A stretch of DNA of 64,000 nt from an uncultured Desulfobacter sp. (GTDB taxonomy: Bacteria; Desulfobacterota; Desulfobacteria; Desulfobacterales; Desulfobacteraceae): contig NZ_OY762229.1 in assembly GCF_963665355.1 (NCBI RefSeq), positions 4,402,001 through 4,466,000 on the forward strand, in the 5' to 3' direction. Below the pieces are notes generated by a model. The model was given only the letters and a program-made list of their open reading frames with translations, did no database searches and was not told the origin of the DNA. A program made the translations under genes and the position numbers. Each line of letters opens with the position of its first letter. The first letter of the stretch is position 1. This document shows positions 1-64,000 of this stretch, piece after piece.

Positions 1-300
1 GCATGGAGAGAAACGCGGACAAAAAGAGGTCGTATTCCGGATTCGTTATGGTCTATGGCTGTAGATCTTTATTATTCTTATGGCCTGAGTATAAATAAGA
101 TTGCCCGAACATTCAGGCTCAACTATACAGACCTGCAATTACACATCACAAAAAAACCGCCGGTTGTCATGCAACCCATTGAGGATGAGTCAGCCATAAA
201 CCCGTTGATAAAAGATAACCCCAAAGCCAGCCGTTTCGCATTGTCAAAAATGCTGTGCAGGGAATGGAACTGGGTTCAGCCAAACGTGTCCCTTCGGTAA
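1..300 (+). pseudogene. Decayed IS66-type accessory genes (HTH protein joined to DUF4338 start)
   Basis: The open frame enters from outside the window. Its first part matches the helix-turn-helix protein encoded at 32129-32545 (shared pattern LYxxxGxSINKIAR). After about residue 60 it switches to the N-terminus of the DUF4338 protein encoded at 32962-33879 (shared CREWNWVQ). An internal deletion has therefore joined two genes that are separate in the intact element. The frame ends in the terminal repeat of another IS66 fragment that begins at 286. It is a remnant with no expected function. Confidence 0.7.
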
Positions 301-611
301 GCATGCACAAAGGATTTTTTTAGGGCAGCTGAATTCGTCACAAGAGAGGGGCGGGTATGCTGCGATTATATTACGCTGACGCGGTTTTGTAATTCCAAGG
401 CATCCACCGGGAAGGATCAGTTCTCAGCTCAGTTGCGTTATTCAGCAATGAAACCAGATAATCAAATGGATTGACCCTCATCAGATTGCAGGTCTGAATC
501 AGGCTCATGAACATATCACCAACAAAAGCACCATGTTCTGTTTTATAAAATAGTGAATTTTTCCGATGCAGGAGGCTTTGTTTCAAGCTGCGTTCGCACA
601 AATTGTCAATT
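286..611 (-). mobile_element. Right-end fragment of an IS66-type element
   Basis: The left edge (286) begins GTGTCCCTTCGGTAAGC, the same terminal repeat as the intact element at 32044-35483. The minus-strand frame 371-611 encodes the last ~80 residues of an IS66 TnpC (pattern CERSLKQ...LFYKTEHGAF...PWNYK), close to the TnpC encoded at 33845-35398. The 85-bp distance from stop codon to terminal repeat is the same in both. The fragment is inserted in reverse orientation into the remnant at 1-300 and is cut off at its other end by an unrelated transposase fragment. Confidence 0.75.
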
Positions 612-1009
612 CGGACGGTACGATATCAAAAAAGCATTTGCCGCTTTATGACGCCACAATGGGTGATATAGATTCTGCCTTCGAACTTCTTGAAATATAC
701 CTGACAGAATTGGATGTCACCGCAGCCAAACGGGTTATTTTTTGTTGTGACGGTACACGCAGTTATTGGAAACGGACAGGCCCGTTGGCTAAAAGACTCG
801 GGATTTCGATCCATTACGAAGTGATTGACTACACCCATGCAAAGCAAAACTTACATGAAATCGTAGACAAATTGCCCAAAAGGATTTCTATAAAAGAAAA
901 AAGCAAAATCGTAGAATATTGGAAGAGCCTGCTATGGGACGGCAAATTCGTGGATCTCGGAAAAGAAATTGTAAAACAGATTATATATCCGAATCAATGT
1001 TGTTTTTAA
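612..1009 (+). pseudogene. Transposase fragment, family uncertain
   Basis: About 130 residues are readable. They include a catalytic-core-like stretch FCCDGTRSYW followed by EVIDYTHAKQNLHEIVDKL, a D...D-H-A pattern seen in DDE transposases such as the ISKra4/ISLre2 groups. There is no proper start, because the 5' part runs into TnpC debris at about 611. The C-terminus ends in non-matching residues. I read it as an internal piece of a dead transposase. The family assignment is tentative. Confidence 0.4.
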
Positions 1010-1333
1010 GAAGCCAGCGTCTGTCCGGGGGATGGAATATGTTAACTAACAATATATTCATGCAAAATCGGTCACTTTGCTCATGCCACTAAATGGGAAT
1101 GCCCCCGGGCGTTTCCCTCGTGAATTTTTTGCCATTATTTCTTCTCCAAGATTTGAATCAGGGAGATTATATGTACCAAATTTTGAAGGAAGCAGCGGCG
1201 GGGTCTGTCGGCGGGATTGGCAGGGTATGATTTTTATTTTATTGGCAGGGTATCGCGGCGGGATATCTGCCCGTTACATTATTTTGTTATGAAGCTGCAG
1301 AGTAAGCGTTACACTATATGAATCTTACCATTC
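1010..1333. other. Intergenic, no gene recognised
   Basis: No convincing coding frame or structured element is seen. The short open frames in this stretch have no recognisable protein pattern. Confidence 0.5.
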
Positions 1334-1388
1334 AGTTAAAATTTTCTCTTGCCAAAGCCAATTGAGTTTGTTAACAGATCTTTCTGTT
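1334..1388 (+). repeat. Diverged copy of the tRNA-Arg upstream region
   Basis: This block aligns with 40722-40776 immediately upstream of the intact tRNA-Arg gene (roughly 80% by eye). Both copies keep a promoter-like TTGCCA box, a ~17-base spacer and TAACAG/TAAAAG, followed by CTGTTGC just before the tRNA start. The duplication therefore includes the tRNA promoter as well as part of the gene. Confidence 0.7.
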
Positions 1389-1428
<40 letters not shown>

Positions 1429-1450
1429 TACTTGAGCTTTCTTGAGTTAT

Positions 1451-1496
1451 AAATCGCTGAAACTTTTAAGCACCAACGGTTTCCAGCGATTTTTTG
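1451..1496 (+). terminator. Rho-independent terminator
   Basis: The stem AAATCGCTGAAAC / GTTTCCAGCGATTT has a ~14-base loop and is followed directly by a run of T. It lies 22 bp after the truncated tRNA and would end any transcript from the duplicated tRNA promoter. Confidence 0.7.
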
Positions 1497-2194
1497 CTTT
1501 TTGTCAAAGCTCAACTTTTTTCTTTAAAACGCCCTTAAGCCGCATGGCTATGCGGGTTTTCACCCCGTACCCGAAAAGTCCGGTAAGGACTCCGCCCAAG
1601 ACCCTTGCCAGGCTTACGTTCCCAATACATGGGCACTCCCAAAATACCCGAACTACACCCGAAGTCCAAAATCTTCGGGTGCAAGTTTCATCGATCCATA
1701 AACAAAGGTGCTGCAATTATTTGCTGGAACTTGAGTGTTCTATGCCCTGCAGACAGTGATTTAGGACCCCAAAATATCAGTACGCTTTTTTGGAGTTGAA
1801 CTTCAGGTAAAAATTTATATTTGTTAAATATCTTTATGTACATGCGCACAGCTGATTTTTAATAATAGTCCGGGCCTTTGGACCGATTATTGGCGGGGTT
1901 TCGTTTTTGACATAGTCTGCGGTGTGTGAAGTTTGAAAGGCTCCCACCTCCACAATGCTTCTGTTATTGAGCGCTGCTTTGAAATAGGCCTTGGCGAGCA
2001 TAGATAGATTTATGTTGCGAGCGGGTCTAACCCACTAAATTTAAAGGAAGTTTTCATTACCCGCCGTGCAAATCAATATCATTATAAAATTCAGGATGTT
2101 AAAAACGATTTTAAAAATTTTAAAAACCACTGGCAACATAATTTTTAGTTCTGCTACATACCCCTCCAAGGCTAGCAAAAGCTGCTTCAGTAAG
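1497..2194. other. Intergenic, no gene recognised
   Basis: About 700 bp without a credible gene. It holds a partial repeat of ACACCCGAAG-type sequence also seen just upstream of the intact tRNA (near 40681), consistent with the tRNA-proximal duplication. Nothing else was recognised. Confidence 0.4.
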
Positions 2195-3214
2195 TCATAG
2201 ACTGTCTAACCAGACAAGAATTTCAGCATTATTCTTCCAGTCAATCAGTTCATCAATTTTCTTGTCATGATTTATTTTCGATTGCATGTATTCAATGAGC
2301 TTATTCTGGATTTCCCGCTTTTTTGACAAGTCCAGCTGCAGATAGATCATTGTTGACTCAACACTTTGGTGGCCAAGACGATTTTTGATGGTCGATACCG
2401 GATCTCCTGAGGTGACCATATTGACCGCACACGAGTGCCTGAAGCAATGAACCGGGCTCAATCCTTTCAACCGTTTTGGCGACAATGTTTTGGTCAGGTA
2501 TTTCCGACAGATTTTGTTAATACCGTGCCGGGTCATTCCCCGCTTCCGCTGGTTTATAAATAACCGCTGGCTAAATATAGGGATGGGATCTACCCGGTGG
2601 TTGATAATGTAATCCGAGATCAACGAAGAGGTTCTGGGGCATAAATTAATAAGCCGGTACCGGTTCCCCTTGCCCAGGACCGCAATGGTTTCATTCTCAG
2701 GATCAAAATAATCAAATTCCAAAGTGGCTATCTCACTGGCCCGGGCACCGGAGTCATAGAGGAGATGGAGAATGGTAAAATCCCTCATGCCTTCTTTCTT
2801 TTTCAGGTCAACGGCACTGAACACCCTCATGATCTCTTCCGGGTATAAAAACCCCATCACCTTTTTTTGAGCCCTCTTCTGTGGGATGATCAGGAGCGTT
2901 TCAGCGATTTGTTTTTTGTCAGGATGCATGAACCGAATCATCTTGGCCAGTGACTTGATTACAGCCAGACGGTTATTTCGGGTCTGAATGCTGTTTTTCC
3001 GATCTTTTTCAAGGTGGTGCAAAAAAGCCAGCACCGCTTCAGGCGTTAAATGTTCGATTCTCAAAGATTTGATTGTCATCTTGTGATAATCGGCCAGAAA
3101 ATGCAGCAACAAAGAAAAGGTCTGCCGGTAAGCCTTGATGCTATGCTCGCTGGTCCCTTTTATCCGGGGCAAATATTCATAAAAATATTGATGCAGGCAG
3201 GAGGACAGTCTCAT
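2195..3214 (-). CDS. Tyrosine recombinase, third gene of recombinase trio 1 (RitC-like)
   Basis: A 339-residue site-specific recombinase of the phage-integrase superfamily. The catalytic Arg lies in SGARASEI, the His/Arg pair in HCFRHS, the second His in LGHQS, and the nucleophile in STMIYLQ. The N-terminal SAM-like core-binding domain spans about residues 1-110. The start overlaps the upstream recombinase stop by 4 bp (ATGA), so the two are translationally coupled. It is most similar by eye to the interrupted third recombinase of the trio at 17899-23418, including the same gene order. Three overlapping recombinases in fixed order is the definition of RIT elements. Confidence 0.9.
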   Translation of the reverse strand: MRLSSCLHQYFYEYLPRIKGTSEHSIKAYRQTFSLLLHFLADYHKMTIKSLRIEHLTPEAVLAFLHHLEKDRKNSIQTRNNRLAVIKSLAKMIRFMHPDKKQIAETLLIIPQKRAQKKVMGFLYPEEIMRVFSAVDLKKKEGMRDFTILHLLYDSGARASEIATLEFDYFDPENETIAVLGKGNRYRLINLCPRTSSLISDYIINHRVDPIPIFSQRLFINQRKRGMTRHGINKICRKYLTKTLSPKRLKGLSPVHCFRHSCAVNMVTSGDPVSTIKNRLGHQSVESTMIYLQLDLSKKREIQNKLIEYMQSKINHDKKIDELIDWKNNAEILVWLDSL

Positions 3215-4185
3215 ACATCCTCGCTTCTTAACATTGAAAAATCAAGCATCTGGCGGCGATGCTCTGCATCCACCACCCTCAAATATTTGGTTGTATATTT
3301 ATACTCACTGTGGCCCATGTAAGCGGCCAGTACCGGTAAGGCATTTTGGGGAGACTTTCCCTGTTGTTTAATCCGTTTTAGGGTATTTACGGCAAATGAA
3401 TGACGAAGGGAGTGCCGCGTCGGGTTGCTGAAGTTTGTCGCACCAATGATTCTTCTGGGCTGCTCCAGGTTAAGAATTGAAATCGCTTTCTTAAATTTCC
3501 AACGCATGTAAGAACGGGATAGCCCTTTTCCATTTTCTTTTATCAGCAATAAAGGATGATTATCTGCGGTAAAAAAACACTGGCGAACTTTCAGCAGATT
3601 GTCTATTGCACAAGAAATCGCCTTGGGTACCGGAAGCAGTCGATCTTTTTTAAACTTTGTCTTTTCAATATAAATTGTCCTTTCTTCAGGCCGGTAATTG
3701 TTTTTCAGTAAGTTGAGGGTTTCTGATATCCTTAATCCGCACCGGGCCATCAGCAAAAAGGAAATGTAACCGCTGAAATCGGCGAGGTAATATCTTTCGG
3801 TCTTTCGCATCAATTTAATGACAACCTCCAGCAAAAGTTCAGTTTCTTCCGGTGAAAAAATAAAAGGGATAATTTGATTTTCCGGCAGTTCAGCAATCTC
3901 CTGCAATGGATTTTCCCGGATCAAATCCTGGCGGATCAGGTAATTGAAAAACATTTTGAACGTACGAAAAAACGTGTTGATGGAACGGTTTTCACAATTA
4001 AGATCTGAACGGAGCCGGATGAAGAACAATGGATCAAATGATGTCAGGGTTACCTTCTTTTCGGCAACATACCGATCCAGTAATCCAAGGCTGACTATCA
4101 GCATTTTATCAGAATATCCCAACTGAAGACGGTATTCGATGAAATTCTCAATATGTTCGGCAAGACAACTTTTAAAGCGTTTCAT
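3211..4185 (-). CDS. Tyrosine recombinase, second gene of trio 1 (RitB-like)
   Basis: A 324-residue integrase-family recombinase. Catalytic motifs are CGLRISETL, HSLRHSF, MGHSEYK and the Tyr in TTKYL. The stretch LPVLAAYMGH matches LPVLKTYMGH in the second recombinase of the other trio (19116-20102), supporting positional orthology. It overlaps the upstream recombinase by 14 bp and the downstream one by 4 bp, so all three are presumably translated from one minus-strand mRNA. In RIT elements the three recombinases are thought to act together; individual roles are not known. Confidence 0.9.
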   Translation of the reverse strand: MKRFKSCLAEHIENFIEYRLQLGYSDKMLIVSLGLLDRYVAEKKVTLTSFDPLFFIRLRSDLNCENRSINTFFRTFKMFFNYLIRQDLIRENPLQEIAELPENQIIPFIFSPEETELLLEVVIKLMRKTERYYLADFSGYISFLLMARCGLRISETLNLLKNNYRPEERTIYIEKTKFKKDRLLPVPKAISCAIDNLLKVRQCFFTADNHPLLLIKENGKGLSRSYMRWKFKKAISILNLEQPRRIIGATNFSNPTRHSLRHSFAVNTLKRIKQQGKSPQNALPVLAAYMGHSEYKYTTKYLRVVDAEHRRQMLDFSMLRSEDV

Positions 4186-5059
4186 CCAGGATAACCTCCC
4201 GCATAAGATTGATATGAACGCTCAGATACTTTTGCGTTGATCCGATGTTTTTATGCCCCATCATCTCTTTGATCTCATAAATGGACGCACCAGACTCCAG
4301 TAAATTTTGGGCATATGAATGCCGCAGCCAGTATGTGCTCGATTCAAGATTATTTTCCGTCATGCATTCTTTTATATATCGGGGGATATCGCACCTGTTG
4401 ACCGGTTTATAAGGTGGTATTAACTGTAAAAATAGAACTCGGGATTGAGTTTCAGGTCTTGCGCCGACAATATAAGCGGCGATGGCTTTGATCACGTTGT
4501 CCGATACTGGAAGATGGGCCGGGTCGCAATTTTTTCTTGAACGAATGAAAATTTCCTTTTGCCTGAAGGAAATGTCATCCAAAGTTAATAAACGGATTTC
4601 TTTCGGCCTTAACCCCAGATAATATGCCAGGTGCAGGGTGGCATTGGTGCGAAGGTCTTTTGCTGTTGACAGATCCAGACTGCTAAACAGCTTTTGGATT
4701 TCATGAGGACGCAAAAATTTGGGAGGTTTTGATCGGGCAAACTCCGGGGGGCTTACCACCAGTTGGGAGAGGTCTTTTTTAATATGTCCGTACCGGTAAA
4801 GGTACTTCAAAAATTGTCGGAGATATGACCGGTTCGTTCTGGCTGTTCCGGTGGAATAATTGGCATTGTACAGGGCTAAAAAGTGATCAACCTGTTGAAT
4901 GGATATGTTATCTAAAGGGGTATTTGAAGTTTGAAGATGGGCCGCAAAACCGGTTAATGCTCTTTTTGCATGGGATATCGTCTTCCCGGAAGTTTGATCT
5001 CGATAATAGTCCAGGTATTTCTCCACTGCTTTGGTGAGCTTATTTTCAGTTTCAGCCAT
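4172..5059 (-). CDS. Tyrosine recombinase, first gene of trio 1 (RitA-like)
   Basis: I chose the ATG at 5059 (MAETEN). It overlaps the upstream helix-turn-helix gene by 8 bp; a longer in-frame extension only runs back through that gene. The protein is ~295 residues. Arm/core-binding region is ~10-100 and catalytic domain ~125-290. Motifs are LGLRPKEI, YWLRHSY, MMGHKN and TQKYLS. The usual His before LRH is replaced by Tyr-Trp, a departure from the R-H-R-H-Y set that could weaken catalysis. It is part of a five-gene minus-strand operon. Confidence 0.85.
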   Translation of the reverse strand: MAETENKLTKAVEKYLDYYRDQTSGKTISHAKRALTGFAAHLQTSNTPLDNISIQQVDHFLALYNANYSTGTARTNRSYLRQFLKYLYRYGHIKKDLSQLVVSPPEFARSKPPKFLRPHEIQKLFSSLDLSTAKDLRTNATLHLAYYLGLRPKEIRLLTLDDISFRQKEIFIRSRKNCDPAHLPVSDNVIKAIAAYIVGARPETQSRVLFLQLIPPYKPVNRCDIPRYIKECMTENNLESSTYWLRHSYAQNLLESGASIYEIKEMMGHKNIGSTQKYLSVHINLMREVILDETL

Positions 5060-5531
5060 GATCTCCTCCAAAAGATTGCAAGATAAGGTTGTGGATGGTT
5101 GCCGGATCATGCAGTTCCATATCTTTTTGATCTTTAAGAGGAGCCGGTGAGTACAGAGCCGCTTTTTCCGGAAGAGACAACACCTGAAAAAGACTGCCGT
5201 CAAATGCGATCAGATTTTTATCAATCAAGGCGTTCCTGGCGAGAATGTAATCATCAACATCAATTCTGAGCAGGGTGCAGATTTTATCATAGCTGTAATA
5301 GGATAATCCATGGCGGTCAGCCACGATAATCAAAAACAGATACAGCAGGAGTTGATGATGATCCAGGCTTGCCCAAAACCCGTCCCGCAGAAAACGGTGC
5401 TCGATAAAAGCAAAGCTTCCTGAAATCTTTCTGATGCGGTGGGGATCTATGGGATTTTTTGCAATAGACGCACGAAAACGGCGTTGTGACCTTGGGTTTG
5501 AATTTTTTGCTCTATTTTGTCCGGTCTTCAT
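5052..5531 (-). CDS. Winged-helix DNA-binding protein of the recombinase operon
   Basis: 159 residues, basic N-terminus, then a helix-rich segment (FWASLDHHQLLLYLFLIIVADRHG) followed by a helix-turn-helix-like unit around SYDKICTLLRIDVDDYILARNALIDKNLI. This pattern (rigid helix, LSYYS, wing) occurs in small proteins found beside transposases and recombinases. It overlaps the first recombinase by 8 bp, so it belongs to the same transcript. A role in binding the element ends or regulating the recombinases is inference; no direct functional motif is visible. Confidence 0.6.
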   Translation of the reverse strand: MKTGQNRAKNSNPRSQRRFRASIAKNPIDPHRIRKISGSFAFIEHRFLRDGFWASLDHHQLLLYLFLIIVADRHGLSYYSYDKICTLLRIDVDDYILARNALIDKNLIAFDGSLFQVLSLPEKAALYSPAPLKDQKDMELHDPATIHNLILQSFGGDHG

Positions 5532-5578
5532 GGCATTGCCTCCCTGAAATGATCGTTTAAGGCAATTTACCCTGTTTT

Positions 5579-6187
5579 TCAGGGAGGATCAGGCCCCGTT
5601 TGTTGTTGAAAACGATTTTTTCTACGATATTTTTTTTGAGACCAGGGGCCAAACCCCAACGGCGGTGGCAGGATATCCAGATATGGACCCGCAAGTTCCC
5701 TGAGATGGGGTAAAACAAACTCAACCCCAAGTGCGGATCTAAATGATGATAAGGTCACCTGACCATTATTCGACAATAATGGGAGAAGTTCGATCAATAA
5801 AATTAAACTTAAGCGAATCAGAAATAGTCTTCGCCTCATCCATCGCAGAACACCAGGCAGGCTGATGTCCAGGCGCATGCTATTTGCTGCCGCCTCCTGG
5901 CTGGAGGCGGCTTCAATCTGATTGATAACCGTTTCTACCTCGATCAATGTTCCGGGAAGGCGAGAGCACAGACAATCCGGTAACATCCCGAAAGTGGTCC
6001 TGCCCTCAGGACAATACCACCGGGCGATCTTTGCGCCGTCAGGGGATTTTCTGCGATAGGTCCCATGCCTGGCAATTTTGCAGCCACCTTCCGGGTGCAA
6101 TGGACACTGGTCCAGTTTTGCATCCCGCCATGCTTCCTGCTGAATATATTGTTCAACAGAAATGTTGGTGGCGAATCGAAGCTGCAT
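5579..6187 (-). CDS. Zinc-ribbon protein (DUF6431-like), first gene of the recombinase operon
   Basis: 202 residues. The N-terminal part has a probable metal site: C28, H31, C36, H41 and C59 in CPLHPEGGC...HGTYRRK...RWYCPEGRTTFGMLPDCL. This resembles the DUF6431 domain of transposon-linked proteins, in which a transposase-like zinc ribbon precedes an all-helical region. The C-terminal half is hydrophobic and helical and ends Pro-rich. It lies 47 bp upstream of the winged-helix gene on the same strand. The domain name is from memory and would need a profile search. Confidence 0.55.
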   Translation of the reverse strand: MQLRFATNISVEQYIQQEAWRDAKLDQCPLHPEGGCKIARHGTYRRKSPDGAKIARWYCPEGRTTFGMLPDCLCSRLPGTLIEVETVINQIEAASSQEAAANSMRLDISLPGVLRWMRRRLFLIRLSLILLIELLPLLSNNGQVTLSSFRSALGVEFVLPHLRELAGPYLDILPPPLGFGPWSQKKYRRKNRFQQQTGPDPP

Positions 6188-6231
6188 GATCTTTACCTTG
6201 CGTTAAAATTCAAAATGTGAAACATTTTTCC

Positions 6232-6642
6232 ATGGCAAAAATCGGTCGAAATACACCATGCCCTTGCGGCAGCGGTAAGAAGTATAAAAAGTGTTGTCTA
6301 TTATTGCAGTCAGCGGGGGCTCAACCTAAGTCCTATCCTGCCGGATTTACACCAGTTTACACGGAATTGGATCTGCTTTCAAACAGTGTAACGGATCTGA
6401 TCAATGAAGACAAATTAGACGAGGCTGAAGCTGTATCAAAGAGATTGTTGCTTGAATATCCTGATCAGATTGACGGGTTTCACAGATTGGGGCAGGTCTA
6501 TGAAGCTCGTGGGAAGAGGCACGAAGCTGGAGAATATTATCAAAAAGCCGCTGAGTTTGCTCGGACAATGCCTGGTTTTGATCCGGAAACTGTTGAACAC
6601 TTCTTCTCAAAAGCCAAAAAAATGAAGGAAGAAAAAAAGTAA
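6232..6642 (+). CDS. SEC-C motif protein with TPR repeats
   Basis: I chose the start at [10 protein letters not shown] (6232); an in-frame ATG 15 bp upstream is possible. The N-terminus carries the SEC-C zinc motif [14 protein letters not shown], the SecA C-terminal-type metal-binding module that contacts SecB or ribosomes in SecA and is reused in many small proteins. Residues ~45-130 form two to three TPR-like helix pairs ([40 protein letters not shown]). It is monocistronic on the plus strand between the recombinase operon and the STAND gene. Function unknown, likely protein-protein interaction. Confidence 0.8.
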
Positions 6643-6847
6643 AAGAATTACATCCAAAGAAAATGACTTATTTAGAAATTTTCATAGAAGAAAATCTCGC
6701 CACATACAAAACCGGATACATAAATAGACATATCTGTCGCTCTGCTATTCCTCAAAAGTTATGATTCTTGGGGGCTTTAACGCAAACATCTGCGGCTTGT
6801 CCTCCAGCATGTTTGTTGTTGGTATATTTGATCAAGGGAAACGTAGA

Positions 6848-9800
6848 CTAAACCTCTTTTTCACGAAAACATTCGGATTGCAAAAGTAGAAGTCGCATGC
6901 TTGCAATTAGATGAGATTGATCATTTTTAATGCCAGACAATGCAACATGGGGACTTATGCATAACGGTTCGTTTACAGTTTGTCCTGATTTGATTTTTTC
7001 AAATTCATTGACGATTCGATTCCAACTGTCGCTAAGATAATCATACGCCCATGTTATATATTCGGAGCCTGATTCTTTAGCTTGGAATATAAAGTCACGA
7101 CATTGTTCAAAAGCCTCAATTGCTTTGAAAAAAACTTTTTCTTCTTCTGGATGTAATTGTTCCAGATCTCGGCATGTTATTATTGTTGATAATTGGATGC
7201 AGGCCCCTAACGCCGTATCGAATTTTTCCATCAACTGTGATGATAGAAAAGGATAGTCAATATGGTTTTTCCAATCATTGGTGAAATTACTGTCAGGAAG
7301 TGGCAAGTGCTGGGAGGAAGGCATTAATGCCAAGGAAGCTACCACTTGGCCGTTGATAACGGGAACAACTCTAAAACTCCAATCGGTTTCAAAATGTTGC
7401 TCCCCTAAAGATAGGACATCCTCTATATATGATGCATCAGTTTCAAAATTCTCAATATCCACAGTTATTGCAACTTCCCTCGGTGGCCAATATACACTGT
7501 CAGCTTTTTCTATAGGTCGGGACCAACATTTGACGTTCCAACCTTTATTTTTTAGAATTTTCTCTAAAGATTTTAGTTTTTTTCTAAAGCGTTGATCTGC
7601 ACGCATGAGGCAACGTTTTGCTGTGGAAGAAACAGCTTTACCAACACTGCTCGTTTTTGTAGAGTTGATGATATTTTGAATAGCCGATTGACTGTTATCA
7701 TATGCGAACTCATGCAATAAGTAGGAAATAGATTTTAGCCTTTCCGCTAATGCATTCAGTTCGCTCAGAGGTGGCGTCAAATTTGTTCGCCATATTGGGG
7801 ATTGCTCCTGTTTTCTTGCATGATCGGATAAATTTCCGGCAAAGGTAGCAGTGGCTTTAGGATTTCCGTCGTCTGTAACTTTATTCATTCTTAAAATAAG
7901 GTTGCCCAACACTCCTGTCAGCAATGCCCCAAGAGAATCTTTGTCATTTTTATCTTTAGGAGGCGTTGTCATTTCATGTGATAGTTTCGCGGGGTCTGCA
8001 TATGCAAGAGCATTAACCGAATTAATAATATAATTTATTTCTTGTGTTACCGCTTCTACTCTCGGAACACGTTTCCCTCTAATCCATTTTTCGCTAAACG
8101 AACGAAGCAATTTTTCAGTTCTTTTTACAAGATCAGCCATATTTTTCGTGTATTCCGTGAGACTATCTATAGCTGATTTAGCAAGCAATATTTGTCTAAA
8201 AGCAACGTTCCAGGAAACACGAGTTTTGGTGGGTATATTTTCCCTCGGCATATTCTTTGACCAAGGCTGATAGTCTCCGAAAGCAATCGTTTGTCCTAGT
8301 GGATTGACGGCATCTGATGCAGCGGCTTCTGACTTAGGAGAAATTGCAATCAACGTCTCGCAAATATCGCATATATTATTGTGGGGATCGGTTTGCTCTT
8401 GTTCTGATATAAAAAACATATTTGATCGAATTGTACGACCATGTATGCCATTAAAATCAATTTCGGGTTGAGTTACCCAAGGCGTTTGAGATTTAAACAA
8501 ATCGAATAAAACATTTTCTCCTCCTAAATCTTCAACAAGTTTTTCGGCCAAACTGGGGCTTATCAAATAAGCGGAAGACAAAAAATCAGCAATTTCCTGA
8601 ATGTTTTGCGCCCCATTCTCAATAAATGGTGTTGAGATATTGAGATCAATACACTTTCCACCACAAATAGGAGAAAGACAGGATAGAAGTTTGTTAAGCT
8701 CGCAGTAATTTTGGCAAGCTGGTAGTGTTTTATTTAATAATTTCTCAAGACACATTGACCGCAAGTCTTGTACGGGGAAATTGCGGAAAGCCAAAACTGC
8801 CTCTCGAATATTTTCCCACTGTTCGAATTCTTTTAGGTCTGGAATTTCAATCTGGGGATCACTGAACATTGATGCAAGAGCCCAATGGGCTCGTTGAACT
8901 TCTTTTTCCCCCAAGATTTCCATAAACGAAACTACATTTCGCTCCAAAGTAGCCAGTCCCAGCCCGGTTAGTATATAGGTCCATCTATCAATGTTGCGAT
9001 CACGGTTAAGTATATCCGCCAACTTATGCAATAGAGAGACTTCTCCCACATTTAAAGTCTCTGTAAAAATTGATTGAATAACTCCAGGTAAAGTTTCTTC
9101 GGTTACTGCCAGTAAACCCTGCCAGAAAGAATCTTCAGATAGATAAATTAGCTCATCATGAGAGGCTTGAATAAGAGCCTTAGAGCGAAGCATATGTAGG
9201 CCACCCAATATACCAGGCCGATCTTCTCTTACCAGATGCTCATCAATCAGACGCGTCAGCGCAAAGCTGGCGTCATCAGGGCTTATTTTAAGCAAGCTAA
9301 TTAACTCATTAACTTTAACTTCTCCACCATGCGCACAAAGAACTGCTGAACTTCTGATGATGGCCAACTCCTCTTGCCGACCTTCTTGTTCACGAAGTTG
9401 GATTTGCTCTTTAAGAACCGAGGAGAGCCGCTTGCCTTGGGTAAGGATAAACACAAATTCAAGCATAAGCCCATCAGACTTCTCAAATGGTTCTCTCCAA
9501 TGTTCCCAACCTGTTTGCTTGTCTGAATGAAGCTTTTGCCATACCTCTTTTGCAAGTTTTTCGTTCAAACTCACTTGAACGAATTCTGTATCTGCATGAT
9601 TAGAAATTAGTGTTACATCTTCCTGCCGTACAGAACCAAGAAAGTAAACGAATGGCATACCTCTAAGTTCTCTGACAAGAACATTCCATAAATCCGCATT
9701 CATCGATCCAACCTCATCGAATGCCAGCCCTATCGGCGATATTTTCGTTGGCCTACGTGCTCGCAAAAAACTAAGTATCGAATCAACCCTTGCTACATCA

Positions 9801-10699
9801 GCTTGTGTAGTTATCTGATACCATCGCATGTCACCAGACAAATTATTCACTGATGACCACAGTAATGCAGATTTCCCGGCACCTGATTGCCCTGATATCA
9901 ATACATGCCGTCTCTGTTTGAGAATACGGGTAAGATTTTTTCTGTCAGTTACTCGATCAAACACTAATCCGGCACCCACATGACCCGGTGCTACCTTAAC
10001 ACCGTGGTAAAAGGCGGGTTCCGCAACAGGACTAAAGCTGATAGGTAAAAGCATACCTGACGCTAAAGCACGATCTATCGATGATGGGTCTTCGGCCTCT
10101 AATCGCTCAAAGATTCTATGCTCAATCTCAGAGGTAGAGATCCTCCGTCGATCCTCGAAAGGCAAGTATGCATTTTTTTCAGATGCTGAAGCGACTAATT
10201 CATATAGGTCACTCACTATGCCTTCAGCAATAATTTCTGCAGTATTAAGTCGTGATGTAAGAATAGCGACACACTCGTCACGCGGCGAGAAGCATACCAA
10301 GACTTGTTCTTTTAACCCCTCAAAGAGTCCATCAATACCAATGGCTTTTAAGCCTTGACATGATTGTTCCAATACAACATAAATTTTTCTTCTATTCTTC
10401 CCAAGTAGTGTACTGGCTTTGGTTTCAACTTCTTTAATGATTTTTTGAACTTCCTTCTCACTGAATGTTCCTTCTTTACGGGACTTAACCTGTAGCCAAA
10501 ATTCATGGTTGGGGAATTCTATTACACAATCCTCAAGCCCTTCTGGAACAAGATTTCCGGCTGGTGCTACCCCTGCCCACTGACGTATCAGAATAAGAGT
10601 TGAGAATAAGTATTGGTAGTGAAAACCACGTCCAGCCCAAGCACCGGATCGTGATTTTTTCCATGCTTCAATGGTATCGATTTTATTTTCAATGGGCAT
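6848..10699 (-). CDS. Nuclease-STAND NTPase, candidate antiphage (Avs-like) sensor
   Basis: 1283 residues. Residues ~20-130 resemble the Cap4/DUF4297 double-strand DNA nuclease: GRGFHYQYL, then E53 in VPEGLED and the Q-x-K core LQVKSR (70-74), as in PD-(D/E)xK enzymes. The STAND-type NTPase has Walker A GQSGAGKS (270-277), Walker B IGLAFDEVG (~323-331) and a sensor-like RQED (~358). A winged-helix segment with an LHMLRSKAL signature follows (~445-515). The long helical C-terminus (~520-1283) is where Avs-type proteins carry their ligand-sensing repeats. Known Avs proteins recognise phage proteins and then activate the nuclease; that role here is inference. It is a single gene with no partner in its transcript. 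Confidence 0.75.
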   Translation of the reverse strand: MPIENKIDTIEAWKKSRSGAWAGRGFHYQYLFSTLILIRQWAGVAPAGNLVPEGLEDCVIEFPNHEFWLQVKSRKEGTFSEKEVQKIIKEVETKASTLLGKNRRKIYVVLEQSCQGLKAIGIDGLFEGLKEQVLVCFSPRDECVAILTSRLNTAEIIAEGIVSDLYELVASASEKNAYLPFEDRRRISTSEIEHRIFERLEAEDPSSIDRALASGMLLPISFSPVAEPAFYHGVKVAPGHVGAGLVFDRVTDRKNLTRILKQRRHVLISGQSGAGKSALLWSSVNNLSGDMRWYQITTQADVARVDSILSFLRARRPTKISPIGLAFDEVGSMNADLWNVLVRELRGMPFVYFLGSVRQEDVTLISNHADTEFVQVSLNEKLAKEVWQKLHSDKQTGWEHWREPFEKSDGLMLEFVFILTQGKRLSSVLKEQIQLREQEGRQEELAIIRSSAVLCAHGGEVKVNELISLLKISPDDASFALTRLIDEHLVREDRPGILGGLHMLRSKALIQASHDELIYLSEDSFWQGLLAVTEETLPGVIQSIFTETLNVGEVSLLHKLADILNRDRNIDRWTYILTGLGLATLERNVVSFMEILGEKEVQRAHWALASMFSDPQIEIPDLKEFEQWENIREAVLAFRNFPVQDLRSMCLEKLLNKTLPACQNYCELNKLLSCLSPICGGKCIDLNISTPFIENGAQNIQEIADFLSSAYLISPSLAEKLVEDLGGENVLFDLFKSQTPWVTQPEIDFNGIHGRTIRSNMFFISEQEQTDPHNNICDICETLIAISPKSEAAASDAVNPLGQTIAFGDYQPWSKNMPRENIPTKTRVSWNVAFRQILLAKSAIDSLTEYTKNMADLVKRTEKLLRSFSEKWIRGKRVPRVEAVTQEINYIINSVNALAYADPAKLSHEMTTPPKDKNDKDSLGALLTGVLGNLILRMNKVTDDGNPKATATFAGNLSDHARKQEQSPIWRTNLTPPLSELNALAERLKSISYLLHEFAYDNSQSAIQNIINSTKTSSVGKAVSSTAKRCLMRADQRFRKKLKSLEKILKNKGWNVKCWSRPIEKADSVYWPPREVAITVDIENFETDASYIEDVLSLGEQHFETDWSFRVVPVINGQVVASLALMPSSQHLPLPDSNFTNDWKNHIDYPFLSSQLMEKFDTALGACIQLSTIITCRDLEQLHPEEEKVFFKAIEAFEQCRDFIFQAKESGSEYITWAYDYLSDSWNRIVNEFEKIKSGQTVNEPLCISPHVALSGIKNDQSHLIASMRLLLLQSECFREKEV

Positions 10700-10812
10700 A
10701 GCTTTAATCGAATTTAAAAATTAATCGCGGTGCCGCAGGCGCCGTGAACGTGCGGTTCAGGGGCGCTTGGAGCGCAGCGTAAAGCGTCCCTTGGAACCGA
10801 TGGTTATGCCAA
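10700..10812. repeat. Imperfect palindrome between cassette-like genes
   Basis: The arms CGGTTCAGGGGCGCTT and AAGCGTCCCTTGGAACCG fold onto each other, with GGTTATGCC at the edge next to the methyltransferase gene. GGCATAAC, its reverse complement, lies on the other side of that gene (11611). This resembles the core sites and stem of an integron attC, but no covariance search was possible. Confidence 0.5.
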
Positions 10813-11586
10813 TTATCTTTTGCATGCTGTTACTATTAACATCTCAGTTTTGAACTCAATTTTATCTTCGATGCCATCACTTATGCTTTGTTTCTTCAAA
10901 TTCTGAGATATTTCATTTGCAAAACAGATTGACTTTTCGTGGTCTAAGCCTGTTGCGTAAGGCACCCATGTCATGAGCCAATTTACAAGATCTTCATTTT
11001 TATCGTAATAGCTTGATCTATATTCAGATTTAGAAGATTCAATGGAAAAGCCTGCATCAACTATCATTTGATTAATTTTTTCCTGATCTCCTGCTTGGAA
11101 TTTTTGTCCGTGTTTTTCAATCTTGTCCCGCCAATGTTTTGATGTGAATACATTTGAAATATTATGGTTTTCTCTTCCAGCAGTAACAAAAATAAATTTT
11201 CCATTAGGCTTTAGATGCTTAGAGACATTATGAAACATCTTGCTTTTATCTTTTACCCAGTGCAATGAATGAAAAGATAAAATGTAATCAAATGTCACGT
11301 CTATCTCAAATTCTTCTGCACTCGCCTTGAAAAATGAAAGATTACTACAGGAACATGTCAATTGGTTTGCTTCTGAAATCATACTACTTGACGGATCAAT
11401 GCCTATTATTTTGCCGTTAGAAACCAATGAACATAATTTTTGTGTAATTTTTCCATCGCCACAGCCAATATCAAGAATAACATCATCTTCTTTAATATCT
11501 ATTGTACTGATGATCTTCATGGCGCTTAGTTCTTGTGGTGATGAGTTGCTTTTATATTGTTTCCCATCCCATAAATCTTTCTTCAT
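10813..11586 (-). CDS. SAM-dependent class I methyltransferase
   Basis: 257 residues. Motif I is VILDIGCGDGKITQKL (~35-50), with the acidic end of beta-2 in IGIDPSSSM and a motif IV/post region at DYILSFHSLHWVKDK, which is typical of the Methyltransf_11/25 fold. This subgroup includes trans-aconitate and SAM-methyltransferases that act on small carboxylic acids. The SFHSLHWV stretch fits that subgroup, but the substrate cannot be told. It stands alone on the minus strand between two palindromic elements, as in a mobile gene cassette. The start ATG is at 11586 and a purine-rich GGAATGGAG lies just upstream. Confidence 0.85.
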   Translation of the reverse strand: MKKDLWDGKQYKSNSSPQELSAMKIISTIDIKEDDVILDIGCGDGKITQKLCSLVSNGKIIGIDPSSSMISEANQLTCSCSNLSFFKASAEEFEIDVTFDYILSFHSLHWVKDKSKMFHNVSKHLKPNGKFIFVTAGRENHNISNVFTSKHWRDKIEKHGQKFQAGDQEKINQMIVDAGFSIESSKSEYRSSYYDKNEDLVNWLMTWVPYATGLDHEKSICFANEISQNLKKQSISDGIEDKIEFKTEMLIVTACKR

Positions 11587-11610
11587 TTAATACTCCATTC
11601 CTTTATTCGA

Positions 11611-11812
11611 GGCATAACGCGGCAGAGGTTGAGCGGAATCTGTCTAGTTCTGGTGCGAACGTAGCTCGTGTCCAGAATTAGACGGATTTCCGTTCGAACG
11701 GGTTGATAGCCAGAGCGCAGAGCGCGGCAGGCTCATCAAGCCTTTCGAGCGGTACCGCTCAACCTCTGCCGCGATAGCGCAGAGCCGCGCTTTCTGCGGT
11801 TCTGCGCTATCG
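11611..11812. repeat. Cluster of nested palindromes (attC-like)
   Basis: A perfect 19-bp inverted repeat (11618-11636 and 11755-11773) encloses two further hairpins (about 11635-11691 and 11692-11754). A fourth, nearly perfect hairpin follows directly (11772-11812, arms CGATAGCGCAGA / TCTGCGCTATCG). The left edge carries GGCATAAC. Together they could fold as a cloverleaf. It sits between the methyltransferase gene and the inserted IS91 element. Confidence 0.75.
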
Positions 11813-11988
11813 ATGTAGTGAGGGGCCGGCCAATGTGCTTGCCACGAAGTGCCCACAGGTTCTCCGGTCCCCCCTACTTACTGGTTGAACGAAGCCGCTC
11901 GCGCGGCGGAAAGCCCCAAATCCGTGTATACTCTTAATTGTGGGATCAAAAGGAAAATCCCAACCATCTACAATTAAAGGAGTATACC

Positions 11989-12893
11989 ATGAAAGCATCC
12001 GAAGTAAACCGCTTTAACGAACTCTATGAACGTCATTTAAAAACCCTCAAACTTCAGGGTAAGGCTCAAAAAACCATTGACGCTTATTCCCGTGCCGTTC
12101 GCCGGGTCAGGGATTATTTTGACTGTTGTCCGGATAAACTCAAACCCGAACAGCTTGAAGACTACTTTGCCGATCTGGTGGTGTCCCATTCTTGGAGTAC
12201 GGTCAAAATTGATCGCTTAGGGCTTCAGCATTTCTGGAAATTTGTTCTCCAAAAAGAATGGGAGTGGTTGAACATCGTCAGGCCGCCTAAAGTGAAAAGC
12301 ATACCGGATATTCTTACGCCTGCGGAGGTTGAAAAGCTGATCGGTGCGACACGCAAACTGCGTTACAGAGTTTTTCTTCTGACGACCTACTCCATGGGAT
12401 TGCGCCTGGAGGAAGCCCTGTCCCTGCAGGTTGGGGATATAGATGCCGAAAGAAAGCTGGTCCATATCCGAAGGGGCAAAGGCCATAAAGATCGGATGGT
12501 CCCCCTGCCGGATCTTACGCTGATGGGATTGAGAGAATTATGGAAAAGGCATCGCCATCCGGAGTTGCTTTTCCCCAATGCCGTCGGATCGTTTGAGACC
12601 ATACAAAAAGCCAAATCCCACATGGACCGGGGCGGCACTCAAAATGCCATGAAGGTAGTGGTCGCTGAATGCGGCATTAAAAAAAAATCTCTATACATTC
12701 CCTGCGCCACAGCTTTGCGACCCATCTGCTTGAAAACGGCTTAAGCCTTCGCCATATCCAGGGCATTCTCGGCCACGCCCGCCCGGAGACAACTGCCCGC
12801 TACACCCATTTTACCTGTGTTACGGAGAAAAGCAGTCTGAATGTCATCAACGATTTGATCAACACCATTCATGTGAACTTTCATAAGGTGTGA
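11989..12893 (+). CDS. IS91-associated tyrosine recombinase, needs a -1 frameshift
   Basis: The start is MKASEVNRF at 11989, behind AAAGGAG. The zero frame runs to 12744. The catalytic motifs are split: [11 protein letters not shown] is in the first frame, while [21 protein letters not shown] and the Tyr in ARYTHF are in the -1 frame. The frames meet at a run of nine A (12679-12687); a -1 shift there gives a 301-residue complete recombinase whose TGA stop (12891) overlaps the transposase start. The identical run in copy 2 argues against a sequencing slip. Accessory recombinase genes of this kind are known in one branch of the IS91 family. Confidence 0.75.
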
Positions 12894-12895
12894 TC

Positions 12896-13939
12896 ATGCG
12901 AATAGCCGATATTATTAATGAGTATTATGACGCATTTTTGACCCGTTACGGGGAAGCGGCATTGCCGGGGCAGATTAATGCCCTGAATGCCATGCGATTT
13001 TGTCGTACTCCCCAGGCCGGAACGATACAGACGTTATGCCGGGGTTGCGGGCATACTCAACAGCACCCGCTATCCTGTGGAAACCGCAATTGTCCCCATT
13101 GCCAGAACCATGAAACAAGCCAATGGGTTGAGCGGCAGAAAAATAAACTGCTTCCTGTCAATTATTTCATGGTGACCTTCACCTTGCCATGTCAATTCAG
13201 GACCATGGCATACCGGAATCAACGCGCTGTTTTTGCCCTGATGTTTTCATGCGTGGCCGGGACATTGAAGGATTTTGGACTCAATCCCCGGCACCTTGGT
13301 GCCCACATCGGCATGACCATGGTCCTTCATACGCATAGCAGACAGCTTCAATTTCATCCTCATATTCATGTGGTTGTTCCCGGCGGAGGGGTCGATCCGG
13401 CCAAACGCCAATGGAAAAAGAAAAAGGGCCGGTATCTGTTTAATCAAAAAGCTCTGGCCAGGGTTTTTCGTGCCCGGTTTCTTGATGGATTAAATCAGAA
13501 AAAATTGCCAATCCCGAATGGCGTTTCCCCTGAATGGATTGTCAATTGTATTCGTGTGGGAACCGGCATAACGGCTCTGAAGTATCTGTCCAGGTACTTG
13601 TACCGGGGTGTCATCAGTGAAAAAAACATCATTACCAACCGGGACGGAAATGTCACCTTCAGATATATTGACAGTGAAACCAAATCAATACAGCATCGAA
13701 CCCTCAAAGGCGAAGATTTTGTACGCCTCATCCTGCTGCATGTATTACCCCGGGGATTTCGTCGAACAAGGGACTACGGTTTTCTGCACAGTAATGCTAA
13801 AAAGATGCTTTCCCTGGTGCAGCTGATCCTCTACGTTCGAATACTGATCGTAAAGCCAAGCCCTAAGCCGGCTTTCAAATGTCCTCACTGCGGGGCTGCC
13901 ATGGCTATTGTCGGCGTGTATCCGGCCGGAGCCGGATAA
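12896..13939 (+). CDS. IS91-family HUH rolling-circle transposase
   Basis: About 347 residues. The N-terminal zinc-binding region is CRTPQAGTIQTLCRGCG...CGNRNCPHC (~35-75). The HUH metal motif is HPHIHVVVPGGG (~155-166). The catalytic tyrosine pair is in LKYLSRYLYRG (YxxxY, ~230-240), which defines the Y2 transposases. It nicks and transfers single strands by a rolling-circle mechanism. A second Cys pair near the C-terminus (CPHCGAAM) looks like a further zinc knuckle. The start ATG at 12896 overlaps the upstream recombinase stop region, indicating translational coupling. Confidence 0.9.
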   Translation: MRIADIINEYYDAFLTRYGEAALPGQINALNAMRFCRTPQAGTIQTLCRGCGHTQQHPLSCGNRNCPHCQNHETSQWVERQKNKLLPVNYFMVTFTLPCQFRTMAYRNQRAVFALMFSCVAGTLKDFGLNPRHLGAHIGMTMVLHTHSRQLQFHPHIHVVVPGGGVDPAKRQWKKKKGRYLFNQKALARVFRARFLDGLNQKKLPIPNGVSPEWIVNCIRVGTGITALKYLSRYLYRGVISEKNIITNRDGNVTFRYIDSETKSIQHRTLKGEDFVRLILLHVLPRGFRRTRDYGFLHSNAKKMLSLVQLILYVRILIVKPSPKPAFKCPHCGAAMAIVGVYPAGAG

Positions 13940-14214
13940 AATTTGAAATTTGGCAAGAACCCGGCCTCAACATAAAAAGGAGGGCACAGGTACTATGGCA
14001 TAATTCGTTATTTTTTTTAGCCTCAGCCAAGGCAACGCTACCTTTGCGCCTCTCCACAGGCGCAAGCCGTTCTTATCGGTTTAAAATCATATCCTGAAAA
14101 AAAGATATTTTCATATATTGAACATCCTGGTTTATGGCCGGGCTTGTTCAACAATCGGATAAGATCGTGGTTCGTTCCTCACACGATCTATCCTTATTCG
14201 TTATGTTTGTATCA

Positions 14215-14505
14215 TTATTTCATATATATAGGTTTAATTATCAATATGAGCAAACTAGATAAAGCAAAAATTATTGATAGATTCATAGCTCGCACATAAT
14301 TCTTGTACATTGTTTTAATTACAGCGTTTTCTGTTTGTTCGCAAAGATTAGAAAAATAGATATGAAAAGAAATAGTTAGAGTTGGGTTAAATGGTGTTGG
14401 CGGCATGTAATTAAGGCTACATAGTTTCAGGTAATAATACTTGAATACTCCAATAGAAACGAGTATTGAACCGATAAATATTGCAGCAATTAGAAAGTCA
14501 CTCAT
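14215..14505 (-). CDS. Small membrane protein, hypothetical
   Basis: 96 residues with two strong transmembrane segments: FLIAAIFIGSILVSIGVF (residues ~4-21) and LSIIFALSSLLILIIK (~76-91). The loop between them contains FYFSNL-like polar residues and two Cys. No family recognised. It is a lone minus-strand gene between the IS91 insertion and a palindromic cluster, in keeping with the cassette-like organisation. The stop lies only 10 bp from the IS91 end, so the IS may have displaced its downstream region. Confidence 0.5.
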   Translation of the reverse strand: MSDFLIAAIFIGSILVSIGVFKYYYLKLCSLNYMPPTPFNPTLTISFHIYFSNLCEQTENAVIKTMYKNYVRAMNLSIIFALSSLLILIIKPIYMK

Positions 14506-14595
14506 CTATTCATTTCAATTATATAATATGCTTTGGATTTGTTTATTTCCTTAAACATAATGTTAAGCTCACTAGCTTGCCTATGTGCAGCGGGC

Positions 14596-14763
14596 TGTTA
14601 ACAGGCAAGAGAAAAGTGGGGGTTGGGCATCCTCGACTTAACGCTGTAATTTTTTCTGTGCTCTGTCCGTCTCAACGAAGGTTGAGCGGCCGCGCTGCAA
14701 AAATTACAGCGTTAACATATTATCGGGCGATTGTCCATCCCCGCTCTCGCCGTCCTTGTTAAC
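14596..14763. repeat. Nested palindrome (attC-like)
   Basis: The outer arms begin and end with GTTAAC (near 14596 and 14757) and pair imperfectly over ~30 bases (AAGAGAAAAGTGGGG against CCCCGCTCTCGCC). Inside is a second stem, TTAACGCTGTAATTTTT against AAAAATTACAGCGTTAA, which itself contains a third small stem (CTCAAC / GTTGAG). It lies between the small membrane protein gene and the 266-bp repeat. Confidence 0.7.
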
Positions 14764-15025
14764 GATGCGGATGAGGGGCCGGGTTTAGGCCAAGAAGCCT
14801 GTAGCCTAAGGTCCGGTCCGCTCCATCCGCCTTGGATATGTGGCGCGGGTTACAGGCTCCCCTGTCGCCCCTATCCACTCGGCGGCAAGATCATAAGCCG
14901 CCGGTAAGTGTGAATCCTGTGGCGATCCACCACAGAGCTGCCTGTGGGGCTGCAGTCCCCGTCATTTGTAAAGCGGCCAGGCGGCTCAGCCGCATCGATA
15001 TGTGGACGTTAGCGTCCACATATCG
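14760..15025. repeat. 266-bp multi-hairpin repeat, copy 1
   Basis: Direct repeat of 15900-16165; I count three base differences. It consists of consecutive hairpins: GCGGATG...CATCCGC with an inner TTTAGGC/GCCTAAG stem, GGATA...TATCC, CGGCGG/GCCGCCG, CCTGTGG/CCACAG, GGCGGCT/AGCCGC, and a perfect terminal hairpin CGATATGTGGACG / CGTCCACATATCG. It has no open reading frame of its own. The two copies bracket one gene (the HELSH protease). Confidence 0.9.
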
Positions 15026-15069
15026 GCGGGGCTTTGCGGCGAGGGAACCGAGTCCGCAACAGCCCCTGG

Positions 15070-15877
15070 TTATGCTTTTTTTAAGGATTTTATGTATGAC
15101 TGAAAAATATAAGCGACACTCTTTCCGAAAGATGCTTTAAAATTCTCTTTAAACCGCTTTCCTTTTTGGATACCTACTAAAAAAGTTTTGAAATTTTCAG
15201 GATATGTATTTGCTAAATATATTACAAACATGCCACTTTGGCTATAAAACATTCTTGGTCCAATTGGTGCGGTTGTCTTAAGGGATCTGTTTATTAAGCT
15301 ACCTTCAGCTTCAGGAATAAAATATTTATCTTGAAGAAACATGTCAATTGTCTCTTTTTCGTAGTTTCTTGGCGCGCCTCCACCATCAGAAACATATATT
15401 GCTAATCCTTCTCTGTGAACCATCTTGGAATTGTACGGTTAAAGCTATTACCCCTAAAGTTTGGGAAAGCTGAACGTGTGACAACTCATGGCCAACCATG
15501 CCATATACTTCATCTGGTAGTTCCAGCATTAAACCCGACAAGTATATTTCATTGTCAACCGAAGCTCCTCTTGCTTTATCAGATATACCTGAAAACTTTG
15601 AAAAGCTTTCAGGGGTTGCAAAGCAATATATTTTCACAGGCTCTTTAAATTGGCCAAATTGTCTGCTCTCAACAGCTTTCATTGCTTTATTAAGATCCCG
15701 AAATACTTCATTAGCAACTTTTTCAGCGCCATTCTCATATAAAATTCTGCTATCAGAGGGGAGGACATTGAAATCAGTAGTCCAATGGGCGACACGACTT
15801 TCTATTAAGCTGCACCCACCCATAGAAAGAAAAACGCATGTAACTAATACGATTATTATCAATAGTAACTTTCTCAT
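15070..15877 (-). pseudogene. Frameshifted HELSH zinc-protease lipoprotein
   Basis: The N-terminus MRKLLLIIIVLVTCVFLS and MGGC form a lipoprotein signal (lipidated Cys ~22). The catalytic zinc motif HELSH sits in MVGHELSHVQL. The next expected gluzincin element, a WF-x-EGLA-x-YVS motif, is present but spread over other frames: reading CCAAGATGGTTC gives PRWF, then REGLAIYVS follows after a second shift. At least two indels near 15395-15440 therefore break the gene. The downstream part (to 15070) reads as one open frame. The gene is bracketed by the 266-bp repeats, upstream and downstream. Confidence 0.7.
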
Positions 15878-15899
15878 TATGTCAGTCTCTCCTTCACCA

Positions 15900-16165
15900 T
15901 AACGATGCGGATGAGGGGCCGGGTTTAGGCCAAGAAGCCTGTAGCCTAAGGTCCGGTCCGTTCCATCCGCCTTGGATATGTGGCGCGGGTTACAGGCTCC
16001 CCTGTCGCCCCTATCCACTCGGCGGCAAGATCATAAGCCGCCGGTAAGTGTGAATCCTGTGGCGATCCCCCACAGGGCTGCCTGTGGGGCTGCAGTCCCC
16101 GTCATTTGTAAAGCGGCCAGGCGGCTCAGCCGCATCGATATGTGGACGTTAGCGTCCACATATCG
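15900..16165. repeat. 266-bp multi-hairpin repeat, copy 2
   Basis: Direct repeat of 14760-15025, ending with the same perfect CGATATGTGGACG hairpin. On the minus strand its end (ATCGTTATGG) runs straight into the leader of the protease gene. Confidence 0.9.
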
Positions 16166-16167
16166 CT

Positions 16168-16272
16168 AAAAATAACGGGCCGGGAGGCAAACCACTAAAA
16201 CAGCCAGTAAGCGAAAAAGCTTGAAAACGAAAGCGTTTAATAAATGCTCGCTCCCACCCGGTCCCAGTTCAT
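16168..16272. repeat. Imperfect palindrome next to group II intron
   Basis: The left arm AACGGGCCGGGAGGC pairs with CTCCCACCCGGTCCCAGTT on the right, allowing small bulges. The group II intron begins about 10 bases further on. Insertion of introns beside attC-type stems is known for some group IIC introns. Whether this palindrome is a true attC is inference. Confidence 0.45.
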
Positions 16273-16280
16273 TTTTTTGT

Positions 16281-16939
16281 GTGTGCCGGGCACGGCACGT
16301 GTTCTTAAAAGTGAGTCAAATGTATAGACTTTCAATACATTTGGCAAGTCTTAGACCCAGCCTGATGGAGGCGAAGGGTGTAGTGGTAGTGCAACGGGGT
16401 ATCGGTGACGGTGCTTCGGGAGGAAGCCGCTTTGCTGAGGCAAGGTACCACGAAGGTACGGGATGACGTACAGGAATCGGATATAAGGCGCACATACCGG
16501 GACGAGCCTGCACAACAAGGTGAAGTCCTCTATCCATTAAAGGGTATGTCCGTAAATCCGGCATTCACGTACTGAAAGACACGTGTTTACCCCGGGAGAT
16601 CTCCCATGTGCCGGATTGGCTGAGGGCCGGGTAACCGGTCTTGACCGCATGGGAGAAGTCAGCAGAGGGCATAGTAGTTGGAGGAAACGAGCCGGGCCTC
16701 CCTGTCATGGGAGAAGTACACCCGGAGGCCTCACCCCGATGAAGGCCTGAACGGTACCCGGGCCGAATGGCTTGGGTAAATGGTTGTGGTGAGTAAGTAG
16801 AAGGATTTTATGGAAATAATGCGGCAGTGGTCGAAATTTCCATAGCATGACTTTGCCCAAAGCCCGATAAAATCGGTGGGATAACCTACAACCGATTCTA
16901 TTCATACCAGCCGAACCGCCTTGTTGGTACGAGATCGCC
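16281..16939 (+). mobile_element. 5' part of a group II intron (B'), ORF-less
   Basis: It starts GTGTGCCGGGCACGGC, the GTGYG-type 5' end of bacterial group II introns. Domain I-like stems follow, and then the sequence GAAGTCAGCAGAGGGCATAGTAG that characteristically precedes the intron-encoded protein. No reverse-transcriptase frame follows. The sequence passes to the 5' strand of a domain V (GAACCGCCTTG...GGTACGAGATC, 16912-16936), matching the domain V at 26365. There it is cut by the 3' end of another intron in opposite orientation. Confidence 0.55.
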
Positions 16940-16977
16940 GGGTAGGTCGGAGGCCTTACGACCTCCTTCCCCCCTAA

Positions 16978-17011
16978 GAACCCTGCGTGAGACTTTCACC
17001 TCACAGGGCTC
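16978..17011 (-). ncRNA. Group II intron domain V (intron A)
   Basis: The 34-nt hairpin on the minus strand runs GAGCCCTGTGAGG-TGAAAG-TCTCACGCAGGGTTC. It is the canonical domain V with a GAAA-type tetraloop and a two-base bulge, the catalytic core of group II ribozymes. It overlaps the last five codons of the RT gene. Confidence 0.85.
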
Positions 17012-17760
17012 AAGCATTGATAAGGCGCCGTTAAGCACCCAGCAGATGATCTTTTAGAACATTTATCAAAGTACTCTTTCCAATGCGGATCATACGGATT
17101 CGCATTGGCCTTGATTTTGATATGACGACGAATGGGAATGCTGCTCATTGAGAGCAGTTCGAGTTTACCGTTTTTCTCACGGAACACCCAGTTCTTCGGT
17201 CCTTTTTGCTGGAAGTATTTAGACTTTATCCATTTCAAGGATTTATTCGGGTGCCTCCTTTTCGCCCATTGCCATGTCATTTCCCACATTGCACTATCAA
17301 TTTTATCAAAGGCATGTTGACTGACAACGTGTCGATAATAGTTTCCCCATCCTCTGATTAACGGATTGAGTTTAGCTATAAGGTTATCAGTTTTGGCTGC
17401 TTTATTAGCTGTTATAATGTCTTTGATCTTTTGCTTGACTGATATGATGCCGGATTTTGAGGGCTTGATCAGCAGTTTGTCCTTATACTTTCTTATGTTA
17501 AATCCCAGAAAGTTGAATCCGTCGTTAATATGACTTATTCGGGTTTTTTCCGCTGATAGTTCCAAACCTCTTTTCTTAAGGAATTGTACAATAATCGGCT
17601 TTATCCGGCTTGAAAGCAGGTTCTCCGTATTGCCGGTTATGATGAAATCATCGGCATATCTGACTATATGAACTTTATCCTGCTTTTTGAACCTCGTTGA
17701 TAGGAGGTCCTGTAGGCCATCAAGAGCCATATTGGCCAGCGTCGGTGAAATAATCCCGCC
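16996..17760 (-). pseudogene. Group II intron reverse transcriptase, C-terminal half (intron A)
   Basis: About 255 residues remain. They begin GGIISPTLAN, the conserved RT block 4 (normally preceded by PQ), then YADDF (catalytic Asp pair), the GLELSAEKT and FLGF blocks of the finger/palm end, and the maturase domain X with LIRGWGNYYRH (~145). The N-terminal ~200 residues are missing because the RIT element is inserted right at the QGG codons. Without its N-terminal fingers it cannot be active. Confidence 0.9.
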
Positions 17761-17842
17761 TTATGCAAAGAAAGTAATTATGCAAAGTAACCCGCAAAAT
17801 TTCTAGCAATTCAAGGGCTTCTCGTTGATTTACTTCGCATAA
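17761..17842. repeat. RIT left terminal array
   Basis: Three versions of the 13-mer: TTATGCAAAGaaa at 17761 and TTATGCAAAGTAA at 17778, then the inverted TTACTTCGCATAA at 17830. They are presumably recombinase binding sites. Confidence 0.8.
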
Positions 17843-17898
17843 TCTCCGCTAATGATGAGCGATCAAAAGCTAACAAAATCATTGAAGGAGACGTTTTT

Positions 17899-19119
17899 AT
17901 GCAGAAGAAACCATTGAAAGAGCTGTTACAAGAATTAGAGGGGGAGCTACTGCGGCTCGGTTACACCGAAGGCTCCATGAGATTTTACCGCAACCGTTGG
18001 AAGAAAATCAATCAGTTCGCTGAGGAACGGGAGGAGATTTTTTATTCAGAGCAGCTTGGGATCAACTATCTCGAACACAGTCATCAGATCCTTGAAAAGG
18101 ATTTTGACAAAACCCTATCCCAAAAGGATACGCAGGAACTCCGTATCATTGGAGACTTCCAGCTCCATCACACTGTTCTCCGACGATACTATAAGTATCT
18201 GGAATTGCTAACAGATTCCTATTACATGGGGATCAGCACGAGTTTTAGAAAGTACTGCGAGCGCAAAGGTCATTCCAAAGTAACCGTAGATCATTACGTG
18301 AATCAATCTGAGCGTTTCATGGATTATCTTGTTTCCCAAAGAATCAATGATTGCCATGAAATCGAGCTTCCTATGATCAATGGGTATATACGGACTCTGG
18401 CCGGATATACCTATAAAACAGTCGAACAGAACATATGCTCCATACGTTCTTTTTTGAGGTATTTGCAGGCGCAGGATATCCTGAAAACGGATCTGGCTTC
18501 GAAGACACCAATGATTCAGGCTCGTAAACAGACACGGATCCCATCCGTCTGGACGAAGGAAGAGTTGGATGCGCTGATAAGCGCCATTGATCGCGGAAAT
18601 CCAAAGGGAAAACGTGACTATGCCATTATCCTCCTTGCTTGCGTGTTGGGTCTTAGAGTCACTGATATCAAAAACCTTACATTCGGTTGCTTCCACTGGG
18701 AAATGAAAAACCTGATATTTACCCAGTCAAAAACAAGAGAGACAGTAACCCTGCCGATTCCCTCCGAAGTTGGATGGGCAGTCATTGATTATCTGAAATA
18801 TGGCAGGCCAAAAGTGAATTCTCCTATTCTTTTTGTGAGGCATGTGGCGCCATTTCTGCCCTTTTCAGAAGGTGATCATCTGTATCAGATAATCCGTGAC
18901 TATATGCGGATTGCACATCTACCCACTTTAAAGAAGCACCGTGGCATGCACTCTCTCCGCCATACTGCAGCTTCAAGAATGCTTGAGCATGACACCCCGC
19001 TTGCTGTCATCTCGGATATCCTGGGCCATACGGACACAGACTCTACGGCAGTTTACTTGAAGGTGGATATCAATAAACTGAAAGAATGTTGCCTGGATAC
19101 TCCGGAGGTGGGCTCATGA
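17899..19119 (+). CDS. Tyrosine recombinase RitA of RIT element 2
   Basis: 406 residues, longer than the other two because of an extended N-terminal arm domain (~1-115) ahead of the core-binding domain (~125-205). Catalytic motifs are LGLRVTDIKNL, HSLRHTAAS, LGHTDTDST and the Tyr in TAVYLK. AAGGAG lies 11 bp before the ATG. The stop overlaps the next gene start (ATGA). All catalytic residues are present, so the protein could be active. Confidence 0.9.
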   Translation: MQKKPLKELLQELEGELLRLGYTEGSMRFYRNRWKKINQFAEEREEIFYSEQLGINYLEHSHQILEKDFDKTLSQKDTQELRIIGDFQLHHTVLRRYYKYLELLTDSYYMGISTSFRKYCERKGHSKVTVDHYVNQSERFMDYLVSQRINDCHEIELPMINGYIRTLAGYTYKTVEQNICSIRSFLRYLQAQDILKTDLASKTPMIQARKQTRIPSVWTKEELDALISAIDRGNPKGKRDYAIILLACVLGLRVTDIKNLTFGCFHWEMKNLIFTQSKTRETVTLPIPSEVGWAVIDYLKYGRPKVNSPILFVRHVAPFLPFSEGDHLYQIIRDYMRIAHLPTLKKHRGMHSLRHTAASRMLEHDTPLAVISDILGHTDTDSTAVYLKVDINKLKECCLDTPEVGS

Positions 19120-20102
19120 GCAACTACCTGTTCAGAGGTCCATTTGCGGAGCACATCAGAAACCATGTCCAGTTGAAGCAAGCGATTGGGTATAAATATG
19201 AGGCAGAAGCAGAGCATCTGTTAAGGTTCTCCTGCTTCACCGCTGAAAAATATCCCGAAGCATCGCTCCTTTCAAAGGAAATCGTGCTGGATTGGTGCTC
19301 AAGAAAGAATTATGAGGCACAGGCCAACCAGTGTGCAAGGTCCTCCATGCTGCGGCAGCTTGCCATATATATGGAAGGTGTTGGGATTGGCGCATACGTC
19401 ATCCCAAAAGGTTATTACCCGACAGCACAGCAGTATGCCCCCCACATCTATACGGAAGATGAACTGCAGCGATTCTTCCATCAGACAGATCAATGTCACT
19501 ATGTCGGTGAGTGTCCATATCGCCATCTCATCATGCCGGTATTCTTCCGGATGGTTTATGCCTGTGGCCTTCGCTCCTCGGAAGCAAGGCTTCTGAAGGT
19601 AGAAGATGTGGATATAGATGCAGGCATACTGGGCATTCATCATTCAAAGAAAGACAACAGCCGTCTGGTTGCGATGTCAGACAAGCTTACAGGTCGATGC
19701 CGGAGCTACTCTGAAAATGTGCATAGACTATCAAAGGGACCTGATTGGTTTTTCCCGGGACTGAATGGAAAACCAATGACTGTAGGAAACATCTACCACA
19801 ATTTCAGACGATTCCTGTGGAGAGCCGGCATTTCTCATGGCGGGAGGGGAAAAGGTCCGAGAGTACACGATTTTCGTCATACTTATGCCTGCCAATGCTT
19901 GAAAAAATGGGTGATGGAAGGAAAAGACATCGCCGCATATCTTCCTGTACTGAAAACATATATGGGACATGATTCCTTTGAGGAAACAGCCTATTACCTC
20001 AGGCTTACGGCTGATATCTTTCCGGACATATCCATTAAGCTCGAAGGATGTTATCCCGATATCATTCCCCGACTGGAGGGTGATGTCCATGAAACCTACT
20101 GA
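19116..20102 (+). CDS. Tyrosine recombinase RitB of RIT element 2
   Basis: I chose the start at 19116 (MSNYLFRG) because GGAGGTGGGCTC precedes it and it overlaps the RitA stop by 4 bp; an in-frame upstream ATG lacks this. About 328 residues. Motifs are CGLRSSEARLL, HDFRHTYAC, LPVLKTYMGHDSFEET and the Tyr in TAYYLR. The insert CLKKWVMEGKDIAAYLPVL between the HxxR and GH boxes parallels the second recombinase of trio 1 (3211-4185). It overlaps the third gene by 14 bp, the same overlap length as in trio 1. Confidence 0.9.
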   Translation: MSNYLFRGPFAEHIRNHVQLKQAIGYKYEAEAEHLLRFSCFTAEKYPEASLLSKEIVLDWCSRKNYEAQANQCARSSMLRQLAIYMEGVGIGAYVIPKGYYPTAQQYAPHIYTEDELQRFFHQTDQCHYVGECPYRHLIMPVFFRMVYACGLRSSEARLLKVEDVDIDAGILGIHHSKKDNSRLVAMSDKLTGRCRSYSENVHRLSKGPDWFFPGLNGKPMTVGNIYHNFRRFLWRAGISHGGRGKGPRVHDFRHTYACQCLKKWVMEGKDIAAYLPVLKTYMGHDSFEETAYYLRLTADIFPDISIKLEGCYPDIIPRLEGDVHETY

Positions 20103-20770
20103 TTTCGCTATTCACCTTACGGGATTCCTGTCCGTGTATCTGCCTCGGCAGAAAAATGCCAGTAACAATACGATCTCATCCTACCGTGATACTTTTAAAT
20201 TGTTGCTCCGTTACTGTCAGGAACAGAAGGACATACCCGTCGAAAAGTTGAATCTGGACATGTTGACCCATGTAATGATAGCTGATTTTCTGGAATGGAT
20301 TGAAAAAGAACGTAAATGCAGCATTGCAACCAGGAACCAGAGGCTTGCAGCCATACATTCCTTTTTCAGGTATGCACAGTATGAGGAACCATCGGGAATC
20401 CTTCATTTCCAAAAGGTAATTGCCCTGCCGGTCAAGAAGGCATCCAAGCCGTCGGTACCGCATCTGACGCCGGAGGCGATGAAACATTTATTATCACAGC
20501 CCGATAAGATGACTGTAAAAGGCAGACGAGACTTGACGCTTTTGAGCGTCCTTTACGATTCCGGATGCAGGGTGCAGGAATTAGTCACGCTCAGGGTACG
20601 GGATGCTGTACTGGAAAATCCGGCAGTGCTTATTCTCACCGGGAAAGGCAATAAGGTGCGCAGAATTCCGCTTATGAAAAACACGCTGGCTTTGCTACAA
20701 CATTACATCCAGGAGCATTTTCTCGATAAAGATTGGAAAAGTGACTATCCGCTCTTTGTCAATAAGCAGC
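20089..20770 (+). pseudogene. RitC of RIT element 2, N-terminal part, cut by IS91
   Basis: Start MKPTDFAIHL at 20089, with GGAGGG nine bases upstream. The first 227 residues are intact: core-binding domain, then SGCRVQELVTL with the first catalytic Arg and the beta-sheet lysine region LTGKGNKVRR. After LFVNKQH the frame enters IS91 copy 2. The rest of the protein continues at 23092-23418 in a compatible frame, so one insertion event inactivated the gene. The product would lack His, second Arg and Tyr. Confidence 0.9.
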
Positions 20771-21035
20771 ATAACGAATAAGGATAGATCGTGTGAGGAA
20801 CGAACCACGATCTTATCCGATTGTTGAACAAGCCCGGCCATAAACCAGGATGTTCAATATATGAAAATATCTTTTTTTCAGGATATGATTTTAAACCGAT
20901 AAGAACGGCTTGCGCCTGTGGAGAGGCGCAAAGGTAGCGTTGCCTTGGCTGAGGCTAAAAAAAATAACGAATTATGCCATAGTACCTGTGCCCTCCTTTT
21001 TATGTTGAGGCCGGGTTCTTGCCAAATTTCAAATT

Positions 21036-22079
21036 TTATCCGGCTCCGGCCGGATACACGCCGACAATAGCCATGGCAGCCCCGCAGTGAGGACATTTGA
21101 AAGCCGGCTTAGGGCTTGGCTTTACGATCAGTATTCGAACGTAGAGGATCAGCTGCACCAGGGAAAGCATCTTTTTAGCATTACTGTGCAGAAAACCGTA
21201 GTCCCTTGTTCGACGAAATCCCCGGGGTAATACATGCAGCAGGATGAGGCGTACAAAATCTTCGCCTTTGAGGGTTCGATGCTGTATTGATTTGGTTTCA
21301 CTGTCAATATATCTGAAGGTGACATTTCCGTCCCGGTTGGTAATGATGTTTTTTTCACTGATGACACCCCGGTACAAGTACCTGGACAGATACTTCAGAG
21401 CCGTTATGCCGGTTCCCACACGAATACAATTGACAATCCATTCAGGGGAAACGCCATTCGGGATTGGCAATTTTTTCTGATTTAATCCATCAAGAAACCG
21501 GGCACGAAAAACCCTGGCCAGAGCTTTTTGATTAAACAGATACCGGCCCTTTTTCTTTTTCCATTGGCGTTTGGCCGGATCGACCCCTCCGCCGGGAACA
21601 ACCACATGAATATGAGGATGAAATTGAAGCTGTCTGCTATGCGTATGAAGGACCATGGTCATGCCGATGTGGGCACCAAGGTGCCGGGGATTGAGTCCAA
21701 AATCCTTCAATGTCCCGGCCACGCATGAAAACATCAGGGCAAAAACAGCGCGTTGATTCCGGTATGCCATGGTCCTGAATTGACATGGCAAGGTGAAGGT
21801 CACCATGAAATAATTGACAGGAAGCAGTTTATTTTTCTGCCGCTCAACCCATTGGCTTGTTTCATGGTTCTGGCAATGGGGACAATTGCGGTTTCCACAG
21901 GATAGCGGGTGCTGTTGAGTATGCCCGCAACCCCGGCATAACGTCTGTATCGTTCCGGCCTGGGGAGTACGACAAAATCGCATGGCATTCAGGGCATTAA
22001 TCTGCCCCGGCAATGCCGCTTCCCCGTAACGGGTCAAAAATGCGTCATAATACTCATTAATAATATCGGCTATTCGCAT
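21036..22079 (-). CDS. IS91-family HUH transposase, copy 2
   Basis: Same protein as at 12896-13939: zinc knuckles, HUH motif HPHIHVVV and tyrosine pair YLSRY. Since both copies are intact and identical, transposition or duplication was recent. Confidence 0.9.
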   Translation of the reverse strand: MRIADIINEYYDAFLTRYGEAALPGQINALNAMRFCRTPQAGTIQTLCRGCGHTQQHPLSCGNRNCPHCQNHETSQWVERQKNKLLPVNYFMVTFTLPCQFRTMAYRNQRAVFALMFSCVAGTLKDFGLNPRHLGAHIGMTMVLHTHSRQLQFHPHIHVVVPGGGVDPAKRQWKKKKGRYLFNQKALARVFRARFLDGLNQKKLPIPNGVSPEWIVNCIRVGTGITALKYLSRYLYRGVISEKNIITNRDGNVTFRYIDSETKSIQHRTLKGEDFVRLILLHVLPRGFRRTRDYGFLHSNAKKMLSLVQLILYVRILIVKPSPKPAFKCPHCGAAMAIVGVYPAGAG

Positions 22080-22081
22080 GA

Positions 22082-22986
22082 TCACACCTTATGAAAGTTC
22101 ACATGAATGGTGTTGATCAAATCGTTGATGACATTCAGACTGCTTTTCTCCGTAACACAGGTAAAATGGGTGTAGCGGGCAGTTGTCTCCGGGCGGGCGT
22201 GGCCGAGAATGCCCTGGATATGGCGAAGGCTTAAGCCGTTTTCAAGCAGATGGGTCGCAAAGCTGTGGCGCAGGGAATGTATAGAGATTTTTTTTTAATG
22301 CCGCATTCAGCGACCACTACCTTCATGGCATTTTGAGTGCCGCCCCGGTCCATGTGGGATTTGGCTTTTTGTATGGTCTCAAACGATCCGACGGCATTGG
22401 GGAAAAGCAACTCCGGATGGCGATGCCTTTTCCATAATTCTCTCAATCCCATCAGCGTAAGATCCGGCAGGGGGACCATCCGATCTTTATGGCCTTTGCC
22501 CCTTCGGATATGGACCAGCTTTCTTTCGGCATCTATATCCCCAACCTGCAGGGACAGGGCTTCCTCCAGGCGCAATCCCATGGAGTAGGTCGTCAGAAGA
22601 AAAACTCTGTAACGCAGTTTGCGTGTCGCACCGATCAGCTTTTCAACCTCCGCAGGCGTAAGAATATCCGGTATGCTTTTCACTTTAGGCGGCCTGACGA
22701 TGTTCAACCACTCCCATTCTTTTTGGAGAACAAATTTCCAGAAATGCTGAAGCCCTAAGCGATCAATTTTGACCGTACTCCAAGAATGGGACACCACCAG
22801 ATCGGCAAAGTAGTCTTCAAGCTGTTCGGGTTTGAGTTTATCCGGACAACAGTCAAAATAATCCCTGACCCGGCGAACGGCACGGGAATAAGCGTCAATG
22901 GTTTTTTGAGCCTTACCCTGAAGTTTGAGGGTTTTTAAATGACGTTCATAGAGTTCGTTAAAGCGGTTTACTTCGGATGCTTTCAT
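22082..22986 (-). CDS. IS91-associated tyrosine recombinase, copy 2 (-1 frameshift)
   Basis: Same as 11989-12893, including the nine-A run (here nine T on the plus strand, 22288-22296) at which the frame must shift by -1 to reach HSLRHSF and the catalytic Tyr. Two independent genomic copies with the same split frame support either a functional frameshift or a mutation that predates the copying. Confidence 0.75.
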
Positions 22987-23091
22987 GGTATACTCCTTTA
23001 ATTGTAGATGGTTGGGATTTTCCTTTTGATCCCACAATTAAGAGTATACACGGATTTGGGGCTTTCCGCCGCGCGAGCGGCTTCGTTCAAC

Positions 23092-23418
23092 AAACTCACC
23101 AAGGAAGGCATCGCTTACATCATCTCTCAGCATGTGGTCTCAGCAAGAAAGGCATCAGCGAGTGTGCCGGAGAAAGTGACACCCCATATGTTTCGGCACA
23201 GCAAGGCAATGCACCTTCTGCAGGCTGGCGTTAGCCTCATCTACATCCGGGACTTTCTTGGACATGAGGATATTAAAACTACCGAAATTTACGCAAAATG
23301 TGATTCCGAATTGAAACGTCAGGCTATTGAGAACGCCTATCCAGATCTGGTAGACAGCAATCTTCCAGATTGGAGCAAGGATGCTGCATTGCTCGACTGG
23401 CTTTCAAGCCTGAAGTAG
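23092..23418 (+). pseudogene. RitC of RIT element 2, C-terminal part
   Basis: About 108 residues continuing RitC after the IS91 insertion: KLTKEGIAYI, HMFRHSKAM (His/Arg pair), FLGHEDIKTTEIY (His and nucleophile Tyr), ending WLSSLK. It has no start of its own. Confidence 0.9.
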
Positions 23419-23426
23419 TCGTGATA

Positions 23427-23508
23427 TTATGCAAAGTAAATTCAGGGAAGCTGCTGGAAATCTGGCAGCTTTAGCGATTTACTTTGCATAATCGTTTACT
23501 TTGCATAA
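23427..23508. repeat. RIT right terminal array
   Basis: TTATGCAAAGTAA at 23427, then the inverted TTACTTTGCATAA at 23479 and again at 23496 ending the element. This mirrors the left end in number, order and spacing. Confidence 0.85.
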
Positions 23509-23619
23509 GGAGGCCCGCTCTCACCTTTGCTTTCCAACATCGTCCTTGACGAGTTGGATAAGGAGCTGGAGAAACGAGGACACCGATACGTCCGTTATGC
23601 CGATGACTTTATGATCTTC
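23509..23619 (+). pseudogene. Group II intron reverse transcriptase fragment (intron B), RT block 4-5
   Basis: It reads GGPLSPLLSNIVLDELDKEL then RYVRYADDFMIF, i.e. RT block 4 directly into the catalytic YADD block. It begins exactly at the GG codons where the RIT element ends, and stops where an IS66 terminal repeat begins. It is a different RT from intron A (PLSPLLSN against IISPTLAN), on the opposite strand. Confidence 0.9.
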
Positions 23620-23698
23620 GTAAACGATATTTAAACCCCATCTACCGCCACGCCCAGCGAGCCCATATAATGCCTCCAAACCAAAAGGAGGCGACCCC

Positions 23699-24019
23699 AT
23701 GCCAAGATCAAGAAAAGCAACAAATGAAAGACTTAGCAGTTACTGGAAATCAAACATCGAACGCTGGGAGGCATCAGGGCTGACCCAGACAGAATATTGC
23801 AGACGCAATGACCTGTCCAAGGACAGGTTCACATATTGGAAAAGAAAATTTAAAGGACAGGATCGTCCTGTGGAATTCATCCAGTTGCCGATGCCTGCCA
23901 ATATTCATACGACCGGGTTGAAGTTGAACCTTGGCCAGGGTGTACAAATAGAAATCCCGGACGGTTTCACCAGCGAGACGCTTGAAAGGGTTCTTGCAAC
24001 ATTGAGATCCATCTCATGA
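23699..24019 (+). CDS. tnpA: IS66 TnpA (helix-turn-helix protein)
   Basis: 106 residues. The pattern WKSNIERWEASGLTQTEYCRRN followed by FTYWKRKFK is the IS66 Orf1/TnpA helix-turn-helix in which a Trp-rich helix pair recognises DNA. The C-terminal ~40 residues (LKLNLGQGVQIEIPDGF...LERVLATL) match the conserved tail of the family. It overlaps tnpB by 4 bp. The role of TnpA in IS66 transposition is required but not understood in detail. Confidence 0.9.
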   Translation: MPRSRKATNERLSSYWKSNIERWEASGLTQTEYCRRNDLSKDRFTYWKRKFKGQDRPVEFIQLPMPANIHTTGLKLNLGQGVQIEIPDGFTSETLERVLATLRSIS

Positions 24020-24363
24020 TGAACTTTCCACCAGACACAAAAGTCTATCTGGCTGTGGGTACTACTGACATGCGCAAAGCGATTAACGGCCTTTCCATTA
24101 TCGTAAGCGAACGAATGCAGTTGGATATATTTTCAGGGTCCCTGTTTGTGTTCTGCAACCGAGCACAAACCATTTTAAAAATTTTATACTGGGATAAAAA
24201 CGGTTTTTGCCTGTGGCAAAAGTGCCTTGAAAAAGACCGGTTCAAATGGCCGAATTCACCAAAAGATGTCATGAACATTACAAGCCGGGAACTGACCTGG
24301 CTGGTCGATGGACTGAATATAAATCAGGCTCATAAGCCCCTAAAATATTCTATGATTTTTTAG
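24016..24363 (+). CDS. tnpB: IS66 TnpB (Orf2)
   Basis: 115 residues. The diagnostic IS66 Orf2 pattern is TDMRKAINGLSIIV...FSGSLFVFCNR...KILYWDKNGFCLWQKCLEK. It is translationally coupled to tnpA. The enzyme activity is unknown; it is essential for transposition in studied members. Length is normal for the family. Confidence 0.92.
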   Translation: MMNFPPDTKVYLAVGTTDMRKAINGLSIIVSERMQLDIFSGSLFVFCNRAQTILKILYWDKNGFCLWQKCLEKDRFKWPNSPKDVMNITSRELTWLVDGLNINQAHKPLKYSMIF

Positions 24364-24407
24364 GCGTAAAACTATGAAAAAACCCTTGGTTATGGTACAT
24401 ACAGCCC

Positions 24408-25952
24408 ATGACAAGAGACACTCTCAAAGATGCTGAAAGCCTGGATGAAGTCAAAGAAATCGCTCTGAATTTGTTTGATGAAAACATAATTCTTCAAGAG
24501 CAGATTAAATCCCTCCAGGACAGGCTTTTTGGTCGCAAATCAGAAAAAACGCCCAAAGATGGCGAGCAAATGTCTCTTTTTGATATGCCGGAACCTGATC
24601 TTTCGATTCTGAATGAAGATGATACCGTCACCATTACAGAGCATTCCCGCAAAAAACGCGGCCGCAAACCACTGCCGGCAGATCTTCTCCGTGTCGATGT
24701 TGTTCATAAACTCAGTGAGAATGACAGAAAATGCGCTTGCGGCTGCTTGAAAGATAAAATCGGTGAAGAAGTCTCTGAGCAGCTTGATTACATCCCAGCC
24801 AAGGTTCGGGTGATTCGAAATATCCGGTATAAATACGCCTGTAAAAACTGCGAGGGGGTTGAAGATGAAGGCCCCACCGTATCTATTGCCAGGATGCCGG
24901 ATCAGATTATTCCAAAAAGTATTGCCACTCCGGGACTGCTTGCCCATATCCTGACCGCCAAATTTGCAGATGCTTTGCCGTTTTATCGTCAAGAAAAGCA
25001 GTTTGCCAGAATCGGCATTGAGCTTGCCAGATCAACCATGTGTAAATGGGGCATGAAGGTGGCAGATGCCTGTGAAATTATCATCGGCATGATGAAGGAC
25101 GACATCCTGGCCAACCCCATGATTGGTATTGATGAAACTCCTCTCCAAGTGTTAAAGGGACCACGGAAATCCAAATCTTATATGTGGATTTTCAGGGGTG
25201 GACCACCAGACAAGCCGATTATCCTGTTCGAATATCACCCGACAAGGTCTGGGGATGTGGTTTCAACATTTTTGAACGGTTATAAGGGCATCGTCCAGAC
25301 GGACGGATATGCTGGGTATGATTTCCTGGATACCAAAAAAGATATTGTTCATGTTGGGTGCTGGGTTCATGCTCGTCGGAAGTTTAAAGAGGTAACAAAA
25401 GCGCTTGGCAACAAGGCAAATTCTTCCGGAAATGCCGGTTCGGCATTGTTGTATATCAGCAAGCTTTATAAAATTGAAAAAGAAGCACGGGAACAAGGGT
25501 GTTCTGCGGAACAATTGTACAATATGAGACAATCCCAGGCGATTCCACTTCTTACCGAGTTTAAGAAGTGGCTTGATGAAAGAGTAAACAAAGTTCCTCC
25601 CAAAAGCCTGCTTGGCAAGGCGATCAATTATACCCTCGGTCAATGGCCCCGATTGGTCCAATACACAACTGAAGGGTTCATTCGACCGGACAACAATTTG
25701 GTTGAAAATGCCATCAGGCCTTTTGTCATCGGTCGTAAAAACTGGCTGTTTTCTGATACGGTTCAAGGTGCAAAGGCGAGTGCGGCAATTTACAGTTTGA
25801 TAGAGACTGCAAAATCCAATGGACTGGAACCGTACTGGTATCTCAAGTACCTGTTTCAGCATCTGCCTGAGGCAATGACAAATGATGATTTTCAAGCGTT
25901 GCTCCCCTATAATGTGAAAAAAGAAAAAATTTCTGAATCTGTCCCGTGTTGA
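24408..25952 (+). CDS. tnpC: IS66 TnpC transposase
   Basis: 514 residues. N-terminal leucine-rich coiled coil and GRKSEK motif (~25-60), zinc-binding CACGC...CKNCEG (~105-145), then the DDE catalytic domain: IGIDETPLQV (first Asp), QTDGYAGYDF (second Asp), and PDNNLVENAIRPFVIGRKNWLF (Glu). The C-terminal IS66_C tail is HLPEA...LLPYN. All key residues are present, so the element may be active. Confidence 0.93.
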   Translation: MTRDTLKDAESLDEVKEIALNLFDENIILQEQIKSLQDRLFGRKSEKTPKDGEQMSLFDMPEPDLSILNEDDTVTITEHSRKKRGRKPLPADLLRVDVVHKLSENDRKCACGCLKDKIGEEVSEQLDYIPAKVRVIRNIRYKYACKNCEGVEDEGPTVSIARMPDQIIPKSIATPGLLAHILTAKFADALPFYRQEKQFARIGIELARSTMCKWGMKVADACEIIIGMMKDDILANPMIGIDETPLQVLKGPRKSKSYMWIFRGGPPDKPIILFEYHPTRSGDVVSTFLNGYKGIVQTDGYAGYDFLDTKKDIVHVGCWVHARRKFKEVTKALGNKANSSGNAGSALLYISKLYKIEKEAREQGCSAEQLYNMRQSQAIPLLTEFKKWLDERVNKVPPKSLLGKAINYTLGQWPRLVQYTTEGFIRPDNNLVENAIRPFVIGRKNWLFSDTVQGAKASAAIYSLIETAKSNGLEPYWYLKYLFQHLPEAMTNDDFQALLPYNVKKEKISESVPC

Positions 25953-25979
25953 GTGGGGTTAAAACACCGCTTACAAAAC

Positions 25980-26349
25980 ACCGCTTACGGACAAAGTCCG
26001 GGAATTAACCAGCCGCAAGCGGGGTAAAAGCCTGTGGCAGGTAATCCAGGAATTGAACCAATACTTTCGGGGATGGTGGAATTATTTCAGGCTCACTGAA
26101 GCTAAATCCTTCCTTAAAGGGCTCAAAATATGGATAATGCGAAGGCTGCGAAGTCTTGTCTGGAAACAATGGAAAAATCCCAAAACCAGGGTTCGGAACC
26201 TTGAGAAACTTGGTATTGCTCACCATGACGCCATGCTTTGCGGCAATGCCCGCAAAAAGTACTGGCACATGAGCAAAACTAAATGGGTGGCCATTGCCAT
26301 GCCTGAAAGATATTTTATTGATAAAGGATTATACCTGCCCGGGAACTGA
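25980..26349 (+). pseudogene. Group II intron maturase C-terminal part (intron B)
   Basis: It reads KVRELTSRKRGKSLWQVIQELNQYFRGWWNYFRL, the domain X/maturase (GIIM) signature, then the basic C-terminal region VRNLEKLGI...YWHMSKT and MPERYFIDKGLYLP, which typifies RTs of this intron class. It continues the RT of 23509-23619 after the IS66 insertion and a deletion of 60-80 codons. The intact C-terminus is followed by the intron 3' domains. Confidence 0.9.
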
Positions 26350-26364
26350 TTCCTGAAATCAGCC

Positions 26365-26440
26365 GAGCCGCCTTGGTACGCGATCCGTATGCCAGGTGGC
26401 GTGGGAGGGCTCCTCAGTGATGGGGAGTCCTATCCCGATT
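26365..26440 (+). ncRNA. Group II intron domains V-VI (intron B 3' end)
   Basis: GAGCCGCCTTGGTACGCGATCCGTATGCCAGGTGGCGTG is a domain V-type hairpin of the group II class whose RTs end in the ...YFIDKGLY form. A domain VI-like stem (GGGCTCCTCAGTGATGGGGAGTCC) and CCTATCCCGAT follow, a typical 3' end. It starts 16 bp after the RT stop. Confidence 0.65.
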
Positions 26441-26452
26441 GGAAATAGTTCA

Positions 26453-27673
26453 TTATAAAACTGGGAAAAGCATCTCTTTATGAAGAGTTGCTTTATTTCT
26501 TACTCCGTCGTTTATGAATTCAATCTCAATTGAATTGGTATTCTTGTCTAGAGACATCGCTAGCAATTCCATAAGAGAAAGCGTGGAGACTTCCGTTGAA
26601 TTAATTTTCACAACCTCATCTCCGGGTTGTATACCCATATTAGCAGCTGCAGAATTTTTCCATATGCCTGAAATTAGAGTTTTTCCGCCTTTTTTTGTCA
26701 ATGCGATCCCGTACGAAGGAATGTTCGTCTCAAATGGCATACCATATGGTTTGAGAATCATTTCATTCGCCGGGTAATTGAGGGTAACCAAAAACTTTTC
26801 CAAGAATTTTATGCCTAAAAGAACCTCCCCTGTTTTTGCATCATTGGATACAGAGGGGATATTACTAAGCTTCATATCACCGATTTGCACTTCATTAACA
26901 CGCAAAGCAAGACTCTCATCAACCGATCCAAACATGCCGGCCGTCATGCTGCCATATGCCGTTATCCCGGCCCCTTCTTTAAAAGAATTTGTCTTTTTCA
27001 TCATTGCAAGAGGTAAAGACGCAATACCCACCGCCCCGGTATCAATTTTCCCTTTTGCTTTTATTTTACCATCCACTACACACTCAATTATTGGAGCAAA
27101 ACCATTTTGCATATCAGATTTGAAGGGAATTCTGATTTCATTATCTCTTAATGCAATCGGTTTTGTGTTCTGAGAAAATGTTATTTCTTGATTCTGAAAA
27201 TTGATTGTAACCACAAAATGCTTTAAAAAATTAGAACCTAAAATTCCGGCTATATTTTTAGGAACCAATCCTGTTAAGTCAGTAACACCGGCAGCACTAT
27301 CCCGGACTTCCATATTCCCTACAATAACTTTATCCAATTTTATCAATTCAACTGTTTTAGATTTACCACCCGAGCCGCGTGCTTCAACTTCAATCCCTTT
27401 AGGAAAACTCAACTCTTTTGCGACCTCATCCCTGATCATATTCAATGCTCCGGTATCAAGCCAAAAGGTATATTCCTTTGGGGAGTTATTTAGTTTAGCC
27501 TTAATTAGCATCGGATGCCCTTTCAAGGTAAACGGAACTACACTCTCTGAGTAGTAATTATTGGGTACGGCAACACCACTATTTAGTAACTCCATAGCTT
27601 TAAAGGCTGTACAACTTGAAAGGAAAATTACTATTACGATTATAATCAGATGGATTTTTAGAATTTTGATCAT
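26453..27673 (-). CDS. Retropepsin-like aspartyl protease lipoprotein with PDZ domain
   Basis: 406 residues. The signal segment HLIIIVIVIFLSSC gives a lipobox with lipidated Cys ~21. Two retropepsin-like halves follow, each with its own catalytic Asp: FWLDTGALN (~70) and KGKIDTGAVGI (~208); each half has the matching hydrophobic-Gly (ILGSNFL, LLGIKFL). The C-terminal PDZ (~310-400) reads GIALTKKGG...NMGIQPGDEVVKINSTEV. The tandem-half, periplasmic, PDZ-linked arrangement is seen in bacterial aspartyl protease-like proteins of unknown substrate. It is a lone minus-strand gene just after intron B. Confidence 0.85.
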   Translation of the reverse strand: MIKILKIHLIIIVIVIFLSSCTAFKAMELLNSGVAVPNNYYSESVVPFTLKGHPMLIKAKLNNSPKEYTFWLDTGALNMIRDEVAKELSFPKGIEVEARGSGGKSKTVELIKLDKVIVGNMEVRDSAAGVTDLTGLVPKNIAGILGSNFLKHFVVTINFQNQEITFSQNTKPIALRDNEIRIPFKSDMQNGFAPIIECVVDGKIKAKGKIDTGAVGIASLPLAMMKKTNSFKEGAGITAYGSMTAGMFGSVDESLALRVNEVQIGDMKLSNIPSVSNDAKTGEVLLGIKFLEKFLVTLNYPANEMILKPYGMPFETNIPSYGIALTKKGGKTLISGIWKNSAAANMGIQPGDEVVKINSTEVSTLSLMELLAMSLDKNTNSIEIEFINDGVRNKATLHKEMLFPVL

Positions 27674-27935
27674 TGTAGCTTCTCCTTGCTATGTAAAGTT
27701 TCTTGCCGCGCTTTTTTGTATTATTGATATTTAGGTGCTTTCCATCTGAAGATATTGATTCCTGTAAATTGTTAATATCGTTCAATTGGTTTAACCCAGC
27801 GTGCATACGTTAGTAAAGTAATTTCAATACAATTTACAGGAAAAACTCCATATATGCGAAAGCATATACTTATGATGTTGAGTCCTACGGGCTCTTCAGT
27901 GGCGACCGATTTTTGCGCACCGCTGCAAGAATTGG

Positions 27936-28715
27936 TCAACGTGTTGACATATTAACAAACGTTATCAGTATAGAAAATAGTACCAAATCTGCAAAAATAT
28001 GGGTAACAATCGGTGCCATCATTCCTTGCGACTTATTGCGAATATATCCAAGCAGGACACCATAAACGAAAGTCAATGAGGCCCCAATGATCCCGTTCGG
28101 AAAGCCACCGTGATAATGAAAAAGCCCGAAAGCGACAGCCTGAAAAAGTACAGATATGGTCGAGGTTTTGAAAGCGTTGCTTGCTCCATTCATGATAATG
28201 CCACGAAATACGAATTCTTCCATCACCGCATTCAGCACAGAAAAGGCCAACCCAGCTAACGGTATTAAGATTAACGGCATATTTGGAATCTGCCCAAAAT
28301 AGATGCTTAAATCAGGCTTCAACAGCCAACACCAGCCAATAAGCGCCAAGGTCGAAATAAATATTGTCGCCAACATTACAAGGAAAACATCTTTATTGAT
28401 TTCGCCACGTTGTAATCTCATATATGACTGACGTAAATCAGGAAACAACAAAACGATCAAATGATACGCCATTAATGGCGCGAGCAACCGAAAGGGCCAC
28501 CAACTGAAAATCTGTAATGCTAATGGCAGGAATACAAGTAGAAAACAAAAAAGAATAGTGTGGAGTGCGACTTTGGATCGAACCACTATTGTCGGGATAG
28601 ATAAAAAAGCTAGCAGAAGTAACGCCCATATCTGCTTAGTCGGAAAAACCTGAAAAATAGAAAATACAGCAATTGACAGTATGATTATTGTCGAGTTCAA
28701 GGATAATGACCGCAC
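27936..28715 (-). CDS. CPBP (CAAX/Abi) family intramembrane metalloprotease
   Basis: 259 residues with about eight transmembrane helices. The family motifs are complete: EExxxR in MEEFVFRGI (~165), FxxxH in FGLFHYHG (~197), and HxxxD in THIFADLV (~240). These form the glutamate/His intramembrane metal site. Bacterial members act in bacteriocin self-immunity or membrane protein processing; the partner here is unknown. It is a single gene on the minus strand, preceded and followed by palindromic spacers, consistent with a cassette. Confidence 0.88.
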   Translation of the reverse strand: MRSLSLNSTIIILSIAVFSIFQVFPTKQIWALLLLAFLSIPTIVVRSKVALHTILFCFLLVFLPLALQIFSWWPFRLLAPLMAYHLIVLLFPDLRQSYMRLQRGEINKDVFLVMLATIFISTLALIGWCWLLKPDLSIYFGQIPNMPLILIPLAGLAFSVLNAVMEEFVFRGIIMNGASNAFKTSTISVLFQAVAFGLFHYHGGFPNGIIGASLTFVYGVLLGYIRNKSQGMMAPIVTHIFADLVLFSILITFVNMSTR

Positions 28716-29267
28716 GATAAGCCCTTCTTGGGAATTCGAATTTGATGTAAAAAGTGTAACAAGTAATTCTCCGGTTGTCCGGTTATCTTGAGCAATCTGA
28801 TATCTAACCGCATATCATGAGGAATCATAAGGATAACCGGATCGGTTATCATCTTAGTATCCACCTTAATTGCATATCAGTATGACTGGATCGTGTAAAG
28901 AATATTCAGGGCAAAATACTTTGAAAATTGATTTGCCAAAAGTTAACGACCCTTGTATCAGACTATATTTTCTGGACACTTAGGTTTTCGGGCGGTATCC
29001 ATGATGCAAACAAGTAATACCAAGCCCCACAATAATGGTATTTAAGGATACCCAAGCCAATTTTGAAGCGGCGTTGGCTACTTTTGTTATTGGTGACCTG
29101 AATCGAAAATCTGAAAGATCAAACCAAGGGGCCGAGGTGAAGACTACCCTTCGGCCAGTCCCCGTTTTTCGGTCGAACAACGCCCCCAGACTATCCCTGT
29201 AATTCATCAGAAAAATATTAGGATATTGAAAGTTGAACCTGTTATGATTTGCCTGTGAATAACGAAA
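28716..29267. other. Intergenic with palindrome; weak small ORF
   Basis: A stem CCGGTTATC / GATAACCGG (28779-28840) encloses a second one (GATAT/ATATC). A minus-strand frame at 28980-29207 could encode 75 residues with one hydrophobic segment (AWVSLNTIIVGLGITC), but it has no visible ribosome-binding site and no recognised family, so I do not call it a gene. Confidence 0.4.
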
Positions 29268-29984
29268 TTAAATTGATTTATTTTTTCGGTTATCTTTAAC
29301 CAAGAACGAATTTCCAGGCCCTCGTTTGAGTTCAAATAAATCGATAGCTTTGAAAAGGCTGCTCAAATTTTTAAATCCATAATTTCTACTATCGAAAGAC
29401 GTTTTATTCGATATATGAGACCCCACTGGGCCTAAGGCAGCCCAACCATTATCATCTTCTGTAGATTCAATCGCTTGTCGCAATAAATTTATAAGCTTAG
29501 TATCTGACTTTAGATTCTGAGACCTTAGGGGAGCAGTCCCATTTTTCTCTGCATCTTGATCCAAAAATAAAAATTTCGAACATGCATTCACAAATGGTGA
29601 AGGTGCTTTTCGCTCACCGAAGCCTAAAACAACTTTCCCTTCAGCTAATGCTCGCGTAACCATTGGTGTGAAGTCACAGTCAGAGGATACAAAACACATA
29701 ACATCTATATTTTTTGTATACATAACATCCATGGCATCTATCACAAGCGCAATATCAGATGCATTTTTACCTTTCGATAGGTCATATTGTTGAATAGGCT
29801 GGATTGCATATTCATGAAGCAGCTCTTCCCATGGTTTTAATGATGGGTTTTTCCAATTTCCATAGGCTTTTCTAATTGTTACTACGCCATATTTTGCAAC
29901 CTCACTTAGTACCTTTTCAAACTTAGAAGCCGGAGCATTATCTGCGTCTATGAATAATGCAATTTTTTGCTGTGATTCATCCAT
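29268..29984 (-). CDS. NYN-domain (PIN-like) nuclease with OST-HTH-like tail
   Basis: 238 residues. The NYN fold (~1-140) carries the conserved acidic residues: ALFIDADNAP, KNASDIALVIDAMDVM and VSSDCDFTPMV, which bind divalent metal in this PIN-related RNase group (LabA/DUF88). The C-terminal ~160-235 (LINLLRQAIE...GWAALGPVGSHI...NYGFKNLSSLFKAIDLFEL) matches a LOTUS/OST-HTH RNA-binding domain. Known relatives process or decay RNA; the target here is unknown. Lone minus-strand gene. Confidence 0.88.
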   Translation of the reverse strand: MDESQQKIALFIDADNAPASKFEKVLSEVAKYGVVTIRKAYGNWKNPSLKPWEELLHEYAIQPIQQYDLSKGKNASDIALVIDAMDVMYTKNIDVMCFVSSDCDFTPMVTRALAEGKVVLGFGERKAPSPFVNACSKFLFLDQDAEKNGTAPLRSQNLKSDTKLINLLRQAIESTEDDNGWAALGPVGSHISNKTSFDSRNYGFKNLSSLFKAIDLFELKRGPGNSFLVKDNRKNKSI

Positions 29985-30300
29985 GAAGTTTGTCGCCTAT
30001 TAAATAAAGAATTAATTGATAATTTATAATTGAAGAATATCCTAACCGCAACCTTTATAGCAAGGGCGAATTTGAACGAGGACCACCTATCGGACAAGTC
30101 CAGTTTTTTCTATGGATACCCCCCCCAGAGACATCCTGTTAATCCACACATTGTCAAATATAAGACTGATATGACTGAATCTTTTCATTCAACCGGCTCG
30201 ATAAAAAAATTCTTGACCCGTCTATTGGTTCACCCTTTAGAATTGTCGTTGTCATGGCCGTGGCAGAAACTAAAACTTATAATAAAGGGGGAGTGTAATC

Positions 30301-30658
30301 ATGCAACATCAATTGACCAAAGAAGATTGGGTTGATATGTTCAAGCAGATCGGACTGACTGAAGATCAAATGAAAAAATGGCATCATAATTTTGAAAAAA
30401 GCCACCCGGATGGACATAATCTGTCTACTCAAAGAAATGACCAGCGACGTTTACGGGCCTGCCATTGACAAACAGATCTGGATAAAAATGCTTCAGGCTG
30501 CCGGCATGGACGAACCAGCCATGATGAAATGGCACGCAGAATTTGAATCCCGATCTCCAGAAGCCCACCATGACTTTTTGCTGTCATTAGGAATATCGGA
30601 GATAGAGGCAAAGGATATTCGGTATCGATCTCGGAGGTTCATAAACAATTGCCAGTAA
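30301..30658 (+). pseudogene. Two-repeat small protein, frameshifted
   Basis: Start MQHQLTKEDW at 30301 with GGGGGAG seven bases upstream. The first half (DWVDMFKQIGLTEDQMKKWHHNFEKSHPDGH) and the second half (IWIKMLQAAGMDEPAMMKWHAEFESRSPEAHHDFL) are repeats of one domain, but they lie in different frames that meet near 30415. The second half ends LGISEIEAKDIRYRSRR. I recognise no named family, though similar repeats occur at the C-terminus of some MerR-type regulators. One indel would restore a ~118-residue protein. Confidence 0.5.
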
Positions 30659-31018
30659 AGGCGTTGATTATTTTTGTTATTGAATACGGCTCTCAAATAA
30701 GCTTGAGTGTGCCTGTATACCATAAGTCCGCAGTCAAATTTAGTATGTAATAAGTGTACTCAACTTTCTGATGTCATAACCACAAGAAGTAGTGTCTAAT
30801 TTTAAATGAAACAGTATAAGATTAGTTCTTTTAAATTACGATACCTCTCCTCAACTACAATTAAGTATTTTTTTTACATATTTTTATAACATTTTAGTTA
30901 CAATCGGCTAAATATATTACTATATATAGTATGTTAATGGCACAGCCTATCAAAATGTGGTATTGGTACATTTCTTGCTGTATAAATTACAATTTTTAAC
31001 ATTATTATTGGAGGTAAT
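30659..31018. other. AT-rich intergenic, promoter region of PEP-CTERM gene
   Basis: Strongly AT-rich. A good ribosome-binding site (GGAGGT) lies six bases before the PEP-CTERM start. No gene or repeat was recognised. Confidence 0.5.
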
Positions 31019-31564
31019 ATGCGCAAATTCATTTTATTTCTTACAGGTTTCTTTTTATTAATGTTTATAGGAACCAATGTAAGTGCGACTGTCCTAACCT
31101 TTGATGAAAACCCAGCCAATAACAGTTGGGGAGGTACATATCAAGGGTTTACCATGACTAATTCTGGAATTTACAATTACACAAACACACCGGTATCAGG
31201 TGACAACTTCCTAATCAATTATAATTCAAGAGTTGGTGAATTTTCATATGGTTCTAATTTTTTCTTTAATGGTGCATACTTTTCAGGGAGTAGTGCAGCT
31301 ACTGTAAATGTTTGGGGATACTCTTCGGATAGCCTTGTTCACAGCACTCAAATTAATGTGACTCAAACCATGGCATATTTTGATTTTAATTGGGCTGGTA
31401 TTGATGAAATCATGTGGGACCCAATAGATCCGACTGTTGTTAATGTTGGAATCGACAATTTCACATTTAATGCTGATCAAAATCCAGTACCAGAACCAAC
31501 AACAATCCTTCTATTTGGCGTTGGGCTTTTAGGCCTGGCAGGAGTTAATCGAAGAAAAGGTTAA
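31019..31564 (+). CDS. PEP-CTERM sorted exported protein
   Basis: 181 residues. N-terminal signal peptide FILFLTGFFLLMFIGTNVSA. The mature part is beta-rich (many Asn, Ser, Tyr, Gly), typical of secreted matrix proteins. The C-terminal sorting signal is VPEPTTILLFGVGLLGLAG followed by RRKG. PEP-CTERM signals are processed by exosortase (EpsH/XrtA) after Sec export and are linked to exopolysaccharide production. No exosortase gene is in this window, so it must lie elsewhere. A strong terminator follows directly, so the gene is monocistronic. Confidence 0.9.
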   Translation: MRKFILFLTGFFLLMFIGTNVSATVLTFDENPANNSWGGTYQGFTMTNSGIYNYTNTPVSGDNFLINYNSRVGEFSYGSNFFFNGAYFSGSSAATVNVWGYSSDSLVHSTQINVTQTMAYFDFNWAGIDEIMWDPIDPTVVNVGIDNFTFNADQNPVPEPTTILLFGVGLLGLAGVNRRKG

Positions 31565-31594
31565 TTACTACACTTAGATATAGAATCAGCTTCA

Positions 31595-31629
31595 AAAGGC
31601 AGAGTCAGAATGACTTTGCCTTTTTTTTT
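31595..31629 (+). terminator. Rho-independent terminator of PEP-CTERM gene
   Basis: Stem AAAGGCAGAGTCA / TGACTTTGCCTTT with a two- to four-base loop, followed by nine T. It lies 30 bp past the stop codon. Confidence 0.9.
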
Positions 31630-31946
31630 GCTTTCTTATCAAAAAAATATAAAATCGAGTTCTAAATTCTAAATAGAAGACTTTGTCTATCTATAAACGC
31701 TCAGGGGCATTATCATGAGAGCGGTGGATGAATAGTCCAGTGCTCTGTTATTTGTAACTTCAAAGCCGGAGCTTTTACATTTGAAGTCAACACATTGTTA
31801 TTCCATGACTTTTCCGACTCAACAGGGATTAAAATTCGGGTGTGTCCCACCTTTTACATAAGATGAAATTTTAATCTAAAGTAAATTCTATTTGACGCGG
31901 TGGCGAACAATTATCATTTTCCAATATAGACCTGAATGAGGAAAAG

Positions 31947-32043
31947 ATGATAAAAATGCCTGTAATAATACAAAGTCCGTTCAACTCTGCCGTTGTGGAA
32001 GCAAATCTGGATATATTCACCCGTTCATATACTGAAGAAGAGA
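31947..32043 (+). pseudogene. Outer IS transposase, N-terminal part
   Basis: Start MIKMPVIIQSPF at 31947, preceded by GAGGAAA. Reads 32 codons, ending in the TSD AGAAGAGA where the IS66-type element is inserted. Continues at 35492. Confidence 0.85.
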
Positions 32044-32128
32044 GTGTCCCTTCGGTAAGCGTGCATGAAATAATCATCCCCGGGTGATACTATCGGTTCC
32101 AGCATAGACATTGCAAAGGAGAGAACCG

Positions 32129-32545
32129 ATGAACAACCAACCATTAACAAACGAACAATCAGCCGCATTGGAAAAAGCCCAGCAACTTTTTTCAAATTGG
32201 CGAAATAGTAAAACCGGACGGCCCCGTATATCGGATAATCTATGGCAAACCGCAGCAGATCTTTACCACATCCAGGGTATGAGTATAAATAAGATTGCCC
32301 GAGGCTTGGGACTGAATTACACAGCACTTAAAGAAAAAATTATTGACATGCCTCCTGCTGAAATTAATCTGCCTGCAGACGATGAATCTTCCATGTTTAT
32401 TGAAATGGTATCCCTGCCGGAGAGTTTCAACTGCGTTATAGAAATAGAAAATCAAACCGGCATAAAAATGCGCATGTGCTTCAACGGCAGGGCAGATCCT
32501 GCAGTGATCAGTCTTGGCAGATATTTACTAGCTGGTGCGCCATGA
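32129..32545 (+). CDS. HTH protein of IS66-type element (TnpA position)
   Basis: 138 residues. Contains a resolvase-like helix-turn-helix: SDNLWQTAADLYHIQGMSINKIARGLGLNYTALKEKI (~40-75). It takes the place of TnpA and overlaps the tnpB start by 4 bp (ATGA), but it differs from the TnpA at 23699. The C-terminal ~45 residues (FNCVIEIENQTGIKMRMCFNG) resemble the beta-rich TnpA tail. GGAGAG lies eight bases before the start. Probably binds element DNA. Confidence 0.8.
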   Translation: MNNQPLTNEQSAALEKAQQLFSNWRNSKTGRPRISDNLWQTAADLYHIQGMSINKIARGLGLNYTALKEKIIDMPPAEINLPADDESSMFIEMVSLPESFNCVIEIENQTGIKMRMCFNGRADPAVISLGRYLLAGAP

Positions 32546-32898
32546 TCCAGGTCACACCACATATGCGGATACTGCTTGCTCCGGAGCCCGTAGATTTTCG
32601 AAAAGGAATCGACGGCCTGGCCAGTATATGCCGAAAGGTCCTGCAATCAGATCCCTTTTCAGGATACCTGTTCGTATTTATTAACCGAAGACGAACGGCC
32701 ATCAAGGTTTTATGCTATGACAGCCAGGGGTTCTGGCTTTGCCAAAAGCGGCTCTCCAAGGGGCGTTTCAACTGGTGGCCCAAAAGGGATCAGTCTGCCG
32801 GCCGGTGTCTTGAAGCGCATGAGCTTCAGATGCTGCTTTGGAATGGTGATCCGTTTCATACCCGGGCTGCTCCCGTATGGCGAAAACTGTCCGTATAA
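32542..32898 (+). CDS. tnpB: IS66 TnpB (Orf2)
   Basis: 118 residues with the family pattern APEPVDFRKGIDGLASICRKVL, FSGYLFVFINRRRTAIKVL and YDSQGFWLCQKRL. It is coupled to the upstream HTH gene. The C-terminus (HELQMLLWNGD...APVWRKLSV) matches longer versions of Orf2. Function in transposition unknown. Confidence 0.92.
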   Translation: MIQVTPHMRILLAPEPVDFRKGIDGLASICRKVLQSDPFSGYLFVFINRRRTAIKVLCYDSQGFWLCQKRLSKGRFNWWPKRDQSAGRCLEAHELQMLLWNGDPFHTRAAPVWRKLSV

Positions 32899-32961
32899 AT
32901 TTTTCAGCCGGTTTCATTTTTCACTTGCGTTCCACGGTATATTTCGGCATATACGGTGGTT

Positions 32962-33879
32962 ATGGACAACGACATTGTACTCACATACCGTGGCAGAAGC
33001 GCGACTAAGGCTGATATTGAATTTATCAGGCTGTTGATCGACGACAATCCCACAGCAAGCCGCCGCGCTCTGTCACAGATATTGTGCCGGGAATGGAACT
33101 GGGTTCAGGCCAACGGCAGCCTTCGTGATATGATCGCCCGGGGATTTATGCTTGAACTCCATAGAAACGGGCATATTAATCTTCCGGCCAGAAAACACAA
33201 CCCGCCCAACCCGTTTTTAAACCGCAAAAAGCCGGAACAACCGGAAATCGATCAAACCCCGGTGACGATGACGCTCAGGGAAATAAGCCCCCTTGATATT
33301 GTACTGGTAAAAAACACACCCAATGAACCTTTATTTAACAGCTTGATTGAGCATCATCATTACCTGGGATATTGCCATCCTGTGGGAGAGCAACTTAAAT
33401 ATATGGTCTTTGCCGACAAACGGCCGGTGGCATGTTTTTCATGGTCATCGGCACCCCGGCATATCGGTGCCAGAGACCGACATATCGGCTGGAAGAAACA
33501 GCACCGGGATCACAACCTTCGCTATATCGCCTATAACAGCCGGTTTCTGATCCTGCCCTGGTTCCGGGTACCTCACCTGGCCTCATGGTTGTTAGGGTAT
33601 ATGGCCAGGAATTTGTCCAGGGACTGGGAGCGTATTTACTGCCATCCGGTCTATTATCTTGAGACATTTGTTGACACCGAATTATTTGCCGGCACCTGTT
33701 ATAAAGCGGCAAACTGGCACTATCTGGGTGATACCACCGGACGGGGAAAACAGGAAAACAGGCATATAAAAACCCGCTCCATCAAGGCGGTCTGGGGATA
33801 TCCCCTGATCCGCGATTTTCGACAACTCATGACAAGGCTCCCCAATGGAAGCGCTGAACCTGACAGAAGACGAGCTTGA
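32962..33879 (+). CDS. DUF4338 (DruA-like) protein carried by IS66-type element
   Basis: About 305 residues; I prefer the ATG at 32962 to the GTG at 32956. An N-terminal winged-helix segment (DNPTASRRALSQILCREWNW) is followed by the DUF4338 core: EHHHYLGYCHPVGEQLKY, ARDRHIGWKKQHRDHNLRY, NSRFLILPWFRVPHLASWLLG, DWERIYCHPVYYLETFVD, CYKAANWHYLGDTTGRGK. DUF4338 is the domain of DruA in the Druantia antiphage system and also occurs in transposons. The catalytic activity is unknown. It overlaps tnpC by 35 bp, so it is an integral gene of this element and not a passenger with its own promoter. Confidence 0.85.
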   Translation: MDNDIVLTYRGRSATKADIEFIRLLIDDNPTASRRALSQILCREWNWVQANGSLRDMIARGFMLELHRNGHINLPARKHNPPNPFLNRKKPEQPEIDQTPVTMTLREISPLDIVLVKNTPNEPLFNSLIEHHHYLGYCHPVGEQLKYMVFADKRPVACFSWSSAPRHIGARDRHIGWKKQHRDHNLRYIAYNSRFLILPWFRVPHLASWLLGYMARNLSRDWERIYCHPVYYLETFVDTELFAGTCYKAANWHYLGDTTGRGKQENRHIKTRSIKAVWGYPLIRDFRQLMTRLPNGSAEPDRRRA

Positions 33880-35398
33880 TGCGCTGATTGAACGGGCGGA
33901 ATCCGGTCGTCTTGCCGATGGGGATGTTGATACAATCAAGGCCATGATCAATGCCGTCAAAGTCTTGAGCCGGGCGGTCAGTGACAAGGCATCCTCCATT
34001 AAAAAGCTTTTGGCCATGGTGTTCGGCCCAAAGACCGAAAAAAAGGATAAAGTTCTCAAAAATCGGCCTCCCGGAACCCGAAATCAAGATAAATCAACGA
34101 CTATAAAGGGACATGGCAGACGGGCTGCCGACGATTTCACAGGTGCCGACCGACAATCGGTTACCCATGGAGACCTCAAACATAAAGACACCTGTCCCGA
34201 ATGCCTCAAAGGGATTGTTTATCGACTCAAAAAACCGGGCCGGGTCATCTGTTTTACCGGTCAGGTACCGGTAACGGCTACCGTTTATGAACTGGAAAAA
34301 CTCCGCTGCAATCTGTGTGGCATGGTCTTTACGGCAAAAGCTCCAGAAAACAGAACCGGTAGAGATTATGATGCCAGTGCCCTGGCAATGATTGCCATTC
34401 TTAAGTATGGCTGTGGTTTTCCCTGGAGCCGGCTGGAAAAACTTCAGGAAAGTTTTGGTATACCACTTCCTGCCACCACCCAGTGGGATAAGTCCGAAAC
34501 TGCTGCAGACCTCATCTATCCGGTTTTCCGTGAACTGGCTTATCAAGCAGCCCAGGGAGAGGTTTTTCACAATGATGATACCACCATGAAAATCTTGTCT
34601 CTGATGAAGGAAAACAAGGACAGAACAGCAGGTGAAAGAACCGGGATATTTACCACGGGAATCATCTCCCGATTCGATGATGGCAGACAGATTGCGCTGT
34701 TCTATACCGGACGAAATCATGCGGGTGAAAACATCAGCGATCTTTACAGGAAAAGAGATGCCGGCAGACCGGCACCGCTTCAGATGTGTGACGCCCTGTC
34801 ACGCAATATTAGTGAAGCGTTCAAGGCGATTTTGTGCAATTGCCTGACACACGCCCGCAGGAATTTTGTAGATGAGATTGACAATTTTCCTGATGAAGCC
34901 GCCTATGTCATTGAAATGCTCGCTGAAGTTTACTGTATAGACGCCAGGACCAAAGAGCAGAAAATGTCACCAGACCAACGGCTAGTCTATCATAAAAAAC
35001 ACAGCGGTCCTCTGATGACAGAACTTGAAGCCTGGTTGAATCGCCAGACGGATGAAAATCTGGTGGAGCCGAACTCCGGGCTTGGCAAGGCAATCACGTA
35101 CATGAAAAACCACTGGGCCAAATTGACGCGGTTTTTGGAGATACCGGGGGCTCCTCTGGATAATAATATTTGTGAACAAAGCTTGAAACGCTGCATTCAA
35201 CACCGGAAAAACTCATTGTTTTACCGAACAGAGCATGGCGCCTTCATTGGAGACATGTTCATGAGTTTGATCCATACCTGCCGCCTGATGCGAATCAATC
35301 CGCTTGATTACCTGGTCACCCTGATACAAAATTCTTCCGCCTTATTCAAAGACCCTTCCAAATGGTTGCCTTGGAATTATAAGGACAACGCTCTGTAG
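33845..35398 (+). CDS. tnpC: IS66 TnpC transposase
   Basis: 517 residues. N-terminal coiled coil ending in LAMVFGPKTEKK (~45-65), zinc-type CPECLKG...CNLCGM (~118-160), and a DDE domain with FHNDDTTMKI (first Asp), QMCDALSRN (second Asp, Asp-Ala variant) and the Glu in PLDNNICEQSLKRCIQHRKNSLF. The C-terminal tail GDMFMSLIHTC...PWNYK is preserved also in the fragment at 371-611. Differs from the TnpC at 24408, so the two IS66-type elements are not recent copies of one another. Confidence 0.9.
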   Translation: MEALNLTEDELDALIERAESGRLADGDVDTIKAMINAVKVLSRAVSDKASSIKKLLAMVFGPKTEKKDKVLKNRPPGTRNQDKSTTIKGHGRRAADDFTGADRQSVTHGDLKHKDTCPECLKGIVYRLKKPGRVICFTGQVPVTATVYELEKLRCNLCGMVFTAKAPENRTGRDYDASALAMIAILKYGCGFPWSRLEKLQESFGIPLPATTQWDKSETAADLIYPVFRELAYQAAQGEVFHNDDTTMKILSLMKENKDRTAGERTGIFTTGIISRFDDGRQIALFYTGRNHAGENISDLYRKRDAGRPAPLQMCDALSRNISEAFKAILCNCLTHARRNFVDEIDNFPDEAAYVIEMLAEVYCIDARTKEQKMSPDQRLVYHKKHSGPLMTELEAWLNRQTDENLVEPNSGLGKAITYMKNHWAKLTRFLEIPGAPLDNNICEQSLKRCIQHRKNSLFYRTEHGAFIGDMFMSLIHTCRLMRINPLDYLVTLIQNSSALFKDPSKWLPWNYKDNAL

Positions 35399-35491
35399 AC
35401 TTGTTGTAGCTGCTATAAATTTGGTCTTCAGGGAAGACTCATTCCTGAAAAAAGCAGGATACACATGCTTGCCGGAGGGACACAGAAGAGA

Positions 35492-35908
35492 ATACAATTA
35501 TAGAATTTGATATGAGGAAGCGGGATTGGCAAAAAGAAGCCGGTATAAGTCATGATGTTTATTGGCCCCCAAAGACATATAATGTAGACATACACGAATT
35601 TTCAGTATTTCATAATCCGATTGTTTACCGGTTTATATCAGCTCAGGCCTGGTATTATGATGACCATAACAGACAAATCTGGTTTACCCCGAACATCAGA
35701 GAGGTATCAGCACAACAACATGTAAGCAGAGGTGTGTTGCGTTTGGCATGTTTTCTGGCAGTTATCTGCGGAGTCAGTCTGAGGAATATTGCAACAATAT
35801 TCACAGTTTTGTTTCGGATTCCTGTAAGCAAGTCGTCTGTGAAAAGGTGGATTGACACAATCGGAAGCAGCCTTCCTTCGGAAGAGGAAATTTTAAAACA
35901 ACTTCTGG
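35492..35908 (+). pseudogene. Outer IS transposase, middle part
   Basis: 139 codons from NTIIEFDMRKR to EEEILKQLL, open throughout and in frame with both neighbours once the insertions are removed. Includes an N-terminal HTH-like stretch CGVSLRNIATIFTVLFRIPVSKSSVKRW. Ends in the TSD CTGG of the IS21 element. Confidence 0.85.
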
Positions 35909-36088
35909 CCCGGATGGCCACCCAAACTCCCCCACTTGTGGCCACCTCAAAATCCCCCACCTAAACGTCAGTAAAATCGGCTGTAATCGCTGATAATTAA
36001 AAAATTTAGGGAAAAAGGCGACAGAACGTTTAACGTCCCATGTATCACTTGATCAATGCATACATGCGAGTTGGAAAGGAGGAACGTT

Positions 36089-38722
36089 TTGAAACCACAA
36101 AAACGAGCAGCAATGACCACCTTGCTCAACCAGAATGTCAGTCAGCGTGAAATAAGCAGAAATACCGGCATAGACCGTAAAACAATCCGGAAATACATTC
36201 AGCAAAATGATCTTGGGCGAATTCAAAATCCTCCACCGGTGGCCATTTCAAATTCCCCCACCCTGGCCACCGGCCGGATTGAGAATCCCCCATCCCGGCC
36301 ACCGGTGTATTCAGTGGACGCAAAACAGATACCGTTCCATGCACGATCTGCCTGCGAACCGCACCGGCAATGGATAGAAAAACAGGTCCGGTTAGGCCGG
36401 AATGCGATGTCCATCTACCAGGACCTGGTGGAGTTGTTCAGTTTTAACCATAAATACAACAGCGTAAAGCGATTTGTCCGCAAGTTAAAGCACAAAGCCC
36501 CCAAACAGTTCGACCGGCTTGAATTTTTACCAGGAGAAGAAGCCCAGGTGGATTATGGCCAAGGCGCCTTGACCATGGGGCCATCCGGCAAATACCAACG
36601 GCCTCGACTTTTTGTCATGACCCTGAAGTACTCCCGCCGTTCCTTCCGTAAGGTTGTCTGGAAGTCCAGCCAAGAGACATGGGCCAAGCTGCATGAAGAG
36701 GCTTTCCGGTATTTTGGCGGTTGTGTTCAGTACGTGGTTTTGGACAACTTAAAGGAAGGTGTCATAAAACCGGACATCTATGAACCGGAGTTGAATCCGG
36801 TTTATGCGGCCATGCTCAACCACTATGGTGTGGTGGCAGATCCGGCCCGGGTGAGAGATCCCAACCGCAAGGGCACTGTTGAAAATGCGGTCCAGCATAC
36901 CCAGGATACGGGGTTGAAGGGGCGGCGGTTCGACACCATTGAGGAGCAGAATGAATGGTTGATGCACTGGGAGGAAGTCTGGGCATCAAAGCGGATACAC
37001 GGCCGGATGAAGCGGCAGGTCGAACAAATGTTTCAGGAAGAAAAGCCCCACCTGCATGCCTTGCCGCTGAAAGGATTTGATTACTTTAGGCAGGAAACCC
37101 GGACAGTCTATGATGACGGCACTGTCCAGGTGGATCAATCCTATTATTCAGCACTTCCGGCACCTCTGCATGAAGATGTCATCGTCCGAATTTATGAATA
37201 TGATGTCGAGATCATTGATCCCCGGACCATGGAAAAAATTCGCACCCATGTCAAAAGTGACCGGCCGGGAAGGGTTAAGATGATGCCGGAGGACAGAATT
37301 TTCAATCCATCCCGGCAAACAACCTACCTTTTAAATAAGGCTGAAAGCATAGGACCGCAGACCCGGCTGCTGTGCGAACTGATTTTCAGGGAACAGGGGA
37401 GGACAGGACAGCGCCGGCTGCAGGGGATCGTTAACCTTGCCAGAAAGCATGAGGCCGGTTGCATTGAGTCTGCTGCAATAATAGCCATCGAAAAAGGTCT
37501 GCGAAGCTACAAATCATTCTGTCGACTGGTTGAAAACCAGAAAATATCAGTCCCCATCCAGGATGGAAGCCGCATATGTCAGGCGCATAAACTGATCCGA
37601 CCATCAGATGATTATGGCCGGTTTTTCAACACATTTGCTGCCGGCAACCCGCCTGCAATCTCAAAAGAGGACCTTCCGAAGGTATGGCAAAATGCTGATT
37701 GGCTGAAAGTTCTGACTGTCTTCGGTCTTGAGCCCCAAACGCATAAAAATAATGAAATCTGGATTAAGTCCCCTTTTTCAGAGGAAAAGAACGCCTCATT
37801 GCATATGCAATCCGGGCAGAATGTGTACAAGGATTTCAGCAGCGGCAAAGGCGGCGGCATACTCAATTTCTGCCAGGATCTGTTGGCCCTTCGCGGCAAA
37901 CAGATGAACTGCTATGAAGTGGCTGCATGGATGGTTGATCAAGGGGTTTCTATTTTGAATCAGACTGCGACCGTTGGGCAAAAGCCGGTCCAAAAGCAGA
38001 GCAGTGCAAATCCGCCGGTGGCTGTGGACCTGCAGCCGTATTTGCAATCTTCGCATCCGGTGCTGGATAAGCGGGGCATCTCCAGTCAAGCCTGCCGGTA
38101 CCTGGGATGCGGTTACCTGCCGGAAAGAGAGCACGGTAAGCGTTCCCCATTAAACGGCAGGCTGGTTTTTCAGGTACGTGGCGTTAATCAGGATTTAAAA
38201 CCTGTTGTGTTGAGCCATGTGGGACGTGCATTGACAGAGGAACAGTCAGCCGACGACGGCAGGTACTGGGGTTTTCCATTTTCTAAAAAGCTGGAGATAT
38301 ACAACCAGGACAAGCTGCTTCTGGACCCTGGGGCCAAAAAACAGGTTGAGCAACACGGTCTGACCCTTGTGGAAGGCTTCTTTGATGTGGCGGCCCTCGT
38401 GTCGGCCGGTTGCCTGAATGCAGGTGCCATAATGGGGGCGCATCTGTGTGAGGAACAGGTTCGCCGGCTCCAATTTTTAGCGTCGCATATCAACATCAGC
38501 ATCGTCAATCTCTTCCTGGACCGGGATAGAGCAGGCAAGGAAGGGGCCTTAAAGGCTGCATCATTATTGGAGCAACATGGATTTATCGTAAGCGTATTTA
38601 ACTGGGATCAGAAATTTGAGCGGCCGGGATGTTTGCCCGTGGGAATAACGTCAGGCATCAAAGATCCGGCTGATATGTCCGGATCTCAGCTCAGATACTT
38701 AAGAAAAACAGGCATAATTTAA
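36089..38722 (+). CDS. istA: IstA transposase fused to CHC2/TOPRIM primase-like module
   Basis: I prefer the TTG start at 36089 behind AAAGGAGGA; an ATG at 36056 is in frame (888 residues, numbering below). Residues 28-50 are an HTH (REISRNTGIDRKTIRKYI). The DDE integrase core has D166 (AQVDYGQ), D230 (VVLDNL) and E276 (GTVENAV). IstA ends near 510. Residues ~548-635 form a degenerate CHC2-like fold (SPFSEEKNASLHM, YKDFSSGKGGGILNFCQDL) without the zinc cysteines. Residues ~767-850 are TOPRIM: E773 (VEGFFDV) and D822/D824 (LFLDRDRAGKEGA). The frame is continuous. Ordinary IstA proteins are about 500 residues, so the extra ~375 are a true C-terminal fusion. Confidence 0.9.
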   Translation: MKPQKRAAMTTLLNQNVSQREISRNTGIDRKTIRKYIQQNDLGRIQNPPPVAISNSPTLATGRIENPPSRPPVYSVDAKQIPFHARSACEPHRQWIEKQVRLGRNAMSIYQDLVELFSFNHKYNSVKRFVRKLKHKAPKQFDRLEFLPGEEAQVDYGQGALTMGPSGKYQRPRLFVMTLKYSRRSFRKVVWKSSQETWAKLHEEAFRYFGGCVQYVVLDNLKEGVIKPDIYEPELNPVYAAMLNHYGVVADPARVRDPNRKGTVENAVQHTQDTGLKGRRFDTIEEQNEWLMHWEEVWASKRIHGRMKRQVEQMFQEEKPHLHALPLKGFDYFRQETRTVYDDGTVQVDQSYYSALPAPLHEDVIVRIYEYDVEIIDPRTMEKIRTHVKSDRPGRVKMMPEDRIFNPSRQTTYLLNKAESIGPQTRLLCELIFREQGRTGQRRLQGIVNLARKHEAGCIESAAIIAIEKGLRSYKSFCRLVENQKISVPIQDGSRICQAHKLIRPSDDYGRFFNTFAAGNPPAISKEDLPKVWQNADWLKVLTVFGLEPQTHKNNEIWIKSPFSEEKNASLHMQSGQNVYKDFSSGKGGGILNFCQDLLALRGKQMNCYEVAAWMVDQGVSILNQTATVGQKPVQKQSSANPPVAVDLQPYLQSSHPVLDKRGISSQACRYLGCGYLPEREHGKRSPLNGRLVFQVRGVNQDLKPVVLSHVGRALTEEQSADDGRYWGFPFSKKLEIYNQDKLLLDPGAKKQVEQHGLTLVEGFFDVAALVSAGCLNAGAIMGAHLCEEQVRRLQFLASHINISIVNLFLDRDRAGKEGALKAASLLEQHGFIVSVFNWDQKFERPGCLPVGITSGIKDPADMSGSQLRYLRKTGII
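36225..36306 (+). repeat. End-like repeats inside istA
   Basis: Three units resembling the IS21 terminal repeats (CCGGTGGCCATTTCAAATTC, ACCCTGGCCACCGG, CCCGGCCACCGG with intervening CCCCCA) lie within the istA coding sequence, encoding the Pro-rich linker NPPPVAISNSPTL. They may extend the transposase-binding array of the left end. Confidence 0.6.
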
Positions 38723-38751
38723 GGGATGAAAAAAGAAAAAAAGGAGGCATC

Positions 38752-39531
38752 ATGAGTATGACAATCACAGAAATCGAAAAACAATTAAAGGTTCTCAGGC
38801 TGAGCGGTATGCTGGCAACACTTGAAAGCCGGGCCTTGCAGGCCAATCAGTCTAATGCAGGTATGGTTGAGGCATTATCCTGGCTGATTCAAGATGAGCT
38901 GGACCATCGTTCATCCAGCTTAAGACAGCGCCGGTTTAAGGCTTCTGGGCTTGATGAGATGAAAACATTGACAGAATTTGACTGGGGTTTTAATCCCAAA
39001 CTCCCCAAAAAGGAGATTTATGAGCTGGTGACAGCCAAGTTCATACAAAACGGCGAAGATGCCCTGCTGATAGGTTCCCCGGGTACTGGGAAGAGCCATA
39101 TTGCCAAAACCATCGCCCATGCGTCCGTCCAATTGTTCCAGAAAACGGTTTACCGGGAAGCCCATGTTTTTTTTGAAGACATGTTTGAGGCTGAGCAGAT
39201 TCAAAATCGAAAAAAGGTCTTCAAACTGTTTACACAGGCGGATCTTTTGGTTATTGATGATTTGTTCCTCCGGAAGAAAATGCCTAAAGATGCAGCTGAC
39301 TACCTGCTGGATGTCATCATTAACCGATATGCCAGAAGGAAAAGTACCGTGATCACTTCCAATCGACCCATTGAAGACTGGGGTCTGCTTCTAAAAGACA
39401 ATGCAGCATCATCGGCCATACTGGACCGGTTGCTTCACCATGGTCATCTGCTGAAATTTGAAGGGAAGAGTTACCGGCTCAAAGAGGCCGCCCAGAGGCT
39501 CTCCCGGCTGCCCAATAATAAAGAGGGATGA
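38752..39531 (+). CDS. istB: IstB ATPase of IS21 element
   Basis: 259 residues. N-terminal helical domain (~1-65: IEKQLKVLRLSGMLATLESRA), then an AAA+ ATPase: Walker A IGSPGTGKS (~103), Walker B LLVIDDLFL (~160), sensor STVITSNRPIEDW (~200) and arginine-finger region ILDRLLHHGHLLKF. IstB remodels target DNA and recruits IstA in IS21 transposition. AAAGGAGG precedes the ATG; 29 bp after istA. Confidence 0.95.
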   Translation: MSMTITEIEKQLKVLRLSGMLATLESRALQANQSNAGMVEALSWLIQDELDHRSSSLRQRRFKASGLDEMKTLTEFDWGFNPKLPKKEIYELVTAKFIQNGEDALLIGSPGTGKSHIAKTIAHASVQLFQKTVYREAHVFFEDMFEAEQIQNRKKVFKLFTQADLLVIDDLFLRKKMPKDAADYLLDVIINRYARRKSTVITSNRPIEDWGLLLKDNAASSAILDRLLHHGHLLKFEGKSYRLKEAAQRLSRLPNNKEG

Positions 39532-39644
39532 AAAAAGGAGAAAATGAGAAATATTGAGAGCATAACTTAGATCTTAATATTCTGTCGCCGGGGGATTTTG
39601 ACCCGGCCACGGGTGGGGGATTTTAAAGTGGCCATCCGGGCTGG

Positions 39645-40522
39645 AACAAAAAAAATCAGATCAGTGTCATATTGACGGTTATTATCCCATGGGAACCAAC
39701 AATTGTGTGATGGTTCTAAAAGATGAGTCGGACCGTATTCTTATTACTTATGAAGCCGCTTCGGAGAATGCTGATGATGCCCTTGCATTTTTACAAAATA
39801 TAAAAAATTGCGGAATGACAGTTACTTCGGCATTCTCAGATTATTCAGACAGCTATGTGAAAGCAATCAGAGAGGTATTTCCTGATGCTAAATTTCAGGC
39901 TGATCATTTTCATACGGCGAAAAATATATGGAAACATCTAAAGAAATCCCTTCTGGAATATAGAAGAAACCTGAAAGCGGAAGGTGAAAAAAATAAGGAT
40001 GAAGATATGCTGGAAATTGCCTCAGAACTTTGGAAAATGCGATGGGTATTATTAAAAAAGCCTTCCAACTTGACTGAAAATGAACGTGAAAAGATAGAAG
40101 CACTTGAAAAGATAGACAGCGGCTTTATTTCAACATTTCGTTCCATAATTGATCAGATTGTAAATATTTTTGATCATTCAAATACGGATACTCAAGCAAA
40201 AATCAAACTGAAGAATTTAAAAAATCAGATTGAAAAACTCGAAAGCAGTTACCTGGATAAGATAACGAAGTTTTTTTCTGATCACTGGGATGCTGCCATG
40301 CAGTATTTGAAGAAAAAAGGGTTGGCCAAATATCGGCGCTCCTCAAATTCGGAATCGGGTATGAGGCTTCTTAGACGTCTGGAAAAAAATCACGACGGCA
40401 TAAGGTCAGTGGAAACACGAAAACACTATATAAAAATTTACCAGGCAATAAAATATTTGTCGGCTGATGTTACTGAGTTCATAAATTCAGGGACAGAAAA
40501 AACCTATATAATGGATATGTAA
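39645..40522 (+). pseudogene. Outer IS transposase, C-terminal part
   Basis: 292 codons continuing from 35908 as LLEQKKSDQCHIDGYYPMGTNN. First catalytic Asp in CHIDGYYPMG; further DDE-type stretches SAFSDYSDSYVKAI and FQADHFHTAKNIW; Glu probably in the C-terminal region RSSNSESGMRLLRRLEKN. Large helical insert ~340-420. Stop at 40520-40522 and the right terminal repeat follows. With all three parts the protein has 463 residues and no internal stop, so it was intact before the two insertions. Family not firmly assigned. Confidence 0.8.
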
Positions 40523-40721
40523 AAGGTGGGACACACCCTAAAATTCGACAGAGTGCTTTGAAACGTCATTAAAGCATCAGAAAATTATAAACCCAAATCA
40601 AAAATGTATGGCGATGAGAACCTCCTATATATAAGCTTCTTGACGGTTTATAGCATTTTTTAAAACCTTTTTATGAACCACACACCCGAGGTACACCCGA
40701 AGTTGGTGAAAATTTGTTTTT

Positions 40722-40776
40722 AGTTAAATTTTTATCTTGCCAAAACCACCTGAGTTTGTTAAAAGATTCTCCTGTT
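40722..40776 (+). promoter_or_regulatory. tRNA-Arg promoter region
   Basis: TTGCCA (40737-40742), a 17-base spacer and TAAAAG, 12 bases before the tRNA. The same boxes are kept in the diverged copy at 1334-1388. Confidence 0.55.
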
Positions 40777-40853
<77 letters not shown>

Positions 40854-40862
40854 TAAAAATCA

Positions 40863-40893
40863 AGGGGTTACAGATTTTTTCTGTAACCCTTTT
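40863..40893 (+). terminator. Rho-independent terminator after tRNA-Arg
   Basis: Stem AGGGGTTACAGA / TCTGTAACCCTT with a short T loop and T-rich tail, 10 bp past the tRNA. Confidence 0.85.
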
Positions 40894-41004
40894 GTATTTG
40901 GTTTTGTAGCTTGCCCCCACATAACCCCCACTTTTTAAAACATGGAGGCCAGCCCCCACTCAAAAAAGGCTTCTCCAGCATGATACCAGGCCTCCGGCAG
41001 AAAA

Positions 41005-41040
41005 TAAAAAGCCCCTGGCAGTGGATACCACCAGAGGCGC
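41005..41040 (-). terminator. Terminator for the 41067 gene
   Basis: On the minus strand GCCTCTGGTGG ... CCAGGGGC is followed by TTTTTA. It lies 27 bp after the stop of the small gene at 41067. Confidence 0.65.
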
Positions 41041-41066
41041 AGATGTGTCAGGTTGGATTATGAGTT

Positions 41067-41342
41067 CTACGCCTGCATGATATTAGCCGCCTTCAATTTT
41101 TCCAGGTTACGCAGCCATTTCTCGTTGGCAATCCTGATCAGGTATTCTATCTCTGATGCGGCGTCTTCGATCATGTTGGAAACGCCATCTACAGTTCTTT
41201 TGTCCATGACTGCCGGCCCATCAGGATAAGCCAAAAGAAGGCTTGCAATCGAGTTGAGCTTTTCCAAAGGGTGGCAAGCCTCGAATAAAACGTCAGGGTG
41301 CTGCATCAGTTCTTCCCTGGTAAAATCGGCTTTAATCTGCAT
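41067..41342 (-). CDS. Hypothetical small protein (paralogue of 41411)
   Basis: 91 residues from MQIKADFTREEL; an upstream start (MKRRRP) is possible. The central segment GVSNMIEDAASEIEYLIRIANEKW aligns with GISNILEDAGHEIEHDYNALCKKE of the neighbouring protein, so the two are tandem duplicates. All-helical, acidic, no recognised family. It ends in a terminator, suggesting a short minus-strand operon 42524-41067. Confidence 0.6.
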   Translation of the reverse strand: MQIKADFTREELMQHPDVLFEACHPLEKLNSIASLLLAYPDGPAVMDKRTVDGVSNMIEDAASEIEYLIRIANEKWLRNLEKLKAANIMQA

Positions 41343-41410
41343 CGGGCGCCTCCTTTTCATCATCGGCCAGTATCTTGGTAATATCAGACTTACAAAGGAA
41401 TCTCTCCGAC

Positions 41411-41674
41411 TCAAGATAGGCGGCCAAGGAATGCCCGGAGTTTCATATGCCGCTTTACGGCTGCCTTTTCTTTCTTGCATAGCGCGTTATAATCATGCTC
41501 GATTTCGTGTCCTGCATCTTCAAGGATATTTGAAATGCCAAGCAGAGTGGTGTAATTCATTTCCTGGGCTGCGCTGTCATCCTGGGCAATGCAAAAAAGC
41601 ATCTGCTTAATGCTGCACAAATTCAGCATGCCAGTGGATATATCGGACTGGTAGCCTCCTCTGAATATGCTCAT
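41411..41674 (-). CDS. Hypothetical small protein (paralogue of 41067)
   Basis: 87 residues, start MSIFRGGYQS. The helix GISNILEDAGHEIEHDY is shared with the next gene downstream. C-terminus strongly basic (KKEKAAVKRHMKLRAFLGR). Function unknown. These two genes and the next one upstream look like accessory genes of a phage or plasmid-derived block next to the tRNA. Confidence 0.6.
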   Translation of the reverse strand: MSIFRGGYQSDISTGMLNLCSIKQMLFCIAQDDSAAQEMNYTTLLGISNILEDAGHEIEHDYNALCKKEKAAVKRHMKLRAFLGRLS

Positions 41675-41820
41675 CTGGCACCCCCTTTGCCTGTGGGTAT
41701 GATCGCAGCTTGATTGATCGGTTCATTTTGAGTACAATTTTGTTCAGTCATGATTCAATTTTCCTTTAATTGAGTTGTGATTAGGCCCTGGCTGGTGGTG
41801 AAGCACCCGCCGGGGCTGTT

Positions 41821-42524
41821 CTATTTTTTGACCCGTTTCTTGGCCATGCTTCTTTGGTCCGAAAATTGTTTCGTGGTCCAGGGTTCACCGTTGAATAAAA
41901 TTCCGGCGGTATTCAAGATATCAACCCGGGACTGAGCCTCTTTTTTCCCCGGGTAGGCTTCTTGTAAATTCAGGACAAGTCTGTTTCGGCCTTCAATGGA
42001 GATGTTGTCCGGGTCTATGCCTTCCAGGATATCGGGCAAATTGGAACCGGATTCCGTTTTAGGCTCCGGCACAGGCACAGGGATTTCTGTCTGCGTCTCC
42101 TGAGTGGTATTAACCGGCCTTAGGTCAACGCTGTCATTGTCTTCAATTTCCGGCATAACACCAGACCGGCTAATTTCCTGTCCCTGTCCCTGTTCCTCAG
42201 GTTTTCCTGTCTGCATTTCCTCAAGGGCTTTTACCCTGGCTTCCAATGCTTCAATAGCGGCCCGGATTTCGGATTGCTGATTTGTATTTATGTTATGCGT
42301 TTGAGTTACGTATTTATCATCAGATCGAAGATAGGTTTGAAAAATATGTTCCGATGCTTCGGCCCTGGTCAGCCTGTATTCATCGCCCAGGCGTTTCAAT
42401 TCGGCCCGGTGTTTCTTGGATAAAAAACTGTGGTGGAGATATAACCCTTTTCTATCATTTCTGCCCGGTATCGTTTCATCCGTGCTTTGGAGTCGTCCCG
42501 GATCTCTGGTCTTGTCTTTGCCAT
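41821..42524 (-). pseudogene. Hypothetical protein with coiled coil, one-base frameshift
   Basis: From the ATG at 42524 the frame reads MAKTRPEIRDDSKARMKRYR then EMIEKGYISTTVF, and is then interrupted. One extra T in the six-T run near 42422-42427 would join it to LSKKHRAELKRLGDEYRLTRAEASEHI, the frame that is open to 41821. The N-terminus looks like a ribbon-helix-helix type DNA-binding segment, followed by a coiled coil (AAIEALEARVKALEEM) and a Pro/Glu-rich linker. Either a recent mutation or a sequencing error. No family assigned. Confidence 0.55.
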
Positions 42525-42593
42525 GTGATTCCTTTATGCATTCGTGTTGTGGTGATGTACCGTAACAGTACAAAGGCGTGTGGCCAAGAATAA

Positions 42594-42898
42594 TATGATT
42601 GTGTTATTGTTTTGTAGGGTTCTTGTATTCTGGTTTTTGGAGAGGGAAAGTGGATTGAGTTTTCCCGCAGTGCCTTTTTAGAGGGTCAGAAAATACAGTT
42701 TTTTAATCACCCCGCCTACGGGTAATTTATCTCTGGCAGGACAATTAGGAGTAGCGGGGGCATTTGAACAGAAACTTACGGTTTCATCCTTGAGGGTTCT
42801 ATTGACATTTTTTTATAAAAAACGTTTATGGGGGAAAAAAATTCCCCTTTCTCTTATTTTTTGTTATGCTGAATTATCAAAAAAAATCTGGAGAAAAT
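42594..42898. other. Intergenic, nothing recognised
   Basis: About 300 bp between diverging genes. A T-rich run and an AT-rich stretch (42805-42860) probably hold the promoter of the small basic protein. Confidence 0.4.
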
Positions 42899-43093
42899 AT
42901 GGAAAATCGTAGATCAGGATTAGATCGCAGACAAGGCGAACGACGTCGTCAAGTATGGCCGCTGCCGTGGTGTCCTGAAAGGCGACAGAGCAACCGACGG
43001 GTTGAGGATCGGAGAGAGCCTTCCTGCACCACCACAGATATGATGGCTGAATTTTCAACCAATCCCCCCAATGATAATGTGGTGTTTATCTAA
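42899..43093 (+). CDS. Small Arg-rich hypothetical protein
   Basis: 64 residues. The N-terminal half is a run of RR-x motifs (NRRSGLDRRQGERRRQ, ERRQSNRRVEDRRE), a pattern common in short proteins of Desulfobacterota. CTGGAG stands eight bases before the ATG. Function unknown; the strong positive charge suggests nucleic acid or membrane-surface binding, which is inference. Confidence 0.55.
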   Translation: MENRRSGLDRRQGERRRQVWPLPWCPERRQSNRRVEDRREPSCTTTDMMAEFSTNPPNDNVVFI

Positions 43094-43209
43094 AAAATAG
43101 GGCGATCTTAAATAGTGTCTGAACGGAAACCCTGATTTTAGGTCCTGTAGTATAAGTTGATATTTTAAGAGTATAGGAATTTCCATTTTACCGTCCGATA
43201 TCTTCATTT

Positions 43210-43797
43210 GTGGTGATATTGACAAAAATGTGTTTAACTCACGTCATGACTTTGGTATCGGATAAAAAAATAAGCTTTTTAGATGCTGATGTGTTTAAGA
43301 CGATCTTTGATGATCATTGGGAAGATTTTAAAAAAGTTCATCGGAGATATGATAATGAGCAATACGAAGCCCCACCAGTTCAAAAGATGCTTGGCTGTAG
43401 AGACGCTTCAAACGGATGTAGTGAGTACATTTGCATGTATTGTGGCCAGGATAGAAGGAAAATTCCATTCAGTTGTAAAAGTTGTTTCTGTCTTTCATGC
43501 GCGAAACAATATGTTGATAATTTTGTAGGCCAAGTCAGAACGATGCTGCATCCTGATGTGATTTACAGGCACATAGACTCATCAATGTCTGTCCAAGAAC
43601 CACGGTTCTCTATGAGCTTCTTGAGTTCCGTGAATCTTGCAAAGGGAACGGAGGCCGTGAAGCGGACCTTTTGGACTGCCATCAGCGAAATGATATCCTG
43701 ATTAAAAAATGCCCCGTCCATGCGTGCCTCAAGGATGCAGCCCGGAACTTGGGAGCGCATGTGATAAAAGCAGTCTTTCATAAATTCAGCAGCACCT
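43210..43797 (+). pseudogene. Decayed IS91/IS801-type transposase N-terminus
   Basis: Residues ~55-115 hold a zinc-ribbon of HUH transposases: CSEYICMYCGQDRRKIPFSCK then SCFCLSCAKQYVDNFVGQV. After HPDVIYRHI the frame shifts and the neighbouring frame continues with LLEFRESCKGNGGREADLLD and KKCPVHACLKDAARNLGAHV. No HUH motif or catalytic Tyr follows, so the gene is both frameshifted and truncated. It is different from the 2322-bp IS91 copies. Confidence 0.65.
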
Positions 43798-43835
43798 AAT
43801 CAGAAAAATTATCAGGATGATGAACTCCACAATTA

Positions 43836-44473
43836 TTACATGTGGATGCTCTTAATTCTTTTTACCTCATCCCCTACGCATGTGTACTGAATCACTTCTT
43901 GGGTGACAAAATCAATAATCTGAAATCCAGGGTCATCAGTGGAGAGAAGAGAGCCCGGGTTCAAGAAATACTGGTGTTTGTGTTTTTTCACCATTCTTCG
44001 ATGGGTGTGACCATGGAGGACAAACTTAAGATGATCTTGTCCCTGTAGCCTCTGAAAATCCATATTGAACTCAAGGCCATAACCATAATATCCGGACCCA
44101 ACTTAGCCATGTTATTTTCACCAAGACCATGGCAAAGCAACGCTATTCCGGATGGAGTGGAAAATTCAAGAGTTATGGGAAGGGAATTTAGAAATTCGAC
44201 AGAATTTGTCGTCAATTCGGTAAAATCGGTTGTGTCTGGAAGCGATCTCATTTCATTGTCCAATAGCCAACGATCATGATTACCCAAGACCGTCAGAATA
44301 TTATTGCTCTGAAGAAGTTCTATGCATTTGTTGGGGTCTCCAGCACCATCTACTATATCGCCTGTACAAAGAATCAATAGGTGTCTGGAATTCAAAAAAG
44401 ATACGATCACGTCAAGGAGTTGGCACTGACAATGCACATCACCAAGTAAACCAATTCGTTGTAAATGAAACAT
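43836..44473 (-). pseudogene. Metallophosphoesterase, frameshifted
   Basis: Calcineurin-like phosphoesterase motifs in order: GLLGDVHCQ, CTGDIVDGA, LGNHDRWLL in the first frame; LHGHTHRRMV and LNPGSLL in the second. The frames meet near 44065-44090 (GPDIMVMA against GYGLEFNMDFQRL). One indel therefore splits a ~210-residue protein. All metal ligands exist in the DNA. Substrate not predictable; such proteins hydrolyse phosphoesters or cyclic nucleotides. The decay is recent, or it is a sequencing error. Confidence 0.7.
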
Positions 44474-44504
44474 TCGTTCAGATCCTTCCGGCGTTCACGG
44501 ATAA

Positions 44505-44598
44505 TTGTTTATATGAAAGACTGGGTAAGTCACTCAGATTTTTCAAACTTTGTTGTGGGCTGAGCCTGGCAGCTGATATGTCAGGTCAGCCCATGGCT
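44505..44598. repeat. Intergenic hairpin repeat, copy 1
   Basis: Nearly identical to 50970-51064. The core palindrome is GGGCTGAGCCTGG ... GTCAGGTCAGCCC. The flanking sequence GAAAGACTGGG.AAGTCACTC is conserved as well, so the repeated unit is larger than the hairpin. Confidence 0.85.
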
Positions 44599-44777
44599 TT
44601 TATAGCATTCTTATCAGCTCCGGAATGCTCCTGACGAGTTGCCCATGTCCTTCGTGAAGGTAGATTCCTATCTGCGCGATCAACGCATATGCTACAGCAA
44701 ATTGGGACAACGCATAGCCTGTTCGGATATCTCGTGTTGGCATTCGCGACAAGGTTTCATATCCCCTCCCCTTTTTC

Positions 44778-45236
44778 TCAGCCAATCAGATAAGTGCCTG
44801 TTCCTGTGGCGATCCGGACATCATGTTCATTGTAAAGGTCAATTTTTGTAACCACTATGCGTCTGCCGGCCCTGATAATTCGGCTTCTGCATTCGAAGGA
44901 TTCACCCCTGCCCGGCATTAAATAATCGACCCGAATATTAATCGTGGCAGATTCAACAAGTTTTTGACCGATTTCTTCAAAAGATTTGCCTTCTTGAAAT
45001 TTTGCACAGGAAATCAGTGCAGAAAGCCCTCCGGTCAAATCAAGGACTGATGCGGTGACGCCTCCATGCAGAATACCGGCTGATGAATTTCCTATGAGAT
45101 CCGCTTTCATCTCAAAGATGGTAACAGCCTCGCCCGAATCGTAATCCAGATATTTTATATCAATCCCAAGAACCTTATTGAACGGCAGCATCTCAAGGTA
45201 GTATTTTTTTATATTCTCAATTACATATTCACTCAT
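44778..45236 (-). CDS. Hotdog-fold acyl-CoA thioesterase (PaaI/YigI-like)
   Basis: 152 residues. The hotdog signature is ILHGGVTASVLDLTGGLSAL (~55-75: HGG, then the catalytic-type Asp). The C-terminal strands VDYLMPGRGESFECRSRIIRAGRRI are typical of the 4HBT/PaaI group. Hydrolyses acyl-CoA thioesters, chain unknown. The ATG stands two bases past the stop of an open frame of unclear status (45238-45412). Confidence 0.88.
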   Translation of the reverse strand: MSEYVIENIKKYYLEMLPFNKVLGIDIKYLDYDSGEAVTIFEMKADLIGNSSAGILHGGVTASVLDLTGGLSALISCAKFQEGKSFEEIGQKLVESATINIRVDYLMPGRGESFECRSRIIRAGRRIVVTKIDLYNEHDVRIATGTGTYLIG

Positions 45237-45412
45237 ATCAATTCTGCTCGATTTTGAATTTTAGTTTCCATGCTATATATCGTACCAACGGCATCGGCAC
45301 AATGGGCGAGATTATTGATTGCTCAAAATGGATACCATAGAAATTATGTTTATCCAGAAACCCTTTTCCCGCTACCAGCTGGCCAATAAAATCCGCCAGG
45401 CCCTTGCCCCGG

Positions 45413-45949
45413 CTAATTCGCCTTAAGGGGTTTCCAGGAAATTTCGCACTCCCCGGTATACCCGGAAACATAAATAACCCCGTCTGAAACCGTAACTGAA
45501 AGGTCCATTGTCCTGTTGGCCAATCGAGCCAGTTCCTGTATGCCTTTCCATTGGAGTTGAAAGACCTCCGCACTTAACCTCTGGAACTTTTCCCCTTCCT
45601 TCTCCCACCAGCTGTCTGACTTGAGGTTAAAGGAATATACCCGCACTGCAGAAGAGAGCCGTCCGGCCTTTTTGACCCGGTCAAAGGAAGGTTCTCCCAC
45701 CTCAACCCAGAGGGCAATCCTGCCATCCAGGGTTTTCTCCCAGATATCCGGCTCCTCCACAGTGGAAAGCCCCCGGGTCATGGTCAGGGCTTCAGTGGCA
45801 TTCATGCAGAATGCGATCACTCTGGCCATCATGCGCTCAACAGATTCAGAAGGGTGCTGGGCAAGGGTAAGGTTCAGGGTATCGTAAACATTTCGGTCCA
45901 CATCGGCCAAGGTGATATTTGCTTTAAAAATTGTTGGTTTAAGGGCCAC
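45413..45949 (-). CDS. yaeQ: YaeQ family protein
   Basis: 178 residues, normal for YaeQ. Family patterns: FKANITLADVDRNVYDTLNLT, ESVERMMARVIAFCMNA, EEPDIWEKTLDGRIALWVEVG, DRVKKAGRLS and RVYSF. YaeQ adopts a PD-(D/E)xK nuclease-like fold; the biological role is unsettled. The 170 bp downstream before the thioesterase gene contain an open minus frame (GKGLADFIGQLVAGKGFLDK...) that I cannot assign. Confidence 0.92.
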   Translation of the reverse strand: MALKPTIFKANITLADVDRNVYDTLNLTLAQHPSESVERMMARVIAFCMNATEALTMTRGLSTVEEPDIWEKTLDGRIALWVEVGEPSFDRVKKAGRLSSAVRVYSFNLKSDSWWEKEGEKFQRLSAEVFQLQWKGIQELARLANRTMDLSVTVSDGVIYVSGYTGECEISWKPLKAN

Positions 45950-46061
45950 TTATTATCCTAATGGTTAAAATCATGTCAATTCATCATTCAGCCAAACCAG
46001 GTGTCCACATGTTCTACACATTGCTCTATACATGATACACACCCTGACAGGTATGGTACAT

Positions 46062-46487
46062 TCATTCAGCACTTGGACAATCATGCTGCCCAGTGACCAG
46101 AGGCTTGATATCCAATATTGGTGTTCCGTCAATCATGTCGATGTGCTTAACCCCGATGTGCCGTCCGTCTTTACTTGTCACCTCAACCACACTCATGCCA
46201 ATGGCATTGGGCCTAATGGGTGAGCAGATACTGAATACGCCTCTGCTTGATGACCGGTGGGGCGGGGTCTGAAACAGGTATTCTGAACTAAATGCCGGAC
46301 TTTTGTGAAAATGGAAAAGCACCACGATTTCCTGCCCGATTTCAATATCACGCAGGGCTGAAGCGTATTCCGGAAAGATCTCCAATACGCCTTTTTCCTG
46401 TGACACAGACCAGTGCCTGGGCAGTGTTGTTGCATTGGTTCGTACAAAACCAATGGGCAAAAAGGAAATGGTTTTATCGGTTGTCAT
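46062..46487 (-). CDS. TrmO-like (TsaA/UPF0066) tRNA methyltransferase family protein
   Basis: 141 residues. Beta-barrel TsaA domain with PIGFVRTN, LRDIEIGQEIVVLFHFHKS, and the SAM-binding signature GVFSICSPIRPNAIGMSVVEV. In E. coli TrmO this domain methylates N6-threonylcarbamoyladenosine in tRNA-Thr. This shorter stand-alone version lacks the C-terminal extension, so its substrate could differ. Confidence 0.85.
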   Translation of the reverse strand: MTTDKTISFLPIGFVRTNATTLPRHWSVSQEKGVLEIFPEYASALRDIEIGQEIVVLFHFHKSPAFSSEYLFQTPPHRSSSRGVFSICSPIRPNAIGMSVVEVTSKDGRHIGVKHIDMIDGTPILDIKPLVTGQHDCPSAE

Positions 46488-46643
46488 TTTAATCTCCTCT
46501 GTTCAGTTCCCGGCGTTTTGATTCCCCGTAAGATTGACAAGTTGTCAACTTAACATAAAAAAGGCGAGTTGAAAAAGGCTCTTTCAATCGTGTTGAATTT
46601 GTTGTAATCAACGCTCATGGAGGAGATAAGGAAACCTTTAACC

Positions 46644-47984
46644 ATGCGTGTGGCCATCGTGGATGATGAGCCCATTGCATGCAGGGAAATAGCGCGGGGA
46701 CTCAGTCGGCGGGCCGACTATGAGATTGAATCATTTGCGGATGGAGAATCTTTTCTAAAGCGCATGGAAACTGTGCGCTTTGACCTGCTTTTATGTGATT
46801 TGAAACTTCCGGGCATGGACGGCATGGAAGTGCTTTCCCTGGTTAAAAAGTCCTACCCTGATACCGAAGTCATTATTTTTACAGGTTATGGGTCCATTGA
46901 TACAGCGGTTGCTGCCGTTCAGTCAGGGGCCTTTCACTTTCTGGTCAAGCCTGTGAAAATGGATCTTCTTTTTTCGTTAAGTCGGCGGGCACTGCAGGCC
47001 GTCCAGCTTATCCGGGAGACAACGGAACTTAAAAAAGCGCTGATCAAACAGTCCCGGGAGCAGTTTCTCATCGGGCACTCCCCGGCCATTCAGGACGTGC
47101 TGCGGATGATTGACAAGGTGAAATCCTTAAACTGCAGCGTTTTAATCCAGGGAGAAAGCGGTACCGGCAAGGAGCTTGTGGCCCGGGCCCTTCACTTTTT
47201 AGGCACACGCCAGAAGGAACCGTTCATAGCCTTCTCCTGCGGCGGCTTCTCCGACGATCTGATTACCAACGAACTGTTCGGCCATGAAAAAGGGGCGTTT
47301 ACCGGAGCCGTCAGCACAAAGATCGGACTACTGGAATCCGCGGATAAAGGCACGATTTTTTTAGATGAGATCGGCATGATGCCGCCGAACATGCAGGTCA
47401 AACTATTACGGTTCATCCAGGAAAGAAATCTTCTGCGGGTGGGAGGAACCAGACCCATTTCGGTGGATGCCCGTCTGATCGCCGCCGGCAACCACAACCT
47501 GAAAAAAGAAGTTGAGCTGCAGAATTTCAGGGAGGATCTCTACTACCGCCTCAATGTGGTCTCCATCATGCTGCCGCCCCTGCGGCACCGCAAGGAGGAT
47601 ATCCCCCTGCTCATCCAGCATTTTCTGACCCGGTACAACAGACAGTTTAAAAAAGATATTGCCGGTGTGGACAAAAAGGCCATGGCCGTGCTCAACCAGT
47701 ATCCTTTCCCAGGCAATGTCCGGGAACTTGAAAATATCATCGAACGCGGCGTAGCCCTGACCGAAAACAGGTATATCGGATGCGAAGATCTGCCCCGGGA
47801 CCTTCTGGAACTCTCATTTACCAGTGTGGATGAATCACAGCTTGAATCGCTGGAGGCAGTTGAAAAAAAATACATTGAAAAGATTCTTGAGCAAACCGGG
47901 TTCAACAAGGGCAAAGCCGCCCAGATCCTCAACCTTCCCAGAACAACCCTGTGGCGGAAAATGAAAAAGTACAAGCTGGATTAA
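46644..47984 (+). CDS. Sigma-54-dependent NtrC-family response regulator
   Basis: I prefer the ATG at 46644 (MRVAIVDDE, preceded by AAGGA) over 46617. Receiver domain ~1-115 with DD and D in LLLCDLKLPGMDG, T in IIFTGYGS, K in FLVKPVKM. AAA+ domain ~140-375 with Walker A GESGTGKE, the sigma-54 contact loop EKGAFTGA, Walker B GTIFLDEIG and R-finger FREDLYYRL. Fis-type HTH at the end (KGKAAQILNLPRTTLWRKM). No histidine kinase gene is adjacent. Activates sigma-54 promoters when phosphorylated. Confidence 0.95.
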   Translation: MRVAIVDDEPIACREIARGLSRRADYEIESFADGESFLKRMETVRFDLLLCDLKLPGMDGMEVLSLVKKSYPDTEVIIFTGYGSIDTAVAAVQSGAFHFLVKPVKMDLLFSLSRRALQAVQLIRETTELKKALIKQSREQFLIGHSPAIQDVLRMIDKVKSLNCSVLIQGESGTGKELVARALHFLGTRQKEPFIAFSCGGFSDDLITNELFGHEKGAFTGAVSTKIGLLESADKGTIFLDEIGMMPPNMQVKLLRFIQERNLLRVGGTRPISVDARLIAAGNHNLKKEVELQNFREDLYYRLNVVSIMLPPLRHRKEDIPLLIQHFLTRYNRQFKKDIAGVDKKAMAVLNQYPFPGNVRELENIIERGVALTENRYIGCEDLPRDLLELSFTSVDESQLESLEAVEKKYIEKILEQTGFNKGKAAQILNLPRTTLWRKMKKYKLD

Positions 47985-47994
47985 TGTGTTTAGT

Positions 47995-48630
47995 TCAAAC
48001 GCTGGTAACGGACGGGCACAAATCATTTAGAAAACACCGGTCACATGCTGGTTTTCTGGCATGGCAGATCCGCCGACCCAGATAGATAAACTGCAACCCG
48101 ATATCGTTCCACACAGACCTGGGCAAAACATCCATCAATTCAAACTCAACTTTGACCGGATCTTTTTTATCGGTAAGCCCAAGACGCCCGGACACCCGGA
48201 GCACATGGGTATCCACCACAATGGTTGGAAAATTAAAACATACGGACCGGACCACATTGGCGGTTTTCCTTCCCACACCGGGCAGACTGGTCAATGCTTT
48301 GATATCCCGGGGGACCTTCCCGTTGAACTCATTTTGAATTTTGTGTGAACAGGCCTTGATATTCTTTGCCTTGTTATTGTAAAAGCCGGTGGAAAAAATG
48401 ATTTTTTTTATATCATCAAGGTTTGCCCCGGCAAGGGCCCTGGGATCAGGGTAACGGGCAAACAACTCCTTTGTCACCTTGTTGACCTGGCCATCCGTGC
48501 ACTGGGCAGACAGGATGGTTGCAATGAGCAGCTCAAAGGCACTGGCGTGATCAAGCTGGGTATTGACAACCGGATAGTGCGTTTTTAATCTTTCGATAAC
48601 AACCGACACAAATTGGGATATCTGTTCCAT
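47995..48630 (-). CDS. nth: Endonuclease III
   Basis: About 211 residues from MEQISQFVSV at 48630. Helix-hairpin-helix LPGVGRKTANVV with the catalytic Lys, catalytic Asp in VVDTHVLRV, and the [4Fe-4S] ligands C-x6-C-x2-C-x5-C in CHARKPACDRCFLNDLC. DNA glycosylase/AP lyase that removes oxidised pyrimidines in base excision repair. Divergent from the PP-loop gene with a 16-bp gap, so the two promoters overlap the other gene's start region. Confidence 0.96.
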   Translation of the reverse strand: MEQISQFVSVVIERLKTHYPVVNTQLDHASAFELLIATILSAQCTDGQVNKVTKELFARYPDPRALAGANLDDIKKIIFSTGFYNNKAKNIKACSHKIQNEFNGKVPRDIKALTSLPGVGRKTANVVRSVCFNFPTIVVDTHVLRVSGRLGLTDKKDPVKVEFELMDVLPRSVWNDIGLQFIYLGRRICHARKPACDRCFLNDLCPSVTSV

Positions 48631-48646
48631 AACTAAAAGCTTATAT

Positions 48647-49657
48647 ATGACCCATACTAAAACCACAAGACAGGTCAAGGCCCTGGGACTTTGTTCGGGC
48701 GGACTTGACAGCATGCTGGCAGCCCTGCTGCTCAAAGACCAGGGTATTGATGTGACCTGGATCAGTTTTGAAACCCCCTTTTTTGATGCCTACGCCGCAA
48801 AAAAAGCCTCCAGACAGATCGGTATTCCCCTGATTGTAGAAGACATCACCGATGCCTACATGGAGATGATGAAAGCACCCAGAGCAGGTTTCGGCAAAAA
48901 CATGAACCCCTGTATGGACTGCCATACACTGATGTTTGCCAGGGCAGGCGCCGTGATGATGGAAATGGGTGCCGACTTTCTCTTTTCAGGAGAGGTGGTG
49001 GGCCAGCGGCCCAAATCACAAACCAAGAATTCCTTGCGTTATGTGGAAAAGAATAGCGGCTTTGACGGACTGATCCTTCGCCCCTTGAGCGCAGGCATAC
49101 TACCCGAAACCATTGTCGAGCAAAAGGGTCTTGTGGACCGAAGCCGTCTTTTGTCCATCAACGGACGAAGCAGAAAACCCCAGGCCGCCCTGGCAGAAAA
49201 GTACGGCATCATGGAGTACCCCTCTCCGGCCGGCGGATGCCTGCTCACGGACAAAGGGTTTTCCCAGAGGTTAAGGGATCTTTTATATGTCCAGAAAACC
49301 CAGAACAAAACCCAGCTGCATCTGCTCAAACACGGCCGTCACTTCCGCCTGGACAATTTGTCCAAGCTTGTGGTGGGCAGGAAAAAAACAGAAAACAAAC
49401 GGATCATGGATCTCTATGATCCCGATACCCACATCCGGCTTCGCTGTACCCACCTGCCCGGCCCGGATGCCCTGGTTTTCGGCCAGACCGACGAAAAGGC
49501 CCTGCGCCTGGCAGCCACCATCACAGCCGGGTACACCAAAGCCCCTGCCGGTGCATTAACGAAGATCACTATTTTTCAAAAACAGGGGATCAGGGAAATG
49601 GAAGTTGTCACCCCTGAATCCGGGGCCTTTCACGACCTGTTGATACAGAGACCCTGA
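48647..49657 (+). CDS. PP-loop ATPase, ThiI/MnmA-like tRNA sulfur-transfer protein
   Basis: 336 residues. PP-loop SGGLDSMLAALLL (~17-30), then a conserved CMDCH (~89-93) and AGGCLLTD (~195) supplying Cys pairs for sulfur transfer or a cluster, and a C-terminal DUF814-like domain (~215-330). Proteins of this architecture in Desulfobacterota are usually named tRNA (5-methylaminomethyl-2-thiouridylate)-methyltransferase-like; activation of tRNA uridine for thiolation is the likely reaction. Confidence 0.85.
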   Translation: MTHTKTTRQVKALGLCSGGLDSMLAALLLKDQGIDVTWISFETPFFDAYAAKKASRQIGIPLIVEDITDAYMEMMKAPRAGFGKNMNPCMDCHTLMFARAGAVMMEMGADFLFSGEVVGQRPKSQTKNSLRYVEKNSGFDGLILRPLSAGILPETIVEQKGLVDRSRLLSINGRSRKPQAALAEKYGIMEYPSPAGGCLLTDKGFSQRLRDLLYVQKTQNKTQLHLLKHGRHFRLDNLSKLVVGRKKTENKRIMDLYDPDTHIRLRCTHLPGPDALVFGQTDEKALRLAATITAGYTKAPAGALTKITIFQKQGIREMEVVTPESGAFHDLLIQRP

Positions 49658-49726
49658 TTTGTCCCCTTTTTTCCCATACGTCTCTTCCCCATTGACAGGC
49701 TCTTGTACATTGCATATGACAACCCC

Positions 49727-50929
49727 ATGAAAAAACAGATGATCAGTGATCCGTCAGACCGGGTCTACAGAAAACTGCAGCAGCATCTGGACCGGCAGCC
49801 GGTTGGTTTTCCGCCATCGTCCGATGGTGCGGACATCAGGCTTCTCAAGCATGTGTTTTCACCCGAAGAGGCCGCCATCGCCACCTGCCTGAGCCACATG
49901 CCCCGGCCCGTGGAAGAAATTTTCAGCCGGGCCGTCCATATGGTCCCGTCCTTGGACGAGTTGAAAGACCATCTCACAACCATGGTCCAAAAAGGCGGCA
50001 TTGAATTCCATCGGAAGGATAATCAGGATTATTATGCAAACGTTCCCCTGGTAGTGGGTATTTACGAACTCCAGGTTAACCGGCTCACCCCGGAATTTAT
50101 CCGGGATTTCAAGTCATATACATCGGGAAAACGGTTCGGGCTCTCTTTTCTTGGCACCGGCCGATCACAGATGAGAACCATCCCTGTTCATAAAAGCATC
50201 ACCCCTGCCCTGCCCGCAGCCCATTACGACCAGATCCTTTGCCTTCTTGAAAAAGCCGCTTTGCCCATTGTGGTGCTGCCGTGCATCTGCAGGAAGAAAA
50301 AAGCCCTGCAGGGAGATTTGTGCAGGCAGACCCGGCGGGAGGAGACCTGCATGGCCATGGGAAGTATTGCCCAGACCCTGATCAAAATGGATCTGGGACG
50401 GGAAATAACAAAGGGTGAAGCCAGGGACATCATCAGCCAAAACCAGGAAGAGGGTCTGGTTCTCCAGCCGTCCAACACCCAGAAAATTGAATTCCTGTGC
50501 TCCTGCTGCGGCTGTTGCTGTTCGATGCTGAACCTTCACAAAGATCTTCCCCGGCCTCTGGATTTCTGGGAGACAGGATTTCAGGCCCAACTTGCGGCAA
50601 ACGACTGCGTGGGCTGTGGCCAATGCGCGGACAAATGCCCTGTCCAGGCGCTTTATTTTCCTGAAACAGTCAACGAACAGCGGCAAAAGGCCAACCCTGT
50701 CATAGACCATGACCGCTGCATCGGGTGCGGCCAGTGTGTTGCGGCATGCAGGCCAGGAGCACTCTCTCTGGTCCCCAGGCCACACCAGGCACCGCCTCCG
50801 GCAGGCCGGGACGAACTGTACGCAGAACTGCTCGCTCATAAAAAAAAGCCGCTGGCCCGGACCCGGGTGATCGGAAAACTGACCAGAGCAATGATTGTAA
50901 AACGTGATATCCGCCTGCTGAAACAGTGA
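49727..50929 (+). CDS. Two-cluster 4Fe-4S ferredoxin domain protein
   Basis: I chose the ATG at 49727. About 400 residues. N-terminal winged-helix-like region (~20-110: PVEEIFSRAVHM...LKDHLTTMVQKGGIEF). A central Cys set LPCICRKKK...LCRQ and CSCCGCCCSML (~265). C-terminal bacterial ferredoxin pair NDCVGCGQCADKCPVQAL and DRCIGCGQCVAACRPGAL (~300-350). This architecture is common in anaerobes, where it acts as an electron carrier coupled to oxidoreductases. The partner is unknown. The unusual Cys-rich CSCCGCCC block may bind another cluster. Confidence 0.88.
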   Translation: MKKQMISDPSDRVYRKLQQHLDRQPVGFPPSSDGADIRLLKHVFSPEEAAIATCLSHMPRPVEEIFSRAVHMVPSLDELKDHLTTMVQKGGIEFHRKDNQDYYANVPLVVGIYELQVNRLTPEFIRDFKSYTSGKRFGLSFLGTGRSQMRTIPVHKSITPALPAAHYDQILCLLEKAALPIVVLPCICRKKKALQGDLCRQTRREETCMAMGSIAQTLIKMDLGREITKGEARDIISQNQEEGLVLQPSNTQKIEFLCSCCGCCCSMLNLHKDLPRPLDFWETGFQAQLAANDCVGCGQCADKCPVQALYFPETVNEQRQKANPVIDHDRCIGCGQCVAACRPGALSLVPRPHQAPPPAGRDELYAELLAHKKKPLARTRVIGKLTRAMIVKRDIRLLKQ

Positions 50930-50969
50930 AACCCATTGGCAGCTTCTGAACCAAAGCCACAGATTAACT

Positions 50970-51064
50970 TGTTTTATACGAAAGACTGGGGAAGTCACTC
51001 AGATCTTTCAAACTTTTTTTGTGGGCTGAGCCCGGCAGCTGATATGTCAGGTCAGCCCATGGCT
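50970..51064. repeat. Intergenic hairpin repeat, copy 2
   Basis: Second copy of the unit at 44505-44598, again in a gap between genes (after the ferredoxin gene, before the DUF2334 gene). Core hairpin GGGCTGAGCCCGG ... GTCAGGTCAGCCC. Confidence 0.85.
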
Positions 51065-51095
51065 GTTAGTCCGACTTTATTGAAAGGATGGTCAC

Positions 51096-51941
51096 GTGCG
51101 AACCATAGTCTTTTTCCAGCGAACTCTTGTTACCTTTCTATTTGTATGTATGATTTCATTCATGTCTTGCACCAGCCATCAAATTGAGAAGAAACAAATC
51201 AATGTCGTTTTTCGGTTAGATGATTATTCAGCTTGCAGCAATACGGACTTGGAGCTGAGAATCATTGATGCTTTCCGAATGAATGAAGCCTGCATAACTT
51301 TAGGAGTTATCCCCTATGTATGTGCCAACGATATTCATGATCCCTCGGGGCAGGAACTCATCCCTTTGACTTCAATGAAAGGGAATATTTTAAAAAGCGG
51401 CTTGAATGAGGGTGTAATAGATGTCGCATTACATGGTTACTCCCACCAGACAATCAGCACCGGACAATGGACAGAATTTTCAGGCCTGGATTACGACAAT
51501 CAGGTAGAAAGATTAACCAAAGGCAAGCAACTCCTTGAAAGTTTGATTGATGCGCCTGTCACTACCTTTGTGCCGCCGTGGAACAGGTTCGACCTGAATA
51601 CATTACGTGCCCTTGAAGAGCTTGGGTTTTCAACTCTTTCTGCGGGCAAAAAGATAAGAGGGGTAACAGAAGAGTGTAAGCTTAATATCCTGCCGTATAC
51701 ATGCAACCTTTCCGGGCTTCGCGATGCCATCGAAGCATCACAAACATCTTCGGACACTCAACCCGTCATTGTTGTCCTGTTCCATGAATATGACTTTCAG
51801 GAGATTGATGGGAAGCGCGGTCGCATCACTTATCAAAAGTTTTATGAACTTATGAAATGGTTGAAATCCCAGAGAGATGTTCGACTGCTTTCAATCAGCC
51901 AGGCCACTCAAGTGATTAATGACTTGATGAGTGCCAAATAA
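51096..51941 (+). CDS. DUF2334/polysaccharide-deacetylase-like lipoprotein
   Basis: 281 residues. Signal TLVTFLFVCMISFMSC, with lipobox Cys ~25. NodB-like features: VVFRLDDYSA (Asp pair), VALHGYSH (metal His), FVPPWNRFDLNTL and VIVVLFHEYDF. Matches the DUF2334 subgroup of carbohydrate deacetylase folds. Anchored to the membrane facing the periplasm, it would act on a glycan or cell-envelope polymer. Single gene. Confidence 0.88.
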   Translation: MRTIVFFQRTLVTFLFVCMISFMSCTSHQIEKKQINVVFRLDDYSACSNTDLELRIIDAFRMNEACITLGVIPYVCANDIHDPSGQELIPLTSMKGNILKSGLNEGVIDVALHGYSHQTISTGQWTEFSGLDYDNQVERLTKGKQLLESLIDAPVTTFVPPWNRFDLNTLRALEELGFSTLSAGKKIRGVTEECKLNILPYTCNLSGLRDAIEASQTSSDTQPVIVVLFHEYDFQEIDGKRGRITYQKFYELMKWLKSQRDVRLLSISQATQVINDLMSAK

Positions 51942-52107
51942 AAACTTTGTAGGACAAACACGGACATCCGAAAGGGAGTTGCGCTGATTTACGCTATGAC
52001 CATGGGTGGCTATAGTTGAGTCAATTCTAACATGAACACGGTTTAACAAAACCTGATTTATGGCAGAAAGGAATACCAACTATACTTACTTTTAAGGAGA
52101 CAGACAC

Positions 52108-52254
52108 ATGAAAAAAATTTTCAAAAAAAGCATGATCGCTCTTATGGTTGTATTGTTCAGCGCGACCCTTGTTATGGCTGCAGATCAAACCCGGGACCGG
52201 AAAAAAGATGGGTCTTGCGATAACGATTGCCCCTACAACTACTACTGCCAATAA
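52108..52254 (+). CDS. Short secreted Cys-rich peptide
   Basis: 48 residues, too short for routine calling. A strong ribosome-binding site TTAAGGAG lies nine bases upstream. Sec signal MKKIFKKSMIALMVVLFSA then VMA, cleavage expected after AMA-like VMA. The mature peptide is only ~22 residues, charged, ending SCDNDCPYNYYCQ with three Cys. Followed by a strong hairpin. No family recognised. Its isolation and good translation signals favour a real gene. Confidence 0.6.
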   Translation: MKKIFKKSMIALMVVLFSATLVMAADQTRDRKKDGSCDNDCPYNYYCQ

Positions 52255-52293
52255 AAAAACCTATTAAGACAGCCTTTATTGAGCAGACACTCA

Positions 52294-52335
52294 ACCGCCG
52301 ATTTGTCGAAACCAATGTTTCCGGAAATCGGCGGT
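52294..52335. terminator. Bidirectional terminator-like hairpin
   Basis: Stem ACCGCCGATTT / AAATCGGCGGT with a ~20-base loop, between the converging Cys-rich peptide gene and the response regulator gene. No long T run on either side. Confidence 0.6.
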
Positions 52336-52336
52336 A

Positions 52337-52966
52337 TTATACAAGGCCTTGTTTAACCGCATAATGGGTGAACTGCGAGTTATTCTCCATGCCCATTTTG
52401 GCCAGGGCACGGGACCGGTTGGTGCTGATGGTTTTAACGCTCAGACACATCTCTTCAGCGATCTGTGATACGGTCTTTCCTGCAGCAATCATGACCATGA
52501 CCTGGTATTCCCGGTCTGAAAGATTTTCATGAAGTTCGCATTCAGATTTTTTCTCCAGATACTCCGCCATTTTTTCCGACAGTGAAGCGCTGATATATTT
52601 ACCACCGCGAGCCACTTTCCGAATGGCTTCAACCAATTGTTCAGGCGCACTGTCTTTGGTCAGGTATCCGGATACGCCGGCTTTGATGGTCCGGATGGCA
52701 TACTGCTCTTCCGGGTAAATGCTGAGCATCAGAATCGGCAAATCCGGCTTTTCTTTTTTTATCTGTTTCAATGTATCCAGACCGTTTCCGTCAGGCATGC
52801 TGATATCCAGCAGAACCACATCCCACTCCCCTTCGCGTATCATGTCCAGCGCCTGGGCTCCTCCGGAAGCCTCGCCGGCTACGGTCATGTCCGGATTATT
52901 GGACAAAATCTGTTTGAGTCCTTTGCGCACAATGGCATGATCATCTGCAATCAAAATTTTCAGCAT
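52337..52966 (-). CDS. NarL/LuxR-type response regulator
   Basis: 209 residues. Receiver ~1-118 with acidic pair IADDHAIV, phospho-acceptor Asp in VVLLDISMPDG, switch residue in LMLSIYPEE, Lys in YLTKDSAP. LuxR-type HTH ~145-205 (LSDREYQVMVMIAAGKTVSQIAEEMCLSVKTISTNRSRAL). Its ATG follows directly the stop of the histidine kinase, so the two are co-translated. It is the output of the three-gene sensory operon with the kinase and a periplasmic binding protein. Confidence 0.95.
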   Translation of the reverse strand: MLKILIADDHAIVRKGLKQILSNNPDMTVAGEASGGAQALDMIREGEWDVVLLDISMPDGNGLDTLKQIKKEKPDLPILMLSIYPEEQYAIRTIKAGVSGYLTKDSAPEQLVEAIRKVARGGKYISASLSEKMAEYLEKKSECELHENLSDREYQVMVMIAAGKTVSQIAEEMCLSVKTISTNRSRALAKMGMENNSQFTHYAVKQGLV

Positions 52967-54346
52967 TTATGTATCTCCCTTTGGAATCCATGCGCTAAGG
53001 GTTGTGCCCTGCTCCCTTTGACCATCAATTTCAAGTTCTCCTCCTAAGCGTTTAACCCGCTCATGCATACCAATAACACCAAAAGACCGGGTATCCATAA
53101 TCTGGGATTTTGTAATGCCGATGCCGTTGTCATGAACTTCCATCACAAGCGTATCCGATGTCTCCCACAAACCGGCCTTAACCTGTGTCGCACCGGCATG
53201 ACGGGCAATATTTGTCAAGGCTTCCTGAAAAACGCGGAAGAGAGCCACGGCCTTGTCCTGTCTGGGAACAATATTTTCCGGATGTGAAAAAAAATGGGAG
53301 GAAATCCCTGTTCGATCTGAGAACTCTTTCGCCTGCCACTCCATGGCTGCGGACAGACCAAAATCATCAAGAAGGACCGGACGCAATTGAGATGAAATCT
53401 TACGAACAGAATCAATCGTTTCACCGATCAAGCGCAGCATGATGCTGATTTTCTCCTGAACCGCAGGCGCATCACCGGACAGCTGTCCTTTAAGCCAGTG
53501 AAGATCAATTTTCAGAGCTGTCAGGGTTTGGCCCAGCTCATCGTGGATTTCCCTTGCAATACGCTTGGCTTCTTCTTCTTTGGCCAATTGAATATGAAGT
53601 GCCAACTCCCTCAATGCCCTGGTTCTCTCATCCACCAAATTCTGAAGATGGGTGCGATGCCGACTCAACTCCCGGGCCATGTCATTGAATGACTTGGCCA
53701 GGGCACCGATCTCATCGTCACTTCTGATTTCCAAAAGTGCCGGATAAGTTCCTTCAGCAAGCTGTTTTGTGGCATCTTTAATCCTTTTGATGGGAGCAAC
53801 TATAAATGAGGCCAGCATATATGCCATGATTCCACCCAAGGTGGTGGCAACAGCCCCTATCATTAGAACTTGTTTAACGGCTGTGCCAATTTCGTTTTCA
53901 ACAGCCATGTATGAGTACCCCAGAAAAACATTTCCCAGCAACGCGTCTGCAATCCGGACCGGTGCGGACAGATCAATATGGCGCGCCAGGGGTTCAAGTT
54001 GATACACAGAAATATCCTTGCCCACATATTTAAGGTCACTGTGCATCACAATTTGATCTTCAGTATCCACAATCATGACATACAGCACATACTCCTGGGC
54101 CATGGAATGATTTACAAACCGTCTTAAAGCAGGCAGATCCCGGCTGAGCAAAGAACTGGCAGTAAACCTGGACAGATCAGCCGCCAGTGCGTACCCGCGC
54201 TTGTGCAGCTCATTTTCAAGCGTCTTTTTTTCACGGTAAGTCGTCACAATTCCGGTGCCAAGGACAAGCGCCACAATCAGGCATTCGATAAGTACAGTCA
54301 GTTTTAACCGCAGCCCAGGCTTGATCATGTCAGGCAATACCATCAA
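52967..54346 (-). CDS. Membrane sensor histidine kinase (HisKA_3, HAMP)
   Basis: 459 residues. TM1 ~13-35, periplasmic sensor ~36-170 (four-helix or CACHE-like; no ligand motif recognised), TM2 ~172-195, HAMP ~196-250 (IVAPIKRIKDATKQLAEG). The HisKA_3 phospho-acceptor is in AREIHDELGQTL (~275). HATPase ~355-455 with FRVFQEALTNIARHA and HDNGIG, GVIGMHERVKRLGG. Partner of the NarL-type regulator immediately downstream. The upstream PhnD-type protein may deliver the signal, as in similar three-part sensors. Confidence 0.95.
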   Translation of the reverse strand: MMVLPDMIKPGLRLKLTVLIECLIVALVLGTGIVTTYREKKTLENELHKRGYALAADLSRFTASSLLSRDLPALRRFVNHSMAQEYVLYVMIVDTEDQIVMHSDLKYVGKDISVYQLEPLARHIDLSAPVRIADALLGNVFLGYSYMAVENEIGTAVKQVLMIGAVATTLGGIMAYMLASFIVAPIKRIKDATKQLAEGTYPALLEIRSDDEIGALAKSFNDMARELSRHRTHLQNLVDERTRALRELALHIQLAKEEEAKRIAREIHDELGQTLTALKIDLHWLKGQLSGDAPAVQEKISIMLRLIGETIDSVRKISSQLRPVLLDDFGLSAAMEWQAKEFSDRTGISSHFFSHPENIVPRQDKAVALFRVFQEALTNIARHAGATQVKAGLWETSDTLVMEVHDNGIGITKSQIMDTRSFGVIGMHERVKRLGGELEIDGQREQGTTLSAWIPKGDT

Positions 54347-54359
54347 GACAGCTTCAGCC

Positions 54360-55232
54360 TCAATTGACCTGCATTCGTGCCAGCGATTCCCGAATCTGGC
54401 TTAAATCCTGGGCCGATAAATTTCGAAACCCTCCCAGATCAGCGTTTTCAAGAATGCGGCGGTGTTCTGAATTCCGAAGGTCAAGATGTATCAAGGCACG
54501 GGTGATCGTGACAATATCATCCGCCCTGACATATTTGCCGGCGCTGAAAATTTTTGTGGGCACTTGATCAGTCACGGCAACCACAATAAGCTGCCTGGTA
54601 TCCAGGCCAAGCTCCGGCTGCCGGTTGTCTTGCTCCTGAAGAAAATGATCACAGACCACACCGGCATCAACGACGTTTAAAAACACATTAAATGCCACAT
54701 CCTCACAGCATCCTCTGTTGGAAAAATCACGCAGATCCCGGTCGAGCTGAAGTCCGTTCTTTTCAAATATATTTCTGGCGGCAATCCATCGTGGTGATGA
54801 CAATTTGGGGCCGAACATGACGGTTTTGTCCTTAAGATCCATGATGCATTTCAGGCCGCTATCCTTTCGGACAATAACAACACCGCTTTGAGTTGTCTTT
54901 TGGTCCAAGGTCAATGCCTGCAGAATACAGGCATTATTGTACTTATCCGCCAGTTTGACATACACATGGGGGTCCTGAATCGCAAAATCAAGGTTGCCGT
55001 TTTTCAGTGCCCGTTCATAACTGGCCAGATCATCATGAAAAACCAGAGAAATTTTCAGTCCGCTGGATTGTTGAAGATACACCGCCAGCGAATGAAATTT
55101 TCTAAAACTGTTGGCCGCATCCGTGCAGGGAAATATGGATATATTCAACTCCCGGGACAAAGACTGGGCATAACCAGGAAGCCACAGCAGTAAAATATAC
55201 GATGTAATAGCCACCATCCATTTGATCTTCAT
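54360..55232 (-). CDS. PhnD-type periplasmic substrate-binding protein (sensor accessory)
   Basis: About 290 residues from MKIKWMVAIT at 55232 (a longer frame exists but lacks a signal peptide start). Signal segment WMVAITSYILLLWLPGYAQS. Phosphonate-binding-like fold: NISIFPCTDA, LVFHDDLASYERALKNGNLDFAIQDP, GVVIVRKDSG, DVAFNVFLNVVDAGVVCD. No ABC permease or ATPase is nearby; instead the gene is 13 bp before a histidine kinase. This suggests a sensor accessory role (compare TorT-type or TtrB-linked systems), which is inference. Confidence 0.85.
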   Translation of the reverse strand: MKIKWMVAITSYILLLWLPGYAQSLSRELNISIFPCTDAANSFRKFHSLAVYLQQSSGLKISLVFHDDLASYERALKNGNLDFAIQDPHVYVKLADKYNNACILQALTLDQKTTQSGVVIVRKDSGLKCIMDLKDKTVMFGPKLSSPRWIAARNIFEKNGLQLDRDLRDFSNRGCCEDVAFNVFLNVVDAGVVCDHFLQEQDNRQPELGLDTRQLIVVAVTDQVPTKIFSAGKYVRADDIVTITRALIHLDLRNSEHRRILENADLGGFRNLSAQDLSQIRESLARMQVN

Positions 55233-55533
55233 AATTTTTCCAGATTCAAGAAACAATAGTTTTTGAATGAGACCATTAACATCATCTCGAAATGCTTGCA
55301 ATTTTTTTCTATAATTTCCAGCATAGTAGACTAACACGGATATTTCATCATTGTCCGGCATTGAAAAACTGCGCAGGAACCTGCCGTAATTCCGCTTGAT
55401 CCTGTGATACTTCACAGTTTTGTCCTCTTTTTCCTGGAAAGATCTAAATCCCGGATTTTGAATTGGCACTTGCCATCCAGGCGGCTGTCGGGATAATAGT
55501 TCAATTTTAACGCCGGGAAGGAGCAGAACAGCC
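55233..55533. other. Intergenic between divergent genes
   Basis: Holds an in-frame upstream extension of the PhnD frame but no recognisable protein. It should contain the two divergent promoters; GGAAGGAG precedes the EamA gene. Confidence 0.5.
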
Positions 55534-56466
55534 ATGGATACTTTAAAACCGCAATTGAACATTCACTCTTCGTCCGAGAAGACAGCACTGATAGCAGCCT
55601 GCGGAGCAGGCGTGATGTGGGGAACAGGTGCACTCGTTGTCAATATACTTGTCGGCCAATATGGTTTCACACCAGAGAACGTATCCTTCTGGCGATTCGT
55701 TATCGGCGCGGTTGTTCTCATTGGGATCTTTGGCCGGGGTATAATGTGGACGCGGTTACGCCCTCTGTTACTCACGGTAATTCTTGCAGGTACTGCAATG
55801 GCTGGCTATGTATTACTTTGGTTCCTTGGTATAAAGCACATGGGACCTGCCGTTCCAACCCTGATTGCACTGTGCCTTCCGCCCGTGATCGTCACCATAA
55901 TCGGCATAGCTCGTGGCCAAGAGGTCGCCGATTTACAACTTCTTCTTGTTCTCTCGGGGGCAATCCTGGGGACGGTTTTGATCATCAACCGGCACGGTGC
56001 TGCAACGGCAGATGTTGATTCGCACAATACCTTGCTCGGAGTTGTGTTCTCCATTGGCTCAGCGCTATTGTACGCGGGTTTTTCCATGATCAGCGGCAAA
56101 ATTTCCATCGCCCTTGGCGCTGGTCAGGCAACAGCTTGTTTGACAGTGATTGCCGCTATTGTAATGGGTTTAACCTCTCTTTTAAAACCGCTTACCTGGC
56201 CGACGGAATTCCCACCCCAAGCCTGGTTCCTATATCTTGGTTTGGTAACGGCAGCCCTTGCATTACTTGCTTTTAATTGGGGGGCTGCACGTTTAAAGCC
56301 CACTGCTCTTACCATAGCCACATTGCTTGAGCCACTCACCGCCGTGGTTCTTTCGGCCTTAATACTGGGACAGTATTTCGGTTTGTTGCAATGGATAGGC
56401 AGTTCTTTCCTGCTACTCAGTATTTGGGGGCTGAATCGCAGGGCGTTAGAGAAAGGGAAAAGTTAG
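55534..56466 (+). CDS. EamA/DMT-family transporter
   Basis: 310 residues, ten predicted transmembrane helices in two EamA repeats (~18-150 and ~165-300). Repeat signatures are CGAGVMWGTGALVVNIL with SFWRFVIGA, and LEPLTAVVLSALILGQ near the end of the second. Drug/metabolite exporters of this family move amino acids or small metabolites across the inner membrane; substrate not predictable. Single plus-strand gene, converging with rlmN (10-bp gap). Confidence 0.92.
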   Translation: MDTLKPQLNIHSSSEKTALIAACGAGVMWGTGALVVNILVGQYGFTPENVSFWRFVIGAVVLIGIFGRGIMWTRLRPLLLTVILAGTAMAGYVLLWFLGIKHMGPAVPTLIALCLPPVIVTIIGIARGQEVADLQLLLVLSGAILGTVLIINRHGAATADVDSHNTLLGVVFSIGSALLYAGFSMISGKISIALGAGQATACLTVIAAIVMGLTSLLKPLTWPTEFPPQAWFLYLGLVTAALALLAFNWGAARLKPTALTIATLLEPLTAVVLSALILGQYFGLLQWIGSSFLLLSIWGLNRRALEKGKS

Positions 56467-56475
56467 AGGCGGCCT

Positions 56476-57516
56476 TTAGTCTATCCTGGCTGCCTTGAGC
56501 TGCCCGCAGGCTGCAGAAATATCATCCCCCTTGCTTTTCCTGACAATGGCGGTCATGTTCCGGTCTAAAAGAATGGTTAGAAAGGCATTGATCCGCTCCC
56601 GTGACGGTCTTTTGAACGGAGCTCCGGCATGCTCGTTAAAGGGAATCAGATTGACCTTTGCACGAATGGGGGCAAGCAGGCGGGCCAGGGCATGGGCATG
56701 GGCATCATTGTCATTGACGCCGCTCATCAGAATATACTCAAAGGTAATTTTGTTCCTGGGCTTCATGTCAAACTCTTTACAGGCTGAAAGCAGATCCTCA
56801 ATGGGCCAGGTATTGTTAACCGGCATCAGGCTTGAACGTAATTTATTGTCCGTGGCATTGAGCGATACCGCAAGGTTCACTTCCGTATCAAGGCCCAGCT
56901 GAATGATCTTAGGCACAATGCCCGAGGTGGAGACCGTTACCCTGCGGCAGGAAAACTTCATCCCTAAATCCGTATCAAGGATCACACCAAGGCTGCGCAA
57001 CAAATTTTCATAATTGGCCAAGGGCTCCCCCATGCCCATGAACACAATATTGGACAGCGTCAACGGCTCTATACCCTGCCGGGCCACAAACCTTCGGGCT
57101 TCCCGGATCTGACCCACAATCTCTCCTGTGGTCAGGTTTCTTTTAAACCCGGTGGTGGCGGTCAGGCAGAATTTGCAGTTCATGGCGCATCCGGCCTGGG
57201 TGGATACACAAAGGGTGAAATGATCTTTTTCGGGTATGAGCACACTTTCCACATATTCCCCGTCCTCCAGACGGTGCAAAAACTTCTTTGTGGTATCCGC
57301 AGAGGTTTCCATATTTTCCAGTTCCAGGGTCCCCAGGGAAAAATGTTCGGCCAGTTCCCCCCGAAGTGCCTTGCCAAGATCGGTCATTTCTTCAAAATTT
57401 CCGGCAAGTTTCAGATAGAGCCACTTGAACACCTGGTCGGCCCTGAAGCGTCGTATTCCTTTATTTTCAAACCAGTTACCCAGATCCTGCCGGGTGAAAT
57501 TCAGTATATCCTTCAT
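56476..57516 (-). CDS. rlmN: Dual-specificity 23S rRNA/tRNA adenine C2 methyltransferase
   Basis: About 346 residues from MKDILNFTRQ at 57516; the longer frame upstream has no ribosome-binding site in a useful place. Radical SAM cluster CAMNCKFC (C-x3-C-x2-C), with SAM-binding GMGEPLANYENLL. The two extra catalytic Cys of RlmN are the one near the C-terminus (DISAACGQL) and the cluster-distal one. N-terminal FRADQVFKWLYLK matches the RlmN accessory domain. Methylates A2503 of 23S rRNA and A37 of several tRNAs. Confidence 0.97.
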   Translation of the reverse strand: MKDILNFTRQDLGNWFENKGIRRFRADQVFKWLYLKLAGNFEEMTDLGKALRGELAEHFSLGTLELENMETSADTTKKFLHRLEDGEYVESVLIPEKDHFTLCVSTQAGCAMNCKFCLTATTGFKRNLTTGEIVGQIREARRFVARQGIEPLTLSNIVFMGMGEPLANYENLLRSLGVILDTDLGMKFSCRRVTVSTSGIVPKIIQLGLDTEVNLAVSLNATDNKLRSSLMPVNNTWPIEDLLSACKEFDMKPRNKITFEYILMSGVNDNDAHAHALARLLAPIRAKVNLIPFNEHAGAPFKRPSRERINAFLTILLDRNMTAIVRKSKGDDISAACGQLKAARID

Positions 57517-57617
57517 TGCACACACCTGTATATTTTTTATTATCTTCTTGACATTACACGGATTATTTTTTAAATTCAATGATTTGATTTGATACTGAGA
57601 AAAAGGTGATCTTGCAC

Positions 57618-58943
57618 ATGTTTGACAACTTGAGCGACCGTCTGGATTCTGTTTTTAAGAAGCTGAAAGGACACGGAACCCTTACCGAGAAAAACATCGA
57701 AGATGGCTTGAAACAAGTCAGGATGGCACTTCTGGAAGCCGATGTCAATTATAAGGTTGCAAAAACTGTCATTTCAGATATAAAGTCCCGAGCCCTCGGC
57801 CAGGAGGTTATGCAAAGCCTGACTCCGGGGCAGCAGGTCATCAAGATTGTAAATGAAGAATTTACAAAAATGATGGGCTCCACCCACCAGGAACTGAACT
57901 TTGCCGCCACCGGGAGCACGTCCATCATGCTGGTGGGACTGCAGGGTTCCGGCAAGACCACCACAGCGGGCAAGCTGGCAAACTATCTGCGCAAAATCGG
58001 CAGAAAGCCCTATCTTGTTCCCGTGGATGTGTACCGCCCGGCGGCCATTGACCAGCTCACCAAGCTGGGCAAACAGATGGATGTACCGGTATTTGCCTCC
58101 ACAACGGAGATGAAGCCGCTCAAAATCTGCCAGGATGCAAAGCTTGCCGCACGGGATCTTGGCTGTGACACCCTGCTCATTGACACCGCAGGGCGCCTGC
58201 ACCTGGATGATACGCTCATGGCCGAACTTGAAGGAATTAAGAAGGGCATCAACCCTGCCGAAATTCTTCTGGTGGCAGACGCCATGACCGGCCAGGATGC
58301 TGTGAATATTGCCGGTGAATTTGACAAACGGCTGGATCTTTCAGGTTTTGTACTGACCAAGATGGACGGTGATGCCAGGGGCGGTGCGGCAATGTCCATC
58401 AAAGCCGTGACAGGCAAGCCGCTGAAGTTCATTGGTGTGGGAGAAAAAAACACGGCCCTTGAGCCCTTTCATCCGGACCGCATGGCCTCCAGAATTCTGG
58501 GTATGGGCGACACCCTGTCTTTTATAGAAAAGGCAGTGGAGGCCGTAGACCAGAAAGAGGCCCTGGCCCTTGAAAAGAAGTTGAGGAAGAACCAGTTTAC
58601 CCTGGAGGATTTTAAAAACCAGATGCAGCAGGTCCGCAAAATGGGATCCATCAAGGATCTTTTAGGCATGCTGCCCGGGGTGAATAAAAAGATGCTCGGC
58701 GACCTGAACATAGACGATAAAGAATTTATGAAAATAGAGGCAATTATCAACTCCATGACCCCGGAGGAACGAACCAGACATGAAATTATAAAAGCGTCCC
58801 GGAAAAAAAGGATTGCTTTGGGTTCGGGAACATCGGTTCAGGATGTAAATAAACTGCTGAAAAGCTATACCCAGTCCATGAAAATGGTAAGGAAAATCAA
58901 TAAAGGCGGCATGAAATCCCTTCGGGGCATGCTTCCGTTTTAA
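57618..58943 (+). CDS. ffh: Signal recognition particle protein Ffh
   Basis: 441 residues from [10 protein letters not shown] domain ~1-90, G domain ~95-295 with G1 [16 protein letters not shown]3 DTAGRLH, G4 [10 protein letters not shown], and the methionine-rich M domain ~325-435 including the SRP RNA-binding element ([20 protein letters not shown]). Targets inner-membrane proteins co-translationally with 4.5S RNA and FtsY. Starts the plus-strand operon that continues with rpsP. Confidence 0.98.
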
Positions 58944-58959
58944 GGAGAAAATAAGAACT

Positions 58960-59214
58960 ATGGCAGTAAAACTCAGACTTACCCGTAAAGGCAGCAAGAA
59001 AAAACCTTTTTACAGAATCGTAGCCGCTGATATTCAGGCACCCCGGGACGGCAAGTTCCTTGAAGCTGTGGGTACCTATGATCCCATGCAGAATCCCGCC
59101 GTCATCACCTTGAAGCAGGATCGGGTGCAGTACTGGCTGGAGCAGGGTGCACAACCCACCACAACGGTGAAAAGCATCCTTAAAAAACAGAGCGCGCAAA
59201 ACGTTCCTGCCTAG
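58960..59214 (+). CDS. rpsP: 30S ribosomal protein S16
   Basis: 84 residues, family length. [21 protein letters not shown] and GTYDPMQNP are the S16 signatures. AAGGAG lies 10 bp before the start; 16 bp after ffh. Needed for 30S assembly (5' domain of 16S rRNA). Confidence 0.98.
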
Positions 59215-59292
59215 GGATATTTTCAGGAAAAAGCACCGGATATACCCAGAAAGCCGCCGGTCCTTCTATTTCATTGATCAGGAGACGTATTT

Positions 59293-59523
59293 ATGAAAGA
59301 GCTGATTGAGTATTTAGCAAAAGCATTGGTAGACCACCCCGATGAGGTGCAGGTATCTGAAGTGACAGGTGACCAGACTTCCGTGCTTGAACTCAAGGTG
59401 GCCAAGGAAGATCTGGGCAAGGTTATCGGTAAACAGGGCAGATCCGCCAGGGCCATGAGAACTATCCTGAGCGCTGCGGCAACCAAACTGAAAAAACGCA
59501 CAGTGCTCGAAATTATCGAGTAG
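59293..59523 (+). CDS. khpA: KH-domain RNA-binding protein KhpA
   Basis: 76 residues. KH core: [20 protein letters not shown] with the GxxG loop (GKQG). Small KH proteins between rpsP and rimM are a standard feature of this operon. Binds RNA; in Gram-positives it works with KhpB in cell division and RNA metabolism. GGAG lies 10 bp upstream. Confidence 0.95.
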
Positions 59524-59528
59524 TTCCC

Positions 59529-60071
59529 ATGCACTCCTCGGATACCTGGCTGACCATTGGCAAAATTGCAGGCGTTCACGGCCTTGGGGGCAACCTGAAG
59601 GTGTGGTCCTGGGCACAGTCGCCCGACACTTTTGCCAACGGGCTCATTGTGGTGCTCAAAGACGAGGACTCACCCCAGGACCCCGGCCGGGAGTATGTAA
59701 TAACCCGGGTCGGCAGATATAAGAAAGGGGTTCTTTTAAGCCTCGACGGTGTCAATACCCGGGATGCCTCGGAAGCCCTTGTGGGAAAACTTGTCCTGGT
59801 TAATAGAATCAGCCTGCCGGAGCTGGAGGAAGATACCTGGTACTGGCAGGATCTGATCGGGTTAACTGTTGTGGACGCTGACCAGGGTGAACTTGGAACA
59901 GTCGATCAGCTTTTCCCCACAGGTGCGGATGATATTCTGGTTGTTACGGATAAAAAGACCCAAGGTAAACAGGAAGTTCTGATTCCCATGAATGCAGTAT
60001 TTGTCAAGGATGTAAACCTTGATGCGGGTGTTATAAAAACCGAGCTGCCCGAAGGTTTCATTACAGACTGA
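59529..60071 (+). CDS. rimM: Ribosome maturation factor RimM
   Basis: 180 residues. N-terminal RimM domain (IGKIAGVHGLGGNLKVWSW) and C-terminal PRC barrel (DTWYWQDLIGLTVVDADQGELGTV, LIPMNAVFVKDVNLDAGVI). Acts in maturation of the 30S head, binding S19. Five bp after khpA and followed by trmD, the usual order. Confidence 0.97.
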   Translation: MHSSDTWLTIGKIAGVHGLGGNLKVWSWAQSPDTFANGLIVVLKDEDSPQDPGREYVITRVGRYKKGVLLSLDGVNTRDASEALVGKLVLVNRISLPELEEDTWYWQDLIGLTVVDADQGELGTVDQLFPTGADDILVVTDKKTQGKQEVLIPMNAVFVKDVNLDAGVIKTELPEGFITD

Positions 60072-60079
60072 TTTTTGCC

Positions 60080-60832
60080 ATGAAGTTTACCGTACTGACA
60101 CTGTTTCCTGAATTCATTGATGCTTTTTTTGCCAACGGCATTATGGCAAGGGCTTTGAGCCGGGGAGTCATCAGCGCGGATACCATAAATATTCGGGATT
60201 TTACTTTAGACCGGCACAATAGCGTGGATGACCGCCCCTATGGCGGAGGAAGCGGCATGGTCATGATGCCGGGGCCCGTGGAAAAGGCCATTGAATCAGC
60301 GGCACACACTTCCGATAGAGCCTGGGTCGCATGTTTAAGTCCCCAGGGCAAACCCTTTACCCAGGCCCGGGCCTGTGAACTTGCCGCAACCCGGCAGGAC
60401 CTGGTCTTAATCTGCGGCCGATATGAGGGTATTGACGAGCGGGTCTATGCCCGCCGGGTGGATGAAGAGATCTGCGTGGGGGATTTTGTCATGACCGGCG
60501 GAGAGATTGCTGCCATGGCAGTGATTGATGCCGTCGCCAGAATGATTCCCGGCGTGCTGGGAAGCGATGATTCATCCCAGTGTGAATCGTTCATGGACAA
60601 CCGCCTGGAATACGCCCAGTACACCCGGCCCGAGGTATATGAGGGCATGGCCGTACCCGGGGTGCTCTTGTCCGGGAACCATGAAAAAATAAGGCAGTGG
60701 CGCAGGCGCTCTGCCCTGGAACGAACCTTTATTAAGCGTCCTGACCTGTTTGAATCCCGGACGCCGGATGATGAAGAAAAAGAGATCTTGCGTCAGTGGT
60801 GCCGGGAACTTGAGGCCTTGATTGATAAATGA
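60080..60832 (+). CDS. trmD: tRNA (guanine-N1)-methyltransferase
   Basis: 250 residues. SPOUT-class motifs: FTVLTLFPEFIDAFF, DDRPYGGGSGMVMMPGP, LVLICGRYEGIDERV (trefoil knot), DFVMTGGEIAAM and the SAM site with catalytic Asp in GSDDSSQCESF. Methylates G37 of tRNAs with a G36, preventing frameshifting. Eight bp after rimM. Confidence 0.98.
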   Translation: MKFTVLTLFPEFIDAFFANGIMARALSRGVISADTINIRDFTLDRHNSVDDRPYGGGSGMVMMPGPVEKAIESAAHTSDRAWVACLSPQGKPFTQARACELAATRQDLVLICGRYEGIDERVYARRVDEEICVGDFVMTGGEIAAMAVIDAVARMIPGVLGSDDSSQCESFMDNRLEYAQYTRPEVYEGMAVPGVLLSGNHEKIRQWRRRSALERTFIKRPDLFESRTPDDEEKEILRQWCRELEALIDK

Positions 60833-60842
60833 GTCACCATAT

Positions 60843-61481
60843 ATGAGTTCAATGGATGAACAGGACAATCAATTCCTCCCGGCCCAGAGCCCCACACAAG
60901 CACGGGTGTCAACGACAGATTCTGGCTCCCGGACGCTCTACCTGGCATTGATCCACTATCCTGTGGTCAATAAAAGAGGGCAGATAACGGGGTCAGCCCT
61001 GACCAACATGGATTTGCATGACATTGCCAGGGCCGGCCGGACATTCGGGGTACAGGCCTATTACGTGGTTACCCCCTATGAAGACCAGAAAACTCTGGCC
61101 CACCAGATCATGGATCACTGGACCCATGGCCATGGAGGAACGGTTAATCCGGCACGAAAGTCCGCCCTTGAACGGGTCAGGGTTGCGGATACATTTGAAG
61201 CGGTCTGCAATGATATAGAAAATGAGCAGGGAAAGCCCCTGGTTAAAGTGGCCACCAGCGCCAATGCGGAAGGACCGGTGCTCAGTTGCAGACAGCTTGG
61301 ACAACAGTTGAAGGGTAATGCCCCCCATGTTCTTGTGTTCGGAACGGCATGGGGGCTGGCACCGGAGGTGATCAGCCAGTGTGACCATATCCTTGAGTCC
61401 ATACAGGGTTCAGGGCCATACAATCACCTGAGCGTCCGGTCCGCGGCATCCATATATTTAGACAGATTAATAAACGGCTGA
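60843..61481 (+). CDS. SPOUT-like RNA methyltransferase (Methyltrn_RNA_4 type)
   Basis: About 212 residues; ATG at 60843 preferred, since the in-frame start at 60822 overlaps trmD. Core pattern: LYLALIHYPVVNKRGQITGSALTNMDLHDIARAGRTFGV and VFGTAWGLAPEVISQCD, then YNHLSVRSAASIYLDRL, a trefoil-knot SAM site. In many Desulfobacterota this gene stands between trmD and rplS. Target RNA base is unknown. Confidence 0.88.
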   Translation: MSSMDEQDNQFLPAQSPTQARVSTTDSGSRTLYLALIHYPVVNKRGQITGSALTNMDLHDIARAGRTFGVQAYYVVTPYEDQKTLAHQIMDHWTHGHGGTVNPARKSALERVRVADTFEAVCNDIENEQGKPLVKVATSANAEGPVLSCRQLGQQLKGNAPHVLVFGTAWGLAPEVISQCDHILESIQGSGPYNHLSVRSAASIYLDRLING

Positions 61482-61501
61482 AATAATAGAAGGAATAAGA
61501 C

Positions 61502-61855
61502 ATGACAGCAAACCTAATCCAAAAAATTGAAAGAGAACAGATGCGCCTTGATATCCCGAATTTCGACTCCGGGGATACGGTAAAGGTGCATGTAAAAATC
61601 AGGGAAGGTGAAAAGGAACGTATCCAGGTTTTCGAGGGCGTAGTTATCAAAAAAACCAAAGGCCTTTCCAGCGCACGGTTCACCGTTAGAAAAATTTCCG
61701 GCGGCGTCGGTGTTGAAAGAATCTTCCCCCTTTATTCTCCCATCATTGATAAAATTGAACTGATGACCCGGGGACGCGTAAGAAGATCCAAACTTTACTA
61801 CTTGAGAAATCTGCGCGGTAAAGCGGCAAGAATCAGAGAAAAACGTTTTGCCTGA
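61502..61855 (+). CDS. rplS: 50S ribosomal protein L19
   Basis: 117 residues, normal length. Signatures: [51 protein letters not shown] and [17 protein letters not shown]. Sits at the 30S-50S interface. GGAATAAG in front. Confidence 0.98.
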
Positions 61856-62486
61856 TATCCGCCCGGGCGGTCAATCCAACAAGATGGCCGACATGATGGC
61901 CTTTGAAAAACAGGCCATTTTTAGTGGATATAAATTGATCGCAGGTGTTGATGAGGCCGGCAGGGGTCCCCTTGCCGGCCCTGTCGTGTCTGCGGCGGTG
62001 GTGCTGCCTGAAAATTTTGATGTTCCCGGCATCGATGATTCTAAAAAGCTTTCCGAGAAGAAAAGAGAGATGCTTTTTCCAGTCATTCAGGAAAGGGCAC
62101 TTGCCTTTGGCATTGGAATGGCCGACCATGAAGAGATCGACAGGATTAATATTCTGCAGGCATCACTGCTCTCCATGAAGCGTGCGGTTGAGGCCCTGGA
62201 AATTACACCCGATTATCTGCTCATTGACGGCAAGTTTTCCATAGACAGCACCATAGACCAGCGTTCTGTCATTAAGGGAGACGCCTTGAGCCTGTCCATT
62301 GCGGCAGCCTCCATTATAGCCAAGGTCACCCGGGATCGAATTATGGCAGACCTTGACCTGCGATATCCTACGTATGGTTTTAAAAATCATAAGGGATATC
62401 CAACCAAAGTCCATAAAGAGGCGATACTCGTCCATGGCCCCTGCCCTTTCCACCGGAAAAGTTTCAGGGGCGTAAAGGATATATGA
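61848..62486 (+). CDS. rnhB: Ribonuclease HII
   Basis: About 212 residues if read from the TTG at 61848, overlapping rplS by 8 bp; the ATG at 61884 (MADMMAFEK) is an alternative. Active site: [16 protein letters not shown] (first Asp-Glu), [19 protein letters not shown] (Asp) and [12 protein letters not shown], and [14 protein letters not shown]. Removes ribonucleotides and RNA primers from DNA. Confidence 0.96.
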
Positions 62487-62857
62487 GCTCCGGGGGCCTA
62501 CAGCTTGGCAGAAAGGGAGAACTGGCAGCCCGGCAGTTTCTTTTGTCCCGGGGGTACAAAGTCTTGGCATCCAATTTTTCGACTCCCCAGTTTGAAATCG
62601 ATATCATTGCCAAAGACAATGACACATTGTGCTTTATTGAAGTCAAAACCCGGACAGGAGTTAAAAAAGGCCTGCCCCGGGAAGGCGTGACCGCGGCCAA
62701 GCAGAAAAAAATTATCATGGGCGCCCAGTACTATCTCAGCAAAAATAAAATCATCAACACCCGCCTGCGTTTTGATGTGGTGGAAGTGCTGTACAAGGAC
62801 AATTCGCACACCTGCTGTGACATCACCGTGATCCCCAATGCCTTTCAAGGATTGTGA
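62483..62857 (+). CDS. yraN: YraN family endonuclease-like protein
   Basis: 124 residues, normal for UPF0102/YraN. PD-(D/E)xK-like core: RKGELAARQFLLSRGYKVLASNF, FEIDIIAKDNDTLCFIEVKTR. Start overlaps rnhB by 4 bp. Role unclear; relatives are linked to recombination and envelope functions. Confidence 0.94.
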   Translation: MSSGGLQLGRKGELAARQFLLSRGYKVLASNFSTPQFEIDIIAKDNDTLCFIEVKTRTGVKKGLPREGVTAAKQKKIIMGAQYYLSKNKIINTRLRFDVVEVLYKDNSHTCCDITVIPNAFQGL

Positions 62858-62858
62858 C

Positions 62859-63698
62859 ATGTCCGGCACCCTTTATATCGTGGCCACCCCTCTGGGCAAC
62901 CTTGAGGATATTACCTTCCGGGCAGTGCGTATACTTAAGGAGGCAGACCTGATTGCAGCCGAAGATACCCGCCACTCAAAAAAACTGCTGAACCATTACG
63001 GCATTACAACTCCCACAATGGCCTGCCATGAACACAATGAGACATCAAAGGCCCAGGACCTGGTCCAACGGCTTGAAAACGGGAGCACAATCGCCCTGAT
63101 CAGCGATGCAGGCACCCCGCTCATTTCAGATCCCGGCTACCGCCTGGTTTCCCTGGCCAGAGACAAAGGCATTCCCGTTGTGCCGGTTCCAGGGTGCAAT
63201 GCGGCAATTACCGGATTGAGCGCATCAGGCCTGCCCACGGACACGTTTCTGTTTCTGGGCTTTCCGCCCAGAAAGCAGGGCAGTCTGAACACCTTTCTCG
63301 ATAATACCGCCCGTCACAAGGGCACACTGATTTTTTACGAATCCCCCAGGCGCATTATCCGGCTGATATCTTCGGCTATAACCGCCTTTGGCGATCGCCA
63401 GGCCTGCCTTGCCAGGGAATTGACAAAACAGTATGAAGAATTTCTCCGCGGCCCTCTCTCCAAGATTCTGGATACCCTCGAAACTAGGGAAACCATCAAA
63501 GGCGAATGCGTCCTGTTTATCGAAGGTGACGATGAACAGTCGGCCGGTCTGTCTCCGGAACAGATGGAGGCCATGATTATGGATGGTCTGAATCAGAACA
63601 TGGGGACCGGGGAACTTGCAAAAAACATAGCCAGGCTTGCAAACTGTCCCAAAGCACAAGTGTACGACATGATTTTAGCCGTAAAAAAACGTTCTTGA
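62859..63698 (+). CDS. rsmI: 16S rRNA 2'-O-ribose methyltransferase RsmI
   Basis: About 279 residues. ATG at 62859, one bp past the yraN stop. TP-methylase fold: LYIVATPLGNLEDITFRAVRIL, AAEDTRHSKKLL, ALISDAGTPLISDPGYRLV, GFPPRKQGS and FYESPRRI. Methylates C1402 of 16S rRNA on the ribose. Last recognised gene of the operon. Confidence 0.97.
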   Translation: MSGTLYIVATPLGNLEDITFRAVRILKEADLIAAEDTRHSKKLLNHYGITTPTMACHEHNETSKAQDLVQRLENGSTIALISDAGTPLISDPGYRLVSLARDKGIPVVPVPGCNAAITGLSASGLPTDTFLFLGFPPRKQGSLNTFLDNTARHKGTLIFYESPRRIIRLISSAITAFGDRQACLARELTKQYEEFLRGPLSKILDTLETRETIKGECVLFIEGDDEQSAGLSPEQMEAMIMDGLNQNMGTGELAKNIARLANCPKAQVYDMILAVKKRS

Positions 63699-63941
63699 CC
63701 TTTTATTCGTATATTCCGTCCCCAGCCTTTCAGTTCAGGGTTCAACCACTACAGATGACATGTAAAACTGCCATCTCCCTCTACAGGTTGATAAACCCCT
63801 TGCCAAATCAGGGCTAAAAGCCTTATAAAGGGTCAAATATTTGCAAAGCGTAAGAATATTGTTAGGACTGCAATTCTAAAAAACTAACGGGCGTACTTCA
63901 CACCGCATATATCCAACTTTCACAAAGGGAATGAAAACACC
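63699..63941. other. Intergenic, nothing recognised
   Basis: No clear terminator or gene. A short inverted region near 63790-63830 is not convincing. Confidence 0.4.
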
Positions 63942-64000
63942 ATGAGCATTGAAATATGCTATGTCATCGTAGGGATGCTGATCCTGTTTGCCATTTTTGA
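63942..64000 (+). CDS. Start of a membrane protein gene (cut by window end)
   Basis: Reads MSIEICYVIVGMLILFAIF, a strong first transmembrane helix, and runs off the window. AAAGGGA lies 11 bp upstream. The pattern resembles the start of SLC13/CitT-type ion transporters, but too little is visible to be sure. Confidence 0.4.
   Translation, partial: MSIEICYVIVGMLILFAIF

Follow-up and report, generated by a model that had tools for sequence, protein, structure and literature searches.

An IS21-family transposase gene joined to a primase-type module in an insertion sequence of an uncultured Desulfobacter

The window, a stretch of 64,000 nucleotides from an uncultured Desulfobacter sp. (contig NZ_OY762229.1), includes an insertion sequence in which one frame of 888 amino acids encodes a complete IS21-family IstA joined to a primase-type CHC2-like/TOPRIM module. 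The fusion almost certainly represents a conserved family of elements. A fusion of IstA with a primase, or of another transposase with TOPRIM, was not found among the titles and abstract openings listed in the literature searched, which covered few subscription papers and no preprints; the architecture could well be present, unremarked, in domain databases. What is rated as new is the addition of a primase core to an otherwise known IS1631-type IS21 element.

The fused gene and its element

The istA frame runs without a break into the extra C-terminal part, as claimed in the initial annotation, while the start given there, 36089, is a later in-frame codon and the frame opens at ATG 36056 (Table 1). 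The NF033546 model for IS21 transposases gave 266.1 bits on residues 23–337 (cut-off 160), and rve (residues 173–269) was over its Pfam cut-off. The reported complete DDE triad was borne out by this match and by the aligned fused proteins, where D166, D230 and E276 are conserved wherever covered (19, 20 and 21 of 21 rows, respectively, the rest being cut by contig ends). The usual IstA end lies at approximately residue 524 and is followed by a linker and a DnaG-like primase core of about 350 amino acids. An IstA over the family cut-off is present in 26 of the 59 relatives, in frames mostly of about 430–555 aa, some shorter and truncated, and nine IS1631-type IstA have 523–585 aa; by these lengths the extra part measures about 360 residues (~375 in the initial annotation). 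Among the rows listed for the 59 relatives only fused frames reach 889 aa; one genome (G005) has a 765-aa frame with a weak IS21 match under the cut-off.

The TOPRIM domain read from the sequence was recovered by Pfam profile search, both Toprim_4 (residues 771–848, 9e-10) and Toprim_2 (1e-8) being over their cut-offs. The CHC2-like fold had been described as degenerate and its zinc ligands as lost, and both descriptions held: Zn_ribbon_DnaG matched residues 567–609 under its cut-off (20.5 vs 24.9), and the ligands C-x2-H and C-x2-C are replaced by S-P-F-S/T and D-F-S-S. A profile of 23 related modules matched the DnaG zinc-domain chain 1d0q_A at 7.5e-5, and the DnaG chain 2au3_A at 5.9e-18, the latter in two stretches corresponding to the CHC2 to pre-TOPRIM part and to TOPRIM. 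The module alone was matched by the DNA primase family phrog_47 over residues 8–340 of 350 (2e-23). The dnaG model TIGR01391 produced a two-stretch match at 3e-23, its 82.2 bits being far under the cut-off of 283.6.

Table 1. Features of the fused element and of the interrupting IS66-type element; residue numbers refer to the fused protein.
Feature	Position	Strand	Basis or remark
Left target site duplication CTGG	35905..35908	+	flank reading
Complete IS21-family element with istA-primase and istB, 3732 bp	35909..39640	+	second genomic copy and its target; two G015 copies align over 1–3732
Left terminal inverted repeat CCCGGATGGCCAC, then AAAATCCCCCA-type end boxes	35909..35921	+	flank reading
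istA-primase fusion gene	36056..38722	+	888 aa; open from ATG 36056 to stop at 38722
IstA helix-turn-helix and DDE catalytic part (residues 23–337; D166, D230, E276)	36122..37066	+	NF033546 4e-79; DDE conserved
End-type repeat boxes within istA coding frame	36224..36305	+	encode QNPPPRPP in most members
Mu-transpos_C_2 domain (residues 336–401)	37061..37258	+	Pfam 1.7e-6, over cut-off
Junction and linker directly past the IstA-type end (..HKLIRPSDDYGRFF), residues ~525–539	37628..37672	+	alignment with nine unfused IstA ending here
CHC2-like domain without zinc ligands, and spacer (residues 540–660)	37673..38035	+	Zn_ribbon_DnaG 4e-4; 1d0q_A profile match
DnaG-collinear part ahead of TOPRIM (residues 661–765), bearing SHxGR motif	38036..38350	+	host DnaG alignment; phrog_47
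TOPRIM domain (E773, D777, D822, D824) and D870 tail	38360..38722	+	Toprim_4/Toprim_2 over cut-off; 21/21 conserved
istB, AAA+ helper ATPase, 259 aa	38752..39531	+	NF038214 207.8 bits (cut-off 200); PF01695 2e-49
Right terminal inverted repeat CCCGGATGGCCAC, then end boxes	39628..39640	-	flank reading
Right target site duplication CTGG	39641..39644	+	flank reading
IS66-type element in ISL3-type IS	32044-35483		8-bp duplication AGAAGAGA
DruA-like gene in IS66-type element, upstream of transposase	32956-33879		Pfam DruA 3e-31

The element shares with the IS21 family the perfect 13-bp inverted tips with end boxes at both ends, a DDE IstA over the curated cut-off and an istB directly downstream; it departs from the family in that IstA, mostly of about 430–585 aa in the unfused proteins compared and without further domains, here has 888 aa and a primase core. 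Target duplications of the IS21 family are 4–8 bp long, and four copies of the fused element have CTGG, ATAAT, TAAC and ATTT, the last in L044. Inspection of the flanks of L038 and L043 showed clean tips and no matching target duplication. The CTGG site occurs singly in a sister copy of the IS that the element interrupts, its two aligned pieces sharing 4 bp. The tips read CCCGG, the terminal CA of the IS5376 type being absent. Because the unfused IS1631 copy L074 also has non-CA tips (CCCCG), such tips seem to mark a subgroup rather than the fusion.

The second copy in the same genome (L006) has lost the first 55 bp and differs by 3 mismatches in 3677 bp, the protein being 99.7% identical. Three copies occur in a genome of the same genus (G015), 94% identical to the window element and 99.7–99.9% to each other. 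Of these, two complete copies have the duplications ATAAT and TAAC, and the third lacks the 3' end and most of istB. The near-identical copies and the target duplications are taken as evidence of movement of the whole fused element, which in G015 was recent. No joined end of the kind that a circle or dimer would leave was found in the 193 genomes searched with the exact tips, a search that the tips of diverged members would escape.

Distribution, conservation and relatives of the fusion

Module matches at E 1e-3 or better were present in 126 of the 193 genomes of relatives. Eight genomes, including the genome of the window, had a fused-kind match or a contig-end piece, and one of these (G188) also bears a stand-alone relative; in the other 118 the module matches were weak (E 2.8e-7 or worse) and lay for the most part in frames as long as DnaG. 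Scanning of the genome contigs detected 29 loci. IstA and the module form a single frame in 19 of them, five running off the contig end on the 5' side, and the remaining loci consist of a contig-end piece (L045), a broken frame (L061), four stand-alone proteins and four weak matches. The module is adjoined by istB in all 21 fused, cut or broken loci, in L042 by residues 2–170 only, so that the proposed search for other fusions beside istB brought 19 further single-frame cases. Together with a frame of 924 aa in G530, the single-frame copies number 25 (19 scan loci, two in the own genome, three in G015 and one in G530), L051 and L052 apparently being a single element that was binned twice. Since other genomes carry this fusion too, the possibility that a stop codon was lost only in this copy fails.

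The hosts were named deltaproteobacterial or Desulfobacterota in the records of 18 of the 21 loci. The other three, L048 (Neomarinimicrobiota), L055 and L056 (both Acidobacteria), lie on contigs of 3.8–11.6 kb from metagenome bins, which makes their hosts uncertain. Related copies were not confirmed from viral contigs, and no plasmid record among the best 5000 covered 80% of the fused protein. With the module alone, three DnaG-annotated proteins were matched in plasmids. Phages gave four weak matches.

The nearest unfused IstA found were of the IS1631 type, from plasmids of alpha- and betaproteobacteria (Bradyrhizobium and others). The nine proteins compared are 53–59% identical over the transposase, istB is annotated next door in eight (none in L077), and AAAATCCCCC-type boxes are shared; the IS1631 copy L074 has a 5-bp duplication, TCGAG, next to its CCCCG tips. 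The IS1631-type proteins differ in ending without a primase module: they align with the fused proteins to '..HKLIRP..DYG.FF' and stop soon after, whereas the fused proteins continue via the linker. L074 measures 2712 bp, some 1 kb less than the fused element. Within the phylum, no unfused close IstA was found among the seven of 395 genomes that matched at E 1e-90 or better, with at most three candidates scored per genome; each of the eight IstA places in these seven genomes had a fusion, a copy with a break inside the module (G551), a copy truncated at a contig end or an interrupted one. IS5376 and the prototype IS21 likewise have a DDE transposase IstA, multiple terminal repeats and the helper ATPase IstB (PMC10122671, PMC11208146); they differ in an IstA without a primase part and in the CA at the element tip (PMC10122671) in place of CCCGG.

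The TOPRIM residues E773, D777, D822 and D824, as well as D870, were invariant in the 21 fused proteins, and H721 and R724 of the SHxGR motif were constant in 25 of 25 rows, stand-alone proteins included. The second Asp of the DxD motif, at the position of D824, is lost in the stand-alone protein L058. NG86 omega values were 0.06–0.19 for the IstA catalytic part (ten pairs) and 0.09–0.33 for the whole primase module (computable for eight of the ten pairs), with YN00 giving 0.06–0.44 for the module; 7 of the 40 pair-region cells of the analysis remained without a value. The primase part evolved faster than IstA in all eight pairs by NG86, the pair L055–L056 being about equal by YN00. The module is therefore under purifying selection, though less constrained than the transposase.

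The IstA tree separated the nine unfused proteins from 20 fused ones with a support of 1.000 (L050 was omitted as too short), and the module tree separated 19 fused modules from the stand-alone proteins and DnaG with a support of 0.983. Set A3 was without L052 and G015, which are near-duplicates. Because the fused proteins group together, one fusion event would be the simplest reading; the IstA tree is without a deeper outgroup and unfused IstA of other phyla were sampled through plasmids only, so that this falls short of proof.

The CHC2-like, pre-TOPRIM and TOPRIM parts follow each other in the same order as in DnaG-type primases, with which the module also shares the TOPRIM acids and the GR and (K/R)Y..P motifs. 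When the module is aligned with the host DnaG, R724 coincides with the GR motif and R/K736 with the conserved K of KYLNSP, residues that in DnaG line the active site. Differences from DnaG include the average identity of 21% to 12 DnaG proteins, the missing zinc ligands and C-terminal parts, and the joining to a transposase. The zinc motif is present in 12 of 13 DnaG-candidate loci (own genome and L016–L027), L016 being the one without it. The fused protein stops after the D870 tail, at a point from which DnaG continues; the C-terminal domain of DnaG is helicase-binding.

The stand-alone CHC2/TOPRIM proteins (L057–L060) have a similar module length and a mean identity of 37% to the fused modules, but are separate genes outside insertion sequences. 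A relaxase or coupling-protein match was found beside all four: relaxase beside L036 (the place of L058), L057 and L059, and coupling protein beside L036, L059 and L060. A ParA-type match was also present beside L060, and three of the ten neighbours scanned had no match. The simplest reading is that the fusion drew on a module of the type that conjugative or mobilizable elements carry, which suggests a traffic of primase cores between conjugative elements and insertion sequences. Capture of the host DnaG as the nearest source was considered and rejected on the mean identities (37% to the stand-alone mobile-element proteins vs 21% to DnaG). The stand-alone proteins form a zinc-less family of their own (L036 5736–6878, L057, L059 and L060), in records named Desulfobacteraceae, Acidobacteriota, Saprospiraceae and Woesearchaeota.

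Possible role of the module in transposition

IS21 is placed among the copy-out-paste-in families, in which an intermediate is replicated (PMC9333248). The term cut-and-paste used for the transposase in the initial annotation is thus doubtful, and a replication role becomes more plausible, since the copy-out pathway includes replication of the intermediate. In this pathway a figure-eight made by the transposase is resolved into donor and circle by replication from a flanking 3' OH (PMC9333248, PMC7780238). PMC11208146 describes the role of the IstA C-terminal region as undefined and IstB as a DnaC/I paralogue, and PMC10122671 predicts the last 45 IstA residues to be mostly flexible.

The function that we infer for the module, priming of DNA synthesis in replicative (copy-out) transposition, is tentative, with somewhat less than an even chance. 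IstA would cut one strand and join it to the other element end, and in the copying of the figure-eight one new strand would be primed by the flanking 3' OH. If copying is asymmetric, the displaced strand would need a separate primer, and the tethered module could make a short one wherever the transposition intermediate exposes single-stranded DNA. Synthesis of the second strand (or replication through the strand-transfer fork) would then be freed from chance recruitment of the host primase, with IstB, as a DnaC/DnaI paralogue, still acting mainly in target capture. A primase encoded beside a relaxase would, in parallel, serve the strand moved in conjugation. A stronger version, in which transposase, DnaC/DnaI-like ATPase and tethered primase make up a minimal priming machine of the insertion sequence itself and start the copy-out instead of the host DnaG, appears rather unlikely. 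The other proposal of the initial annotation, recruitment of the host replisome, found no specific support, the protein ending where DnaG goes on to its C-terminal part.

Several points speak against priming: the zinc ligands and the C-terminal part of DnaG are missing, the module evolves faster than IstA, the stand-alone relative L058 has lost the second Asp of DxD, and joined ends were not found with the exact tips in 193 genomes. Moreover, since the flanking 3' OH primes the figure-eight in the published copy-out model (PMC9333248), a primase is not strictly needed. The main rival to priming is a module that makes no primers but serves as a DNA- or fork-binding tether, steering insertion to single-stranded or replicating DNA or holding the transpososome at a fork. 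The zinc-less CHC2-like fold and the faster evolution would suit such a tether, and fork-linked transposition is suggested by the authors for another copy-out element (PMC7780238); pure binding would, however, not require the TOPRIM acids, and their retention in all 21 fusions argues against it, leaving the tether rather unlikely. That the TOPRIM part is a nuclease with the second strand of the intermediate, or its flaps, as substrate is improbable. TOPRIM does occur also in OLD-family nucleases (PMC8649781) and the family profile weakly matched ribonuclease M5 (E 0.88), but the 14 PDB entries ranked above the latter were DnaG-type primases (nine, the best at 5.9e-18), T7-type primase/helicases (four) and a single 'putative protein', and DnaG is collinear with both the CHC2-like and the pre-TOPRIM part.

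A tail with a structural or regulatory role, in oligomerisation, IstA–IstB control or stability, was judged slightly more improbable again: in the published complexes, the IstA region to which the module is joined is flexible and for the most part unresolved (PMC11208146, PMC10122671), but the catalytic residues of the module are conserved and the homology to primases extends across nearly the whole module. Chance read-through or an assembly artefact has a negligible probability against 25 single-frame copies across many assemblies, selection on the module and a single fused group, and the lost-stop or artefact reading was rejected on this recurrence, selection and tree. As a whole, the data are best explained by a conserved fused family combined with priming in replicative transposition, an explanation for and against which the chances are about equal. 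The maintenance of the fused form as a family with conserved active sites suggests that certain insertion sequences come equipped with a starter of DNA copying. In copy-out elements the engagement of replication after strand transfer is usually left to 'the host', and a conserved transposase with a primase core offers a concrete handle on this step.

Internal boxes and surroundings of the element

The end-type repeat boxes within the istA frame were compared in 15 fused and seven unfused elements and were present in all 15 of the former and three of the latter. The third bases of five fourfold columns in the box region had a constancy of 0.98, while the mean over 146 other columns was 0.56, and one of 147 contiguous windows was as constant as the box region, which had been picked after being noticed. 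These figures are based on 13 of the 16 full-length fused genes, with G015, L040 and L052 omitted as near-duplicates. The boxes look like a site acting at the DNA level, perhaps a candidate internal transposase-binding or enhancer site.

The element is part of a nested arrangement (31838–40538), in which the IS66-type and the IS21-primase elements both interrupt an ISL3-type IS whose ends match over 23 bp. The second IS21-primase copy (L006) lies at a different site inside another copy of the same ISL3-type IS, and also has beside it a copy of the DruA-bearing IS66-type element.
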